DNA from: a virus
DNA length: 49,115 bases
Virus record (IMG/VR): IMGVR_UViG_3300036782_000013
Span: 1-49,115 of that record
Strand: one strand, 5' to 3'
Shown one piece after another: positions 1-49,115 of this stretch (position 1 is the stretch's first letter; the number at the start of each line of letters is the position of its first letter). The notes beneath the pieces are model-generated. The model was not told the DNA's origin, made no database searches, and saw only the letters and a list, made by a program, of their open reading frames with translations. Both the position numbers and the translations under genes were made by a program.

Positions 1-89
1 ACTACAAAATCAACCAGCTGAACGACGATAACAAGCTGAAACTGAGCACCGACGATATTGTCGCGGTTAACCTGACCTATCGTTTCTAA
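1..89 (+). CDS. C-terminal end of an OmpC/OmpF/PhoE-type general porin (partial)
   Basis: The frame ends in STDDIVAVNLTYRF followed by TAA. Enterobacterial trimeric porins end in a TDDIVAVGLVYQF-like strand with an obligatory terminal phenylalanine, which the Bam machinery recognises, so this is the last beta strand of an outer-membrane porin. The 5' part lies outside the window. The prophage has integrated about 20 bp after the stop codon, so the coding sequence is intact but its native 3' flank has been moved 48.9 kb away. Which porin paralogue it is cannot be decided from about 28 residues. Confidence 0.8.
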   Translation, partial: YKINQLNDDNKLKLSTDDIVAVNLTYRF

Positions 90-110
90 GTTTCAACGCT
101 ATTACCTTCT

Positions 111-126
111 TCTTCCTGTGTCGGGA
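111..126. repeat. attL core (16-bp direct repeat)
   Basis: The sequence TCTTCCTGTGTCGGGA occurs here and again at 48990-49005, at the two ends of the prophage. It lies between the porin stop codon and the integrase gene. The core is not part of a tRNA, so this phage uses an intergenic site in a porin 3' region. Confidence 0.85.
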
Positions 127-132
127 TGAGGC

Positions 133-206
133 AGCCCGTTCTACCCATTGTCAACCCATGCCAAAAATTGGTGTTGAGGTAAGGTAGAGCGGGCTTTTTC
201 TTTTTT
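133..206 (+). terminator. Phage-encoded intrinsic terminator downstream of the porin
   Basis: A 13-bp stem (133-145 with 183-195, one G-T wobble) closes a long loop that has its own inner pairing. It is followed by a T-rich tract at 195-206. It lies just inside attL in the direction of porin transcription, so it probably stops readthrough from the porin into int and replaces the native porin terminator now beyond attR. Confidence 0.7.
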
Positions 207-254
207 AGGTATGCCAACCTGTTTCAACTTAGTCTTTACTTAAACCGTGTTTGT

Positions 255-275
255 TGTGTCCATCTGTGTGTCCAT
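255..275. promoter_or_regulatory. Left pair of integrase arm-type sites (TGTGTCCAT x2)
   Basis: TGTGTCCAT occurs at 255-263 and 267-275, start-to-start 12 bp. A matching pair with the same 12-bp spacing lies at 48902-48922 near attR. Paired short repeats flanking the core on both sides are characteristic of tyrosine-integrase arm sites. They also overlap a possible int promoter (TATACT at 280-285), which would allow autoregulation. Confidence 0.65.
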
Positions 276-319
276 TGCTTATACTCGTGATAATCCCCCT
301 CGCGAATATGGTGCTATCA

Positions 320-1543
320 ATGGCTCTGTCAGACTCGTTCTTAAAATCCAGGTTGGGCAAGGAGCGCGACAAGATAGAAGAAAAATCAGATCGTGATGGT
401 CTGTGGATACGAGTGTCGCTCAAAGGTTCGGTAACCTTCTTCTATCGATACCGATTGAACGGTAAAGCCGACAAGGTGACGGTAGGGAGTTACCCGGCTA
501 TGGGGTTGAAAGATGCTAGGGCGGAAGCAGCCAGACTATCTTCACTTGTGGCTAATGGTGATAGCCCCAAGCATTCAAAACTGATTGATGATGCAAGGCG
601 GGGTAGGTCGTTCGAAAAACTCTATCGTGAGTGGCATGGCTTACTTAAGACATCGACAGTGACAGGTGAGCAAATCCTCAGGACATTTGAGATCCACGTA
701 TTCCCTTCTATTGGTGATATACCAGCAAGCCGCATCACTATACATGCATGGATCACCGTATTGGAAAGGATTGCAAAATCCCAACCCGAAACAGCGGTAA
801 AGCTCATCTCTAACGCCAAAAGGTGCTATTCATGGGCAAAGAAACGGCAATTAGTCGATGAAAACCCACTCATAGAGATTAACGCTTCTGACTTCGGTAT
901 CAAACCAAAATCGGTCGATAGGTCACTTTCTGCTGAAGAGATTGCGATTGTTTGGAACGCCTTAGACGCTGGCAGGATGACGCAGAGTAATAAAGACCTC
1001 ATTAGACTATGTCTTTTTTATGGGTGTCGTGTGGGGGAGTTGAGGCTGGCGGAGCGGGGGCATTTTGATTTTGATGGTATGACATGGAGAGTTCCTCCAG
1101 AAAACCATAAAACAGGCATCGAGACCAAGCGGCCCATCATCAGGCCGATGAACGATTTTGTGGCTGAGATTGTGAAAAGAAGAATGAAGGCATCCCCTGG
1201 GAAATTTATATTCTCATCTAAGGAAATGCCTTTGAAGGCGAGCGCGCATGTGGGTGTCATAAATGCAATGAACGTTGCTATATGCAAAAAAAACGCTGAC
1301 TTTAAAACATTCACTATGCACGATTTGAGGCGAACTGCACGGACTATGTGGTCTAACATTACTGAACCACACGTTGCTGAGGTTATGCTTGGGCACAAGC
1401 TCCCTGGCGTGTGGTCTGTCTATGATAGGCACGATTACATGGAGGAGATGAGACTGGCGTATGATAAGTGGCTCGCTAAGTTGATGGCTATCGTTAATCC
1501 TGATGTGATCGAGTTCAAGCGGCCCGACGAGAAAACCGCCTAG
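320..1543 (+). CDS. int: Tyrosine-recombinase integrase (P4/CP4-57-like)
   Basis: This protein of 407 aa catalyses recombination between attP and the porin-linked attB. It has an N-terminal DUF4102 arm-binding domain (about residues 1-90), a SAM-like core-binding domain, and a C-terminal catalytic domain. Catalytic residues are visible: Arg in GCRVGEL (about 236), His and Arg in HDLRR (about 334-337), the LGHK histidine, and the nucleophilic Tyr in SVYDRHDY (about 368). I chose the ATG at 320 because family members begin MALSDS-like. An upstream in-frame ATG at 251 would add residues lying over the arm sites. The 3' end overlaps the convergent alpA gene by 29 bp. Confidence 0.95.
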   Translation: MALSDSFLKSRLGKERDKIEEKSDRDGLWIRVSLKGSVTFFYRYRLNGKADKVTVGSYPAMGLKDARAEAARLSSLVANGDSPKHSKLIDDARRGRSFEKLYREWHGLLKTSTVTGEQILRTFEIHVFPSIGDIPASRITIHAWITVLERIAKSQPETAVKLISNAKRCYSWAKKRQLVDENPLIEINASDFGIKPKSVDRSLSAEEIAIVWNALDAGRMTQSNKDLIRLCLFYGCRVGELRLAERGHFDFDGMTWRVPPENHKTGIETKRPIIRPMNDFVAEIVKRRMKASPGKFIFSSKEMPLKASAHVGVINAMNVAICKKNADFKTFTMHDLRRTARTMWSNITEPHVAEVMLGHKLPGVWSVYDRHDYMEEMRLAYDKWLAKLMAIVNPDVIEFKRPDEKTA

Positions 1544-1769
1544 TTTTTTCGTGCAGATGTTCAGCGGGCTTGGTCTTTGCTCGCTTACTCTCTGCAAGCT
1601 GCCACTCTGCGACTTTTGATGTAAACCATTTATTCGCAGATCCGACGCCGTAAAAGTCAGGCTCTGGGAATGGGTTTATATCTCTGTGTCGCAATCGAAA
1701 CATGGACGAGTTTGAAATCTTCAGCAGCGCTCGCACATCTTCGCTGGTTAACATTTCTTCAGCTTTCAT
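1515..1769 (-). CDS. alpA: AlpA-family excisionase / transcriptional regulator
   Basis: A small protein of 84 aa with a MerR-like winged-helix region near the N-terminus (MLTSEDVRALLKIS, then a conserved FPEP segment and an Trp-containing helix). AlpA proteins act as recombination directionality factors for P4-type integrases. It is the last gene of the leftward early operon and runs tail to tail with int, overlapping it by 29 bp. Its expression would therefore accompany early lytic transcription and favour excision. The C-terminal 25 residues are very basic. Its start overlaps the stop of the small upstream ORF. Confidence 0.85.
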   Translation of the reverse strand: MKAEEMLTSEDVRALLKISNSSMFRLRHRDINPFPEPDFYGVGSANKWFTSKVAEWQLAESKRAKTKPAEHLHEKTRRFSRRAA

Positions 1770-1870
1770 TTGTGTGACTCCTTATCGATGAGATGCACGA
1801 AATAGCTCAGCCACAATTTTGCGCTGAACTTGCCGGGCGGTAGTGCGGGGCGGCCATAGATATCCCTCAT
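1766..1870 (-). CDS. Small ORF, 34 aa, coupled to alpA
   Basis: The ORF begins MRDIYGRPALPPGK and its TGA overlaps the alpA ATG in an ATGA arrangement. It starts 6 bp after the end of the preceding gene, so it exactly fills the space between two genes of the operon. Its Shine-Dalgarno sequence is weak. It is either a real small protein or a coupling leader that delivers ribosomes to alpA. No function recognised. Confidence 0.4.
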   Translation of the reverse strand: MRDIYGRPALPPGKFSAKLWLSYFVHLIDKESHK

Positions 1871-1876
1871 GATTAC

Positions 1877-2071
1877 TTACTGGAGGGTGATATTTGCAGG
1901 GGTGTTATACTCATGCACAGACTGCTCGGCGATCAGCTTCACGCCTGGTTTAACGATCTGTTCGAGAATCGCCATTTTACCCGCATACTCTTCGTCATCC
2001 GCCGCGCCTAGATAGATGGTGATCACGTGCCCGTCATAGACGAGAAGCGCGCTTTGTTTTTGTCTGCTCAT
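1877..2071 (-). CDS. Hypothetical protein, 64 aa
   Basis: The likely start is the ATG giving MSRQKQSALLVYDGHV. Longer in-frame readings would run through the upstream gene. Its start overlaps the stop of the membrane-protein gene upstream by 4 bp (ATGA), so it belongs to the same operon. The mixed hydrophobic/acidic sequence suggests a small folded cytoplasmic protein. No family recognised. Confidence 0.6.
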   Translation of the reverse strand: MSRQKQSALLVYDGHVITIYLGAADDEEYAGKMAILEQIVKPGVKLIAEQSVHEYNTPANITLQ

Positions 2072-2229
2072 AATATTGACACCACTATGCCCATGAACAC
2101 GAAGACGCAGCCGCAAGAGATAACCCACAGAGCGTCAAGCCGGAAGCCTAAGTCCATGGCGTAGAATCCCAGGATGATGAGGATAATTCCCACAATCCCC
2201 CATAGAGGGAATGGCTGTTTAGCTATCAT
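2068..2229 (-). CDS. Small membrane protein, 53 aa, two predicted TM helices
   Basis: It begins MIAKQPFPLWGIVG, followed by two hydrophobic stretches (about residues 9-24 and 34-52) joined by a short loop. Four-base overlaps with both neighbours (2071 and 2226) show translational coupling within the left operon. It may be a small inner-membrane exclusion or accessory protein, but nothing in the sequence decides this. Confidence 0.6.
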   Translation of the reverse strand: MIAKQPFPLWGIVGIILIILGFYAMDLGFRLDALWVISCGCVFVFMGIVVSIL

Positions 2230-2441
2230 GCTGCATCCCTCCGCTTGTTGTTTTTCTCTAGCTGCTGAAGGCGATGATCTTCGCGGCACCCTTCATCACA
2301 GAACATCCCCTTCACAATTTTTTCCCCGCACCATTCGCTAGCGCAGAACCCGGCAAACGACATTGGTGGCTTGCGGTTAGCAACTGCCACATCACGCAAA
2401 AACGTTTCCAGTTCACTAGCAGCTTCGAATTCATCACACAT
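2226..2441 (-). CDS. Small zinc-finger-like phage protein, 71 aa
   Basis: I start it at the ATG giving MCDEFEAASELE, which has a GGTGG ribosome site about 9 bp upstream. A GTG four codons earlier has none. The central part shows C-x4-C then C-x3-C (FCASEWC and FCDEGC), which could bind zinc, and the tail is basic. Such short Cys-rich proteins are common in lambdoid left operons. It overlaps its neighbours on both sides. Function unknown. Confidence 0.6.
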   Translation of the reverse strand: MCDEFEAASELETFLRDVAVANRKPPMSFAGFCASEWCGEKIVKGMFCDEGCREDHRLQQLEKNNKRRDAA

Positions 2442-2610
2442 TTTGTTTTCCACCTTTATTCAACAAATCGCTTTTAACGACTTCTAAAATTCCGAGGGTA
2501 GCCACTAATGACAGCTGGCCGTGGTATTCGCTGATAAGCTCGGCTATGCGCAGGCCAAGCTCACGCTCAACTGGGAATTTCTTCTCAGTAGGGAGGTTGT
2601 GAATTGTCAT
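2434..2610 (-). CDS. Hypothetical protein, 58 aa
   Basis: The frame reads MTIHNLPTEKKFPVERELG and ends overlapping the start of the zinc-finger-like gene by 8 bp. An AGG/GGAG-like site precedes the ATG. It is probably a small helical protein with an amphipathic central helix. No family recognised. Confidence 0.5.
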   Translation of the reverse strand: MTIHNLPTEKKFPVERELGLRIAELISEYHGQLSLVATLGILEVVKSDLLNKGGKQNV

Positions 2611-2631
2611 CGGGGGATACTCCGAGATAGG

Positions 2632-2790
2632 TTACTTAGATTTCCCTTTCCTGGCTTTGAGGCAGTCGTTCCATACGTCGCGGGCAAAGTCTGTGCGTGG
2701 GATGCTCAGCACTCTACGTCGCGCCTCTATTGCTCCTGTTGCTGGATTTTTAATAAGCTCATCCAGCCACTTTTCGAAAGTGTCTGTCAT
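2632..2790 (-). CDS. Hypothetical protein, 52 aa
   Basis: The ATG at 2790 has a strong AGGAG ribosome site at proper spacing. The product begins MTDTFEKWLDELIKNP and has a basic C-terminus ending KARKGKSK. Length, start signal and operon position support a genuine gene. Function unknown. Confidence 0.6.
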   Translation of the reverse strand: MTDTFEKWLDELIKNPATGAIEARRRVLSIPRTDFARDVWNDCLKARKGKSK

Positions 2791-2819
2791 GATGTGCTCC
2801 TGTTATTTTTGTGCGTCGA

Positions 2820-3092
2820 CTACGAGGAATTTTTCTTTAATGCTTTCCGTTTTTTCATTTTTCTGGCATAACCAACACCGTTGTCGTTGCGTACTTTTAT
2901 AACGCTACCGTTAGCGTCTTTAGCAACGATTCCTGTTATTTGTGGTATTTGCGAAAACTGAGTGATATCTGAATCAGCATCCTGATCGGTAAATGACAAA
3001 ATAGAGTAAGTCATCCCATTTAAAACTATCTCATCCCCGACTCGAAGTTCGTTTATTTCCACAATTTCGTATTTGCGATTGTTTTGCGCCAT
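2820..3092 (-). CDS. Hypothetical protein, 90 aa
   Basis: Begins MAQNNRKYEIVEINELRVG with a GAGG ribosome site 8 bp upstream. The N-terminal two thirds looks like a small beta-barrel (alternating hydrophobics, VGDEIVLNGMTYSI), reminiscent of small KOW/SH3-like folds. The C-terminus is strongly basic (KMKKRKALKK), so nucleic-acid binding is possible. That reading is an inference from composition only. Confidence 0.55.
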   Translation of the reverse strand: MAQNNRKYEIVEINELRVGDEIVLNGMTYSILSFTDQDADSDITQFSQIPQITGIVAKDANGSVIKVRNDNGVGYARKMKKRKALKKNSS

Positions 3093-3118
3093 ATCTAAAG
3101 CCTCAATCAGTTCTTTAC

Positions 3119-3319
3119 CTAATCGTATATGTTTTTGTATAGTTTTGGGAAGTCAGTAGTGGCCCACGATAACTCGCTTTCCTTGTGGCTTTCAGCGCTT
3201 CCATTGTCCCAAATAACGAATATCCATGGGTCGTTATCCTTATCACCGAAGCGACTATCAACAACCCCTTTAATGTGACCTGATTTGTGTTTAACGATGC
3301 TACCTTTTGGAAACTTCAT
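3119..3319 (-). CDS. Hypothetical protein, 66 aa, SH3-like
   Basis: I use the ATG at 3319 (MKFPKGSIVKHKSG) because GGAGGTG lies just upstream and a longer reading would run into the previous gene. The pattern of short beta strands (GSIVKHKSGHIKGVV, PWIFVIWDNGS) resembles small SH3-like domains of phage accessory proteins. Function unknown. Confidence 0.6.
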   Translation of the reverse strand: MKFPKGSIVKHKSGHIKGVVDSRFGDKDNDPWIFVIWDNGSAESHKESELSWATTDFPKLYKNIYD

Positions 3320-3332
3320 CGCCGCACCTCCA

Positions 3333-3593
3333 TCATTCTGATATAAACTCACGCCCCTTATCGGTTAACTCATAGTCACCTCTGCAGCCACATGAGCAAC
3401 CATCAACAAGACCACGACGGATTAGCATCGCCATTTTTGCCCTGGCCAGCTTTTCACCAACAGCTGCGGGCATCGCATTCTGAACTGAATTTGGAAAAAG
3501 CTCGCCGCACTGATTTTCTAACCAAGTTCCCCAGCGGCCAAGTCCCGCCAAGAAAACCAGAACTGGGCGATCCGGGATATCTTTGCATTGCAT
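3333..3593 (-). CDS. Hypothetical protein, 86 aa, winged-helix-like C-terminus
   Basis: A GAGG ribosome site precedes the ATG. The second half (LARAKMAMLIRRGLVDG, then GDYELTDKGREFI) looks like the recognition helix and wing of a small winged-helix domain. Paired cysteines (CSCGC) sit in the presumed turn. It could be a DNA-binding accessory regulator. This is a fold-level guess. Confidence 0.55.
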   Translation of the reverse strand: MQCKDIPDRPVLVFLAGLGRWGTWLENQCGELFPNSVQNAMPAAVGEKLARAKMAMLIRRGLVDGCSCGCRGDYELTDKGREFISE

Positions 3594-3625
3594 ATAATTT
3601 CCTCGGCAGAATCAATTAGAACAAA

Positions 3626-3883
3626 CTACGTCAGCTTGAAATCGTCATCAAATACAGTAAAGCTACTCTCGGCAATTTCCATCGCTAAAATGAACTGGAT
3701 ACCCTCAAACAGCGACGTAGGCCGCTCTAATCCGAAGATGAACGCGTCGTGATATGTTCGTCCGAGCCAGTAGCCACCACCATATTCTTTGAGGCGCTGG
3801 AAGAAAACCCACCGTCCTTCTCGGATATAAGTGATTGTTTCGCCTCTGTAGACGACGTCGTAGCCTAGGTCTTTTGAACCCAT
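3626..3883 (-). CDS. SOS-controlled hypothetical protein, 85 aa
   Basis: This is the first gene after a promoter overlapped by a LexA box (3901-3944). I prefer the ATG at 3883 (MGSKDLGYDVVYRG), which has GGTGA 7 bp upstream. The ATG at 3895 is also possible. The protein is rich in aromatic residues and ends acidic (VFDDDFKLT). I do not recognise a family. Phages use LexA-controlled genes as antirepressors (Tum of 186) or DinI-like modulators of induction, so a role in prophage induction is plausible but unproven. Confidence 0.65.
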   Translation of the reverse strand: MGSKDLGYDVVYRGETITYIREGRWVFFQRLKEYGGGYWLGRTYHDAFIFGLERPTSLFEGIQFILAMEIAESSFTVFDDDFKLT

Positions 3884-3900
3884 GATATTCACCATTAAAA

Positions 3901-3920
3901 TACTGTTTATGCATACAGTA
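3901..3920. promoter_or_regulatory. LexA (SOS) box
   Basis: The 20-bp sequence TACTGTTTATGCATACAGTA has the essential CTG-N10-CAG core with an AT-rich middle and the full TACTGT/ACAGTA arms. The enterobacterial consensus is TACTGTATATATATACAGTA. It overlaps the -10 element of a leftward promoter, so LexA would block transcription until DNA damage. Confidence 0.85.
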
Positions 3921-3944
3921 TAATTAAGCGTGAACGGGAGTCAA
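3917..3944 (-). promoter_or_regulatory. Leftward sigma70 promoter under LexA control
   Basis: On the minus strand TTGACT (3939-3944) and TATACT (3917-3922) are separated by 16 bp, each matching the sigma70 consensus at 5 of 6 positions. It sits at the 3' end of the upstream gene and fires into the 85-aa gene, and then toward alpA. It would allow SOS-dependent expression of the distal left operon without pL. Confidence 0.75.
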
Positions 3945-4339
3945 TTCCCACCCTCCGGCGCTGCTGCCAGCACTGCGGCGCGACAGGAGTTCCATGCAAA
4001 CATTGCTGCTTCTTCCTCAGTTGGTGGAGTGAGTTTTTTAATGAAATTTTCAGCTTCGCTAAATGTCATTTCATCCGGCACTGCTGGCGCTGGCGGGGCG
4101 GTGTAAATGGCGGTGTCATCTGCAGGCGCACCGTTATGCCAAACCACACCTCCTCGGCCAGATACGGTGGTATAGAAGCCGACAGGCTGCGCCTCACGGT
4201 TAGCCAGGATTTCTGCGGTAAGTGCTAGAATGGCTTTAGCCGCGATATGCTCCGGATCGTGTTCGGCAGTTTCATCTGCTGTGATTTCTGCATTTCTGCG
4301 CCACAGCTTTACTGTCTCAGTCGTTAGTGTCTGCGTCAT
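3941..4339 (-). CDS. Ea22-like phage accessory protein, 132 aa
   Basis: The middle carries the phrase GGVVWHNGAPADDTAIYTAPPAP and the end carries WNSCRAAVLAAAP. Both kinds of motif recur in Ea22-like and related lambdoid left-arm proteins. A GGTGAAG ribosome site precedes the ATG, which overlaps the previous stop codon (ATGA). These proteins are made early and are dispensable in lambda-like phages, and their molecular role is not established. Confidence 0.65.
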   Translation of the reverse strand: MTQTLTTETVKLWRRNAEITADETAEHDPEHIAAKAILALTAEILANREAQPVGFYTTVSGRGGVVWHNGAPADDTAIYTAPPAPAVPDEMTFSEAENFIKKLTPPTEEEAAMFAWNSCRAAVLAAAPEGGN

Positions 4340-4515
4340 TGCTTCACCTTTATTTCTTTTTCCATCGCATCAATGACTTCTACAAGGGATTGCTTGAACC
4401 AGTTCACATGCCTTGTGTAAGCATCGAACTTGTTGCCCTTAGCGTTAATTTTCGCTACTGCCATATCGCTTGCCGCCTTGATGGCTGCTATTGCAATCTG
4501 CTCTGATAATTCCAT
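4336..4515 (-). CDS. Hypothetical protein, 59 aa
   Basis: Begins MELSEQIAIAAIKAASDM and is almost entirely helical in character. It starts 3 bp after the upstream gene ends and overlaps the next start by 4 bp, so it is an integral operon member. Function unknown. Confidence 0.55.
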   Translation of the reverse strand: MELSEQIAIAAIKAASDMAVAKINAKGNKFDAYTRHVNWFKQSLVEVIDAMEKEIKVKQ

Positions 4516-4517
4516 AG

Positions 4518-4931
4518 CTACTCATCCCCCACAGTGAAGCCTGCGGCGCGGATAGCTTCTTTCACATCCCATTTGTCAAGCCAGGTTCCGCTTGGGTCTG
4601 GCCCCATCCACGGATCGGGAGAATACGTCTCCGGCAGCCGCACCGGCGTATCCAGCCGCTGCTCCAGCTCGGCAATGCGCTTATCCTTCGCTTCCATGTC
4701 CCGCTTTAGTTCCTCGTTCTCTGCAGCTAGGGATGTCGCAGCTTCCCAGTTAACCGCAGATTCGTGTTTAAGGGCGGATACGTACTCTTGCGAGTAGAAT
4801 TTAGTGCCGTATGCCAATTTCTGAATATCGGCTAGTACCTTAAGTTCACGCTCGCCAAATGCTTCCGGGTCGCCAAATTTAGAAACGACTTCAGCGCTTG
4901 GCTTGCTCAGTTCGCTCAGCTTAGTGTCCAT
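4518..4931 (-). CDS. Ea22-like accessory protein with coiled coil, 137 aa
   Basis: The start is the ATG at 4931, overlapping the upstream TGA. The codon before it is GTG. A coiled coil of about 35 residues (NEELKRDMEAKDKRIAELEQ) is followed by LPETYSPDPWMGPDPSG and a C-terminal helix. This layout matches Ea22-like and related left-arm proteins. The upstream part (FGERELKVLADIQ) may be a separate small domain. Function unknown. Confidence 0.55.
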   Translation of the reverse strand: MDTKLSELSKPSAEVVSKFGDPEAFGERELKVLADIQKLAYGTKFYSQEYVSALKHESAVNWEAATSLAAENEELKRDMEAKDKRIAELEQRLDTPVRLPETYSPDPWMGPDPSGTWLDKWDVKEAIRAAGFTVGDE

Positions 4932-5140
4932 CACTCGTAATCCTCAATTTCTGCCAACGCATCACGCACATCGCTACCACGAATAAATTCGAATGCATCA
5001 CACGCCATTTCCCACACCAATTGTTCTGCCGGGTGAGGTGATTCGTAATACTTGAATCCTGGGCGATGGATATATCCCTGCGCGGAGTAAAACTTACCGG
5101 CCAACTCCACTGCAGCCGCGATTAGATCTTCATTGCTCAT
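4931..5140 (-). CDS. Hypothetical protein, 69 aa
   Basis: Begins MSNEDLIAAAVELAGKFYS with GGAGAAAGC upstream of the ATG. It is acidic overall and ends ALAEIEDYE. It overlaps the next gene's start codon. No family recognised. Confidence 0.55.
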   Translation of the reverse strand: MSNEDLIAAAVELAGKFYSAQGYIHRPGFKYYESPHPAEQLVWEMACDAFEFIRGSDVRDALAEIEDYE

Positions 5141-5158
5141 GATGCTTTCTCCTGGGCT

Positions 5159-5419
5159 TCAACCCGATTGCTTTGGCTGATAGAACGAATCCATCAGGAA
5201 GCGCTTTCCAAGTTTTGTTAACTTCCCGTGCAGCTTCTTCGTGAAGCCGATTTCCACCATAATGGTGGAGAGGGTGTGACCAGACCACGAATCGCACGCC
5301 GCCTTCAGACATCCTTGCTCTAACATTTTCCGTTTGTTAACCGGGCCAAAATTGGTGCCTTCGAAAGCTTGTTCGATATATTCATCAGTGATGTGGTCGC
5401 AGTTGGGTATGTTAGCCAT
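5159..5419 (-). CDS. Hypothetical protein, 86 aa
   Basis: A strong GGAGG site precedes the ATG, and the gene overlaps the 3' end of the methyltransferase gene by 8 bp. The C-terminal half (STIMVEIGFTKKLHGKLTKLG) resembles a helix-turn-helix-wing arrangement ending in a basic tail. It may be a small DNA-binding partner of the adjacent methyltransferase, though only the overlap suggests this. Confidence 0.55.
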   Translation of the reverse strand: MANIPNCDHITDEYIEQAFEGTNFGPVNKRKMLEQGCLKAACDSWSGHTLSTIMVEIGFTKKLHGKLTKLGKRFLMDSFYQPKQSG

Positions 5420-5927
5420 GCTGGGCCTCCTCGGAGTCTTTGAAAAACGCGATCCAGTGAGTGTTTGCCCGTTTACCTGACGGATGCCCGAATGTTGGTT
5501 TCTGGTCGGTCAGTGCGAGAATTTCACTGGTTTTAATCTGCGTTTCGTTCCACTTAAAAATCAGCGTTCCCATTGGTTTCAGCACCCGGAATGCCTCGCT
5601 GAAGCCTTTGGCCAGATCATCGCGCCATGTATCTCGGTTGAGTGCGCCATACTTGGCTCGGAGCCAACTGGTTTCACCGGCAAACTCAAGGTGCGGAGGA
5701 TCGAACACAACCAGGCTAAACTGCTCGTCATCGAATGGCAGTGCGCGGAAGTCCAGCAGCACATCAGGTTTGATATGCAACTCGCGCCCATCACAAAGAA
5801 TGTGGGATTCATCACGGATGTCACCGAACACTACGCGCGAATCGGTGCGGTCGAACCAGAACATGCGGGAGCCGCAGCACATGTCAAGAATGCTTTTGCC
5901 GTCGAGGTTGGTTTCATTTGCTGGCAT
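5412..5927 (-). CDS. Class I SAM-dependent methyltransferase (orphan phage enzyme), 171 aa
   Basis: I start it at the ATG giving MPANETNLDG, which has a CGGAGG ribosome site. Motif I appears as ILDMCCGS (residues 13-20), and DPPH at residues 76-79 matches the motif IV of base or amino methyltransferases. A late helix-strand pair (FRVLKPMGTLIFKW) completes the Rossmann fold. There is no cognate restriction gene nearby, so it is an orphan enzyme that may modify phage DNA against host restriction. The target base cannot be read from sequence. Confidence 0.75.
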   Translation of the reverse strand: MPANETNLDGKSILDMCCGSRMFWFDRTDSRVVFGDIRDESHILCDGRELHIKPDVLLDFRALPFDDEQFSLVVFDPPHLEFAGETSWLRAKYGALNRDTWRDDLAKGFSEAFRVLKPMGTLIFKWNETQIKTSEILALTDQKPTFGHPSGKRANTHWIAFFKDSEEAQHG

Positions 5928-6285
5928 CACGCACCTCCGGGTAGCAGATGTCATCGAAAAACTTCTCAGACACACGCATGTTGAAGTGGTCGAGGCTCAT
6001 CTCTTGGACTTGAAACTTAACTCCAACGATGCCAGTACAACGGTTCACGTAATCACGGTTTTCTTGGTCTTCGGAAACCCATTCCTGAATGGCCTTTGAT
6101 TGGTGTTGTAGGCAACGTAAAGCGCAGTCCATATCGACGAAATGCTCAGCATTAGTGATGCAAGACACAACGTAATACGTGGTAACTTTCGGGCCGTCTG
6201 CTCGTCGTTTCAGTTCACGCTCAACATCGTTCTTTATGTCGGCAAGCTGATAGTCATTTAGCTCTTTGAGGTCGCACTCTTTCAT
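5914..6285 (-). CDS. Hypothetical protein, 123 aa
   Basis: Begins MKECDLKELNDYQLADIK, an N-terminal coiled helix, followed by a mixed alpha/beta region (TTYYVVSCITNAEHFVDMD). A GGAGG site sits 4-5 bp before the start and is shared with the end of the upstream gene. Its 3' end overlaps the methyltransferase start by 14 bp. Function unknown. Confidence 0.6.
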   Translation of the reverse strand: MKECDLKELNDYQLADIKNDVERELKRRADGPKVTTYYVVSCITNAEHFVDMDCALRCLQHQSKAIQEWVSEDQENRDYVNRCTGIVGVKFQVQEMSLDHFNMRVSEKFFDDICYPEVRDASK

Positions 6286-6551
6286 TTGGCCTCCCCAGAC
6301 GTGATGGCGAAGCCGAACACCTGCGGTGATTTTTGAATGATGCGCAGGGCCTGCGTAAACTCGGTCACATAGCGATCATCGAAGTCGTTAAGGATGGTTG
6401 TGCAGCAACCAAGGTTTCGCTCTTCGCAATTCTCGAAGGCAAAGGAGGCGATCATTGGCATGTTATTTTCTTGGCAGATAGCTATGATTTGCTGCATCAG
6501 CGGACTGATTTGCTCGTCGTAGACGTTTTCGAGGTCGAAGATTTCCATCAT
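6282..6551 (-). CDS. Hypothetical protein, 89 aa
   Basis: The junctions at both ends use the same GGAGGCCAAATGA string, so the gene before and this gene both end Glu-Ala-Lys-stop over the next start. I keep the first ATG because the equivalent spacing is used by the next gene. The alternative is ATG at 6548. Small alpha/beta protein with an acidic N-terminus. Function unknown. Confidence 0.55.
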   Translation of the reverse strand: MMEIFDLENVYDEQISPLMQQIIAICQENNMPMIASFAFENCEERNLGCCTTILNDFDDRYVTEFTQALRIIQKSPQVFGFAITSGEAK

Positions 6552-7006
6552 TTGGCCTCCAGCATCTGCTTAGCAAGCGATTCAAGCGCCATAACTGGCA
6601 CGCCAATTTGTCCTGTTCCTTCGAACTTATTTAGAAGATGAGCGATGGCCTTCTCAACTCCCAGCGCTTCAATAGCGGCGAGGGCGGCGGAGGTGGCTGG
6701 GGTTTCTGGGTTCCAGTCATTTTCATCGAAGAAGTTATCCAGCGGCTCAAGGTCTCCGTTAAGATGCCAGTTAGCGACGTTCATCCCTTGCCCGTAAAGC
6801 TCATTGAACTCAGTTACTGCTTTTTTCAGCGCCGCATTCTCCACAGCCAGAGCATCTGCTCGTTTCTGCTGCGCATCTCGCTCAGCCTTCAAAGCTGATG
6901 CTTCATTCAATTTTCTTACCAGATATGCCACATGGCTTTCACCAGCCAACAAGTCACCAGGTAGACACTTGCCGCGCAGGAATCCTTCCATTTCGTATAC
7001 GTTCAT
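6548..7006 (-). CDS. Ea22-like accessory protein, 152 aa
   Basis: An N-terminal segment is followed by a coiled coil (about residues 33-65, KAERDAQQKRADALAVENAA) and a C-terminal ALAAIEALGVEKAI block typical of phage Ea22-like or ead proteins. It overlaps its neighbours by 4 bp on each side. Together with the genes at 3941 and 4518 it gives three related left-arm accessory proteins. Confidence 0.65.
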   Translation of the reverse strand: MNVYEMEGFLRGKCLPGDLLAGESHVAYLVRKLNEASALKAERDAQQKRADALAVENAALKKAVTEFNELYGQGMNVANWHLNGDLEPLDNFFDENDWNPETPATSAALAAIEALGVEKAIAHLLNKFEGTGQIGVPVMALESLAKQMLEAK

Positions 7007-7077
7007 GCTGCACCTATCTGTTGGTTGCTAAGTTTTTCGTATGCAGGGGCTAATTCATCGTTAATTCGTGCTGACAT
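7003..7077 (-). CDS. Micro-ORF, 24 aa
   Basis: The ORF reads MSARINDELAPAYEKLSNQQ and ends IGAA. It has a good GAGAGGA ribosome site and its TGA overlaps the next ATG (ATGA). It may be a very small protein or a coupling leader for the Ea22-like gene downstream. It is too short for similarity to help. Confidence 0.45.
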   Translation of the reverse strand: MSARINDELAPAYEKLSNQQIGAA

Positions 7078-7091
7078 ACAAATTCCTCTCG

Positions 7092-8105
7092 TTAAATTTG
7101 TTTAATTTTTGGAATGCGTCCGCGTGGTCTTGGCGTCATGCCTGGGTATCTGCCACTGGCAATGAGTACCGCTACACGACTAGCTATTTGCTTTGGCGTC
7201 CGCCCCATTTGCTCTGCAATGGTGTGGATTGGCAGGCCGTCAATATAAAATCTGGATAATTGATACTCATCGTGCGGCCCCCACGGGGTATAAAAGAACG
7301 CAGTGGAAAATCCGTGAGCGTTTGCCCACGTAACGATTGATTGTTTGGTCTTTTTGCAGTGGTTGGCGATTTCTATCGTTGGAATTTTCCCTATATTTTC
7401 AACGATGTATTTTATGTCCGCATCCGTGTAGCTACTTGAGTCGCCAGCTTTAATGTCAGATTTAATCTGAGCTTGGATTTTGTCGTTTTTGTGGGAGTTG
7501 ATGAATCGACCAATTTCTAGCCTTGTCCTTTGACACGCGCTGCTTATGGCATCAATTGATAGCTTTTCGCAGTTCTTCATGATGTAGCTGGCCTCATCCT
7601 CTGAGTAGCTATTATCTGGCTTTGGCTGCGCTTCTATCTGCTCAGGCGTTAATCGGTAGCCGCGGTTGATCGCCTTTTTGATGGCAGCATTGAACCCAAA
7701 ATGAGTGGTTACCTCACTAAGTTCCTCACCTAGGAACATGGACGCCTTGAATCTGCGCTCACCCATATCAGGCTTGTCTTTGCCAATATTTATCAGCAGA
7801 TGCTTCAAATACTGGATTTCACCGGGCATCAGCTTGCTGCAGGGTAGGTCATCCTCTTTGACGACCGTGTGAATGACCCTGTAGCTGTCTGTGAATAGCT
7901 GATAGACATAGGTGTAGTCACCATCTGGTGAGTGGAGATTGTCGGCTGGTAGATAGTGCGTCCAGCCAAGTTGTGCCAGAGGTGATTCCCGATTGATGTT
8001 TTCCAGTTTAAACACTGAAATTAGTTTTCCCGGAGACGTCATCACGTTCCCGCGAGAAAGGGCATCTCTACGAAAGTTTTTCGCATGAAGAGGACGGGTA
8101 GTCAT
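7092..8105 (-). CDS. Myb/SANT-like multi-domain phage protein, 337 aa
   Basis: The N-terminal ~150 residues (YLPADNLHSPDGDYTYVYQLF and following) are unlike anything I recognise. The C-terminal half contains three successive Myb/SANT- or HTH-like units: YSEDEASYIMKN with its AISSACQRTRLEI helix, YTDADIKYIVEN with IANHCKKTKQSI, and WGPHDEYQLSRF with IAEQMGRTPKQI. The related units occur once or twice in 8125-8487 and 18318-18779. Repeated small helical domains suggest DNA binding, perhaps in early regulation or replication. The ribosome site is GGAG. Confidence 0.65.
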   Translation of the reverse strand: MTTRPLHAKNFRRDALSRGNVMTSPGKLISVFKLENINRESPLAQLGWTHYLPADNLHSPDGDYTYVYQLFTDSYRVIHTVVKEDDLPCSKLMPGEIQYLKHLLINIGKDKPDMGERRFKASMFLGEELSEVTTHFGFNAAIKKAINRGYRLTPEQIEAQPKPDNSYSEDEASYIMKNCEKLSIDAISSACQRTRLEIGRFINSHKNDKIQAQIKSDIKAGDSSSYTDADIKYIVENIGKIPTIEIANHCKKTKQSIVTWANAHGFSTAFFYTPWGPHDEYQLSRFYIDGLPIHTIAEQMGRTPKQIASRVAVLIASGRYPGMTPRPRGRIPKIKQI

Positions 8106-8124
8106 GATGTTCTCCGGGGTGGAG

Positions 8125-8487
8125 TCAGTTTTTGGTTAGCCAGCCATTGCGGCGCAAGTTTTCAAGCAGTCGACGGTCGCCGATGCTCGCTTCACTTCTG
8201 CCGGTTAGTTCAGATATTTGCTGGTTGGAATGGGTGTTAAAGAGGGATAATTCTTCTGATGTCCATCTGTCGCATGGCTTGATTAAGTCTCTCCATTTAC
8301 TCAGAACGCGCTTTGGGTTGTTGTACTTCAATTTAAAATCGCCAACCCGGCGCAGTTTCATTTTCTTGGCTTGCTGAATGATTGCCGCCTCGGTTCGCTC
8401 CAGCTTCCTTGCGATGATTTCAACCTCCATATTTACCGGGGCCAGCCGTAGAAAAACCTTCTCGTATTCTTGCCATCTTTCAGCCAT
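8125..8487 (-). CDS. Myb/SANT-like phage protein, 120 aa
   Basis: It begins MAERWQEYEKVFLRLAP. Two units of about 50 residues each place an aromatic/acidic helix before an (I/A)-x-x-L-x-R-(T/S) helix (ARKLERTEAAIIQQA, then ISELTGRSEASIG). The pattern matches the neighbour at 7092. A GAGGTGA ribosome site precedes the ATG. It is probably a small DNA-binding protein. Function unknown. Confidence 0.6.
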   Translation of the reverse strand: MAERWQEYEKVFLRLAPVNMEVEIIARKLERTEAAIIQQAKKMKLRRVGDFKLKYNNPKRVLSKWRDLIKPCDRWTSEELSLFNTHSNQQISELTGRSEASIGDRRLLENLRRNGWLTKN

Positions 8488-8498
8488 ATATCACCTCA

Positions 8499-8981
8499 TC
8501 ACTTGATGATTAGGGATGGTTTACCAAGCTTTATCTGAGCGCCAGGAACGACGATGCCAGCGTCTAGTTGATGCTTGATAGCCAGCTTATCCGGCTTGAC
8601 TACTGTCTCGTACTCAACGAATTCAATCGGCAGGATAGATGCGTCAGTGATATCGACCTGGCGAGATGGAACACGAACGGTGACTTGGTGCAACCCTGCT
8701 CGTATTGACTTCTTGCCAGCGGTTTCAAGCGATTTGGCTATGTATTCCTTGATGCTTGAAATCTTGTTTTCGACTACCGTTGCTCTTTCCTGTAGCGACT
8801 TTGATTCATTTCTCAAAGCCTCTGCATAGCGTTGCTCGTTTTTACAGATGGCGAGCAACTGCTCGACCTTGTCAACCATCTCTCCATCAATTCCTTCGAT
8901 GGTGTCGGCGATCATGTCTGGCTCCAATCCAGAGTCCATGAGCTTCGCGTAATCATTGGCGATATCGTATAGCTTGCTCAT
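8499..8981 (-). CDS. Siphovirus Gp157-family protein, 160 aa
   Basis: The N-terminal two thirds is a long helical/coiled region (YDIANDYAKLMDSG, then KVEQLLAICKNEQRYAEAL). It is followed by a beta-rich tail ending KLGKPSLIIK. This is the layout of the Gp157 family (first described in Streptococcus phage resistance). In lambdoid phages it is regularly paired with a recT/bet gene, as here, where it directly follows recT with a one-base overlap. It presumably helps recombination or DNA protection, but its mechanism is not established. Confidence 0.8.
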   Translation of the reverse strand: MSKLYDIANDYAKLMDSGLEPDMIADTIEGIDGEMVDKVEQLLAICKNEQRYAEALRNESKSLQERATVVENKISSIKEYIAKSLETAGKKSIRAGLHQVTVRVPSRQVDITDASILPIEFVEYETVVKPDKLAIKHQLDAGIVVPGAQIKLGKPSLIIK

Positions 8982-9883
8982 TATACCGCTCCTTCAAGCT
9001 GTGCCTTGCGTTCTGAATAGATGGCCTGAACGTTCTGCTGAAGCTTCATGCCGCGAGTTAATTTGAAGGCATCAGCAAATAGTGGCTTGAGTTCATCCAT
9101 GCTTTCTGACGCTTCCATTCTCTGGCAAATGCCTTCTACCAGCTCGTAAACCTCCTGTTTGCGCGCGTTCTCACCTTCGATAACTTCGCTTTCAGGTGTG
9201 TGTGGCATTACCGGCTCTTGATGCGTTCCTTCCTCTTCATTAAGGACGTGGATTGCATTATCCAGGCGTTCAGCGCGCGGCCAATATTTGCTTGCCCGCT
9301 TGACGATTGTTTTGCGCGCCATTTCCGCCCAGAATGTCTTCCATGGTCCGTTCTTTGCCTTACTGGTAGATTCGGTCGCCTTTATCTCTGCGAGGCTCAT
9401 TTCCTCTGTGAGGTAGTCTCCTTCAGGGGTCTTAACCGTGCAGTAGCCGCCGACCACATTACCGCGCTCGCCAAAAGCGTTGTACTTATGCGTAGGCGCG
9501 CTATCCAACCCATTCGATTCGTAGGTATCATTCGAGTAAACCAGCTTGCACTGTCCCCACTTAATCGACCCGGTAGCCTGAGCCAGATGTAAAAGGCCCA
9601 TATAGCTGATATCAAGGCAAACCATGCCATCACGCGGAACGAGGTAAGCCAGCTTGCTCGCCGGATTCAAAGTAATGCCGATTGCTGCCACGTTAATGAT
9701 CGCGTTTTGCGCACTTGCTGGATTGCCAATCGCCGTTTTCGTCAAGAAATCGTTCTTCTGGAAAAGCTGCATCGCGAACTGGCTTTCCTTAGCCCAAGCA
9801 ACATGTTTCTCAGCTTCTTTGGTCAGTGCCCCATGAAATAATGGCTCCTGCTGTTTAACGAATTCAACAATGCTAAAGCTCAT
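8981..9883 (-). CDS. recT: RecT-family single-strand annealing recombinase, 300 aa
   Basis: RecT-like proteins bind ssDNA and anneal complementary strands during phage recombination and recircularisation. Family hallmarks are visible: NPASAQNAIINVAAIGITLNP, the LVPRDGMVCLDISYMGLLHLA block, the YSNDTYE and GYCTVKTPEGD segments, and WAEMARKTIVKRASKYWP near the end of the core. The ATG at 9883 overlaps the upstream stop, and a preceding GTG is less likely. No RecE- or lambda Exo-type nuclease is encoded nearby, so it may work with host nucleases. Confidence 0.93.
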   Translation of the reverse strand: MSFSIVEFVKQQEPLFHGALTKEAEKHVAWAKESQFAMQLFQKNDFLTKTAIGNPASAQNAIINVAAIGITLNPASKLAYLVPRDGMVCLDISYMGLLHLAQATGSIKWGQCKLVYSNDTYESNGLDSAPTHKYNAFGERGNVVGGYCTVKTPEGDYLTEEMSLAEIKATESTSKAKNGPWKTFWAEMARKTIVKRASKYWPRAERLDNAIHVLNEEEGTHQEPVMPHTPESEVIEGENARKQEVYELVEGICQRMEASESMDELKPLFADAFKLTRGMKLQQNVQAIYSERKAQLEGAV

Positions 9884-10185
9884 CACGCCACCTCGTCATA
9901 ACTGTGTTTATTTCGGTAAATTTCCAAGGCCCGTTGATGCTTGACCAACTCAGTTAACCCATCCCAAATTGCCTTGCTGGCTAACTCCTGGTATTCGGTT
10001 GAGTCGGTACCAATTTCCATCACATCGTCATCAATACCGGGTAGGTTCTGTTTGAGCATTTCAGTGAAGTGGTGAATTCGGAACTGCTTGTCAAGACGTT
10101 CAACTTCGCTGTAGACGGCCTCATTGTCCTGTTCGGTAAAACTGGCAACGATGCGTTTAATTTCTAGTGCCTGCAGTGCGTTCAT
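9883..10185 (-). CDS. Hypothetical early protein, 100 aa, next to recT
   Basis: I take the ATG at 10185 (MNALQALEIKRIVASF) because GGAGG lies just upstream. It is an acidic, helical protein. It sits where exonuclease-associated small proteins occur in other lambdoid phages but shows no nuclease motif. Its stop overlaps the recT start. Confidence 0.6.
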   Translation of the reverse strand: MNALQALEIKRIVASFTEQDNEAVYSEVERLDKQFRIHHFTEMLKQNLPGIDDDVMEIGTDSTEYQELASKAIWDGLTELVKHQRALEIYRNKHSYDEVA

Positions 10186-10298
10186 TTCGACCTCCAAGCT
10201 TGCTTGAGTTGAACCATTGCCATAGCCCAGAGAGCAGGACTATGCAGCCTGATAGCTGCTCTGGCGGTAAACTGCGCAGTGTTGAATGCGTTGTTCAT
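10182..10298 (-). CDS. Small protein, 38 aa
   Basis: Reads MNNAFNTAQFTARAAIRLHS, then a short hydrophobic/amphipathic segment (ALWAMAMVQL) and a basic end (KQAWRSK). A GGAG site precedes the ATG, and both ends overlap neighbouring genes by 4 bp. It could be a Kil-like or membrane-associated peptide. That is only a size and position analogy. Confidence 0.55.
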   Translation of the reverse strand: MNNAFNTAQFTARAAIRLHSPALWAMAMVQLKQAWRSK

Positions 10299-10861
10299 GG
10301 TTTTTTCTCCAGGTATCTAAATGAGTGACCCCTGTGAATTTTCTGAATTCCCCTCGCACACCGAATCACCGATGACTGGCTAAATCCCATGTCTTCTATA
10401 TTTTTCCGCCCAGATAGAGTAAAAACCTCATTTGAAATTTGGTTTTTAGCCTCTACAGCTAAGCCAAATCTGCTATGTGAACTTCCTGGGCTTGTATTTT
10501 TGGGCGGGAGTTTAAGTCCCGTGCGATAGGCATGAAGTTCATTTTCCGACGCCGTGCACCATTCAAGATTTGAAGCTCGATTATCTGCCTTAACTCCATT
10601 TTTGTGGTTTACTATCTCGCCGCCGCCGCGACAAAAAGCCTTAGCCACCAATCTATGAATTGTTTTTCTATGCTGTTTACCTAATCGATTAATTCCAACG
10701 GTTAGATATCCATATCTATCTGGTGTCTTTGTAAGATAAACCTGTTCATATTTTCTTCCGTTTTTGGCCACCCTTGGTTTAGTTCTTGCATTTCCCAAAG
10801 ACGATATTTCACAGATTTCTTCGAACCCGAAGGCATCAGCCCACTCTTCATGTTCTTGCAT
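10295..10861 (-). CDS. HNH homing endonuclease with NUMOD domains, 188 aa
   Basis: Free-standing phage homing nuclease. Residues 7-60 form a NUMOD4-type region (FEEICEISSLGNARTK), followed by an HNH_3 domain with His70 (TIHRLVAKAF), VNHKNG (85-89), and N-(3)-N-LEWCT (94-103). The C-terminal SGRKNIEDMGFSQSSVIRCARG resembles a NUMOD1 DNA-binding helix. It starts inside the 3' end of the upstream ORF by 14 bp and overlaps the next by 4 bp, so it has been fitted into the operon. It probably spreads itself between related phages. Confidence 0.88.
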   Translation of the reverse strand: MQEHEEWADAFGFEEICEISSLGNARTKPRVAKNGRKYEQVYLTKTPDRYGYLTVGINRLGKQHRKTIHRLVAKAFCRGGGEIVNHKNGVKADNRASNLEWCTASENELHAYRTGLKLPPKNTSPGSSHSRFGLAVEAKNQISNEVFTLSGRKNIEDMGFSQSSVIRCARGIQKIHRGHSFRYLEKKP

Positions 10862-10994
10862 CTGGTTCGCCTCGCTGATTTAACGTGTCTTTCAACCAAC
10901 GCCCGATAACACGCATCCGGCGAGTGATAATTTCGAGTAGTGATTCATATTGAGTGCCCACGAGCGGGCACCCAGCGTAAGCAAGTTGCTTCAT
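10848..10994 (-). CDS. Small early protein, 48 aa
   Basis: Begins MKQLAYAGCPLVGTQYESLL with AGGAG at good spacing. Its last 14 bp overlap the start of the HNH gene. The C-terminus may have been altered by the arrival of that mobile gene. No family recognised. Confidence 0.6.
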   Translation of the reverse strand: MKQLAYAGCPLVGTQYESLLEIITRRMRVIGRWLKDTLNQRGEPDART

Positions 10995-11060
10995 GGGTAA
11001 CTCCTGATTGATAGGTATTCATTGCTGAACCAACTCGTAAATTGGCTTAGCGATGGGAAT

Positions 11061-11083
11061 AAAAAAGCCGCTCTTAGGCGGCT
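11061..11083 (-). terminator. Intrinsic terminator in the left operon
   Basis: AGCCGC (11066-11071) pairs with GCGGCT (11078-11083) around a 6-nt loop, and on the minus strand the stem is followed by six U. It overlaps the stop codon of the gene at 11074-11454. A T-run on the plus side (11085-11092) could make it bidirectional. N-modified polymerase from pL would be expected to read through. Confidence 0.7.
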
Positions 11084-11454
11084 GTGTTTTTTAGTTCAGA
11101 TATCTGCATATCTATGTCAGCTAATTGTGATGCGAAGCTGTTCTCCAATTTTCGCCTTAAAGCAATAAGAGCCTTTTCTTTGGTGCTGTATTGAGCAATT
11201 CCCTGCTGACAAGCGTTCTTTGGTCTGATTCCATCAACAACACGTCCATCTCCATGAAAGCTGGGGCTAGACCAGGATTCATAAACGGCACCCCGATAAC
11301 TGTTAATGCTCCACCCATTAACATAAGAATCGAAGTTGCTTGGACGGGGCAAATCAGGGCTGCTATCGCCATCCGTCCATCGGAGAGATTTATTCAACAA
11401 GGCCTCCCGTCTCAACTCGTCGAATGCTTCCTTTTCTTTTTTGTTCATAGCCAT
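11074..11454 (-). CDS. Hypothetical early protein, 126 aa
   Basis: I start at the ATG giving MAMNKKEKEAFDELRRE, which has GAGGATG upstream. The N- and C-terminal parts are helical and the middle (NGWSINSYRGAVYESWSSPS) is rich in aromatic and serine residues. The end of the gene runs into its own terminator. Function unknown. Confidence 0.6.
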   Translation of the reverse strand: MAMNKKEKEAFDELRREALLNKSLRWTDGDSSPDLPRPSNFDSYVNGWSINSYRGAVYESWSSPSFHGDGRVVDGIRPKNACQQGIAQYSTKEKALIALRRKLENSFASQLADIDMQISELKNTAA

Positions 11455-11572
11455 AGCGGCATCCTCTTTTAAAAAAATTGGCCGCACAAGGCAGCCCGAA
11501 GTGATGATAAGAGGGGTTATGTCTTCTTACTGGTACATCAGCAAGCCCGCTAGATAACGAGCTTTGGGATGG

Positions 11573-11764
11573 TCAGCTGGATTGCTTTACGCTGTAGTTA
11601 CCGTTCTTTTTTGCTTCAACGCTGAAATAAGAGGAATCTGTCATGCCAATTCCCCACGAATTATTTGTTCCGTCGCCATCGCGTTTTTCTTTGATGAAGT
11701 ACCGCAACGCAGATATCGCAGCATCAAGGTCATCTCGCGATTTAATCGTTATGGTTACTCTCAT
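11573..11764 (-). CDS. Hypothetical protein, 63 aa
   Basis: The ATG at 11764 (MRVTITIKSRDDLDAAISAL) has AGGAGTG upstream and overlaps the stop of the small membrane protein gene. Predicted beta-alpha-beta fold. It is followed by about 120 bp without a clear gene before the next gene begins. Function unknown. Confidence 0.6.
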   Translation of the reverse strand: MRVTITIKSRDDLDAAISALRYFIKEKRDGDGTNNSWGIGMTDSSYFSVEAKKNGNYSVKQSS

Positions 11765-11856
11765 CACGACACTCCTATCATTCCAATAATAACCAGCGAC
11801 CATATGAGGGCGCAGACGACTAATACCCCAAACCAAACCTTTGTGTTGTACGGCAT
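11764..11856 (-). CDS. Single-pass membrane micro-protein, 30 aa
   Basis: It reads MPYNTKVWFGVLVVCALIWS and continues hydrophobic to residue 30, which is one transmembrane helix with almost no tails. GGAGGG precedes the ATG at good spacing, and the stop overlaps the next start. Very small membrane proteins like this are common but poorly annotated in lambdoid left operons. Confidence 0.55.
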   Translation of the reverse strand: MPYNTKVWFGVLVVCALIWSLVIIGMIGVS

Positions 11857-11870
11857 ACTGCACCCTCCAG

Positions 11871-11898
11871 TTAAAAGAAAAGCCTCCGAAGAGGCTTT
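11871..11898 (-). terminator. Intrinsic terminator in the pL operon
   Basis: On the minus strand AAAGCCTC (11891-11898 complement) pairs perfectly with GAGGCTTT around a 4-nt TTCG loop and is followed by TTCTTTT. It lies downstream of N and its neighbour and upstream of the rest of the operon, the place expected for a tL-type terminator read through only with N. Confidence 0.8.
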
Positions 11899-11905
11899 GT
11901 GTTTG

Positions 11906-12040
11906 CGCTTTCCCCAGACATGACAGTCCATGTCAATGCTATTCAGATGAGCACCTGTCGGTTGTTCTCAGCAGCTGACACGCATGGATTAGGTTATGAG
12001 CCCGTCATGCGCTGGCACTCATTTGAATAGCACCAGAGTG
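11906..12040. other. Non-coding, highly structured segment between early genes
   Basis: A 14-bp inverted repeat (11938-11951 with 12018-12031, one mismatch) encloses 66 bp. On its right side ATAGCAC-CAGA-GTGCTAT (12027-12044) is a perfect 7-bp hairpin competing for some of the same bases. On its left TGACA-GTCCA-TGTCA (11921-11935) is another. No T-tract follows the 7-bp hairpin. It might be a processed RNA, an antitermination element or a small RNA. Confidence 0.45.
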
Positions 12041-12307
12041 CTATCCGTTATCGTTGATAGTTGCTGCGAAATCTTGGAGTAGGGTGCGAGCGCTACCATT
12101 CAGCGTCTTATTGTCTGTGCGCACACGGCTCATTGCTGATGTAATCTTGGAGCCAAGCTCACTAGGTCGCATGTGCAAGACCAGCTCGTTAAAGAAGCTC
12201 ACAAACTCGCTGTCGTAGAAATTTGCAAACTGCTCTGCTAACTGCTCCGGTGTCAGCTTTACCGTTACATCCAGTTGTACGGGGACGACTATGTTACGGT
12301 TAGACAT
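12041..12307 (-). CDS. Hypothetical early protein, 88 aa
   Basis: The ATG at 12307 (MSNRNIVVPVQLDVTVKLTP) has CGAGG upstream. A longer reading would run into N. The middle PEQLAEQFANFYDSEFVSFFN is acidic and aromatic. It lies just after N in the pL operon. No family recognised. Confidence 0.6.
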   Translation of the reverse strand: MSNRNIVVPVQLDVTVKLTPEQLAEQFANFYDSEFVSFFNELVLHMRPSELGSKITSAMSRVRTDNKTLNGSARTLLQDFAATINDNG

Positions 12308-12323
12308 GATTGCCTCGGTGGCT

Positions 12324-12590
12324 CTATCGAGCCGTGATTTTCTCAGACTTACGATGACCTGCTGCGAACATTGCCACTTGCGGCAAACACATCGCACCGC
12401 CTTCTGATGCTTCGTGAACCGGTCGAGGACAGGCTTTGTAGTCAATCAGCGATAATGCCTTGGCTACTTTCGAGCTGCCTACAAGGGCTGTAGCAATGCT
12501 CTTGCTCAACCTGATATCCTTTGTTGCCTCTGCACGTTCAGCCGCTCTACGGAGCTTTCGGCGCAGCTTGCAGCGTTCTCTTGCGTTCAT
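12324..12590 (-). CDS. N: N-type transcription antitermination protein, 88 aa
   Basis: The N-terminus is an arginine-rich helix (MNARERCKLRRKLRRAAERA) like the boxB RNA-binding motifs of lambda, P22 and phage 21 N proteins. The last 15 residues (FAAGHRKSEKITAR) closely resemble the end of P22 gp24 as I remember it. It would bind boxB in the nut RNAs with NusA and make polymerase from pL and pR resist terminators. It is the first gene of the pL operon, as N should be. CAGGAG precedes the ATG. Confidence 0.85.
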   Translation of the reverse strand: MNARERCKLRRKLRRAAERAEATKDIRLSKSIATALVGSSKVAKALSLIDYKACPRPVHEASEGGAMCLPQVAMFAAGHRKSEKITAR

Positions 12591-12723
12591 GGATAATCTC
12601 CTGTGGATTGGCTTAGGTAGTGTGGTGGTTCGCGCCTTATGGGCCTCTGCGAATATCTATCCCATCGCTTCCAGGCTGCGCCGAAGCGCCCACCACACTC
12701 CAAAGCCAACTGCACCTTGGTGT

Positions 12724-12761
12724 ACACCTCTCGGCATACAAATCTGATTGTTAAAGAAGCA
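12724..12761 (-). promoter_or_regulatory. nutL candidate (boxA and possible boxB)
   Basis: On the minus strand the boxA-like TGCTTCTTTAACA (12749-12761) lies between pL and N. Eleven bases later ATGCC-GAGA-GGTGT (12724-12737) can form a 5-bp stem (two wobble pairs) with a GNRA-type loop, as boxB RNAs do. BoxA is convincing and boxB tentative. Confidence 0.55.
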
Positions 12762-12829
12762 GCCTGACATCATGTCTGGCGCGGCTGGTAGGTCCGTCTG
12801 CCGCATCGAGATTTCGTTTCGATGAGCTA

Positions 12830-12858
12830 ATTTAAAACCATGGTTGTATTTATGTCAA
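12830..12858 (-). promoter_or_regulatory. pL, early leftward promoter
   Basis: A perfect TTGACA (12853-12858) and TTAAAT (12830-12835) are spaced 17 bp on the minus strand. Two operator-like palindromes cover the -10/spacer and -35 regions. It drives N and the whole left operon through alpA. Confidence 0.8.
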
Positions 12859-12871
12859 CAACTCAAGTTGT
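12834..12871. promoter_or_regulatory. OL operators (two sites)
   Basis: AAAAC-CATG-GTTGT (12834-12847) and ACAAC-TCAA-GTTGT (12858-12871) are near-palindromes with centres 24 bp apart. The same pattern recurs in OR. Additional GGTTGT half-sites occur at about 12884, 12897 and 12907, which may provide a weaker third site. Confidence 0.7.
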
Positions 12872-12984
12872 AAAATGAGGCGTGGTTGTTTTAAGTGGTT
12901 GTTTTTGGTTGTATTAAAGTTTATTTATTTTGCAATTTGATACAGATTAAAACTGGATGGGTAGGGATTTTAGGTGGGGAGAAC

Positions 12985-13009
12985 GTAAAAGCTCGGAGTT
13001 ACCGAGCTT
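12985..13009 (-). terminator. cI terminator
   Basis: AAGCTCGG-TAACT-CCGAGCTT (12989-13009) is a perfect 8-bp stem followed on the minus strand by UUUU. It lies 11 bp beyond the cI stop codon and ends the repressor transcript before pL. No rex-like genes lie between. The 13010-12600 interval otherwise holds only pL, OL and nutL. Confidence 0.8.
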
Positions 13010-13019
13010 GAGGTGTGGC

Positions 13020-13754
13020 TCAAAGCAAAACTGAGTACCAGAAAACGCGTCCAATAATTTCTACTTCGTTAATATCTTTCTCCTCTGGCTCATGTTCTGC
13101 AGCATTGTAACTCCTGATGCTGATTCTGTCGGGGCCGACACGATAAAGAAGCTTGATCCGTTTCCAGCCATCTTGGCTTATAGCGTAGATTTTGCCATCG
13201 ACGATCTGCTTATCATCTGTATTGACCGCAACCGTAGTACCGTCTGGTATGTTTGGCTCCATGCTATTCCCACGAGCAGGGAAGCAGAGCACTCCTTTGC
13301 CATCGGTACTCGCACCAACTCGGCGCAATGTGGCTTTGGAGAATCTCAATTTGAATCCGTTATAGTCTTCTTCGTTATAACTTCCGTCCCCAGCTGCGAG
13401 AGAAATATCTCGCAAAAAAGGCACCTCTACTTCTTCCCTTAGTAAAGGGGTATTGCTATCCCATGAATCAACCTTCTCCCAATCGCTTTCAGGCGGGATT
13501 GTAGAGTCGGGGTGATAAAAGGAAGAAATACCATCCTCGCCATCCTTCATTGGCCCACTTTGACTGCTTAGCCATTCAGGACGCACGTCTAATGCCTTGG
13601 CTATCTCCACAATCTTAGTGGATGTCTTGGCATTGCCGGAAGCTATCTTCTGTATTGCAGCCTGTGACACACCAACTTTTTCAGCTAGTGCGGACTGCGT
13701 CATGTTTTTGGCCGCCATTGCGACTTTTAAGCGTTGAGCAAGAGTCATTTTCAT
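13020..13754 (-). CDS. cI: CI-type prophage repressor, 244 aa
   Basis: This LexA-like repressor has an HTH_3 DNA-binding domain (about residues 5-58, QSALAEKVGVSQAAIQKIASG) and a C-terminal S24 peptidase domain. The self-cleavage site Ala121-Gly122 (LAAGDG), Ser164 (GNSM) and Lys201 (RIKLL) are all present, so RecA-stimulated cleavage during SOS should inactivate it. The serine-lysine spacing of 37 equals that of LexA. I start at the ATG at 13754. A TTG two codons earlier is unlikely. No ribosome site is present, and the predicted pRM start coincides with the ATG, so the mRNA is probably leaderless. Confidence 0.93.
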   Translation of the reverse strand: MKMTLAQRLKVAMAAKNMTQSALAEKVGVSQAAIQKIASGNAKTSTKIVEIAKALDVRPEWLSSQSGPMKDGEDGISSFYHPDSTIPPESDWEKVDSWDSNTPLLREEVEVPFLRDISLAAGDGSYNEEDYNGFKLRFSKATLRRVGASTDGKGVLCFPARGNSMEPNIPDGTTVAVNTDDKQIVDGKIYAISQDGWKRIKLLYRVGPDRISIRSYNAAEHEPEEKDINEVEIIGRVFWYSVLL

Positions 13755-13761
13755 AACCAAG

Positions 13762-13790
13762 AAAATACAACCTCGGTTTTACTGGGTCAA
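13762..13790 (-). promoter_or_regulatory. pRM, repressor maintenance promoter
   Basis: On the minus strand TTGACC (13785-13790) and TATTTT (13762-13767) are spaced 17 bp. Only 7 bp separate the -10 from the cI ATG, placing the transcription start at or next to the start codon. Lambda cI from pRM is also leaderless. Confidence 0.7.
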
Positions 13791-13826
13791 ACAACTACAG
13801 CCTTGCTAAAATAAAACTATAGTTGT
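13767..13826. promoter_or_regulatory. OR operators (three sites)
   Basis: ACAAC-CTCG-GTTTT (13767-13780), ACAAC-TACA-GCCTT (13791-13804, the weakest match) and AAAAC-TATA-GTTGT (13813-13826) lie with centres 24 and 22 bp apart between cI and cro. The first overlaps the pRM -10 and the last overlaps the pR -10, matching OR3 to OR1 of a lambda-type switch. Confidence 0.75.
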
Positions 13827-13831
13827 ATATT
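13803..13831 (+). promoter_or_regulatory. pR, early rightward promoter
   Basis: TTGCTA (13803-13808) and TATATT (13826-13831) are spaced 17 bp. It overlaps the OR1-like site at 13813-13826 and drives cro, cII and the replication genes. Confidence 0.7.
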
Positions 13832-13859
13832 ATACCTTGAATACAACGGAGGTGGTTTT

Positions 13860-14099
13860 ATGGAACCAGTAATTAACCAAGTAATTAAAACCGCCATCGC
13901 AATCGTCGGTACGCAAAAGAAGCTGGCGGTAGCATGTGGCGTTAGCCAGTCTGCGGTGCAGAAGTGGCTACACAGTAAAGCAAAAGTAGCACCAGAAAAC
14001 GTTAAGGCCATCGTTCTAGCAACAGGCGGTGAAGTCCAGGATTATCAAATCCGCCCAGACCTCCCGCACTTGTTTAAACACCCAGAACAAGCTGCATAG
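13860..14099 (+). CDS. cro: Cro-type repressor, 79 aa
   Basis: A small helix-turn-helix protein with its DNA-binding unit at about residues 18-45 (GTQKKLAVACGVSQSAVQKWL), similar to YdaS/Cro proteins. It is divergent from cI and the first gene behind pR, the defining position of Cro. A GGAGGT ribosome site precedes the ATG. Cro would bind the same ACAAC-type operators, shutting off pRM and tuning pL and pR. Confidence 0.9.
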   Translation: MEPVINQVIKTAIAIVGTQKKLAVACGVSQSAVQKWLHSKAKVAPENVKAIVLATGGEVQDYQIRPDLPHLFKHPEQAA

Positions 14100-14105
14100 C
14101 ACTAC

Positions 14106-14117
14106 CGCTCTTTAACA
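14106..14117 (+). promoter_or_regulatory. nutR boxA
   Basis: CGCTCTTTAACA follows cro by 7 bp and matches the boxA consensus. Hairpins downstream (for instance GCCGC-AAT-GTGGC just after) may serve as boxB, but none is a canonical pentaloop. Its place between cro and cII is that of lambda nutR. Confidence 0.65.
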
Positions 14118-14211
14118 TCGATACCGGCTGCCGCAATGTGGCCACCAATATCAAGTGGCTTTCCCACGGATGCCGCACGTAACTATTTAAACCACAAAGG
14201 AAGTATGACGT

Positions 14212-14499
14212 ATGGAAACTGCAAACTACAGCAAACCAACCGAACAAGAAATTAACCGGGCCGAATCTGACCTTCTGATGACGTTATCACTGGTAACTAA
14301 CAGAGAGTTTGCCCGCATGGCTGGATGCCACGAATCGAAGATTAGCCGGACTGACTGGCGCTATATCGCAACCATTCTTTGTGTAGCAAAGAAAAGTGTT
14401 GAGTTCAGCGTGATCGGGAAGGTGGTGCAGGAGATGGTTAGGGCAGCAATGCCTGGAAATGAAACGACCCCGAAGAACGGCGAATTCTTCAGGGCCTGA
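14212..14499 (+). CDS. cII: CII-type transcriptional activator, 95 aa
   Basis: The protein contains the CII helix-turn-helix (EFARMAGCHESKISRTDW) and the following helix of lambda-family CII activators. Length (95 vs 97 in lambda) and position between nutR and the replication genes agree. CII activates pRE and pI in lambda to promote lysogeny. I did not find convincing paired TTGC sites. AAGGAAG precedes the ATG. Confidence 0.85.
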   Translation: METANYSKPTEQEINRAESDLLMTLSLVTNREFARMAGCHESKISRTDWRYIATILCVAKKSVEFSVIGKVVQEMVRAAMPGNETTPKNGEFFRA

Positions 14500-14533
14500 G
14501 TGCGAATGACTGGATCAATTCACAGGAGTAATT

Positions 14534-14698
14534 ATGGCTCGAAAGCGCAGAAATTACAAGCAAGAAGAGGAACGGCAGCATCCGGATTCACCTGACGGGC
14601 TGGTCTATACCGCAGCATGCAACAAGCCATTTGCCGAAAGGCTGGTTGGTGTTTTCAGACTGGCTAAAGCAGGGGTGAAGAAAGATGGGCGTCGTTAG
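14534..14698 (+). CDS. Hypothetical protein, 54 aa, between cII and the initiator
   Basis: The ATG has AGGAG upstream. It begins MARKRRNYKQEEERQHPDSP, a very basic start, and ends GVKKDGRR. It overlaps the initiator gene by 14 bp. Related small basic proteins occupy this position in other lambdoid phages. Function unknown. Confidence 0.6.
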   Translation: MARKRRNYKQEEERQHPDSPDGLVYTAACNKPFAERLVGVFRLAKAGVKKDGRR

Positions 14699-15584
14699 AA
14701 AATTATCCGACTACAGGCAGCAGGAGCGCCACGTAGAGACACCGGAGGCAACCGGTAAGGGGTTTGCCTTGATACACCGTCAATTCATGGATAGCAGACT
14801 GTACAAGGACTCTCAGGCAGTACACCTCTGGCTCCATCTGATACTGAAAGCAAACTACGCGCCTGCAGTGGTTAATACCGATGTGGGTGAAATGATGGTC
14901 GGTCGTGGACAGATGATAACCGGTCGCCCGACCCTGGTTACTGAGACGTTCATTCCAGACAACAAAGTGAAGAGTTTACTCCGCAGTTTCGAGTCAAAAG
15001 GAATGTTAAAAGTTGAGGCGATGGGACGGAAATTTAGCCTGATTACCATCCTAAAATATGACGATTTTCAGTTCCAAAATTGTCCAACGGATGTCCAACG
15101 ATTGTCCAACGCGAATACCAGTAACGATGCTGCTTCCAGCGGTGTTTGTCCAACGGATGTCCAACGATTGTCCATAAACAATAATATAAATAATAACTCT
15201 TTATCTAAAGATAAAGAGAGTGTCGTAGCAGTCGGAAAACCAGAACAGAAAAAACCAACCCACTCATGCCAAGACGTTATCGATGCCTACCATCGGATTC
15301 TGCCAGAATGCCCTAGCGTTCGAGCCTTGAGTGACAAGCGTAAGAACCTGATCAAAACCTTCTGGGTGAAAGCAGGGAAGATTACCCGTCAACTGGATAG
15401 CGCGCCTTTCAGCATGAAGGCATGGGAAGACTACCTGACCTACATCTCGGTTAACTGCCGCTGGATGCTGGGTGCTCGACCTGATGCGAAGACTGGAAAG
15501 ACATGGCGCTGCAAGAACATCGATTACTTGCTGAGCGACGAGGTTTATCTCAAGGTTCGAGAGGGGAATAGCGATGACGTCTGA
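14685..15584 (+). CDS. Phage replication initiator (O-like), 299 aa, containing the origin
   Basis: The N-terminal ~120 residues (FALIHRQFMDSRLYKDSQAV, then the GRGQMITGRPTL segment) form the winged-helix-type domain of O/gp18-like initiators that bind iterons. Around residues 128-165 the protein contains a duplicated CPTDVQRLS segment, because the coding DNA there is the iteron array. The C-terminal part (VIDAYHRILPECP and following) is the part expected to contact the helicase loader or helicase. It overlaps the DnaB-like gene by 11 bp, so initiator and helicase are coupled as in P22 18/12. Confidence 0.85.
   Translation: MGVVRKLSDYRQQERHVETPEATGKGFALIHRQFMDSRLYKDSQAVHLWLHLILKANYAPAVVNTDVGEMMVGRGQMITGRPTLVTETFIPDNKVKSLLRSFESKGMLKVEAMGRKFSLITILKYDDFQFQNCPTDVQRLSNANTSNDAASSGVCPTDVQRLSINNNINNNSLSKDKESVVAVGKPEQKKPTHSCQDVIDAYHRILPECPSVRALSDKRKNLIKTFWVKAGKITRQLDSAPFSMKAWEDYLTYISVNCRWMLGARPDAKTGKTWRCKNIDYLLSDEVYLKVREGNSDDV
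15082..15177. repeat. Iteron array, six GTCCAACG units
   Basis: GTCCAACG occurs at 15082, 15093, 15104, 15148 and 15159, with a degenerate GTCCATAA at 15170. Neighbours within each group are 11 bp apart and the two groups are 44 bp apart, which is exactly 4 x 11. All six units therefore lie on one 11-bp register. Each group of three has the same spacers (GAT, ATT). Confidence 0.85.
15082..15225. other. Predicted phage replication origin (ori)
   Basis: The iterons are followed directly by an AT-rich stretch (15176-15225, with ATAATATAAATAATAA) inside the initiator gene. Lambda and P22 ori have the same plan: iterons within the O or 18 gene, then an AT-rich unwinding region. Confidence 0.8.
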
Positions 15585-16977
15585 TTACCGGCTGCCGCCG
15601 AGCAGCATCGAGTCTGAGCAATCAGTGCTTGGCTCAATCCTACTTGACGCGCAGAGCGACCGAGTTCAGCGCGTTTTTTCCTTCCTGACTGCCGAAATGT
15701 TTTACACCCGTCAACATGGAGTTATTTACCGCACCATCCGTGAGATGAACAGCAAGAGCCAAACTATCGACCTGCTGACCGTGGCGGGTCGGATGGAATC
15801 TACTGGCGATATCGATCTGGTTGGCGGCTTTGCGTACTTGGCTGAGCTATCCAAAAACACACCGAGCACGGCAAACATTGTGGCGTATGCAAACAGCGTA
15901 AAGGACTCTGCCCTGGAACGGTTTGCCATTGAGCAGGCCAACAAGATGCTCGAAGTGTTCTACATGCCATCAGCGTTGAGCACTGCCGAAAAGCTGGAGG
16001 CCATGCAGTCACTGGCAATGCATACGGCGGATAAAACCCGTGCTGGCTCTGTGCGTGGCGCGGTGCCGTTTGCAGATGCTTTTGAGGCATGGGTGGGTGT
16101 GGTTGAGAAGCGCATGAGCAGTGACCCTGCAGCAACAGGCATCTCTACTGGCATTCCATCACTGGATACCATGTTGGCCCCGAAAGGTTTGGTTAAGGGA
16201 TCTCTATTCGTTGTCGGTGCTCGCCCGAAGATGGGCAAGACCACGCTCTACATGAAAATGGCTCTGAATTGTGCTCTTGAGGAAAAATTACCCGCCATCG
16301 CTTTCAGTCTGGAAATGCCGCAGGAGCAACTGGTGGAGCGTTCGCTATCACAAGCCTCCGGTGTCAGTTCGTCAAACTTCTATCTCGATGGATACGATGA
16401 CAATCGGTTTGCGCTGGCTTCTGCAAAAGGGCTGGAAATCGCCCAGAGCGGAAACCTGTACATCGATGATACTCCGGGCCTGTCATTGGCTCACATCGTC
16501 GCAGAGAGCCGCAGGATTAAGCGTGAGCGCGGTTCTGTAGGGATGATACTCGTTGATTATCTGACGCTGATGAAGGCTGAGAAGGCTGAGCGAAACGATC
16601 TGGCCTACGGCATGATCACCAAGGGGCTAAAGAACCTAGCCAAAGAGCTTAACTGCGTCGTTGTTCTACTGACCCAGCTTAACCGCGACCTTGAAAAACG
16701 CACCAACAAGCGACCACAACCTAGCGACTCCCGTGATACCGGGCAGATTGAACAGGACTGTGATTACTGGTTGGGTATCTACCGAGAGGGTGCTTATGAC
16801 GAAAATGCGAACCAACATGACACTGAGCTGCTACTCAGACTCAACCGGCATGGTCAGTCAGGCGTTGTATTCGTTGAGCAGCGCCATGGTGCGATTTACG
16901 ACTGCAACCAAGATCAAGCTAAAGCCAGAATGGCAGAAACTGAGCGCCGCACGCCCAAGCAAAAAGGCGGCTTCTAA
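15574..16977 (+). CDS. DnaB-family replicative helicase, 467 aa
   Basis: Hexameric 5'-3' helicase that would make the phage independent of host DnaB loading, as P22 gp12 does. The N-terminal DnaB domain (SSIESEQSVLGSILLDA) is followed by a RecA-like ATPase with Walker A GARPKMGKT from residue 215, an AFSLEMP switch, Walker B MILVDYLTLM, and the DRDTGQIEQD/LRLNRHGQSG block near the end. The length equals that of bacterial DnaB. It is translationally coupled to the initiator. Confidence 0.95.
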   Translation: MTSDYRLPPSSIESEQSVLGSILLDAQSDRVQRVFSFLTAEMFYTRQHGVIYRTIREMNSKSQTIDLLTVAGRMESTGDIDLVGGFAYLAELSKNTPSTANIVAYANSVKDSALERFAIEQANKMLEVFYMPSALSTAEKLEAMQSLAMHTADKTRAGSVRGAVPFADAFEAWVGVVEKRMSSDPAATGISTGIPSLDTMLAPKGLVKGSLFVVGARPKMGKTTLYMKMALNCALEEKLPAIAFSLEMPQEQLVERSLSQASGVSSSNFYLDGYDDNRFALASAKGLEIAQSGNLYIDDTPGLSLAHIVAESRRIKRERGSVGMILVDYLTLMKAEKAERNDLAYGMITKGLKNLAKELNCVVVLLTQLNRDLEKRTNKRPQPSDSRDTGQIEQDCDYWLGIYREGAYDENANQHDTELLLRLNRHGQSGVVFVEQRHGAIYDCNQDQAKARMAETERRTPKQKGGF

Positions 16978-17000
16978 CTGTCCACGCAAAGGAGATAACC

Positions 17001-17315
17001 ATGGATAAGCTACACGAAGAGAGCCGGAAGCAGTTTGAAGAAGCAGCAGCAAAAAAATTGAACTTTAGCATTTCAACCGTGATCGCCAGTCGCAAAGGTG
17101 ATTCGTACGATTCAGGAATTTTGTCAGTGTGGTGGGATTTCTGGCAGGCCAGCCGAGCAAGCATCGTGGTTGAGCTTCCAAATGGGCTGACGACTCGCGA
17201 GGCCCTCGACTTAGGTTACATGGGTGATTATGCGGCTGGAGTCGATGACGGAATCGAAGAGACTGCCAAGTCCCTCCGCTCTATCGGCCTATCAATCAAA
17301 GGGGAAGGGGTATGA
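17001..17315 (+). CDS. Hypothetical protein, 104 aa
   Basis: Begins MDKLHEESRKQFEEAAAKKL with AAAGGAGA upstream. A central WWDFWQASRASIVVELP segment recurs in small phage proteins near replication genes. It overlaps the next gene by 4 bp. Function unknown. Confidence 0.65.
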   Translation: MDKLHEESRKQFEEAAAKKLNFSISTVIASRKGDSYDSGILSVWWDFWQASRASIVVELPNGLTTREALDLGYMGDYAAGVDDGIEETAKSLRSIGLSIKGEGV

Positions 17316-17458
17316 CAAAGCCTATCTTCAAACTCATCAGACAATTTCTCTGTTTTCACGAATTCGCAGAAATGTGGTGGGCTGTGATCAAATACCCAGA
17401 TGGAGCTGAGCTTGGTTATACAACGGACATTTGCGTGAAATGCGGAAAGGAGGATTGA
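17312..17458 (+). CDS. Small Cys-containing protein, 48 aa
   Basis: Begins MTKPIFKLIRQFLCFHEF and ends CVKCGKED. The closing C-x2-C together with Cys14 and His16 could form a zinc site. GGAAGGGG lies upstream and the start overlaps the previous stop. This is typical of nin-region small zinc proteins. Confidence 0.6.
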   Translation: MTKPIFKLIRQFLCFHEFAEMWWAVIKYPDGAELGYTTDICVKCGKED

Positions 17459-17459
17459 T

Positions 17460-17714
17460 ATGGAAGAAATCCTGAAATTATCTAACGCGATTTTCTCATT
17501 GCTCGGCTGGGTGTACATCATGTTCAAAGCAGGGGGGTGGGCTGGAGAGACATTCGCTAAGCAATGGTGCAAGCGTCGCAAGGATACCATGAGGCAGAAG
17601 GCAGTTGATGCGCTATACGATGCCTATGAGCTTGGAGATATTGAGCCTAAAACAACGGTTAAGCTAGCTACCAAAGACGGGCTGACAATCATGATGTTCC
17701 GGGAGGAGAAGTGA
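17460..17714 (+). CDS. Hypothetical membrane-associated protein, 84 aa
   Basis: The first 25 residues are hydrophobic (ILKLSNAIFSLLGWVYIMF) and probably span or anchor at the membrane. The rest is basic and helical, ending in a beta pair. AAGGAGG precedes the start. Function unknown. Confidence 0.6.
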   Translation: MEEILKLSNAIFSLLGWVYIMFKAGGWAGETFAKQWCKRRKDTMRQKAVDALYDAYELGDIEPKTTVKLATKDGLTIMMFREEK

Positions 17715-17715
17715 A

Positions 17716-17871
17716 ATGGAAAGGTTGATCCGTTGCGACCGATGCGGACAACAAAAGCCTGAGTATAGATTTAGAGAAGGGCTACCATATTGGAACAAGT
17801 GGTGCATTCGATGCGAAGCTTCTCCAACAGGCGACTTCCCGATAAAAGAGACTGACAAACATCGGAGGTGA
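17716..17871 (+). CDS. Small zinc-ribbon protein, 51 aa
   Basis: Two C-x2-C pairs (CDRCG and CIRCE) about 17 residues apart form a standard zinc ribbon. GGAGGAG precedes the start and the gene ends 2 bp before ninB. Nin-region zinc proteins of this size (NinF type) are common in lambdoid phages. Assignment to a specific nin family is uncertain. Confidence 0.65.
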   Translation: MERLIRCDRCGQQKPEYRFREGLPYWNKWCIRCEASPTGDFPIKETDKHRR

Positions 17872-17872
17872 G

Positions 17873-18316
17873 ATGGACGACTTTTGTCTCCATAAATCCA
17901 CCCTGGGCAACTTCACCAAACAACTCTTCGACCTCATCTCCAGCGGCAAACGCTACCGAGTAAAAATATCCGAATGGCGCGATAAGCGCAGCCTTCCCCA
18001 GAACTCACTCCAGCACATGTGGTACGCAGAGCTAAGCGCTTATCTCATTAAGCGTGGCAAGCCCTTCGCGTCTCCAGAATGGGTAAAGGATGCGATGAAA
18101 CACACCTACCTCGGATACGAAGAACGAGAAATGGTGAACGTGGCAACGGGTGAGAAAACCATAACTCGCTCGCTCCGTCATACCTCAAAACTTGATACAG
18201 GAGATATGCATTTTTACCTGAACCAGGTTGAGGGGTGGGCGCTGAACATTGGTTGCAGGCTAACCATCCCAGCAGAGAGCGAGTACAACCAACTCAAACA
18301 CAAACAGGTGGCATAA
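17873..18316 (+). CDS. ninB: NinB recombination protein, 147 aa
   Basis: NinB (Orf of lambda) is a recombination mediator that binds ssDNA and SSB and substitutes for RecFOR in Red-mediated exchange. The signature RSLPQNSLQHMWYAELSAYL at residues 40-59 and RSLRHTSKLDTGDMHFYL further on identify the family, and the length fits (lambda Orf 146 aa). It lies in the nin region, as expected. GGAGGTGAG precedes the start. Confidence 0.93.
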   Translation: MDDFCLHKSTLGNFTKQLFDLISSGKRYRVKISEWRDKRSLPQNSLQHMWYAELSAYLIKRGKPFASPEWVKDAMKHTYLGYEEREMVNVATGEKTITRSLRHTSKLDTGDMHFYLNQVEGWALNIGCRLTIPAESEYNQLKHKQVA

Positions 18317-18317
18317 C

Positions 18318-18779
18318 ATGGCCATTCAGAAAACATGGACTCATGAAGAAGTAAGGCACTTAGAAGTTTACTTTCACAAAACAGAAAATCACATCTTAGC
18401 CGCACAACTCAATCGAAGCATTTCCTCAGTGGCTGGTAAAGCCTCATCACTTGGCCTCATCAAAGACCCGGATGTTGCGCATCAGACGCGGGTATCTGCT
18501 GGCGTTCGCGCAAGACAGGTGTCACTGGCTAGGCCGCAGACCTATCGCAAAGACGGCGGTATACGCTTCGTTAAATCGTTATCCGGTCACCCATCATTCG
18601 ATGAGTACCGAAAAGTCAGCCAGATATACCGCATGGATTTGTTGCTTCGTAAAGCGGTAGTACTAACGCGGATAACTTATGCCGTCGAATTTTTATCTGA
18701 AATCGACCTCAATAATCTTCCAACTTCTGTGGCGGAAGGCCCATGTTGCGGAAGACTTCGTAATCGGAGCGTGGCATGA
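18318..18779 (+). CDS. Myb/SANT-like nin-region protein, 153 aa
   Basis: The N-terminus reads KTWTHEEVRHLEVYFHKTEN with LAAQLNRSISSVAGKASSLG, one Myb/SANT-like unit closely matching those in the left-arm proteins at 7092 and 8125. The C-terminal ~90 residues are different (FVKSLSGHPSFDEYRKVSQIY). It overlaps the next gene by 4 bp. It is probably DNA-binding. Function unknown. Confidence 0.6.
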   Translation: MAIQKTWTHEEVRHLEVYFHKTENHILAAQLNRSISSVAGKASSLGLIKDPDVAHQTRVSAGVRARQVSLARPQTYRKDGGIRFVKSLSGHPSFDEYRKVSQIYRMDLLLRKAVVLTRITYAVEFLSEIDLNNLPTSVAEGPCCGRLRNRSVA

Positions 18780-18964
18780 GTTCTTATGAATTGAAAAAAG
18801 TTTACCCCCTATACAAAACCCATCGTTCAGGCCGATATGAGCCAGAGCTAATCGATATTTTCAGCACTAAAGAAGCGGCTGATGAGGTGGCAAGAAAGAA
18901 AAATGCTTACACCGAAATTGGCAGGACGTACGACTACACAGTGAAAACCAAAAAGCTGAAGTGA
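18776..18964 (+). CDS. Hypothetical protein, 62 aa
   Basis: Begins MSSYELKKVYPLYKTHRSG, small alpha/beta protein ending KTKKLK. It overlaps the upstream gene by 4 bp and forms part of the nin operon. No family recognised. Confidence 0.55.
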   Translation: MSSYELKKVYPLYKTHRSGRYEPELIDIFSTKEAADEVARKKNAYTEIGRTYDYTVKTKKLK

Positions 18965-18978
18965 GCGGAGGAATTTCC

Positions 18979-19152
18979 ATGATTACCACCTGCATTGTTG
19001 TGCTGCTTTGTGCCTATTGTTTCATCTCAGGCATGTGTTTTGAGTTCTACGACAAAAACGAGCCAACCCTATCAACAATTAAGTCATTGTTACTCAGCCT
19101 CGCATGGCCCGGTAATGCCGTTCTGTTTCTTCTGTTGAGGTGCGTGAAATGA
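18979..19152 (+). CDS. Small membrane protein, 57 aa, two TM helices
   Basis: I start at the ATG at 18979 because GGAGGAA lies 6 bp upstream. An in-frame GTG at 18961 would add residues coded by that ribosome site. Hydrophobic segments at about 2-22 and 38-54 flank a short acidic loop. Function unknown. Confidence 0.55.
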   Translation: MITTCIVVLLCAYCFISGMCFEFYDKNEPTLSTIKSLLLSLAWPGNAVLFLLLRCVK

Positions 19153-19352
19153 ATTCCATCACAATCCCAATTAGCATGAAAGTGCCAAAGAAATATGCGG
19201 AATCTGGTCATTGCTGTAGTTGCGGACTATCGCTTTCCAGCGATGAAACCTACATCTGCCAGCAGTGCAACGATGAGATAGATCGCCGCGCCGACGAGGT
19301 AATGGGTAATGCGGAGGATGAAGATGGGGAAGGTAATCGACCATCCCGGTGA
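19149..19352 (+). CDS. Small zinc-ribbon protein, 67 aa
   Basis: Starts MNSITIPISMKVPKKYAESG. C-C-x2-C (HCCSCG) and C-x2-C (ICQQCN) form a zinc ribbon, followed by an acidic tail (NAEDEDGEG). GAGGTG precedes the start. It overlaps the next gene in another frame. Function unknown. Confidence 0.55.
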   Translation: MNSITIPISMKVPKKYAESGHCCSCGLSLSSDETYICQQCNDEIDRRADEVMGNAEDEDGEGNRPSR

Positions 19353-19674
19353 GCGTTTAAAAACACTGACCGAGGAAAACTATCACTTGAGGCGAGAACG
19401 AATGTTGATGCGGCAGCAGCTCATCACATTGAATCACCGCCTTGATATGGCACAAAAGGAATTATCCCTCAGAAACTTCGATATAACCTCAATCCCCCCA
19501 ATCCAGATGACCAAAAAAGTAGCCGCATGGATAAGCGAGTATGGCGTTCCATGGGAGGCGCTCTATTGCCCTAATTGTAGAGGATGGTTTATCGAGTTAG
19601 ATAATTCATTCCCATATCACCTTGAGTGCTGCGTGTGTAAATGCGGCGAAAAGGAAAATGATGATGAAAATTAA
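19324..19674 (+). CDS. Hypothetical protein, 116 aa, coiled coil plus zinc ribbon
   Basis: Starts MGKVIDHPGERLKTLTEEN. A coiled coil at about 10-55 (TEENYHLRRERMLMRQQL) is followed by a Cys-rich domain with C-x2-C pairs (YCPNC, and CCVCKC) and an acidic end. A GGAGGATG site lies upstream. The first 29 bp overlap the preceding gene. It could be a regulatory or DNA-binding accessory protein. Confidence 0.6.
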   Translation: MGKVIDHPGERLKTLTEENYHLRRERMLMRQQLITLNHRLDMAQKELSLRNFDITSIPPIQMTKKVAAWISEYGVPWEALYCPNCRGWFIELDNSFPYHLECCVCKCGEKENDDEN

Positions 19675-19798
19675 TTTTCTCGTAACAGCTTCTCTCATCT
19701 ACGCCATCGGCATTGGAGGTATTGGAGTGGCGATATTCTACTTAATGATCTACATCTCAGCATGTGTTATTGCTGTATATGGAGCGGATAATGGCTAA
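19661..19798 (+). CDS. Small membrane protein, 45 aa
   Basis: Begins MMKINFLVTASLIYAIGIGG and is hydrophobic for most of its length, with one or two TM helices. AAGGAAAA precedes a run of three ATG codons, and I use the second. It overlaps the end of the previous gene and the start of ninG. Confidence 0.5.
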   Translation: MMKINFLVTASLIYAIGIGGIGVAIFYLMIYISACVIAVYGADNG

Positions 19799-20372
19799 AG
19801 GCAAACAGCCGGAGCCAAAGAAATGCCGAATATGTCCCACCAAGTTTACCCCTCGTAACTCCCTCCAAATTGTATGTAGCCCAGCCTGTGCAATCCAGCA
19901 CGCCAAGAAGCAATCAGAGCGCAAGAAAAAGCAATCTGAGGCATCTGCACGCCGTGAATGGAATAAGCGTAAGGCTGATGTGAAGCCTCTCAAGCATTGG
20001 GAAGACTTAACCCAGCGCGTGGTTAACGACTACATCACGAAAGGTCGGGACGTTAACGAACCGTGCATCAGCTGCGGAACGTGGGAGACGGTGCAATGGG
20101 AAGCAGGGCATTTCAGGTCAAGAGGCGCGGCATCACATCTTCGATACAACGAAGACAACCTTCACAAACAGTGCAATCACTGTAACCGTCATCTTTCAAG
20201 CAACGCTATTAATTACCGCATCAATCTCATAGCTAAAATTGGCCCCGAGCGCACCTTGGCGCTTGAGAATAACAACACCCCTCACCGATACACCCGCGAA
20301 GAACTAGACAGCATCAGAAAGCTTTACAGAGCGAAATTTAGAGAGCTTAAAAAACTATCGGAGGCAGCGTGA
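19791..20372 (+). CDS. ninG: NinG (Rap) recombination nuclease, 193 aa
   Basis: NinG/Rap is a structure-specific endonuclease that resolves recombination junctions in lambda. Family motifs are visible: MAKGKQPEPKKCRICPTKF at the N-terminus, a C-P-A-C pair, EPCISCGTWETVQWEAGHF (HNH-like zinc fold), and DNLHKQCNHCNRHLSSNA. Length matches Rap (about 200 aa). I start at the ATG at 19791, a conserved MAKG start preceded by GGAGCGG. Confidence 0.93.
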   Translation: MAKGKQPEPKKCRICPTKFTPRNSLQIVCSPACAIQHAKKQSERKKKQSEASARREWNKRKADVKPLKHWEDLTQRVVNDYITKGRDVNEPCISCGTWETVQWEAGHFRSRGAASHLRYNEDNLHKQCNHCNRHLSSNAINYRINLIAKIGPERTLALENNNTPHRYTREELDSIRKLYRAKFRELKKLSEAA

Positions 20373-20554
20373 TAACCCAAACAATCCCAGACCTGCTAGT
20401 TAGCACACGAGGAAACATGTCAACCGTAGCTCGCAAGCTGCAATGTCAGCGCCAGACAGTGGCTAACTACTCCAGAGACTTCAAAGCAGAATTTCACTGT
20501 GTCGTTAATGGCGTTCTGATGACCAAAACAAAGCAGAAAGGGAGCAGAGCATGA
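20369..20554 (+). CDS. ninH: NinH family protein, 61 aa
   Basis: It reads TIPDLLVSTRGNMSTVARKL, followed by QRQTVANYSRD and HCVVNGVLM. This matches the lambda NinH pattern (TIPDMLVEAYGN, EVARRLKC, AIVNDVLM) from memory. A Fis-like DNA-binding helix-turn-helix is expected. It overlaps ninG by 4 bp and the next gene by 4 bp. Its exact role is not established. Confidence 0.8.
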   Translation: MITQTIPDLLVSTRGNMSTVARKLQCQRQTVANYSRDFKAEFHCVVNGVLMTKTKQKGSRA

Positions 20555-21153
20555 AGCTTAACGTCTGGCAGCAACTAGCCAATGTCCCGCGCAAAAGCTA
20601 CCTGGGCAAATCCAGGAAGCTAACGCCGGTACAAGATAGATGGATCCGCTCCGTTCTCCATGTGTGGGGTGAATATGCCGGTGGAAACACTGCGCCAGCA
20701 TCAGCCTGCGGAGTTATTGGCCGCCTGATGATTTCCACTGATTGGGATGAAAACAGCGGCGCTAAGATCATTCGCACGGTAGAACATCTTTATGAAGCGG
20801 GCTATCGCGGAACCGAACTGTTCTTGAAGGCCAAGGAAATTATCAACCCGAAAAGCTCATTTGCTCACATCCTGCGTCTCGCCAAAGAAGGGGAAGAGGG
20901 CAAATATATCGACGGTGTAATCTGCGAAGCGTTCAGTCAGTCCAGTCCGATCCGCGCGGTAGCGATTAAGTATTATTGTGACCGAGAAGAGATGCAAAGT
21001 ATTGCAAACTATCTACGACGTGTTTATGCGCCATGGCTAACCGACAAGCAATGCATTGACCGGATACGGTGGTGCCGGGAACTGTTCAACGAAGTGATGT
21101 ATGCAAAATTGGCTGCTAACGTGTCGCTAAAAAGCGATAAATTGGCTGCATAA
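20551..21153 (+). CDS. Antiterminator Q candidate (DUF1133 family), 200 aa
   Basis: The core (PVQDRWIRSVLHVWGEYAGG, GRLM, GYRGTELF, RIRWCRELF) matches the DUF1133 family of lambdoid phages. It is the last gene before the late promoter and lies directly after ninH, the Q position. Members are assumed to act as late antiterminators, and the promoter with a nearby terminator downstream supports this. A direct test of antitermination is lacking for this family as far as I know. Confidence 0.7.
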   Translation: MKLNVWQQLANVPRKSYLGKSRKLTPVQDRWIRSVLHVWGEYAGGNTAPASACGVIGRLMISTDWDENSGAKIIRTVEHLYEAGYRGTELFLKAKEIINPKSSFAHILRLAKEGEEGKYIDGVICEAFSQSSPIRAVAIKYYCDREEMQSIANYLRRVYAPWLTDKQCIDRIRWCRELFNEVMYAKLAANVSLKSDKLAA

Positions 21154-21175
21154 TGCAAAATATCGCAAATAATTA

Positions 21176-21203
21176 TTGATTTTGAGTTTTGGAAGTGTAT
21201 ATT
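21176..21203 (+). promoter_or_regulatory. Late promoter pR' candidate
   Basis: TTGATT (21176-21181) and TATATT (21198-21203) are spaced 16 bp just after the Q-like gene. A second reading uses an extended TGC-TATATG element at 21204-21212. Either promoter would start transcription about 35 bp before a terminator, as in lambda pR'/tR'. Confidence 0.5.
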
Positions 21204-21245
21204 TGCTATATGCTCGGGAGCGTAAAGCGAAGAGCGGGACTTAGA

Positions 21246-21275
21246 GGCTGGCAGAATTGCTGGCCTTTTTGTTTT
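21246..21275 (+). terminator. tR'-like terminator
   Basis: GGCTGGCA (21246-21253) pairs with TGCTGGCC (21258-21265, two wobbles) around GAAT, followed by TTTTTGTTTT. Its position about 35-45 bp after the predicted late promoter start fits a Q-controlled terminator. Confidence 0.75.
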
Positions 21276-21761
21276 CCGGCATAGACCGGCATGAAGACCT
21301 CACATTGAGGCCGCGATCAGGAAAGTCGCGCTGTCATTTTAAATAAGCACCTATCCCACGCCGACACCTTCGGCATTCCTACCTCACTGCCATCATCGGC
21401 ACCGTGGGGCGCATTCCTGCGCCTGATGCTTATCCTATTCGCCCGAGAGTGGCCACTATCCAAGTGCTTAGGCCGCCACTTAAAGGCAACCAAACTTAGC
21501 CCACGTCAATATCAGTCAGACGCCCTCAAAAACACTCCTTGTCAGCTCCGTGACTACGGCGTGAGGCTAACCAAATCGTGAAGATGGGCTACCGGCAGTA
21601 GCGTCAACTACTACCGGTCATCCCGCCCATGACTCTAATCATGAGCAGAACCAAAGGCCCAGCCCGTCCGCGCGGACTGGATCAACATAGTCGCTGCTTT
21701 TAATAACAACAACTAGAACAGGCCAAAAGCTTGATCGGCAGCGCCTTTTGGGGCTAAGCGA
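21276..21761 (+). other. Late leader region without a credible gene
   Basis: The 486 bp between tR' and the holin carry no ORF with a ribosome site. They contain a strong imperfect hairpin: ACCGGCAGTAG (21591-21601) with CTACTACCGGT (21608-21618), extended by ATGGGC (21584-21589) with GCCCAT (21625-21630). There is also a 12-bp palindrome GTCCGCGCGGAC at 21666-21677. It may be a structured 5' UTR or a small RNA. Confidence 0.5.
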
Positions 21762-22085
21762 ATGAAAATGAATCCAGATAATGACCCTAATAATATTGCC
21801 GGTGTTTCATGGCTCATCCTGTTCGGCATGTCCTGTTGGGGCGGCTTGGTGCGATATCTAATCGACATCAAACAAAACAAAACAACCTGGAGCTGGATTA
21901 ACGGTCTGGCTCAAATAGTGGTATCCGGTTTTGCTGGCATCCTCAGTGGGCTGATAAGCATCAGTTCCGGCCTTGACCCGTACTGGACATTATTCTGCGC
22001 TGGCATTAGTGGTGCGATGGGTAGTGTGGCGATCACCTATTTCTGGGAAAGATTTTCGGGAGCAAAGAGCAATGGAAATCAGTGA
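21762..22085 (+). CDS. Holin (class II/III-like), 107 aa
   Basis: An inner-membrane protein that should form the lysis pore. Three hydrophobic segments are visible (about residues 14-30, 44-66 and 72-92) with short charged loops (DIKQNKTTW), and the C-terminus is basic. It is the first gene of a lysis cassette followed by lysozyme and Rz/Rz1. The family resembles HP1-type phage holins (LysS-like). The 3' end overlaps the lysozyme start by 14 bp. Confidence 0.8.
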   Translation: MKMNPDNDPNNIAGVSWLILFGMSCWGGLVRYLIDIKQNKTTWSWINGLAQIVVSGFAGILSGLISISSGLDPYWTLFCAGISGAMGSVAITYFWERFSGAKSNGNQ

Positions 22086-22512
22086 AACCGGAATCGACCT
22101 GATCAAGAGATTTGAAGGCTGTGAGTTGAAGGCATACCAAGATTCTGTTGGTGTGTGGACTATTGGCTACGGCTGGACGCACCCTGTTAATGGGCGGAAA
22201 GTTGGCGCAGGTATGGTTATCACTCAAGCCACCGCAGAGAGTCTTTTGCGTGAAGGTGTGAAGCCATTTGCTGACGGGGTATCAAAACTCGTCACTGTTA
22301 CAATCAACCAAAATCAATTCGATGCTCTAGTGAGCTTCGCCTACAACCTTGGCCTTGGGTCACTTAAAGGCTCAACCCTATTAGAGATGCTCAATGCAGG
22401 CAACAAAAAAGGCGCTGCCGATGAGTTTCTCAAGTGGTGCCGCGCTGGCGGGAAAATCCTCAATGGCCTAGTTAAGCGCCGCACTGCGGAGCGGGAGTTA
22501 TTCCTCCAATGA
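22072..22512 (+). CDS. Endolysin, T4/P22-type lysozyme (GH24), 146 aa
   Basis: This muramidase cleaves N-acetylmuramic acid-N-acetylglucosamine bonds of peptidoglycan. The catalytic triad Glu15, Asp24 and Thr30 has the exact E-8-D-5-T spacing of T4 lysozyme, within FEGCELKAYQDSVGVWTIGY. The C-terminal RRTAERELF helix is also conserved. No N-terminal signal-anchor is present, so release depends on the holin. I start at the ATG at 22072 rather than the longer upstream reading that overlaps the holin. Confidence 0.95.
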   Translation: MEISETGIDLIKRFEGCELKAYQDSVGVWTIGYGWTHPVNGRKVGAGMVITQATAESLLREGVKPFADGVSKLVTVTINQNQFDALVSFAYNLGLGSLKGSTLLEMLNAGNKKGAADEFLKWCRAGGKILNGLVKRRTAERELFLQ

Positions 22513-22724
22513 AACTCGTAGATGACTGGCACAAAGCCTGGAAATACTTCTCTGTCCAATGCCTGACTCTGGCCGGAGCAATTAGCATTAGTTGGGCCAC
22601 ATACGGCGACATCATTAAACAGTACATACCGGCTCAGTATATGCCGTGGATCATCGGAGTCGTCTCAGTAGCTGGGTTGGTTGGTCGCTTCGTAGACCAG
22701 CAGAAACCGGACAAGCCGCAATGA
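22509..22724 (+). CDS. Second lysis membrane protein (holin/antiholin-like, DUF7940-type), 71 aa
   Basis: The protein begins MKLVDDWHKAWKYFSVQCLT, then has two hydrophobic segments (LAGAISISWATYG and MPWIIGVVSVAGLVG) and the GRFVDQQKP tail seen in a common phage membrane family placed after the lysozyme. It overlaps lysozyme and Rz by 4 bp each. It may be an accessory holin or antiholin. Confidence 0.7.
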   Translation: MKLVDDWHKAWKYFSVQCLTLAGAISISWATYGDIIKQYIPAQYMPWIIGVVSVAGLVGRFVDQQKPDKPQ

Positions 22725-23131
22725 GCATCCTTCTGTTACTACGCACCTACTGGAAACAGTTCGCTCTCGCCGCTTTGGTGATTGTGTTCCTCGGCGCTTG
22801 TTGGCTGGCAAGTCACTATCACGCTACAGCAACACAGCTCGCTAAAGACAAGACAGACCTGCTGGCACAAATAACAAGCCAGCAAGCCATCATCACAAAA
22901 CAGATTCAACAGGCGCAGCAGTTCAACTCGATCGCCGCAGGAGTCGAAAGTGAAAAGCAACAGACAACTGACACCGGCGAAGCAGTCCGGGTGGTGTACA
23001 AGACCAAGATGGCAAGCGCTCCCTGCACTATCAGCCCTGTTAATAGCGATGTGTCTATCGGCTTGTACAACCACGCAAGTAAAGTACGTGGCGGCCCCGG
23101 TAACTCCAATCCCGGAAAGTCTGACCGCTAA
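22721..23131 (+). CDS. Rz: Rz inner-membrane spanin, 136 aa
   Basis: The i-spanin anchors in the inner membrane and reaches through the periplasm to Rz1. It has a signal-anchor at about residues 14-34 (FALAALVIVFLGACWLASHY) followed by a periplasmic helix (TATQLAKDKTDLLAQ, then KQIQQAQQF). I start at the ATG at 22721 that overlaps the preceding stop. The out-of-frame Rz1 gene lies in its 3' half. Confidence 0.88.
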   Translation: MSILLLLRTYWKQFALAALVIVFLGACWLASHYHATATQLAKDKTDLLAQITSQQAIITKQIQQAQQFNSIAAGVESEKQQTTDTGEAVRVVYKTKMASAPCTISPVNSDVSIGLYNHASKVRGGPGNSNPGKSDR

Positions 23132-23270
23132 CTGCACTCCTCCATTACCCGAGCAACCATTAACCTACGGCGGCGCGGTTCTCTACTCAGACCAGCTGCT
23201 GGACGTGATTGATAACTGCAATCGCGACAAGGCAGGCATTCGGACGATAGAAGCTGAGAGGCAGAAATGA
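22950..23270 (+). CDS. Rz1: Rz1 outer-membrane spanin lipoprotein, 106 aa
   Basis: It is encoded in another frame, beginning inside Rz and ending 139 bp beyond it. A hydrophobic signal with a lipobox (LSALLIAMCLSAC, Cys39) marks an outer-membrane lipoprotein, followed by proline-rich VAAPVTPIPESL. The start is probably GTG at 22950, which has AGGAG 5 bp upstream. No ATG lies in the right place. It pairs with Rz to fuse the membranes at lysis. Confidence 0.8.
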   Translation: MKSNRQLTPAKQSGWCTRPRWQALPALSALLIAMCLSACTTTQVKYVAAPVTPIPESLTANCTPPLPEQPLTYGGAVLYSDQLLDVIDNCNRDKAGIRTIEAERQK

Positions 23271-23431
23271 AGCTTGTTGTTAGCATAAGTATAAAATGGT
23301 GGGTGGTGCCATACCTGACATCCTTGCGAATATTCTGCCAAACATTTGGTTCCGAACCAAACTATGAAGTGATAGGCAACTTTGTCGCAAACCACGGAAT
23401 AAAAATAAGCAAACCATTCTCATCCAAATAA
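23267..23431 (+). CDS. Small hypothetical protein, 54 aa
   Basis: Begins MKLVVSISIKWWVVPYLTSL with GAGAGG upstream, overlapping Rz1 by 4 bp. A hydrophobic N-terminal half precedes a basic end. Proteins with this start occur after Rz1 in other lambdoid prophages. No function is known. Confidence 0.65.
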   Translation: MKLVVSISIKWWVVPYLTSLRIFCQTFGSEPNYEVIGNFVANHGIKISKPFSSK

Positions 23432-23590
23432 TGGCGAAGAAAACACCCTATATGGCGTAATCACCCATTTACACCCTAAAGCGAGTAAACGAAATGGGTA
23501 ACAACGGGACTATCTCCTTAGTAAATCCCGCATCGGTGTCAGAGCTAAGCTACCTGACCGTCAGCTCCACGAAACGGAGCACACAACAAT

Positions 23591-23764
23591 ATGAATATTC
23601 CAAAGCCGGAGCTACCTGTCGCAGGTCAGATGATATGCGTCGAGTGTTCATTTTGTTGTGATGACGCCAGTTGGTTACTGGTATCGGATTGGGCCATTAC
23701 TACCCCGAGTGGAGAAACGAACTTCCACCCATCACTACCTCTGTATTACCACTCAAAGGGGTGA
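23591..23764 (+). CDS. Doubtful ORF, 57 aa, in a 435-bp interval
   Basis: The interval 23432-23866 holds two overlapping candidates. One frame begins MNIPKPELPVAGQMICVECS (23591-23764, weak GGAG 12 bp upstream, with several cysteines). The other begins MGNNGTISLVNPASVSELSY (23494-23661). A GGGG run at the end of the first could hide a frameshift, since the frame to the right reads on to 23907. I prefer the first, at low confidence. Confidence 0.3.
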   Translation: MNIPKPELPVAGQMICVECSFCCDDASWLLVSDWAITTPSGETNFHPSLPLYYHSKG

Positions 23765-23866
23765 TCCATAGTCTTAATGGCTGTGACTACAGCAAGTGGT
23801 TTAGCCATGCTGTGAAGCATCGCGACTACTGCGCCAATTCAGATAATCACCCTCCGAGAGATAATC

Positions 23867-24994
23867 ATGTCACAGCCAAAAATCACTACCGAACAGCTGA
23901 AGGCTGAGCTTTCAGTTGGGATGACGAGTAAGCAGATCGCCAGAAAATATAACGTTCATGTTCGCCGGGTGCAGGAACGCAAGGCATCGCTGGCTAAGTC
24001 TGGATTTAGTCCAGAGCATGACATGACACACATGGTGCCGGATGGGTTCAAAGTTGGCGGAGTATCGACCTATTACAACAAAGACGGCAAGCCAACAGCA
24101 CAGTGGGTTAAATCCTCAATTGACGCAGAGCGCCAATTTGAGTTGATGCAGGTTGCTGCGAAAGCCCTGGCAGAAGACCTGCCAAAGATGAAGCCGGTTA
24201 CAGCGCCTGAAATTGCAGATCAGCACCTACTCAACACTTACATCATCAGCGACTATCATCTTGGCATGCTGGCTGATGAAGACGAGTCTGGTGATGATTG
24301 GGATATTAAAATAGCAGAAAGACTGCTAATGAAATGGTTTAATGCCGCTATCGCATTGGCACCGAACTCAAGTGAAGCAGTGTTATGCCTGTTGGGCGAC
24401 ACGTTACACTTTGACGGGATGGAGGCCAAGACACCAACAAGTGGTCACATCCTGGATGCTGATAGTAGGTTCCATAAGGTTGTCGATGTGGCAATACGCA
24501 TCATCAATATCGTTTGCCAAATGCTGCTGAAGAAACACCAGAAGCTAAAGCTGATAATTGCTACCGGCAATCACGACATTGCATCAAGCGTGTGGCTACG
24601 AGCAATGTTCGCGGCTCTTTACAGTAACGAGCCAAGAATGGAAGTCGATAAAAGTCCCGATAACTATCAGTGTGTGGAGTTCGGCAAAACAAGCTTATTC
24701 TTCCATCACGCCCACCGAGCCAACTTCGATCGGATGGAGCAAGTATTCGTAGCCAAGTTCCGCGAAGTGTTTGGTCGCACCAAATTTTCCTATGCACATT
24801 GTGGTCACCTTCATCATGCCAAGCTCAAAGAGAGCAACATGATGATTACCGAGCAGCACCGCACGTTAGCCGCAAAAGATGCGTACAGCAGCCAGGGTGG
24901 TTACATGTCTGGCCGAAGCGCATCAGTTATTACCTACTCTTCGGAGTACGGAGAGGTGTCACGCCTCACTATCTCACCAGACATGCTGAAATAA
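23867..24994 (+). CDS. Calcineurin-like metallophosphoesterase with N-terminal HTH, 375 aa
   Basis: A two-metal phosphoesterase whose substrate cannot be read from sequence. The N-terminal ~45 residues form a helix-turn-helix (TSKQIARKYNVHVRRVQE). The catalytic domain shows D129-x-H131 (ISDYHLG), GDTLHFDG, GNHD at 234-237, and GHLHH from 313. It lies between lysis and packaging genes, where this family also occurs in other myovirus-like prophages. A role in DNA processing or nucleic-acid end repair during packaging is possible. Confidence 0.85.
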   Translation: MSQPKITTEQLKAELSVGMTSKQIARKYNVHVRRVQERKASLAKSGFSPEHDMTHMVPDGFKVGGVSTYYNKDGKPTAQWVKSSIDAERQFELMQVAAKALAEDLPKMKPVTAPEIADQHLLNTYIISDYHLGMLADEDESGDDWDIKIAERLLMKWFNAAIALAPNSSEAVLCLLGDTLHFDGMEAKTPTSGHILDADSRFHKVVDVAIRIINIVCQMLLKKHQKLKLIIATGNHDIASSVWLRAMFAALYSNEPRMEVDKSPDNYQCVEFGKTSLFFHHAHRANFDRMEQVFVAKFREVFGRTKFSYAHCGHLHHAKLKESNMMITEQHRTLAAKDAYSSQGGYMSGRSASVITYSSEYGEVSRLTISPDMLK

Positions 24995-25010
24995 CCTCTT
25001 GGAGGTGCCT

Positions 25011-25205
25011 ATGGATGATTATGACGAAGGAGTTCGCTATTTTGACACTCATCCACTGATAGGCCGAGATATGTGGATCACTTCCGCTGACATCAAAATT
25101 CACGTTACTGACGTATGGCTAGAGTGTGGAGAAATCTACATCGGCGGAAGCGTTGGTGACGAATCATTCTTTGCCCTGGCAGACCTTGCCCAAACAATTC
25201 ATTGA
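25011..25205 (+). CDS. Hypothetical protein, 64 aa
   Basis: I start at the ATG at 25011 because TTGGAGGTG lies 5 bp upstream. The acidic protein begins MDDYDEGVRYFDTHPLIG and contains two likely beta hairpins. It precedes the head fiber gene. Function unknown. Confidence 0.6.
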   Translation: MDDYDEGVRYFDTHPLIGRDMWITSADIKIHVTDVWLECGEIYIGGSVGDESFFALADLAQTIH

Positions 25206-25215
25206 GGATTACCCA

Positions 25216-25443
25216 ATGCCACAACGTGTAATTGCACAATCAGGCGCATCAGTCACCGTTGCCACGCCAGCAGACATTTCTGGCGCGGCATATGTATTAC
25301 CTGCAGCAACAACAACTGTAATCGGCGGCGTAAAAAAATCAGCAACTGTAGCCGACTGCACGGTAGCAGCTGATGGGACAAGTGCGGGAACTCAGCTAAA
25401 TGCATTGTTAACAGCATTAAGAGCTGCCGGTATCATCGTTTAA
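25216..25443 (+). CDS. Head fiber protein (Phage_fiber_2-like), 75 aa
   Basis: The sequence SGAAYVLPAATTTVIGGVKK is followed by VADCTVAADGTS and a leucine/alanine-rich C-terminal helix. This matches the short head-fiber-type proteins found beside terminase genes and related to phi29 gp8.5. They decorate the capsid surface. A GAGG ribosome site precedes the ATG at 25216. Confidence 0.75.
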   Translation: MPQRVIAQSGASVTVATPADISGAAYVLPAATTTVIGGVKKSATVADCTVAADGTSAGTQLNALLTALRAAGIIV

Positions 25444-25501
25444 TGAATTAAATATCGCGAAGTGAGAAACACTCACCGAACCAAAAGTGGAAAATACTGA
25501 A

Positions 25502-25912
25502 ATGAGCCTGACACAGAAACAAGAAACATTCTGTCAGGCATACATCGAGACGGGTAATGCTTCTGAGGCTTATCGGACGGCGTATGCTGCTGACCAGATG
25601 AAACCAGAGACCGTCAACAGAAAAGCAAAAGAGCTCTACGATAACGGCAAGATAACGGCAAGGATTAAGGAATTGCAAGGGGAAATCAAGCGGCGGCATA
25701 ATGTCACGGTTGACTCTTTAATTCTCGAGTTAGAAGAGGCTAGGAAAGCAGCGTTAACAGCCGAAACGCCTCAATCGTCTGCAGCCGTGGCAGCGACTAT
25801 GGGAAAGGCCAAACTAACCGGGCTCGATAAGCAGGTGATAGAACTTCACGGTTCACTTGGTCTAAGTATCAATAAACCATTATCGGCGCTATTCGAAGAT
25901 GACAGCGATTAA
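25502..25912 (+). CDS. terS: Terminase small subunit, 136 aa
   Basis: Recognises the packaging site and presents DNA to the large subunit. It shows the Terminase_2 pattern: [20 protein letters not shown] with AYRTAY, a helical middle, and [18 protein letters not shown] start at the ATG at 25502, though a GTG at 25487 is possible. Its stop overlaps the large-subunit start by 14 bp. Confidence 0.9.
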
Positions 25913-27269
25913 TCCTATCTTCCGTCCATTCATCACCCCTCATCGATATAAAGTCGCCAAGGGTGGGCGAGGCAGTGGCAAGTCGTGGACGATCGCCAGA
26001 CTACTGATAGAAATATCACGGCGCAGTCACTACCGATTCCTCTGCGCCCGTGAATTGCAAAACTCCATGAGCGATTCTGTTATACGCTTGCTCGATGACA
26101 CCATAGCGAGAGAAGGATATCAGGCGGAGTTCGAGGTGCTAAGAAATGGCATTCGCCATCTAATCACTGGTAGTGAGTTCATGTTCTATGGCATCAAGAA
26201 TAATCCAACAAAAATTAAGTCACTTGAAGGCATAGATATTTGCTGGATGGAAGAGGCCGAGGCGGTTACGAAAGAATCGTGGGATATCTTGATCCCAACC
26301 ATCCGAAAGCCAGGAAGTGAAATATGGGTGAGCTATAACCCGAAAAACATCCTAGACGACACGCATCAGCGCTTCGTTATTTCCCCTCCCGATGATATTT
26401 GCTTGTTAACTGTGAATCATAGTGACAACCCACATTTCCCTGAAGTTCTCAGGCTGGAAATGGAGGAGTGCAAGCGCAAGGACTATGACCTCTACCTGCA
26501 TATCTGGGAAGGCGAACCAGTTGCAGATAGCGACATGGCAATAATCAAGCCATCGTGGATTGCTGCAGCGATAGACGCTCATAAGTTGATTGGTTTCTCA
26601 GCATCTGGCCGCAAACGCGTTGGTTTCGACGTGGCTGATGAGGGGGAAGATAGCAATGCCACAACGCTAGCTCACGGCTCTGTCGTTCTTGATTGCCAAC
26701 AGTGGCACAAGGGCGATGTCATCACATCATCTGACCGCGTTAAAACCTACGCAGAAAGCGTCACAGCAAGTGAAATCGTATATGACTCCATTGGCGTAGG
26801 TGCGGGAGTGAAAGCCCACCTTAAGCGCGTATGTTCCATTCCTTCCAGTGGATTCAATGCTGGCTCGGCCGTATTTAAACCAGACGCAAAATATGCAGAT
26901 GGTAAGACCAATAAAGACATGTTCTCAAACATTAAGGCTCAGGCATGGTGGGGTGTGCGCGATCGCTTCTTCAATACGTGGCGAGTGGTCAAACATCTTG
27001 AGGCCAACCCTAATGACAAAGAATTCATCAAGCAATTCTCAGATGACCAATTAATCAGCCTTAGCTCAGATATCAAGCAACTTGAATATCTCAAGGCTGA
27101 ATTGTCTCGTCCATGGGTTGATTACGACAATAACGGCCGTGTGAAGGTTGAAAGCAAGAAAGACATGAAAAAGCGTGGCATACCATCACCCAATATGGCC
27201 GATTCGCTAATCATGGCATTTGCCCCGGCGCACAAACCATTCCACATTCCTGACGAGATACTGCAATGA
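25899..27269 (+). CDS. terL: Terminase large subunit (PBSX/Terminase_3-like), 456 aa
   Basis: ATP-driven packaging motor and nuclease. Walker A GGRGSGKS lies at residues 22-29, a Walker B/catalytic DICWMEEAE follows at about 113-121, and SYNP marks motif III. The C-terminal nuclease has acidic clusters in [22 protein letters not shown] and [11 protein letters not shown]. The length is normal. The type of end produced (cos or headful) cannot be decided from sequence. Confidence 0.95.
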
Positions 27270-28693
27270 CAAGACGCAAGCAGCCAGTGCAAACCTCTCG
27301 GCGGGAGGTGGCAAAGATTACACAGGCACACTTGGATGGCGCATCCGCAGCCAATGATGAGAAACCTTTCGCTGAGTTTAAAAGGTACGAGCCATTGCCA
27401 GGTGTGATACCTGACGCAAAAAAAGACGCTGCGCTCGCCATGGATTCAACCCCATATGATGTGCTTAATAGCATGTCTATCGGCAATGAATATTCAGGAT
27501 TTCGTGGCTATCCAATTCTGGCAACGATGTCTCAACAAGTAGAGTACGCGAACATGCATACCGTCATGGCTGACGAGATGACGCGTAACTGGATAGAGGT
27601 GAAGAGCTCAGAAGAAGGCGATCCAGACATCGAATTGATGGAAGATGCTCTTGAGAAGTATGATGTGAAACGCCTTATTCATGAAGCTGTTAAGCAAGAT
27701 TCAATGTTTGGTGTTGCTCACGTATACATTGATGTAGGCGTCAACCAAGATGACGTGGAGTTAGGTAAACCACTATTTCTTGATCCTCGCAAAATCCCAA
27801 AAGGCTCACTAAAAGGGATGCGAGTTGTGGACCCGACGTGGATTTATCCGGCTATGTACAATACTAGATGGCCGTTAGCTGATGATTTCTACAAGCCCCA
27901 GGCATGGTTCGTTATGGGGCAAACGGTGCATGAGTCACGTTTTATAGACATCATAAGTCGACCGGTGCCTGATATCCTGAAGCCGTCCTACAACTTCGGT
28001 GGGCTATCACTGACGCAATTGATGGAGGATTATGTTTGCGACTGGCGAGAGGCCAAGAAGAACGTTATCAAAATCATCAAGACATTGAGGATGCGAGCCC
28101 TTAAAACCGATATGGATGCAAGGCTCGAATCGCCAGGGGAGTTTGATAAACGCATCAAAATGTTCACCAAGTATCAGGATAATTTCGGTATCTGGGCATT
28201 GGATAATGCAGAGGACTTGCTTCATCAGCAAACATCTCTAAGCGAACTATCGAACCTGCTTTCGAACTATCAAGATCAGATGTGTATCCCCGCTCGCATC
28301 ACGAACTTAAAGCTTCTGGGAAATGCCCCAGCAGGCCTCAATGCTAGTGGAGACTCAGAGCTTGAAACATGGCACGAGACCATCTCTGGCATGCAGGAGC
28401 GTGACATTCGCCGGGCATTGGAAAACATCTTCAAGATTATCCAGCTTTCAGAGTTCGGTGGAATAAAAGAAAAAATATTCTTCGAATTCAAACCACTTGA
28501 TGAAATTAGCGAGAAAGAAAAAGCTGAAATCGCTGAAATCAGAGTTAGAACGGTTACGGACGCAGCCAATTCAATGCTGGTTAGTTCTCTAGAGGGGCGA
28601 GATGCTCTGTCAAGCATCGCTGGCGCTGGATTCGAAAACTTGAAGGGTGACTATGAGCCGGAAGAAGAAGACCCTGAGAGCGGTAAACTATAA
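27266..28693 (+). CDS. Portal protein, DUF1073-type, 475 aa
   Basis: The dodecameric portal through which DNA enters the head. The sequence ([20 protein letters not shown], then [16 protein letters not shown], then [10 protein letters not shown] and [18 protein letters not shown]) matches the DUF1073 portals of lambdoid myovirus-like phages. Databases sometimes call this domain Acb1-like (anti-CBASS), but this protein is portal in length and position. It overlaps terL by 4 bp and the Mu F-like gene by 41 bp. Confidence 0.9.
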
Positions 28694-29441
28694 CGCCGGT
28701 AATATCATCTGGTATCGCGATGAGCTATTGATGCTTATTGGCGAGATGAATGATGACGTAAAGGGGAAAATAATTCCTATTTTCGTAGATCACCCGCTCG
28801 CCATGGATGCGAATCCCATTCAGTTAATTCGAAGTGCGTTGAGGTCGCTGGCCAAGAAGTGGATCGAGCGATTCATTGCAAAAGCAATTCCAACTGCTGA
28901 GGGAATTACCACCAAGACTGGAGAGGCTGTCGATAGGTCGCTCCTGGCATCCGCTCGCAGGGATTCCATGACCATCAATATGCAGTGGACTGAGGCGATG
29001 CTTCAAAAGCGCGACGCAATCATTGCGGAGAACGTAGCGCTTATTCGCTCTATCCCTGAGAAATACTTCACCGATATCGAGTCGATGGTATTCCGCTCTG
29101 TTGCTAAGGGTGGAGATAGAAAAGGATTGGCTGATGAGATTGAGGCAAATTTCGGTAAGAGATATGGCATCACTCGAAGGCGCGCAGAGTTCATAGCGCG
29201 AGACCAAGTGCGCAAGGCAACAAGCGACTTATCCAACGCAAGGCAGCAGGCAGCAGGAATTAAGCGCGGGATATGGCTGCATAGCGGTGGAGGTAACGAG
29301 CCAAGACCTAAGCATGTCCACGCTAATGGCAGAGAGTTTGACCTAGACAAGGGGCTACCTATTGGCGACAAAGGCCAGTATGTGCTGCCGGGGGAAGAGC
29401 CCGGATGCGGATGTACGTGGAAGCCAATATTGCCATTTTAA
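28653..29441 (+). CDS. Minor head/morphogenesis protein, Mu F/SPP1 gp7-like, 262 aa
   Basis: Needed for head assembly in Mu and SPP1. The C-terminal part (RRRAEFIARDQVRKATSDLS, then WLHSGGGNEPRPKHVHANG and PGEEPGCGCTWKPI) is the signature of the Phage_Mu_F domain. I start at the ATG at 28653 with GGGTGA upstream. It overlaps the portal gene, showing coupled translation. It ends just before a terminator. Confidence 0.9.
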   Translation: MSRKKKTLRAVNYNAGNIIWYRDELLMLIGEMNDDVKGKIIPIFVDHPLAMDANPIQLIRSALRSLAKKWIERFIAKAIPTAEGITTKTGEAVDRSLLASARRDSMTINMQWTEAMLQKRDAIIAENVALIRSIPEKYFTDIESMVFRSVAKGGDRKGLADEIEANFGKRYGITRRRAEFIARDQVRKATSDLSNARQQAAGIKRGIWLHSGGGNEPRPKHVHANGREFDLDKGLPIGDKGQYVLPGEEPGCGCTWKPILPF

Positions 29442-29444
29442 ACA

Positions 29445-29466
29445 GGTCGCCTAGGCGGCCTTTTTT
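29445..29466 (+). terminator. Intrinsic terminator between head genes
   Basis: GGTCGC-CTAG-GCGGCC is followed by six T. An almost identical element lies at 45304-45325. It interrupts the late operon, so late transcription must be antiterminated to pass it. Confidence 0.75.
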
Positions 29467-29490
29467 ATTACCAGAAATACAGGAAAGCAA

Positions 29491-30588
29491 ATGAAAGATG
29501 TGAAGTTTGCCTTCGATAAGGCGAGCGTTCGCCGCTATGACGTTGATGGGATGCTTCATGTTGAGCTGACGCCGATTAGCAAGGCAAATGTTTGCGTCTA
29601 CTATGGCAAGGAAATACCAAACTGGGAAGATCATGGCCTTGAGCCAGATAAAGCATATAGGTTGCTACGTGACCCAGATGAGTTATCCAAGGCAGTAGAG
29701 ACATTCAACAACAAGCCTCTGCTCAACACGCATATCGCAGTATCCATCCTAAACCCACCAAAGGAATCCATCATCGGGGCAACAGGAAGTAATGCCTCGT
29801 TTGAAGATGGTTATCTTAAAAACTCGCTAGTTATTTGGGACGTCAATTCGATCATTGGCGTTGAAAACAAGCAGCAGCGAGAAATCTCATCCTCATATCG
29901 TTACCGGTTGGACATGACACCAGGCGTGTTTGAGGGGAAAGCATACGATGGCGTCATGCGAGACATCGTTTGTAACCATGTGGCAATCGTGCCAAGTGGC
30001 CGGGCTGGCCCGGATGTTTTTGTTTACGACTCTAAACCAACAGGACTCAGACTGATGTCAAAAATCAAACAGATCATGAGCATTTTTAAGCCACTCATGG
30101 CAAATGATGCCGATCCAGAAGCAGCAGAAAAAGAAGTGGAAAAAATCATCAAAGACGACGACAAAAAAGACGACAAAATCGCCAAAGATTCCGAGGAAGA
30201 GAAAAAGAAACTCGCCGAGGATGAAGAGAAGGAAGCAGAGGAAAAGGCCAAAAAGATGGCCGAAGACGAAGCTGAAGAAGAAAAGAAAAAAGAAGATGGG
30301 AAAATGGCGATGGATGCTGCCATTCGCGGTGTTGAAAATCGGTTTGCTGCACTCCGCAAAGCAGAGCGAGAAGTCCGCCCAGTAGTTGGTGAGCTGGCTT
30401 GTGATAGCGCCGAAGAGGTGTACCGCACAGCCTTGAAACAAATGGGCTGCGATGAGCATGCGACGATCCCTTTAGCAGCATTGAGCTCTGTGTTCAAAGC
30501 ATATTCACGTCCGGCGATGGCTAACGACTCAGCGCCTATCAATCATACATCGCGCACAGCCGTGAAAGACTTCTTCGAGGGCAAATAA
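29491..30588 (+). CDS. DUF2213 prohead protease fused to a scaffold domain, 365 aa
   Basis: The N-terminal ~190 residues belong to DUF2213 (VRRYDVDGMLHVELTPIS, YYGKEIPNW, and NHVAIVPSGRAGPDV), a head maturation protease family. Residues about 205-290 are a highly charged Lys/Glu coiled coil typical of an internal scaffold, and the last ~70 residues are a separate conserved tail. A protease-scaffold fusion would direct capsid assembly and then be digested away. Confidence 0.88.
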   Translation: MKDVKFAFDKASVRRYDVDGMLHVELTPISKANVCVYYGKEIPNWEDHGLEPDKAYRLLRDPDELSKAVETFNNKPLLNTHIAVSILNPPKESIIGATGSNASFEDGYLKNSLVIWDVNSIIGVENKQQREISSSYRYRLDMTPGVFEGKAYDGVMRDIVCNHVAIVPSGRAGPDVFVYDSKPTGLRLMSKIKQIMSIFKPLMANDADPEAAEKEVEKIIKDDDKKDDKIAKDSEEEKKKLAEDEEKEAEEKAKKMAEDEAEEEKKKEDGKMAMDAAIRGVENRFAALRKAEREVRPVVGELACDSAEEVYRTALKQMGCDEHATIPLAALSSVFKAYSRPAMANDSAPINHTSRTAVKDFFEGK

Positions 30589-30589
30589 C

Positions 30590-31078
30590 ATGGCATTTCA
30601 AACAAGTGTAAGTGTTTATTCCGGCGTCGGCCAAGCTGGCCAGCCAGCATCAAACACTCCAATTATTGCAGCCGCAGGTGGCCCTGGGGCATTCCAAGCT
30701 GGCGCAAGCGGGTTAGTAATGGCTCGGTTTGCGTGGCGTAATGCAACCAACCCATTGCTGCTGGATAACACCGGTACTGGCAAGCCTGTCGGCTTCGTTC
30801 AAAACAACGCAAACGCCACGATCGGATACCTGCAGGGCAATAGCATGACTATCCCAGCAGGCCGAGAGGCATCACCGATTGTGGGTGGTGATTTCTGGGC
30901 GGTTTCCGCAACCGTCGCAACTGTTGGACAAAAAGTGTTTGCCGTATTGGCTGATGGCACTCTGAAAACTGGCGCGGCCGGAGCAACTATTTCAGGCGCA
31001 GTAGAGACAGATTGGTATGTGGCAAGCCCTGCCGCTGTCGGTGATCTACTCATTATCTCTACATGGAGCAAAGCATAA
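30590..31078 (+). CDS. Head cement/decoration protein (Gp24-like), 162 aa
   Basis: Begins MAFQTSVSVYSGVGQAGQPA and is rich in Gly/Ala and beta strands (GKPVGFVQNNANATIGYLQG, TIPAGREASPIVGGDFW). This matches structural cement proteins placed between protease/scaffold and capsid genes. It would clamp capsomers of the expanded head. Its stop overlaps the capsid start. Confidence 0.85.
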   Translation: MAFQTSVSVYSGVGQAGQPASNTPIIAAAGGPGAFQAGASGLVMARFAWRNATNPLLLDNTGTGKPVGFVQNNANATIGYLQGNSMTIPAGREASPIVGGDFWAVSATVATVGQKVFAVLADGTLKTGAAGATISGAVETDWYVASPAAVGDLLIISTWSKA

Positions 31079-32103
31079 TGTCTCAACTGACTCAGGCTGA
31101 TTTCGCTGCCTTTAAAGTGGAAGCCGAATCACGGGGCATTTTCCTGCCATCTTCCGTGACAAAATTCGCAATGGACTCCGATGTGCAGCCTTCAATGGCA
31201 CCGAACGGTGGCATCCCAGCAATTGTCTCAACCTTCATCGATCCAGAAATCGTCCGCACCATTTTCGCCAAGCAGAAGGCAGTAGATATTCTCGGCGAGA
31301 AGAAAAAGGGTTCCTGGGCGCAGGACACCATGATGATCCAGCGCGTTGAGCAATCTGGCGATGTCGTTGCATACGATGACTACAGCGAGCAAGGTGCAAA
31401 CCAAGTTACATCCCACTGGGAGAACCGCCAGGTATACCGTTATCAAACAATGGTTACTTATGGTGAGCTGGAGCAAGAGCGCTATGGCTTAGCTATGCTG
31501 CCTTACGTGGCTGAAAAACAACGCGCGGCCGCATGGACTCTTAACCAGGCGCAGAACAAGTTTTACTTCTATGGCGTTAGTGGCCTGTTGAATTATGGCA
31601 TCCTCAATGATCCATCACTGCCAACTCCAATTACACCGGCTACAGTTGGCGGCGCTACATTGTGGTCGGCTAAGCAGGTTGTCGATATTTACAACGATAT
31701 CCTCGCCTTGTATCAGGACTTGATCTCCCGCACCAATGGTGCAGTTGGTGATGGTGTAGACATGGCATCACCATTGGTTCTGGCAATGAGCCCACAAGCT
31801 TCCGTGTGGTTCAAACGCGCTAACGAAGTTTTCGGTAACTCAGTAGAGAAGATGGTTAAAGACACCTTCACGAATCTGCGTATCGAAGTCGCGCCACAAT
31901 ACGATACAGATGCCGGTGAACTGGTTCAGATGTTCGTAGAAACTGCCCAAGGGCAAAATGCTGGTTACTGTGCTTATAGCGAAAAGTTGCGTGCTCACCC
32001 CGTCATCACCATGACATCAAGCTGGAAACAGAAACATTCCGGCACAACTTATGGTGCAGTGGTAACTCAACCATTCCTGTTTGCGCAGATGTTGGGGGTT
32101 TAA
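31078..32103 (+). CDS. Major capsid protein, DUF2184-type, 341 aa
   Basis: HK97-fold capsid subunit. The central part (WAQDTMMIQRVEQSGDVVAY, then YRYQTMVTYGELEQERYG) and the C-terminal SSWKQKHSGTTYGAVVTQPF match the DUF2184 capsid family. I start at the ATG at 31078 (MSQLTQADF) where it overlaps the cement-gene stop. An earlier in-frame ATG would begin inside that gene. Confidence 0.9.
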   Translation: MSQLTQADFAAFKVEAESRGIFLPSSVTKFAMDSDVQPSMAPNGGIPAIVSTFIDPEIVRTIFAKQKAVDILGEKKKGSWAQDTMMIQRVEQSGDVVAYDDYSEQGANQVTSHWENRQVYRYQTMVTYGELEQERYGLAMLPYVAEKQRAAAWTLNQAQNKFYFYGVSGLLNYGILNDPSLPTPITPATVGGATLWSAKQVVDIYNDILALYQDLISRTNGAVGDGVDMASPLVLAMSPQASVWFKRANEVFGNSVEKMVKDTFTNLRIEVAPQYDTDAGELVQMFVETAQGQNAGYCAYSEKLRAHPVITMTSSWKQKHSGTTYGAVVTQPFLFAQMLGV

Positions 32104-32106
32104 GTT

Positions 32107-32433
32107 ATGGCTAAGTCTTCTACCTATGTAATCGGGTGCAAACTGCCAAGTGGGCTTTCTTTCGTTCACAATGGCGTGAAGATCACTCTGTCTGGTGCTA
32201 ATTCCTCTGTGCTGGTAAACGGATTTGGGTTGACTAAAAATGTTCCAGCCGATGCCTGGGAGTCATTTGTTTCGATTCATAAAGATTCGAAATTCATTCG
32301 TAATGGTGTGATTTTTGCCGTTTCTGATGAAGAGTCCGCTCAGGATGCTAGCCTTGAAAGGGAGGGTGTGAAGACCGGCCTGGAACAAGCATCACCCAAA
32401 AGTGCTGGCGTGGAGCCTGATAAAGAGGAGTAA
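32107..32433 (+). CDS. Hypothetical head protein, 108 aa
   Basis: Begins MAKSSTYVIGCKLPSGLSFV, a small beta-rich domain (about 1-75) with an acidic/charged tail. Short proteins of this type occur between capsid and DUF4054 genes in the same module elsewhere. It may be a minor head or decoration protein. Confidence 0.7.
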   Translation: MAKSSTYVIGCKLPSGLSFVHNGVKITLSGANSSVLVNGFGLTKNVPADAWESFVSIHKDSKFIRNGVIFAVSDEESAQDASLEREGVKTGLEQASPKSAGVEPDKEE

Positions 32434-32436
32434 AGC

Positions 32437-32832
32437 ATGGGCGTTGTAACATTGGACATACCAACGTTTCGCGCCATGTTCCCCGAGTTTTCCAATGTAA
32501 CTGATCTAGCCCTACCATACCTGTTTAACCAAGCCACCGACTACCTTAACAACTCCGAATATTCACTCGTTGATGATGTCATTAAGCGAGAGCGTTTGCT
32601 CTATCTGCTTATGGCCCATTTGGCGTACGTGCGATATGGGAATAACAAAGGGAATGGCGGATCTGGATTGGTAGGGCGCATCAATTCAGCGTCGGAAGGC
32701 AGCGTTTCTGTTTCTACAGATGTTGGTCAAGTTGAATTCCGATATGCCTGGTACACCCAAAGCCCATACGGTTTGGATTTTTGGCAGGCTACGAAAGTTT
32801 ATAGAATGGCTAACTACTACCCGGGGTGCTAA
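32437..32832 (+). CDS. DUF4054 head-tail connector protein, 131 aa
   Basis: The sequence (LDIPTFRAMFPEFSNVTDLA, then LLYLLMAHLAYVRYGNN, then SEGSVSVSTDVG and QSPYGLDFW) matches DUF4054, an adaptor that docks beneath the portal. It is four bp downstream of the previous gene, in the usual place. Confidence 0.88.
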   Translation: MGVVTLDIPTFRAMFPEFSNVTDLALPYLFNQATDYLNNSEYSLVDDVIKRERLLYLLMAHLAYVRYGNNKGNGGSGLVGRINSASEGSVSVSTDVGQVEFRYAWYTQSPYGLDFWQATKVYRMANYYPGC

Positions 32833-33279
32833 ATGGCAGGTGGACTTGAAGCGTATCTAAAAAACATGGAAGAAAAGCTAAATGCGACAGAAGTCCGCGT
32901 AGGGTTCCTTGAGGGTTCGACATATCCAGACGGCACGCCGGTAGCAATGGTGGCAGCCAGAAATGAGTATGGCGACCCTGGGCATAATCAACCTCCGCGC
33001 CCATTTTTCCGCAATGCAATAGCTGAGAATAGCGTGGAATGGAGTGAAAGCATTGCCAGGGGGCTACGGGCTGGACTGTCAGCTGAGGAAGTGCTGGAAG
33101 CGGTTGGGGCGAAAGTTCAGGGTGATATCCAGGAATCAATAGCAACTCTGATGGAACCAAAGCTTTCTGATGCCACCATTCATGCCAGAAGAACAAGAAA
33201 GGAAAGGCCGAATAACTCCACAAAGCCACTCGTTGATACCAAGGTGATGATCGGCGATGTGAATTACGAGGTCAAATAA
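32833..33279 (+). CDS. Head-tail joining protein, HK97 gp10-like, 148 aa
   Basis: Shows VRVGFLEGSTYPDGTPVAMV and NEYGDPGHNQPPRPFFR, the PPRPFFR motif of the HK97 gp10/minor tail Z group. It is thought to attach to the neck during head-tail joining. It overlaps the next gene by one base. Confidence 0.82.
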   Translation: MAGGLEAYLKNMEEKLNATEVRVGFLEGSTYPDGTPVAMVAARNEYGDPGHNQPPRPFFRNAIAENSVEWSESIARGLRAGLSAEEVLEAVGAKVQGDIQESIATLMEPKLSDATIHARRTRKERPNNSTKPLVDTKVMIGDVNYEVK

Positions 33280-33647
33280 TGAACCTACACGGCATTGTGA
33301 GCGGGGCGATAGGTGCGGTTAATCCCTTTGTGCCGGCACAGATAAAAGTCAGCACTGGTTACTCTACCGATGCAGCTGGTCACAGGATCCCATCCTATAC
33401 CACTACGAATGTCTCTGTGCAGCTACAGGCGCTTGGCTACAAAGACCTGATGCAAGTTGATGGGCTAAACCTTCAGGGGGTCGTGAAGGCCGCTTACGTG
33501 AACGGTAACTTCAATGGCGTCAATCGACCCAAGCAGCAAGGCGGAGATCTGCTCATCGTCAATGGCGAAGAGTGGTTAATTGTCCAGCCCCTTGAGGAGT
33601 GGCCAGATTGGTGCAAGTTTGTGGTTAACCTGCAGAGGCAAACATAA
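33279..33647 (+). CDS. Neck/tail-completion protein, 122 aa
   Basis: Beta-rich protein (MNLHGIVSGAIGAVNPFVPA, then KVSTGYSTDAAGHRIPSY and EEWLIVQPLEEWPDW). It resembles neck or tail-completion proteins at this position in related modules. Its neighbours overlap by one base on each side. Confidence 0.7.
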   Translation: MNLHGIVSGAIGAVNPFVPAQIKVSTGYSTDAAGHRIPSYTTTNVSVQLQALGYKDLMQVDGLNLQGVVKAAYVNGNFNGVNRPKQQGGDLLIVNGEEWLIVQPLEEWPDWCKFVVNLQRQT

Positions 33648-34189
33648 TGACTGCCTCTATCAGTATTTCAGATGACGATATCGCGACCGCCTTGCGCGGT
33701 TTTTTATTGTCTCTAATCAGCACTGAAGTGGTGTTGGCACAAGAGAACCGGGTGCCTATGCCAAGTGCAGATTTCTGCACAATGACCCCAATGGGTGTAA
33801 GTGGGCTATCAACAAACAGATATTCATACACTGACCCTGGAACATCTACTGGCGGAACGCAACAAACAACACGCACTAACGTATGGCGATGTCAGCTGGA
33901 TTTCTACGGTGAAACCGCTCAAACAAACTCGCTTATCGTAGCAACCATGGTTCGCTCAGAATATGCCGTTGAGCAGTTTAAAACAATGGGCTACGACATC
34001 AGGCCGCTTTACTCCGGCGAACCTCACCAGACAACGATGCTCAACGGCGAGCAGCAATATGAATCGCGGTGGACGTTAGATTTCTCAGCTCAGGTAAACG
34101 CCGCGATCACCACCCCAATGCAATTCATGGACATCATCGATATCGGCCTAGTTGAGGTCGACACAAAATTCCCACCGGAGAATGCATAA
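33647..34189 (+). CDS. Phage neck terminator-like protein (LIC_12616 family), 180 aa
   Basis: The sequence includes EVVLAQENRVPMPSADFCTM, TRTNVWRCQLDFYGETAQTN and the AITTPMQFMDIIDIGLVEVD tail typical of this family, which caps the tail near the head. It ends directly before the sheath gene. Confidence 0.75.
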   Translation: MTASISISDDDIATALRGFLLSLISTEVVLAQENRVPMPSADFCTMTPMGVSGLSTNRYSYTDPGTSTGGTQQTTRTNVWRCQLDFYGETAQTNSLIVATMVRSEYAVEQFKTMGYDIRPLYSGEPHQTTMLNGEQQYESRWTLDFSAQVNAAITTPMQFMDIIDIGLVEVDTKFPPENA

Positions 34190-35668
34190 ATGGCAATTCC
34201 TATTTCCAAAGACGTTAAAATCAATCCGGGCGTGCTTGCTGCAGGCGGCACGGCGCTTGATTTGAACGGGCTGATTTTGACTGATAGCGCATATGCTCCG
34301 GTTGGATCGGTTTTATCCTTTTCCTCTGATGAGGATGTAGCCAAATATTTCGGCAGTGCCTCACAAGAGGCGGCGATGGCAACTATCTATTTCGCTGGCT
34401 ACAAGGGCTCAACAAAACAGCCGGGTAACTTGCTGTATTCACAATTCAACACCGATGACATTTCGGCGTTCCTACGGTCTGCATCAATGGCCGATGTGAC
34501 CCTGGCGCAACTTAAACTGCTGACCGGTACGATTATCCTGACCGTTGATGGGACGTCGGTAACATCAACCAGCATTTCGCTAAGCGCAGCCACCAGTTTT
34601 GATAACGCAGCAACGCTGATCAAGACAGGTATCGGCTCTAGCGTGAACGTGGTGTGGGATACCAACACTAAGGCTTTCATCATCTCCTCGGCAACCGATG
34701 GTGATAGCAGCACTATCACTTATGCTACTGGTACACTTTCTGCGGGGCTGCGTCTTACATCAGCGGCTGGAGCTGTATTATCCCAGGGCTCTGACGCTGC
34801 CGTGGTTGCGGATGCATTCCAAAAGGTTTTGGCTGTAAGTCAGGACTTTGCACTCTTCACCACATCGTTCATTTGCAATCAAGATCAGCATTTGGCATTC
34901 GCGGCATGGGTAAGTGCGCAGAACTACCGTTTCGGCTATGTAGCGCATGACGCCAGCGCCAATGCGATTATTCAAGACAGTACAGATAACCTGACCTACG
35001 CGTTGATCACCACTTACAGCTATGGGCAGACTGTGCCTGTATACGGTTATCAAGTCCACGCAGCTTCTGTATTGGGCTACGCAGCTTCGCTTGATTTTGA
35101 CCGAGCAGAAGGGCGTGTACCATTCAAATTCCGCTCATTAGATGGACTGCTGGCTCAGGTTAGTGACTCAAGCATCTATGACGTGCTTATCGCCAATGGT
35201 TATAACTTCTATGGCGCATATAGTGCAAACAACTACAGCACGAAATATTGGGCTGACGGCACCATTACCGGTGACTTCAAATGGCTTGATACTTTCTGCT
35301 TCCAGATTTGGCTGAATGCCAACCTGATGCAAGACGCGATCGAGATGTTCCAGGCTAACCGTTCATATCCATACAACAACGCGATGAAGGCGGCGGTAGA
35401 GGCTTCATTTGCTGACACTATCGCTCAGGGCGTGGCATTTGGTGGCATCCGTACTGGTATCACGCTGTCTGGCTCTCAAAAGTCACAGATTCAGAACGCT
35501 GTAGGCGTGGATATTTCCTCAACACTGCAAGCCAAGGGGTGGTATCTGTTCATCGCTGATGCTACTCCAGAGCAACGCGCAGCACGAACTTCACCATCCA
35601 TGACTTTCTACTACTGCGATGGCGGTAGTCTGCAGAAACTCACCCTGGCAAGCATCGAGGTACAATAA
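34190..35668 (+). CDS. Tail sheath protein, DUF3383-type, 492 aa
   Basis: The contractile sheath subunit. DUF3383 sheaths carry [23 protein letters not shown], and a C-terminal [20 protein letters not shown], all present here. Its presence shows that this phage has a contractile (myovirus) tail in spite of its lambda-like control region. The middle (about 100-200) is an Ig-like or surface-exposed insertion. Confidence 0.92.
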
Positions 35669-36108
35669 TGAGCAACACAATTACTAGTGCCGACGCTACC
35701 TATGCGCTTTCGGTTACCAACCTGTACCCGACCGCTCAGGTTTTGCAGGGGTACGCTGCAGATGCGATGTTTGCTGTAAGCGACACTGATTATGCCGTAA
35801 CTGTCCGTGGTGCAGACGGGAAGCTATCAGCAGGCTTCGTGTTTGGTCAGTACATCCAGACCATCACTATCATGCCAGACAGTCCGAGTCGCGAAATCTT
35901 TGAAACTTGGGCACAGACCTCGCGCACGGCTATTGCCGTATTCCGCTGCAATGCAACAATCATCATGCCAGCCATCGGTCGGAAATTTACCCTCACTAAT
36001 GGCGTTCTGCTTCGCTCTCGATTGCACCCTGACGCTAACCGCGTACTGCAGCAAATCCCATATCAAATCGAGTGGGAAAGCGTCACATCTGAACCCTATA
36101 GCGCGTAA
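35668..36108 (+). CDS. Tail tube protein, DUF3277-type, 146 aa
   Basis: Follows the sheath by a one-base overlap. It begins [20 protein letters not shown] and contains TITIMPDSPSREIFETWA and RFTLTNGVLLRSR-like beta strands, typical of DUF3277 tube proteins. It forms the inner conduit of the tail. Confidence 0.87.
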   Translation: MSNTITSADATYALSVTNLYPTAQVLQGYAADAMFAVSDTDYAVTVRGADGKLSAGFVFGQYIQTITIMPDSPSREIFETWAQTSRTAIAVFRCNATIIMPAIGRKFTLTNGVLLRSRLHPDANRVLQQIPYQIEWESVTSEPYSA

Positions 36109-36116
36109 GGAATAAC

Positions 36117-36524
36117 ATGGCACGCAAAGAGCTCTACTACAGCGTATCTGATACCAAAGGTCGCGATGAGGGGAAAATGTTCCTCATCAAAGAAATGTCG
36201 GCAATGCAGGCGGAATGGTGGGCCATTAGGGTTTGTCTAGCACTTGGCAATGCGGGTGTAGAAATTCCCGAAAATATTGCGAATATGGGTATGGCAGGCA
36301 TGGCTGTTGAGGGTTTAAAAATTGTTGCCAAAATCCCCGCCGAACAAGCCAAGCCTCTTCTGGATGAGTTGATGACATGCGTCTCAATAGTGCCAAATCC
36401 AGCAGATAAGAAAATTGTTCGAAACCTGCTAGATGATGATATTGAGGAAGTGGCCACTCGGCTTAAATTGCGTGCCGAGGTGTTCAAGTTACATGTGGAT
36501 TTTTTCACCGCCGCCGCCGCTTAG
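36117..36524 (+). CDS. Tail assembly chaperone (G-like), 135 aa
   Basis: Helical protein positioned between the tube and the tape measure, where chaperones that wrap the tape measure protein are encoded. The gene ends FFTAAAA after a T TTT TTC slippery site (36500-36506), so a fraction of ribosomes may shift to the -1 frame and make a longer product. Ribosome site AAGGAA. Confidence 0.8.
   Translation: MARKELYYSVSDTKGRDEGKMFLIKEMSAMQAEWWAIRVCLALGNAGVEIPENIANMGMAGMAVEGLKIVAKIPAEQAKPLLDELMTCVSIVPNPADKKIVRNLLDDDIEEVATRLKLRAEVFKLHVDFFTAAAA
36500..36506 (+). other. Programmed -1 frameshift slippery site, T TTT TTC
   Basis: The heptamer TTTTTTC is in the correct register (GAT TTT TTC in frame 0), 18 bp before the stop of the chaperone gene. 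Shifting -1 continues without a stop through the whole downstream ORF to 36739. The result would be a fusion of about 207 residues. Lambda G-GT works the same way. Confidence 0.75.
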
Positions 36525-36535
36525 ATATCCCGCCA

Positions 36536-36739
36536 ATGGTTCATGACCATTCTCCCGGACTAATCGAATGCGTGAATGTTCCCGCAACGATCAGCACCAT
36601 TATTTCATGCGAAATGAACTTAGCGACTCTTCATGACCTTGATACACACTACGGGCTTGAAGACATGTGGCGGCTATTGGAAGTTATTACTGTTCATAAC
36701 TACAACCAGAAATTAATGAACAAGCGGAGTGAGAGCTAA
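36536..36739 (+). CDS. Tail assembly chaperone T-like extension, 67 aa
   Basis: It lies in the -1 frame relative to the preceding gene and has no ribosome site before its first ATG, so it is probably translated as part of a frameshift fusion. The T-region begins at about 36503 in that reading. It ends overlapping the tape measure start. Its C-terminal region (LEDMWRLLEVITVHNYN) is helical. Confidence 0.75.
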   Translation: MVHDHSPGLIECVNVPATISTIISCEMNLATLHDLDTHYGLEDMWRLLEVITVHNYNQKLMNKRSES

Positions 36740-38565
36740 TGGCGACTATCATTGATGCTTTGGTGGTCACTCTTGGCCTGGATGCATCCGGTTTCAAAAA
36801 AGGACAGGAAGAGACCAAAGAGAGTCTCGATAAGACCCGAAAAAACTCTGAACAGACAGCAAAAGATATGGAGGCCGCAGGTAAAAGAGCGGCCTCCTTC
36901 TTTGGATCCATTCGCACAGAATTGCTAGCGCTGGTTGGCGTAACACTTTCAGCCAATGGCATTAAAAACTTCATCACTAACACCGCTAATAGTCTGCAGC
37001 AACTAGGCATCAACTCCAAAGCATTAGACATGTCTGCCAGGTCGCTGGACGGATGGGGGCGTGCTGCAGAGGCTGCAGGATCAAGTGCTGAGAAGATGCA
37101 GGGGACTCTGTCAGGCTTTCAGGATGTGCTGACCCAGATTAGGACTGGTGGAGCTTCCGATAGCCCGTTATTTTCTGCTCTAGCATCGTTTGGTGGCGCG
37201 ACAGGTGCTAACTTCGACTATCAGAAAGATAATTCCGAAGCCATCATGCGCAAGATTGCGCAAAACTGGAACAAGTTAAACGCTGATGCAAAGCGACGTT
37301 TTGGGGGCATGTTTGGGTTCGATAATGCCACGCAACAGGCTTTAAGCAGTGGGCAGTTAGTCACTGATGCAGGCCGGTTTGAAAAAACATCGAAAGCTAC
37401 AGAGGATGCTACGAGAAAAGCCGCAGAATTAAACCGGCAACTCGTAGCTATGAAGCAAAATTTTTCCGCTGCATCCCAGGTGCTTTTAACTGCATTAATT
37501 CCTTATATCGAAAAGCTGATCCCTCTCATAGAGCAGTTTGGTGTATGGATATCAAATCACGGCCCAGAGATACAGCAATTCTTTAAAGATACCGCAGATA
37601 TCATACATAAGGTTTCAGATGCTGCTGGCGGTTGGCAGAACATCATGGAAGGACTTCTGGTTTTTATCGGAGGGAAATGGCTGCTGGGAATGATTTCCGC
37701 TATCGGCGGTGTGAAAGGTGCTCTGGTAGCGCTATCGAGAGTAAGCCTTATCGCCGGGCTAGTTGAGTTGCAAAAATATGCAGAAGTGTTGGAAAAAAAA
37801 TATGCATGGCTGACAAATAATCCGGTAGCAAACACGCTAAATGACTTGCCAGGAATGGATAAGACTGAAACCTACGGGAAAATGTTTCACGACTGGGTGC
37901 AGGAAAAAACCGGCATAAATCTTCCTAGAGCTGATGGGTATGGGCAAGTCAATCAAGAAGGTCAGCGTTCTCAGCCAGCGAATGCGCCAAGGGGCATTAG
38001 AAATAACAACCCAGGAAACCTTAACTTTGTTGGGCAAGCTGGAGCATCAAAAGAGCGTGGTGAAAACGGAAGGTTTGCTGTTTTTGGGTCAATGACGGAT
38101 GGAGTTGCAGCGCTTTACAAGCAGATCCAACTCTACTTTAAGCGTGGCACTGACACTATTTCCGAGATCGTCAATAAGTATGCCCCAGCAAGTGACAATA
38201 ACAATGTGATGGCTTACATCAACTCGCTAGTCAAATCCACAGGGAAGGGAGCGAATGAGTCACTTAGCTCCGCTGATATGTCCACAATATTCAATCTCCT
38301 AAAAGGTATCATTAGCCATGAAAATGGAAAAGGATATGTCAGTGATGACGAGATTATGCGCGGCATACAGGTTGGAGCAAAGGCAAGCATGCAGCGTGGC
38401 TCTGGCAGTTATGCTGGCCCAACTGGGAATAAGACCGAAATCCATATAGGCAAGGCGGAATTTGTAACTTCAGCTAACAATCAGCAAGCCCTATCTAAAG
38501 ACATTGAGCGCGGAGCTGGACGGTCAAGCATGCTGACCCCATCACTTACTGGTCAGGGTGGTTAA
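36739..38565 (+). CDS. Tape measure protein with C-terminal muralytic-type domain, 608 aa
   Basis: It sets tail length. The N-terminus has helices (LGLDASGFKKGQEETKESL), the middle has the SARSLDGWGRAAEAAGSSAE segment, and around residues 280-365 there are hydrophobic stretches. At about 410-520 the sequence PRGIRNNNPGNLNFVGQAGA and GRFAVFGSMTDGVAALYKQI resembles a phage-associated peptidoglycan hydrolase domain (RNNNPGNL motif), which would help DNA cross the cell wall. It is short for a contractile tail, suggesting a tail of less than about 100 nm. Confidence 0.88.
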   Translation: MATIIDALVVTLGLDASGFKKGQEETKESLDKTRKNSEQTAKDMEAAGKRAASFFGSIRTELLALVGVTLSANGIKNFITNTANSLQQLGINSKALDMSARSLDGWGRAAEAAGSSAEKMQGTLSGFQDVLTQIRTGGASDSPLFSALASFGGATGANFDYQKDNSEAIMRKIAQNWNKLNADAKRRFGGMFGFDNATQQALSSGQLVTDAGRFEKTSKATEDATRKAAELNRQLVAMKQNFSAASQVLLTALIPYIEKLIPLIEQFGVWISNHGPEIQQFFKDTADIIHKVSDAAGGWQNIMEGLLVFIGGKWLLGMISAIGGVKGALVALSRVSLIAGLVELQKYAEVLEKKYAWLTNNPVANTLNDLPGMDKTETYGKMFHDWVQEKTGINLPRADGYGQVNQEGQRSQPANAPRGIRNNNPGNLNFVGQAGASKERGENGRFAVFGSMTDGVAALYKQIQLYFKRGTDTISEIVNKYAPASDNNNVMAYINSLVKSTGKGANESLSSADMSTIFNLLKGIISHENGKGYVSDDEIMRGIQVGAKASMQRGSGSYAGPTGNKTEIHIGKAEFVTSANNQQALSKDIERGAGRSSMLTPSLTGQGG

Positions 38566-38566
38566 C

Positions 38567-39376
38567 ATGGCATTTTCACTTAATGAAACGACGCTGATAA
38601 ATGCCATTAACGGTGGTGGTCTGCTTTCCATCCTGAATAGCACGCTTTCTCCTGGTTATGGAATATACACGTCAGGAGGCGTTTTAAAGGCGTTAAGACC
38701 AACCTCGTATCTGGGGATTGAGTATGGGGCTGACGCTGCTGTTGTATCGGCACCTATAGAGCAGGGTTCTTATAATTCATACAACAAGGTTAAGCGACCG
38801 CCAGTTATTAGAGTCGCATTTACCCTTGAGGGCTGGTCTGGATTTAGTGGAGGATTGCCAAATCTGACCAATTTCTCCCTAACGAGTAGGTCTGACACCT
38901 TAGCCGCCCTGGATGACATGGTGAGTAGCGCACAGGTTTATGACATCGAAACCCCAGACACGACTTACGAAAGCTATGACCTGATCCGTTACAACTATCG
39001 AACCTCAGATAGAGAGGTAACTCTTCTTACGGTAGAAGCTATTTTTCAGGCCGTTCTGCAGGAGGCAGAGGTCAAGATAACCAGTAACACAGGAAACGAT
39101 CCTGGTGATGTGCCGACATTCGGCGTAAAGGGTGCTAATGGACGGACGATTATTGGGAACTCAACAACATCAGGTGCAACCCTTGTCGATGTTAAGGGAG
39201 CTTTAAGCGGCCTTAAAAGCTCTCTATCAAGCGCATCTACCAAGGTGGCATCATCGGTGAGTTCAGCAGTTTCAGGGGCAACAAGTGGTGTTACTGGGGC
39301 GTTTAATGGTGCCGCAACCTCCTCTATCAACAAGCTATCTGATGCCGTTACTGAACTGGTCAAGGGGTTGTCATAA
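38567..39376 (+). CDS. Baseplate/distal tail protein, 269 aa
   Basis: It begins MAFSLNETTLINAINGGGLL, and the region PIEQGSYNSYNKVKRPPVIR resembles a baseplate Dit-like protein found after tape measure genes in this module. The C-terminal ~70 residues are a Ser/Ala/Thr-rich helix with low complexity. I start at the ATG at 38567. Confidence 0.7.
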   Translation: MAFSLNETTLINAINGGGLLSILNSTLSPGYGIYTSGGVLKALRPTSYLGIEYGADAAVVSAPIEQGSYNSYNKVKRPPVIRVAFTLEGWSGFSGGLPNLTNFSLTSRSDTLAALDDMVSSAQVYDIETPDTTYESYDLIRYNYRTSDREVTLLTVEAIFQAVLQEAEVKITSNTGNDPGDVPTFGVKGANGRTIIGNSTTSGATLVDVKGALSGLKSSLSSASTKVASSVSSAVSGATSGVTGAFNGAATSSINKLSDAVTELVKGLS

Positions 39377-39687
39377 TGCAGGAAATCACCCTAAAGCCAA
39401 TAAAGGCGCAGCAGGTAAGTGTCACAATTGGTGGGCAAGCATGCCAAATAAGACTGGTGCAAAGAACTACTGGCCTATTTATTGATGTTGCCTTGGGTGA
39501 TCTGTGGATTGTCCAAGGCGTGATTTGTCTAAATTGCAATAAATTGGTCAGGTATGCACACCTGGGACTGCAGGGTGAGTTGTTCTTTGCTGACACGGTA
39601 GGTGACGCAGATCCGATTTATGACGAACTGGGTACGAGATTCCGGCTTTTCTATGCGACTAAAGAAGAAATGGAAACTGCACAATGA
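39376..39687 (+). CDS. Baseplate protein, 103 aa
   Basis: It begins MQEITLKPIKAQQVSVTIGG and has beta strands including RLFYATKEEMETAQ. A conserved small protein (DUF6983-like) between distal tail and hub genes. It overlaps both neighbours by 1-4 bp. It probably bridges hub and tube. Confidence 0.7.
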   Translation: MQEITLKPIKAQQVSVTIGGQACQIRLVQRTTGLFIDVALGDLWIVQGVICLNCNKLVRYAHLGLQGELFFADTVGDADPIYDELGTRFRLFYATKEEMETAQ

Positions 39688-40541
39688 CATACAAAAAACG
39701 CAGCCTTAAGTTTCAGTTCACACTTAAAAGCGGTGCCTTTGACGATCGCGGTGGAAATATACTTACGATAGATAATATCAAGGCCGAACTAGAGGTTGGG
39801 GCTTATGGCGGCGTAACTGGAACAACTCTTGATGCCAGGGTATATGGCCTAAGCATGGAAAAAATGGCCCTCCTGAGTTACAAGGGAATCCAGCTAAATG
39901 GCGCAAAGCAAAACATGATTAAAATTTGGGCTGACGAAGAACCTATATTTTTTGGTTCCATCATGAACTGCTTTGCAGACATGAACCAGATGCCCGACGC
40001 ACCACTGCACATAATGGCGACAGCAACGGGGTTTGAACAATCTGTGATTGCTGCTGATTTTTCCGCTAGGGGAAGCGTATCGGTAGCTGACATCATCACT
40101 TCGATCGCCAAACCAATTGGGTATACGGTTGTAAATAATGGGGTCAAGGATGTAAGAGATAACCCCTACTACAGTGGTGACCCAATAAGCCAGATTAGGC
40201 AATGTGCAAGAGATGCAGGTATAGAAATTGATATCAGTTTAATGGTTATCTCTATTTGGACCAGAGGCGGCAGAAAGGATGAGGTCAAGCCTTTTATCTC
40301 CCCAGAGTATGGTCTGATTGGGTATCCCGTTTTTAATAATTATGGCATTAGCTTTTCATGCATCTATAGCAACTTGATTATCAGGGGCCGGGAACTTGAG
40401 CTGGTTACTAGCCTTCCTAACGCTTCAGGGACGTATACCATTCAGGCCGCAAAACATTACCTCTCCACATGGACGGAAGGTGGCCCATGGATGACGACAG
40501 GATGGGCCAGTATTGGGCCTATAACAGGAGGGATGCAATGA
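39684..40541 (+). CDS. Baseplate hub protein (gpD/gp44-like), 285 aa
   Basis: The N-terminal beta-barrel (LKFQFTLKSGAFDDRGGNIL, then AELEVGAYGGVTG) and later GDPISQIRQCARDAGIEIDI are features of hub proteins that form a trimer below the tube and hold the spike. It overlaps the spike gene by 4 bp. Confidence 0.75.
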   Translation: MTYKKRSLKFQFTLKSGAFDDRGGNILTIDNIKAELEVGAYGGVTGTTLDARVYGLSMEKMALLSYKGIQLNGAKQNMIKIWADEEPIFFGSIMNCFADMNQMPDAPLHIMATATGFEQSVIAADFSARGSVSVADIITSIAKPIGYTVVNNGVKDVRDNPYYSGDPISQIRQCARDAGIEIDISLMVISIWTRGGRKDEVKPFISPEYGLIGYPVFNNYGISFSCIYSNLIIRGRELELVTSLPNASGTYTIQAAKHYLSTWTEGGPWMTTGWASIGPITGGMQ

Positions 40542-41164
40542 GCACTAACTTTTTTACGGCTCGGCCACAAGACACCACATCAGATGCTAATGTCCAGGAA
40601 TTTCTGATGTATCAGTTCCTAATGCGACAGTCTTTTATAAATTTAGTGGTTGTGGTTGGAGTTTCAGATGATGGAAACTCCGTTGATGTAAGGCCAGTGG
40701 TTCATGGCTTCACAGGAACAGGGGATAAGATAGAAAAGGGAATTGTGTTTGGCATCCCAGTCTGGCGACTTCAGCGCGGATCCAGTGCGGTTAAAATGAA
40801 GCCAGTAATCGGTGACATAGGATTGGCGGCCTGTTGTGATAGAGACATAACCAACGTCAAAAATACAAAGGCCCCAAGCTTGCCTGGCTCCAATCGCGCC
40901 CATAGCCAAGCCGATGCAATTTATCTAGGCGGAGTTCTTAATCATGAACCATCTCAATATATTGATTTTGCAGATGGGGAAATAACTATCGTATCGCCAG
41001 CAAAAGTGCGAATCAATGCCCCAATATCATCATTTGAGGGTGATGTTGAAGTCACTGGTAAAGTGACGGCAAATGGCGACGTTGTAGGTGCGGGAATTTC
41101 TCTATCAACACATGTCCACGGAGGAGTAGAATCGGGAGGTTCAAATACTTCGGGGCCAGAATAG
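40538..41164 (+). CDS. Baseplate spike protein, Gp138-like, 208 aa
   Basis: The OB-fold-type N-terminal domain (INLVVVVGVSDDGNSVDVRP) is followed by a triple-stranded beta helix (EGDVEVTGKVTANGDVVGAG) and the tip sequence THVHGGVESGG, where a His-x-His binds a metal at the point of phage spikes. I start at the ATG at 40538, which overlaps the hub stop. Confidence 0.85.
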   Translation: MSTNFFTARPQDTTSDANVQEFLMYQFLMRQSFINLVVVVGVSDDGNSVDVRPVVHGFTGTGDKIEKGIVFGIPVWRLQRGSSAVKMKPVIGDIGLAACCDRDITNVKNTKAPSLPGSNRAHSQADAIYLGGVLNHEPSQYIDFADGEITIVSPAKVRINAPISSFEGDVEVTGKVTANGDVVGAGISLSTHVHGGVESGGSNTSGPE

Positions 41165-41165
41165 T

Positions 41166-41747
41166 ATGTTAATCAAGCATGGTATTATTTCTTTATTCCT
41201 AATGTTTTCATCCAGTTATGCTGCTGATTTTGTGAATACAACCCTTTCAAATGGGGTGAAGTTAAGTGTCGCATGCTCTCAAAGTTTGATTGGGGGGAAT
41301 TCTGGTTCACTTTCACCATGCATAAAAGTTGTTGAAAACGACCCAGATGATGAATCGCCTTATGTGGCTGTAACATTTGGGACGGAAGATTTTAGAGCGG
41401 TCGAGAACGTAATTGGAAAGGCCTTCATGATTGTCTACGACCGAGGAAACATAACGGTACCAGTAGACAAGATCATCCCTGCATATAATGGCGGTATGGT
41501 TGCCATGTATGGGAAGGGCGTATCAAGTGAAATATTACATTCAAAGTATGTTTATCTGATTATTCCTGGCGGCAAGAAGGTGGACATAAAGTCCAGCATT
41601 TCCTCAAACAACAAGGCCGCCAGATGCAAGGAGGAGACAGATCAGTTTATGTCCTCAAATGAGCAGTTTATGTATCCAGACCCATCATGGGCCGCCAATA
41701 GTGCCAGCATTCATTCCAAATATTACTTAGATTGCATAAACAGATAG
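41166..41747 (+). CDS. Secreted hypothetical protein inserted in the baseplate genes (possible moron), 193 aa
   Basis: A classic signal peptide (MLIKHGIISLFLMFSSSYA, cleavage before ADF) leads into a protein with four cysteines after cleavage, enough for two disulfides in the periplasm. It lies between the spike and the gp25-like genes, has no role expected in tail assembly, and is followed by a strong terminator. A weak promoter (TTCAAA-N16-TAGTAT) may lie upstream. I do not recognise a family. Superinfection exclusion or host-surface alteration is possible. Confidence 0.75.
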   Translation: MLIKHGIISLFLMFSSSYAADFVNTTLSNGVKLSVACSQSLIGGNSGSLSPCIKVVENDPDDESPYVAVTFGTEDFRAVENVIGKAFMIVYDRGNITVPVDKIIPAYNGGMVAMYGKGVSSEILHSKYVYLIIPGGKKVDIKSSISSNNKAARCKEETDQFMSSNEQFMYPDPSWAANSASIHSKYYLDCINR

Positions 41748-41762
41748 AACATCATTGAAACC

Positions 41763-41785
41763 AACCCGCTCCGGCGGGTTTTTTT
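41763..41785 (+). terminator. Terminator after the inserted secreted-protein gene
   Basis: AACCCGC-TCCG-GCGGGTT is a perfect 7-bp stem followed by a run of T (to 41785). It would end a transcript of the secreted-protein gene, while late transcription must pass it. Confidence 0.85.
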
Positions 41786-41800
41786 ATGCCCGGAGAAAAC

Positions 41801-42160
41801 ATGATCACGAAGTCGATGCTTCTGAACACTGACACCTGGGATTTGCAGCTTGATGATTTCGGCAACATAGCTCAGACAGAAAACCCTTATGCAGTAGCTC
41901 AAGATGTTGCGACTTCTTGCAGTACCTTCTCGGGGGAATGCTGGTATGACACAACGCTAGGCTTGCCGTATTACGAGAAGATTCTAGGCCACTGGCCCGG
42001 CACTCAATATGTAAATACCAAGTTGCAAACCGAAGCCAAAAAGCTCCCATACGTCCAATCAGCAACCTGCTCAATCATCATTGGCCAGTCAGACCGGAAA
42101 GCATCTGGCGTGATGGTCATCACAGACACGAACAACGTAGAAAGCACCATTCAACTCTGA
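41801..42160 (+). CDS. Baseplate wedge protein, gp25/W-like, 119 aa
   Basis: The sequence (TWDLQLDDFGNIAQTENPYA, then SGECWYDTTLGLPYYEKILG) matches gpW/gp25-like baseplate proteins, which initiate sheath assembly. I start at the ATG at 41801 because CGGAGAAA lies just upstream. Confidence 0.85.
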   Translation: MITKSMLLNTDTWDLQLDDFGNIAQTENPYAVAQDVATSCSTFSGECWYDTTLGLPYYEKILGHWPGTQYVNTKLQTEAKKLPYVQSATCSIIIGQSDRKASGVMVITDTNNVESTIQL

Positions 42161-42167
42161 GGCATTC

Positions 42168-43406
42168 ATGGCTGATTCTGTAACAGTAACAACTGCCGTT
42201 CCTGCCGTGACTATCACAGCTACAGGATTGGCTATTCCAGACGAGTTAGACATTCTAAATGGTCGGCTAAGTGACCTTGATACGGCCATGGGTGGCGGCA
42301 TGAGTACCAGCCTTACCACACCGCAAGGGCAGATCGCCATGAGTGACACTGCCATCATCGCAGCAAAGAATGACGAACTGGCTGAGCTGACAAACCTAAT
42401 TAACCCAGACTACACATCTGGACGATATCAAGATGGCATTGCACGAATCTACTTTATAGACCGTATTGCGGCTACAGGGACGCTGGTCACAGCAACTTGC
42501 GAAGGCCTGGTTGGCACAGTACTACCAGCAAACAGCATCGCTCAGGATGACAATGGGTATCTATACTACTCGCTGGCAGCCGCAACAATACCTGCATCAG
42601 GTACGGTTGATGTGGTTTTTCAGAATCAAGCAGCAGGACCCATAGCGTGCCCAATAGGGGCGCTAAATACGATATATCGAGCTGTAACTGGGTGGTCAAG
42701 CGTAAATAATTTGACAGCCGGTGTATTAGGTAATGACGTGGAGGGGCGGGCAAACTTTGAATATCGCCGCAAACAGTCCGTAGCTAAGAACGCCAGGAAC
42801 ACATTGGCTTCTGTATATGCGGCCGTGTTAGCGGTAGATGGGGTCACAGATGCCTACGTGACGGACAATAAGACCAGCTCGGCAGTAAACAAGGGTGTGA
42901 CGAACTACAGCGTATTAGCCCATTCAATTTACATTGCCGTGTATGGCGGTTCAGAAAGCGGTATCGGTAACGCAATATTCAATTCCGCCCCTCCAGGCGT
43001 CAACATGAATGGAACGACCACATTTGTTGTGCAGGACATGGAAAATTATGTTTATCCATATCCCGAGTACACCATTAAATGGGTTACACCAACCGCCATA
43101 AGCGTACATTTTAAAGTGGACATTGAGAGTAATGATTCTCTGCCATCAAATATAACGTCGCTTATCCAGAATGCCATTATCAACTCTTTTAACGGAGAGG
43201 ATGGTGGTACAAGAGCCAGAATTGGGTCGAAAATATTTGCAGGTAGATATTATGCAGGTGTTCAATCGATTGACCAATCGAACATCAACATCCTAGGTAT
43301 TACAATTTCCAAAGATGGGACAACATTTTCGTCATCATCCGAGTTTGGTATAGACGAAATCCCAACCATTGACTCAAGCAATATAGTCGTTGAATTGGTG
43401 GCCTAA
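42168..43406 (+). CDS. Baseplate J-like protein, 412 aa
   Basis: GpJ-family wedge protein (P2 J, T4 gp6). The sequence includes ANSIAQDDNGYLYYSLAAAT, YRRKQSVAKNARNTLASVYA and VDGVTDAYVTDNKT, typical of the family, and it ends with a beta-rich SSNIVVELVA segment. The gpW-gpJ order is that of P2-type baseplates. Confidence 0.92.
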   Translation: MADSVTVTTAVPAVTITATGLAIPDELDILNGRLSDLDTAMGGGMSTSLTTPQGQIAMSDTAIIAAKNDELAELTNLINPDYTSGRYQDGIARIYFIDRIAATGTLVTATCEGLVGTVLPANSIAQDDNGYLYYSLAAATIPASGTVDVVFQNQAAGPIACPIGALNTIYRAVTGWSSVNNLTAGVLGNDVEGRANFEYRRKQSVAKNARNTLASVYAAVLAVDGVTDAYVTDNKTSSAVNKGVTNYSVLAHSIYIAVYGGSESGIGNAIFNSAPPGVNMNGTTTFVVQDMENYVYPYPEYTIKWVTPTAISVHFKVDIESNDSLPSNITSLIQNAIINSFNGEDGGTRARIGSKIFAGRYYAGVQSIDQSNINILGITISKDGTTFSSSSEFGIDEIPTIDSSNIVVELVA

Positions 43407-43993
43407 TGGATAGCCCAGAAGACACAATTCTTGCGCAATACGCAGGAAGCCCAAAGCTAAGAAGCATCATCGAAACATTCAACGCGACGATAGATACCGG
43501 GGAATTTCTAGATGATTTTTACGATGTAATTTGGAATATAGACACAGCCGATACATATGGATTAGATGTCTGGGGCAAAATTGTCGTAGTTAGCCGATTA
43601 CTTACAGTTACACCAAGTGAGCAATTTTTTGGTTACGACGAGGCTATGAACTCAACCCCAGTGATAGATGATCCACAACCGTTCGACCAAGCCCCTTTCT
43701 ACACCGGCGAACAACAAACCTCAACCGTTACACTAACAAACGATGCATATAGAAAGTTAATTATGCTAAAGGCCATGGCAAACATAACGGACTGTACAAT
43801 TCCCAGCATGAATAGGATGTTAATGTATATGTTTGGAAACAGCGGAAAGGCATACGTCCGTAATGATGGTGGAATGGTAATGACCTATGTTTTTGAGTTC
43901 CAACTTTCAACAGTAGAGTTGGCAATTGTTCAAAGCTCTGGGGCACTTCCTTCTCCGGCTGGCGTCACCGTAAATATCGAACAGCAGGTATAA
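43406..43993 (+). CDS. DUF2612 baseplate/tail protein, 195 aa
   Basis: LDVWGKIVVVSRLLTVTPSE and ALPSPAGVTVNIEQ-like segments identify DUF2612, a protein placed after gpJ in myovirus-like prophages. It probably connects the baseplate to the fibers, like P2 I. Overlaps J by one base. Confidence 0.87.
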   Translation: MDSPEDTILAQYAGSPKLRSIIETFNATIDTGEFLDDFYDVIWNIDTADTYGLDVWGKIVVVSRLLTVTPSEQFFGYDEAMNSTPVIDDPQPFDQAPFYTGEQQTSTVTLTNDAYRKLIMLKAMANITDCTIPSMNRMLMYMFGNSGKAYVRNDGGMVMTYVFEFQLSTVELAIVQSSGALPSPAGVTVNIEQQV

Positions 43994-43994
43994 A

Positions 43995-45284
43995 ATGAAT
44001 TCCTCAGATATCCCTTCGCGCACGACAAAGGCATTCTCTGTTAATGGTGATAAAAATAGCATTCCAGTAGATTCAACAGGAACTACGCTTGCTGATGGTG
44101 ACGCCACTTTTGATAGTGGGTTTCCACCATTAACCATGACACCGATCAGCGCAGGCGGAAAGCCACCTAAAGGCAAGGACATGAATGGCATTCTTTATGC
44201 CATCACTCAAAAACAGCAATGGCAAGATGCGGGCATGGGTTACCCATATAATGTTGCATTCTCTACATCAATTAATGGTTACCCGAAAGGGGCCGTAATA
44301 CCTGATAGTGTTTATAGTGGTGTGTGGATTAACTTAACTGAAGGGAACGCCAATAATCCAGAAGTAACCACCGCTACTGCTACTGGTTGGGTTCCGTTAG
44401 CAACATATGGCGATTCATCAATTTCAATGACATCTAGTAGTGTGACATTAACTACTTTGCAGGCATCAAAAACCAGGGTTGTCATCACCGGAACGCTAAC
44501 AGCAAACGTATACCTATATTTCCCCCCCTGGATAAAAGACTGGACCATCGATAATAAGACTACGGGGGCTTTTGGTGTGCTTTGCACAACAATAAGTCCA
44601 GGAGCAGTATCGGTAACATCCTATCCGAGCTCAGTAATGAAAATACACTGCGATGGAATAAATATGTCTAGTTATTCCATCCCTAAGGGGATTCTAACGT
44701 TTACCGCTTCTGGAAATTTCACTGTTCCATCTGGGGTTACATCTATCAAGGTTATTCTAACTGGAGGTGGGGCGGGCGGAATGGGGTGTCAGGCCGGATC
44801 TTTAACCGATACCTTTTCCGGTTCAGGTGGTGGGGCCGGGGGCACATCAATTGGCGTTTTCTCTGTTATCCCTGGCTCCGTTATTCCAGTAACGATCGGG
44901 AATGGCGGCGCTGGTTCGAGCGGCCCATTTTCAGCAGGGAATGGCGGGATAACCAGATTTGGAACATTAGCAACGGCAAATGGAGGAGTGGCCGGGAACA
45001 AGACGACTAATACAAACACCGCTGGCGGCGAGGGGGGAACATCTTCCGGAGGAGCAATAAACATCAGCGGTGGCTACGGATCGGATGGTCAGTCAAGCAA
45101 TTCTCTCCTGACAGGTAACGGCGGTGCTTCTTTTTGGGGTGGTGGTGGTCGAGCCGGTGCTCTGGCAGGTATTGCCGCGCAAGCTTATGGCAGCGGGGGC
45201 GGTGGGGCATATGACCCAGCGCTTTCTTCTGCAGCGTATAGCGGTGGTTCAGGTAAGCCAGGTGTTTTGGTAATTGAGTGGTAA
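43995..45284 (+). CDS. Tail fiber/adhesin with glycine-rich C-terminal domain, 429 aa
   Basis: The N-terminal ~130 residues form a phage-attachment domain (IPSRTTKAFSVNGDKNSIPV, and GKPPKGKDMNGILYAITQKQ). From about residue 245 a domain starts with ILTFTASGNFTVPSGVTSIK and continues with many GGGAGG-type runs, ending KPGVLVIEW. This glycine-rich layout resembles phage receptor-binding domains of the S16 gp38 type. A terminator follows the gene. Confidence 0.85.
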   Translation: MNSSDIPSRTTKAFSVNGDKNSIPVDSTGTTLADGDATFDSGFPPLTMTPISAGGKPPKGKDMNGILYAITQKQQWQDAGMGYPYNVAFSTSINGYPKGAVIPDSVYSGVWINLTEGNANNPEVTTATATGWVPLATYGDSSISMTSSSVTLTTLQASKTRVVITGTLTANVYLYFPPWIKDWTIDNKTTGAFGVLCTTISPGAVSVTSYPSSVMKIHCDGINMSSYSIPKGILTFTASGNFTVPSGVTSIKVILTGGGAGGMGCQAGSLTDTFSGSGGGAGGTSIGVFSVIPGSVIPVTIGNGGAGSSGPFSAGNGGITRFGTLATANGGVAGNKTTNTNTAGGEGGTSSGGAINISGGYGSDGQSSNSLLTGNGGASFWGGGGRAGALAGIAAQAYGSGGGGAYDPALSSAAYSGGSGKPGVLVIEW

Positions 45285-45303
45285 TTAAAAGATCATAACT
45301 CAA

Positions 45304-45325
45304 GGTCGCTTAGGCGGCCTTTTTT
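45304..45325 (+). terminator. Terminator between fiber genes
   Basis: GGTCGC-TTAG-GCGGCC and six T. It differs from 29445-29466 by one base in the stem-loop. Confidence 0.75.
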
Positions 45326-45342
45326 AATGGGATAAATAATAT

Positions 45343-47199
45343 ATGTCCTTTTCAGATACAGCAGCCGCAAAGAAATATGCCGCCATAGCCGAGGTGGCGG
45401 CGGGTGAGGCAAAGTCATTTGCCGAAGATGCACGTCAGGCAGAGAATTTCTCAATAGAAGCCAAGGCCAGCGCTGATGATGCCTCTCGGTCCGCCCAAGA
45501 TGCTGATATTTTCAGGGGGCAAGCGGAAGAATCGGCAGCTAACGCGGCAGAGTCAAAAATATCAGCAGAAGATTCAGCAGAGAGCGCAGCGGCATCTGCT
45601 CAAATAGCGCAAAACATTTCGGATGCAAACACCTATTACACCACACCAGAAGATCCAAATGGAACAATCGCTGGATTGGCTGGCACTCCGAGTGGAGACA
45701 TGTTTAGGGTCGCTCTGGGTCCTGGTAGTGGATTTAAATATTATCTCAATAGCAGCGGTACTGCCATTGAGAAGGCATCAACCCCTGGTGATGATGTAGT
45801 ATTGCAACTTAAATACAGAGTAAAGGAAATACCATTAATTTTAAACAGTGAAACAACTTATCCGGTTGTATGTAAAAATGGCGGGGCACCTCTATTTATT
45901 GATAAAAATAAAATAGGTGGGATTGGATTGAATGATGCCCTTCATGGAGACATAAAAACCAGGCTTGGAAACACCCTCCTTGGTTCGCAAGGTGGAACAC
46001 TGACAAGTGAGCTAATTTGGCCTGCATTTGTGAAGAACAAATCCACTTATGCATGGTTTAATGATAAAACACTCTATCTTTATGATATTGCGCTCACAAA
46101 CCCAAATGCTTTTAATCTTTCGCAAGCCAAATCATTTGCTCCACTGATTACCAATGGTAAATACCTTTATCGTTGGCGTGCTGCGAGGGCAACATTAGAT
46201 GTGGGGACTAATACCCGGAAAAAGGCCCTTTGCATCGGTGATAGTTACATGGATTTTTCCACAATACCGCAAATTATCGCAAATTGGATGTATGGACTAT
46301 ATGGGAAATCTGCTGACGGATGGGCCAGTGTGTGTGGTCCGGTTAGTGGGCGAGTCATGTATCTAAACTCAATGTCTTTCTCTTTTTCTGGGTTTACACC
46401 ATGGAGTATCGGAGGTCCAGATACTGAAGTTCCGCCTTATGGTTGTGGTATTGACGGTTACTGTATATATACTAGCGGTTCAACAGCAACAGCAACACTT
46501 TCTGGATTTGATGGAACTCGCATTACTATTTATTACAGGGATTCAGGAAGCTTCAGGTATAGAATTGATGGTGGTACCTGGACAACTGTAACAACTTCCG
46601 GAACCGGCGCTCAAAGCAAAACGGAAATAACTGGCCTTTCCGCTGGTACTCACTCAATAGATATAGATACCACTGTTAATACGGGGGTTGTGGCGCTGCA
46701 CGGCTTTTATGTTAAGAACTGGAACAAGCCAGGGATTGAGCTTCACAAGTGCGGCCATGCTGGGGCGCGTGGGATACAATACTTAAATAAAATAAGCCCT
46801 CACATTCAGTACTATGCTCAAGAAATAAATCCAGATTTGGTTTTCATTATCTTGGGGACAAACGATTATAGGAATGCGACCAGTAATGTTACTAACTTCA
46901 TAGCCGGTGTTGACTCAATAGTACAGGCGTTCAGGGCGGCGTCTTCTGATGTTGGAATTGTTTTTATTGCTCCTCCAGACACAAATGGTGTACCAGCAAA
47001 CTCCGCCACTCCGTTAACAGTGTTTGTTAACGCAGCAAGGGTGTATGCAGTGGCAAACGGTATAGAATTTGTTGATATTAATGCAATCATGTCCACCTGG
47101 GCGGAAGAAAACTTGTTGGGACAGTTCGTAGATGATCTGCATCTGAATGATGCCGGAGCTACTGGGTTGTTAAATACCATGAAAGACAAATTGATATAA
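45343..47199 (+). CDS. Tail fiber with SGNH/GDSL hydrolase domain, 618 aa
   Basis: The first ~100 residues are an Ala-rich coiled coil (AKKYAAIAEVAAGEAKSFAE). The hydrolase core begins with GDSYMD (Gly299-Asp300-Ser301, nucleophile), has GTND at 505-508, and ends with DDLH (597-600) supplying the catalytic Asp and His. Between blocks I and III lies a carbohydrate-binding-like insertion (about residues 380-455). The enzyme should remove acyl groups, likely acetyl, from a surface polysaccharide during adsorption. The target is unknown. Confidence 0.9.
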   Translation: MSFSDTAAAKKYAAIAEVAAGEAKSFAEDARQAENFSIEAKASADDASRSAQDADIFRGQAEESAANAAESKISAEDSAESAAASAQIAQNISDANTYYTTPEDPNGTIAGLAGTPSGDMFRVALGPGSGFKYYLNSSGTAIEKASTPGDDVVLQLKYRVKEIPLILNSETTYPVVCKNGGAPLFIDKNKIGGIGLNDALHGDIKTRLGNTLLGSQGGTLTSELIWPAFVKNKSTYAWFNDKTLYLYDIALTNPNAFNLSQAKSFAPLITNGKYLYRWRAARATLDVGTNTRKKALCIGDSYMDFSTIPQIIANWMYGLYGKSADGWASVCGPVSGRVMYLNSMSFSFSGFTPWSIGGPDTEVPPYGCGIDGYCIYTSGSTATATLSGFDGTRITIYYRDSGSFRYRIDGGTWTTVTTSGTGAQSKTEITGLSAGTHSIDIDTTVNTGVVALHGFYVKNWNKPGIELHKCGHAGARGIQYLNKISPHIQYYAQEINPDLVFIILGTNDYRNATSNVTNFIAGVDSIVQAFRAASSDVGIVFIAPPDTNGVPANSATPLTVFVNAARVYAVANGIEFVDINAIMSTWAEENLLGQFVDDLHLNDAGATGLLNTMKDKLI

Positions 47200-47208
47200 A
47201 GGCGAAAA

Positions 47209-47970
47209 ATGAGCAACGTATTTGTAGATTTCTCAAATGGCACTGGAACTGCCGATCCAGCGCTTCCACCATATCTGTCTTTCTTTAATGCTGCGCCGCA
47301 ACTGCCAGTAAGCGACAGCCTCACAGACGGGTGGTGGCCTCGGCGTGGTACGGATCCATATAAAAACTTCTACAACCCAACTAATCCGTTAATCGCATAT
47401 GGTGCGCCAGTTTTAAATGATACATATGCGACCGTTGGGGTTGGTAAGCATCTGGCAACCGGCGTAAAACCGGGTAAATATTGGACATGTATAATCATGT
47501 CAGCACTTCGTGGATCTGGTGTTGCATCGGGATATGATATTAGTAACTTTGGTGACGATGGCATGGGTGATACCCTGGGATCTGCCGGTGGCGCTTTAAG
47601 TCCAAATAATATCTATGCTACGGCGGGTACAAGTGTGAAATCGGGAGGGGTTTCAGTTCCCGCAACGGATCCGGGTTTTTATTTTACTACAGGTATATTC
47701 AGCGACACGCCATCAATACATCTATGGAACGGAGCCGGTAAAGTTGGTTTTGCTAACGTGTCGATGGGTGGAGTTTTGCGCGTAGCCCCTCCAGTTAGAG
47801 AATTAGTTCTTGGCCGGTCATACGCATCAAGCTCTCCTCTTGGCCCACGCAACATTGGTCTTATTCTGGTTTTTAACAGGGTTTTAACAGTTGCGGAAGC
47901 GGATGCCAACTGCGCATACCTTTCCACAACGTGGGCGAACGCATGGGGTGTGGATATGGCTGGGATATGA
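47209..47970 (+). CDS. Lectin-like receptor-binding/tail protein, 253 aa
   Basis: It begins MSNVFVDFSNGTGTADPALP, is rich in beta strands, and ends GLILVFNRVLTVAEADANCA, typical of Concanavalin A/LamG-like domains whose last strands hold a conserved aromatic-rich motif. It is the last late gene, next to the SGNH fiber, so it probably binds the cell surface. AAAGGCG precedes the ATG. Confidence 0.75.
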   Translation: MSNVFVDFSNGTGTADPALPPYLSFFNAAPQLPVSDSLTDGWWPRRGTDPYKNFYNPTNPLIAYGAPVLNDTYATVGVGKHLATGVKPGKYWTCIIMSALRGSGVASGYDISNFGDDGMGDTLGSAGGALSPNNIYATAGTSVKSGGVSVPATDPGFYFTTGIFSDTPSIHLWNGAGKVGFANVSMGGVLRVAPPVRELVLGRSYASSSPLGPRNIGLILVFNRVLTVAEADANCAYLSTTWANAWGVDMAGI

Positions 47971-47989
47971 TGGGATGTCACTAATCGTA

Positions 47990-48018
47990 TTTACTTAAAC
48001 AAATCATGGGTATATTAT
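47990..48018 (+). promoter_or_regulatory. Possible promoter for the right-end gene
   Basis: TTTACT (47990-47995) and TATTAT (48013-48018) are spaced 17 bp. The gene behind it is about 50 bp downstream. Confidence 0.4.
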
Positions 48019-48040
48019 TGAGTAATCATTTTTTACTAAA

Positions 48041-48061
48041 GAGGCGCCTCACTTCGTGAGG
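48041..48061 (+). promoter_or_regulatory. Hairpin covering the ribosome site of the right-end gene
   Basis: CCTCAC (48047-48052) can pair with GTGAGG (48056-48061) around TTC, placing the GAGG ribosome site in a stem. GAGGCGCCTC (48041-48050) is a perfect palindrome that competes for the same CCTC. Mutually exclusive pairings could switch translation on or off. Confidence 0.45.
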
Positions 48062-48070
48062 GCTTACGAT

Positions 48071-48421
48071 ATGATATTTTTATTTTCACCGGAAGGAAAG
48101 GCGGTTAGAAGGCTGCCAGAGTGCTATCTAAAACTGATAGGCGCAAGAGTGAATGAGTATCTTATTGATGACAATCATGATTGGTTAGGGCGGGGGGAGA
48201 GCAAAAAAATAACTTCGGTAAGCAGAGTGGATAAAGAAGGTAATTTCTTTTTTTATTTCACTACTTTTGATGGTATCGCCAAAAGTAATTCATGCAAGTT
48301 GAATGTAAAGAAAGTTAACAACTCAATTGTTTTCTCTGATGGGGTTAATAAAATAACGGTGCGCGAACATGCTACAGAAGAGTCGCTGATAGATGTCGTA
48401 AGGATGGCGATGAATACCTGA
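48071..48421 (+). CDS. Hypothetical cargo protein, 116 aa
   Basis: I use the ATG at 48071 (MIFLFSPEGKAVRRLPECYL) with GTGAGGG upstream. A GTG at 48056 would start inside the hairpin. The middle (FFFYFTTFDGIAKSNSCKLN) is rich in aromatic residues and the rest looks like a small alpha/beta fold. No family recognised. The gene may be expressed from the prophage. Confidence 0.6.
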   Translation: MIFLFSPEGKAVRRLPECYLKLIGARVNEYLIDDNHDWLGRGESKKITSVSRVDKEGNFFFYFTTFDGIAKSNSCKLNVKKVNNSIVFSDGVNKITVREHATEESLIDVVRMAMNT

Positions 48422-48432
48422 GCCCACCACCA

Positions 48433-48594
48433 TCACTCGCCGCCACTTCTAAGCCAATCCCACTCTGCGTGTAGCCATATAGCCAGAAATAAACAACTTG
48501 TGATAAACATTATGTCAGGCCATTTTGTAAAGCCTGAGGTGATCGATGCCAAGGAAATGGCGGCGGCAATACGCATTATTATTTTTAGATTCAT
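48433..48594 (-). CDS. Small membrane protein, 53 aa, convergent
   Basis: Begins MNLKIIMRIAAAISLASITS with two hydrophobic segments and a charged C-terminus (LHAEWDWLRSGGE). A GTG at 48627 would extend it by 11 residues. Neither start has a well-spaced ribosome site. It converges on the 116-aa gene with 11 bp between. Possibly a superinfection-exclusion protein, by position only. Confidence 0.5.
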   Translation of the reverse strand: MNLKIIMRIAAAISLASITSGFTKWPDIMFITSCLFLAIWLHAEWDWLRSGGE

Positions 48595-48627
48595 TTCCGT
48601 ATCCGATAAAAATCCTAATAGCTTCAC

Positions 48628-48901
48628 TTCCTGATGATGTATTTAAAAAATAAATAAGTAAAGCATTAACTTGAATATATAATAATAATTATCGTTTCAC
48701 GCTAATGATTCAATTGTTAATAGTTTTTGGATTGCGCTTATATTTTGAACATTTAAAAGTATGTGGGTTGGCAAGTGTGGATGGCGTGGTGGGATACTGG
48801 GTGCCATGTATAAGCATTGAGCGCTGGGGCATACGTGGGGCAAAAAAATTACCGCAAAGCAACTCCAAGGGTGATTGTCATAAGCACAGTAAAAAATGAC
48901 A
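48628..48901. other. Right-end region without a clear gene
   Basis: The AT-rich interval from the small membrane gene to the arm sites has only poor ORFs. It may contain the promoter of the leftward membrane gene. I see no other feature here. Confidence 0.4.
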
Positions 48902-48922
48902 TCTGTCCATGGTTGTGTCCAT
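48902..48922. promoter_or_regulatory. Right pair of integrase arm-type sites
   Basis: TCTGTCCAT (48902-48910) and TGTGTCCAT (48914-48922) have the same 12-bp spacing as the left pair, about 68 bp from the attR core. They should bind the integrase N-terminal domain. Confidence 0.65.
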
Positions 48923-48989
48923 TTAAAATAAAAAAAGTTTATTATATTAAATATATCTTTGTTATATAAGGGTAATATTCGCAATAGAG

Positions 48990-49005
48990 TCTTCCTGTGT
49001 CGGGA
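48990..49005. repeat. attR core (16-bp direct repeat)
   Basis: Second copy of TCTTCCTGTGTCGGGA. After it the sequence is host DNA, including a hairpin terminator and a convergent gene. The 48.9-kb element lies between the two copies. Confidence 0.85.
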
Positions 49006-49019
49006 AAAAACGGTAACCA

Positions 49020-49048
49020 GGCAGAGCGTAAGCTCTGCCTTATTTATT
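49020..49048 (+). terminator. Host terminator separated from the porin
   Basis: GGCAGAGC-GTAA-GCTCTGCC is a perfect 8-bp stem followed by TTATTTATT. In the uninvaded chromosome it would lie about 46 bp after the porin core repeat and would end the porin mRNA. It may also serve the convergent gene. Confidence 0.7.
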
Positions 49049-49057
49049 GGGGCGTTA

Positions 49058-49115
49058 TCATCCTTTCGGGGCTTGACCCATCACTTCGATGGCGGAGCGC
49101 AATGAGGCAAAGCGC
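49058..49115 (-). CDS. C-terminal end of a host gene (partial)
   Basis: The last residues read RFASLRSAIEVMGQAPKG followed by tandem stops TGA TAA. It runs toward the porin gene. The fragment is too short to identify. Confidence 0.5.
   Translation of the reverse strand, partial: RFASLRSAIEVMGQAPKG

Follow-up and report, generated by a model that had tools for sequence, protein, structure and literature searches.

The junction of the spike and wedge genes

The DNA analysed here (hereafter, the window) comprises 49,115 bases and represents a complete virus record. The integrase gene (254-1540) and the gene for a CI-type repressor with an S24 peptidase domain (13023-13760, minus strand) indicate that the phage is temperate, and its tail genes are of the contractile type, with a Pam3-like plug, an E217-type hub and a gpV-Apex spike; judging from this gene repertoire, the window phage is a temperate myophage. 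Among named phages, Pantoea phage PA-1 comes closest, at about 75% DNA identity across 19% of the right half. Despite the contractile tail, the region of the terminase small subunit (approximately 25508-25835) is about 76% identical to ES18-like Salmonella siphophages, a sign of mosaic origin. A tail-end gene at 45343-47199 encodes a protein with a GDSL-like lipase/acylhydrolase C-terminal part and is possibly a receptor-modifying tail protein.

The locus of interest is on the plus strand. The gpV-like baseplate spike gene with the Apex motif (40538-41164; Pfam Apex, 4.8e-7), which was aligned with the spikes of PA-1 and of an E. coli prophage, is followed by a gene for a predicted exported protein of 193 amino acids (41166-41747; hereafter, the cargo gene), with the start codon 1 nt after the spike stop. 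The last 60 nt or so of the spike gene are presumed to be the leader of the cargo gene as well, and GGGG (41152-41155), located within the last spike codons 10 nt before the cargo ATG, is a possible ribosome-binding site. Downstream of the cargo gene, there is an intrinsic terminator, AACCCGCTCCGGCGGGTTTTTTT (41763-41785), that consists of a hairpin and a T-run. Next comes the baseplate wedge/sheath initiator gene (41801-42160), for which the ORF is listed from 41786 but homology places the start at 41801; it is 97% identical to the homologue from one relative (L040) and 66-73% identical to those from most others.

The N-terminus of the cargo protein reads MLIKHGIISLFLMFSSSYA|ADF, where the part before the bar (41166-41222) is a signal peptide by eye and passes a crude signal-peptide rule, and four cysteines (C37, C52, C154 and C190) are located in the mature part, in agreement with what had been noticed from the sequence alone. 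We infer a soluble periplasmic protein that would contain two disulfides. The earlier impression that it belongs to no recognised family held as well: no credible relatives were detected in Pfam, PHROGs, NCBIfam, PADLOC or the PDB, nor by tblastn in 50,697 phage records and 72,556 plasmids. Scans of viral contigs and of the species-genome collection added a single relative, a 96% identical copy in the same position in one IMG/VR contig (L001). The two cargo genes differ by 7 nonsynonymous and 3 synonymous changes, with no indel and with the ORF intact, which indicates that this is a real gene. The respective counts for the spike are 2 and 7, so that, judging from these small numbers, the cargo protein sequence appears to change faster than the neighbouring spike. 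Structure prediction, with two sequences in the alignment, yielded a poor model of mixed alpha/beta composition (pLDDT 50), because relatives are too few. A fold search with this low-confidence model produced no match at E <= 0.001; antibody-like folds appeared at high E only and were disregarded.

Contents and edges of the slot

We surveyed about 70 distinct related loci (72 after removal of near-duplicates) for the contents of the slot between the spike and wedge genes. The slot is empty in 28 of the 72, with the spike stop codon followed by the terminator and then by the wedge gene, and with about 36 nt between the spike stop and the wedge start. Such empty slots were found in the E. coli 1506 prophage, in many IMG/VR contigs and in PA-1, an isolated phage that lacks the cargo gene. 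The sequence-only reading had described the cargo as an accessory gene inserted in a normally conserved order of baseplate genes, with its own terminator. The insertion is borne out by the flanks, which are an Apex spike and a wedge homologue, and by the 28 distinct empty loci, and the gene is indeed accessory: it is not conserved in all relatives, and elsewhere the slot houses other families. The terminator, in contrast, does not belong to the cargo gene. In the empty slots, the same terminator (AACCCGCTCCGGCGGGTTTTTT) starts at the spike stop codon itself, that is, it occupies the same place in relatives without the gene, and it marks the right edge of the insertion. A spike-alignment scan of species genomes revealed no relatives. 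Five loci (L062, L077, L083, L107 and L047) have slots of about 540-580 nt that contain neither an abutting exported gene nor the hexamer described below; they possibly hold decayed cargo or an RNA.

The first gene behind the spike was taken from all filled slots, which gave 37 distinct proteins in 19 BLAST groups; a further family (L166/L169) was found later. When only the clearly envelope-directed first genes are counted, there are about 15 unrelated families. The crude signal-peptide rule was passed by 33 of the 37 slot proteins, compared with 9 of 109 control genes, which were other genes from the window, from PA-1 and from the E. coli prophage; given that the rule is crude and the families are not fully independent, this enrichment is a strong pattern rather than an exact statistic. 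Among the occupants are periplasmic-looking soluble proteins with 2, 4 or 6 cysteines, lipobox lipoproteins (the lip206 family, L041/L042) and small membrane proteins (L040, L087 and L063), and the number of cysteines in the mature part is even in nearly all slot proteins. The approximately 15 envelope-directed families have no match in Pfam and, in PHROGs, are either missing or annotated as 'unknown function'; phrog_26209, 13007, 22446 and 1848, all with the latter annotation, contain other occupants of the same slot, and the window protein is in none of them. In most filled slots, the distance from the spike stop to the cargo start is at most 10 nt, and in nearly all cassettes the start codon overlaps or abuts it.

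A cargo family of 122 amino acids gave a confident small helical model (pLDDT 83), for which there was no PDB or BFVD match at E <= 0.001; a relationship of helical cargo to Rap1a/Tai-like immunity proteins was considered and found no support in Pfam, PDB sequence searches or the fold search. Likewise, hhalign gave no support to a common fold of the window protein with the cargo of L055 and L166/L169, which by eye resembles IalB or VasI. Strict pairing of cargo families with a spike or hub type was sought and not found. One cargo family can sit behind spikes and hubs that are only about 40-60% identical, which gives no support to the idea that the cargo has a cognate partner in the spike or hub of its own phage.

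Several long slots (L041, L111, L038 and others) carry genes for an Arc-like repressor, a P22-type antirepressor or KilA/ANT behind the exported gene; by gene content, these are immunity-I-like regions embedded in the baseplate operon. In L112, two long ORFs overlap on opposite strands, one on the plus strand (5654-5941) that matches phrog_29546 (2.7e-35) and one on the minus strand (5726-5929) that weakly matches zinc-ribbon families; similar overlapping pairs are present in L038 and L041. A distant relative of the lip206 lipoprotein is encoded in the temperate Yersinia phage vB_YenM_29.18 (L171:4974-5606), between a baseplate gene and a tail fibre gene, that is, in another place of the tail module and not in the spike/wedge slot.

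The edges of the exchanged unit can be mapped on near-identical pairs of filled and empty loci, a comparison of the kind that had been proposed for the window and relatives lacking its gene. L057, with a 204-aa lipoprotein cargo, and L073, with an empty slot, are 99.64% identical across 5,036 nt. This identity ends at position 5316 of L057, 33 nt before its spike stop; the sequences are then unrelated and become alike again (97.7% identity) from position 5967, the terminator. The pairs L007/L085 and L066/L061 have the same edges at lower identity. These boundaries imply that the exchanged unit takes in approximately the last dozen codons of the spike gene. On the right side, the window and L040 become homologous again at 41763, where the terminator begins. 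Between these two phages, the entire segment 36117-41762 of the window, from the tail chaperone through the tape measure, hub and spike to the cargo, is exchanged as one block (identities of 63% for the chaperone, 37% for the N-terminal part of the tape measure, 41% for the hub and 47% for the spike), with nearly identical genes on either side (99% for the tube and 97% for the wedge). We consider it highly probable that the swappable unit consists of the spike tail with a promoter-like element and the exported gene, in other words, that it has the anatomy of a cassette and a moron.

A conserved hexamer in the spike tail

The promoter-like element is the hexamer TA(G/C)AAT, which is present in all 25 distinct loci with abutting cargo (start no more than 10 nt from the spike stop), and in none of the 28 empty loci or the 16 loci with non-abutting cargo. 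It is located 38-44 nt before the end of the spike gene and 35-40 nt before the cargo start codon, and is encoded by the Val-Glu/Gln-Ser codons GTA-(G/C)AA-TCN of the spike. Where an empty spike has the same amino acids, they are encoded differently (by GTC-GAG-AGT in L044, for example). In an alignment of 23 cargo-bearing sequences, the two wobble bases of the hexamer do not vary at all, whereas the other wobble positions nearby range from 0.1 to 1.0 bits. A ribosome-binding-like sequence lies between the hexamer and the cargo start, and the spacing is normal for a -10 box with a short leader. A putative promoter is thus the natural reading of the hexamer, and the cargo is probably expressed from a promoter of its own.

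In the window, the hexamer is TAGAAT (41127-41132, within Val-Glu-Ser codons of the spike), and 16 nt upstream of it is a weak -35-like TCAACA (41105-41110, within Ser-Thr codons), which came from the promoter scan. Across phages, the -35 shows no conservation other than that required by the S-T-H codons. Moreover, a plain consensus promoter scan found 17 sites where 28.8 are expected by chance, so that, as stand-alone evidence for 41105-41132, it performs no better than chance; the promoter there draws its weight from the cross-phage comparison only. The cargo-specific hexamer is promoter-like, in keeping with the early suggestion that the gene perhaps has a promoter. As the spike tail moves together with the cassette, the 25 hexamer sites cannot be counted as independent events. 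This opens the way for a different explanation, in which the hexamer does not act as a promoter: it would be either an ancestral relic or an anchor for recombination, carried along with the cassette as part of the spike tail. Under such a scenario, however, the neighbouring wobble positions should not have drifted while the two within the hexamer did not, and an anchor should stay conserved as a block; we therefore regard it as unlikely.

Possible roles of the exported cargo

The nearest precedent comes from P22-like phages, whose 'ant moron', located between genes 16 and 9 of the late operon, is a variable slot that holds mnt, arc, ant and the exclusion gene sieA (PMC2629481). As in the present case, it is a single variable slot of the late operon that is empty in some relatives and holds antirepressor genes together with, in P22, an envelope exclusion gene; the mnt, arc and ant genes are absent from the slot of the window and present in the same slot of L041 and L111, where Arc/Ant genes come behind the exported gene. 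Unlike the ant moron, the slot described here belongs to contractile-tail phages and lies at the spike/wedge site, and the product of its first gene is almost always exported; this gene generally abuts the stop codon of the spike and brings along an exchanged 3' end of the spike gene. Thus, morons and ant-moron-like slots are already known; what is new is the site, the nearly uniformly exported first gene and the exchanged 3' end of the preceding gene that carries the presumed promoter of the cargo. A literature search of open-licence PMC papers found no description of a spike/wedge slot for exported cargo.

Exclusion proteins from several unrelated phages target the parts of an incoming phage that pass through the envelope. 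SieA, HK97 gp15 and TP-J34 Ltp are envelope proteins, diverse in sequence, that are expressed by prophages and block DNA injection (PMC10883804, PMC3952083); P22 SieA acts on ejection proteins, and Ltp and gp15 act in connection with the tape measure (PMC10883804). No homology of any of these to the window protein was found, and SieA is an inner-membrane protein and Ltp a lipoprotein, whereas the window protein is predicted to be soluble and periplasmic. In this last respect, it resembles Spackle (gp61.3) of T4, a small periplasmic protein that loses its signal by cleavage, contains a disulfide and excludes superinfecting phages via the gp5 spike lysozyme (PMC7677548). Spackle, however, is an alpha-helical bundle encoded by an early gene of a lytic phage, and the window protein has no sequence match to it in the PDB; its mixed alpha/beta model is not an all-helical bundle, and being of low confidence, makes the fold part of this comparison weak.

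The replaced last codons of the spike would supply the -10-like element and the ribosome-binding site of the cargo. In a repressed prophage, a short transcript could begin in the spike tail, encode the exported protein and end at the terminator without reaching the remaining genes of the tail operon. In the periplasm, the protein would bind the penetrating parts of an incoming related phage, namely, the spike, the hub, the tape measure or its wall-cleaving domain, and stop penetration or DNA entry. The tape measure of the window (36739-38565) has no Pfam match and contains the segment RGIRNNNPGNL, which resembles a motif of virion muralytic domains; if active, this region would be an obvious target for an exported inhibitor.

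The ant-moron precedent and the exclusion proteins known to act on envelope-crossing parts make superinfection exclusion in the envelope the likeliest role of the cargo, at slightly less than an even chance, and the presence of Arc, P22 antirepressor and KilA/ANT genes in the same slot counts in its favour. Against it, we found no link of the window protein to any exclusion protein, either in sequence searches or in the fold search with the pLDDT 50 model, and even the confidently modelled cargo family lacks a structural match; the tolerance of one cargo family for divergent spikes and hubs speaks against strict pairing with a tail protein; and the coupling of the cargo start to the spike stop would suit late expression too. 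Indeed, if the cargo is translated together with the spike through the abutting start codon, with the help of the ribosome-binding-like sequence within the spike codons, it could act late in infection, for instance, by shielding the cell from the wall-cleaving parts of the phage's own tail, by delaying lysis or by excluding phages that arrive late. We find such a late lytic function quite improbable, given that both the conserved hexamer and the terminator suggest separate transcription and that the gene is missing from many phages.

The main rival to superinfection exclusion retains the same moron cassette and assigns to the exported protein a role in lysogenic conversion that serves the host cell, in envelope stress, competition or survival in an animal or plant. 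Bor and Lom of phage lambda are classic examples of lysogenic conversion, the anatomy would be the same, and exported cargo of diverse sequence suits any envelope trait. However, none of the scanned cargo families matches a known virulence or host-fitness family, and the slot is shared with antirepressor genes of the immunity type, so that lysogenic conversion appears rather unlikely. The complete explanation, in which a swappable moron cassette in the baseplate operon encodes an exported exclusion protein made by the prophage, we rate at even odds of being right. Generalised to the whole family of loci, it would make the spike/wedge junction a dedicated exchange port for envelope-acting anti-phage proteins, and its occupants a previously undescribed reservoir of periplasmic superinfection-exclusion factors, which we advance as a tentative proposal.

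Whichever role applies, a single defined position in temperate phages of a common type gathers about 15 unrelated families of exported proteins, nearly all of unknown function. Exchanging the tail end of the preceding gene for a presumably promoter-bearing one is a neat way into a tightly packed structural operon, and if the exchange port is real, the C-terminal codons of the spike double as the promoter and ribosome-binding site of the cargo. Because some filled and empty phages are nearly identical, the function can be tested directly, and the slot offers a ready-made set of candidate proteins that may protect the bacterial envelope from phages.
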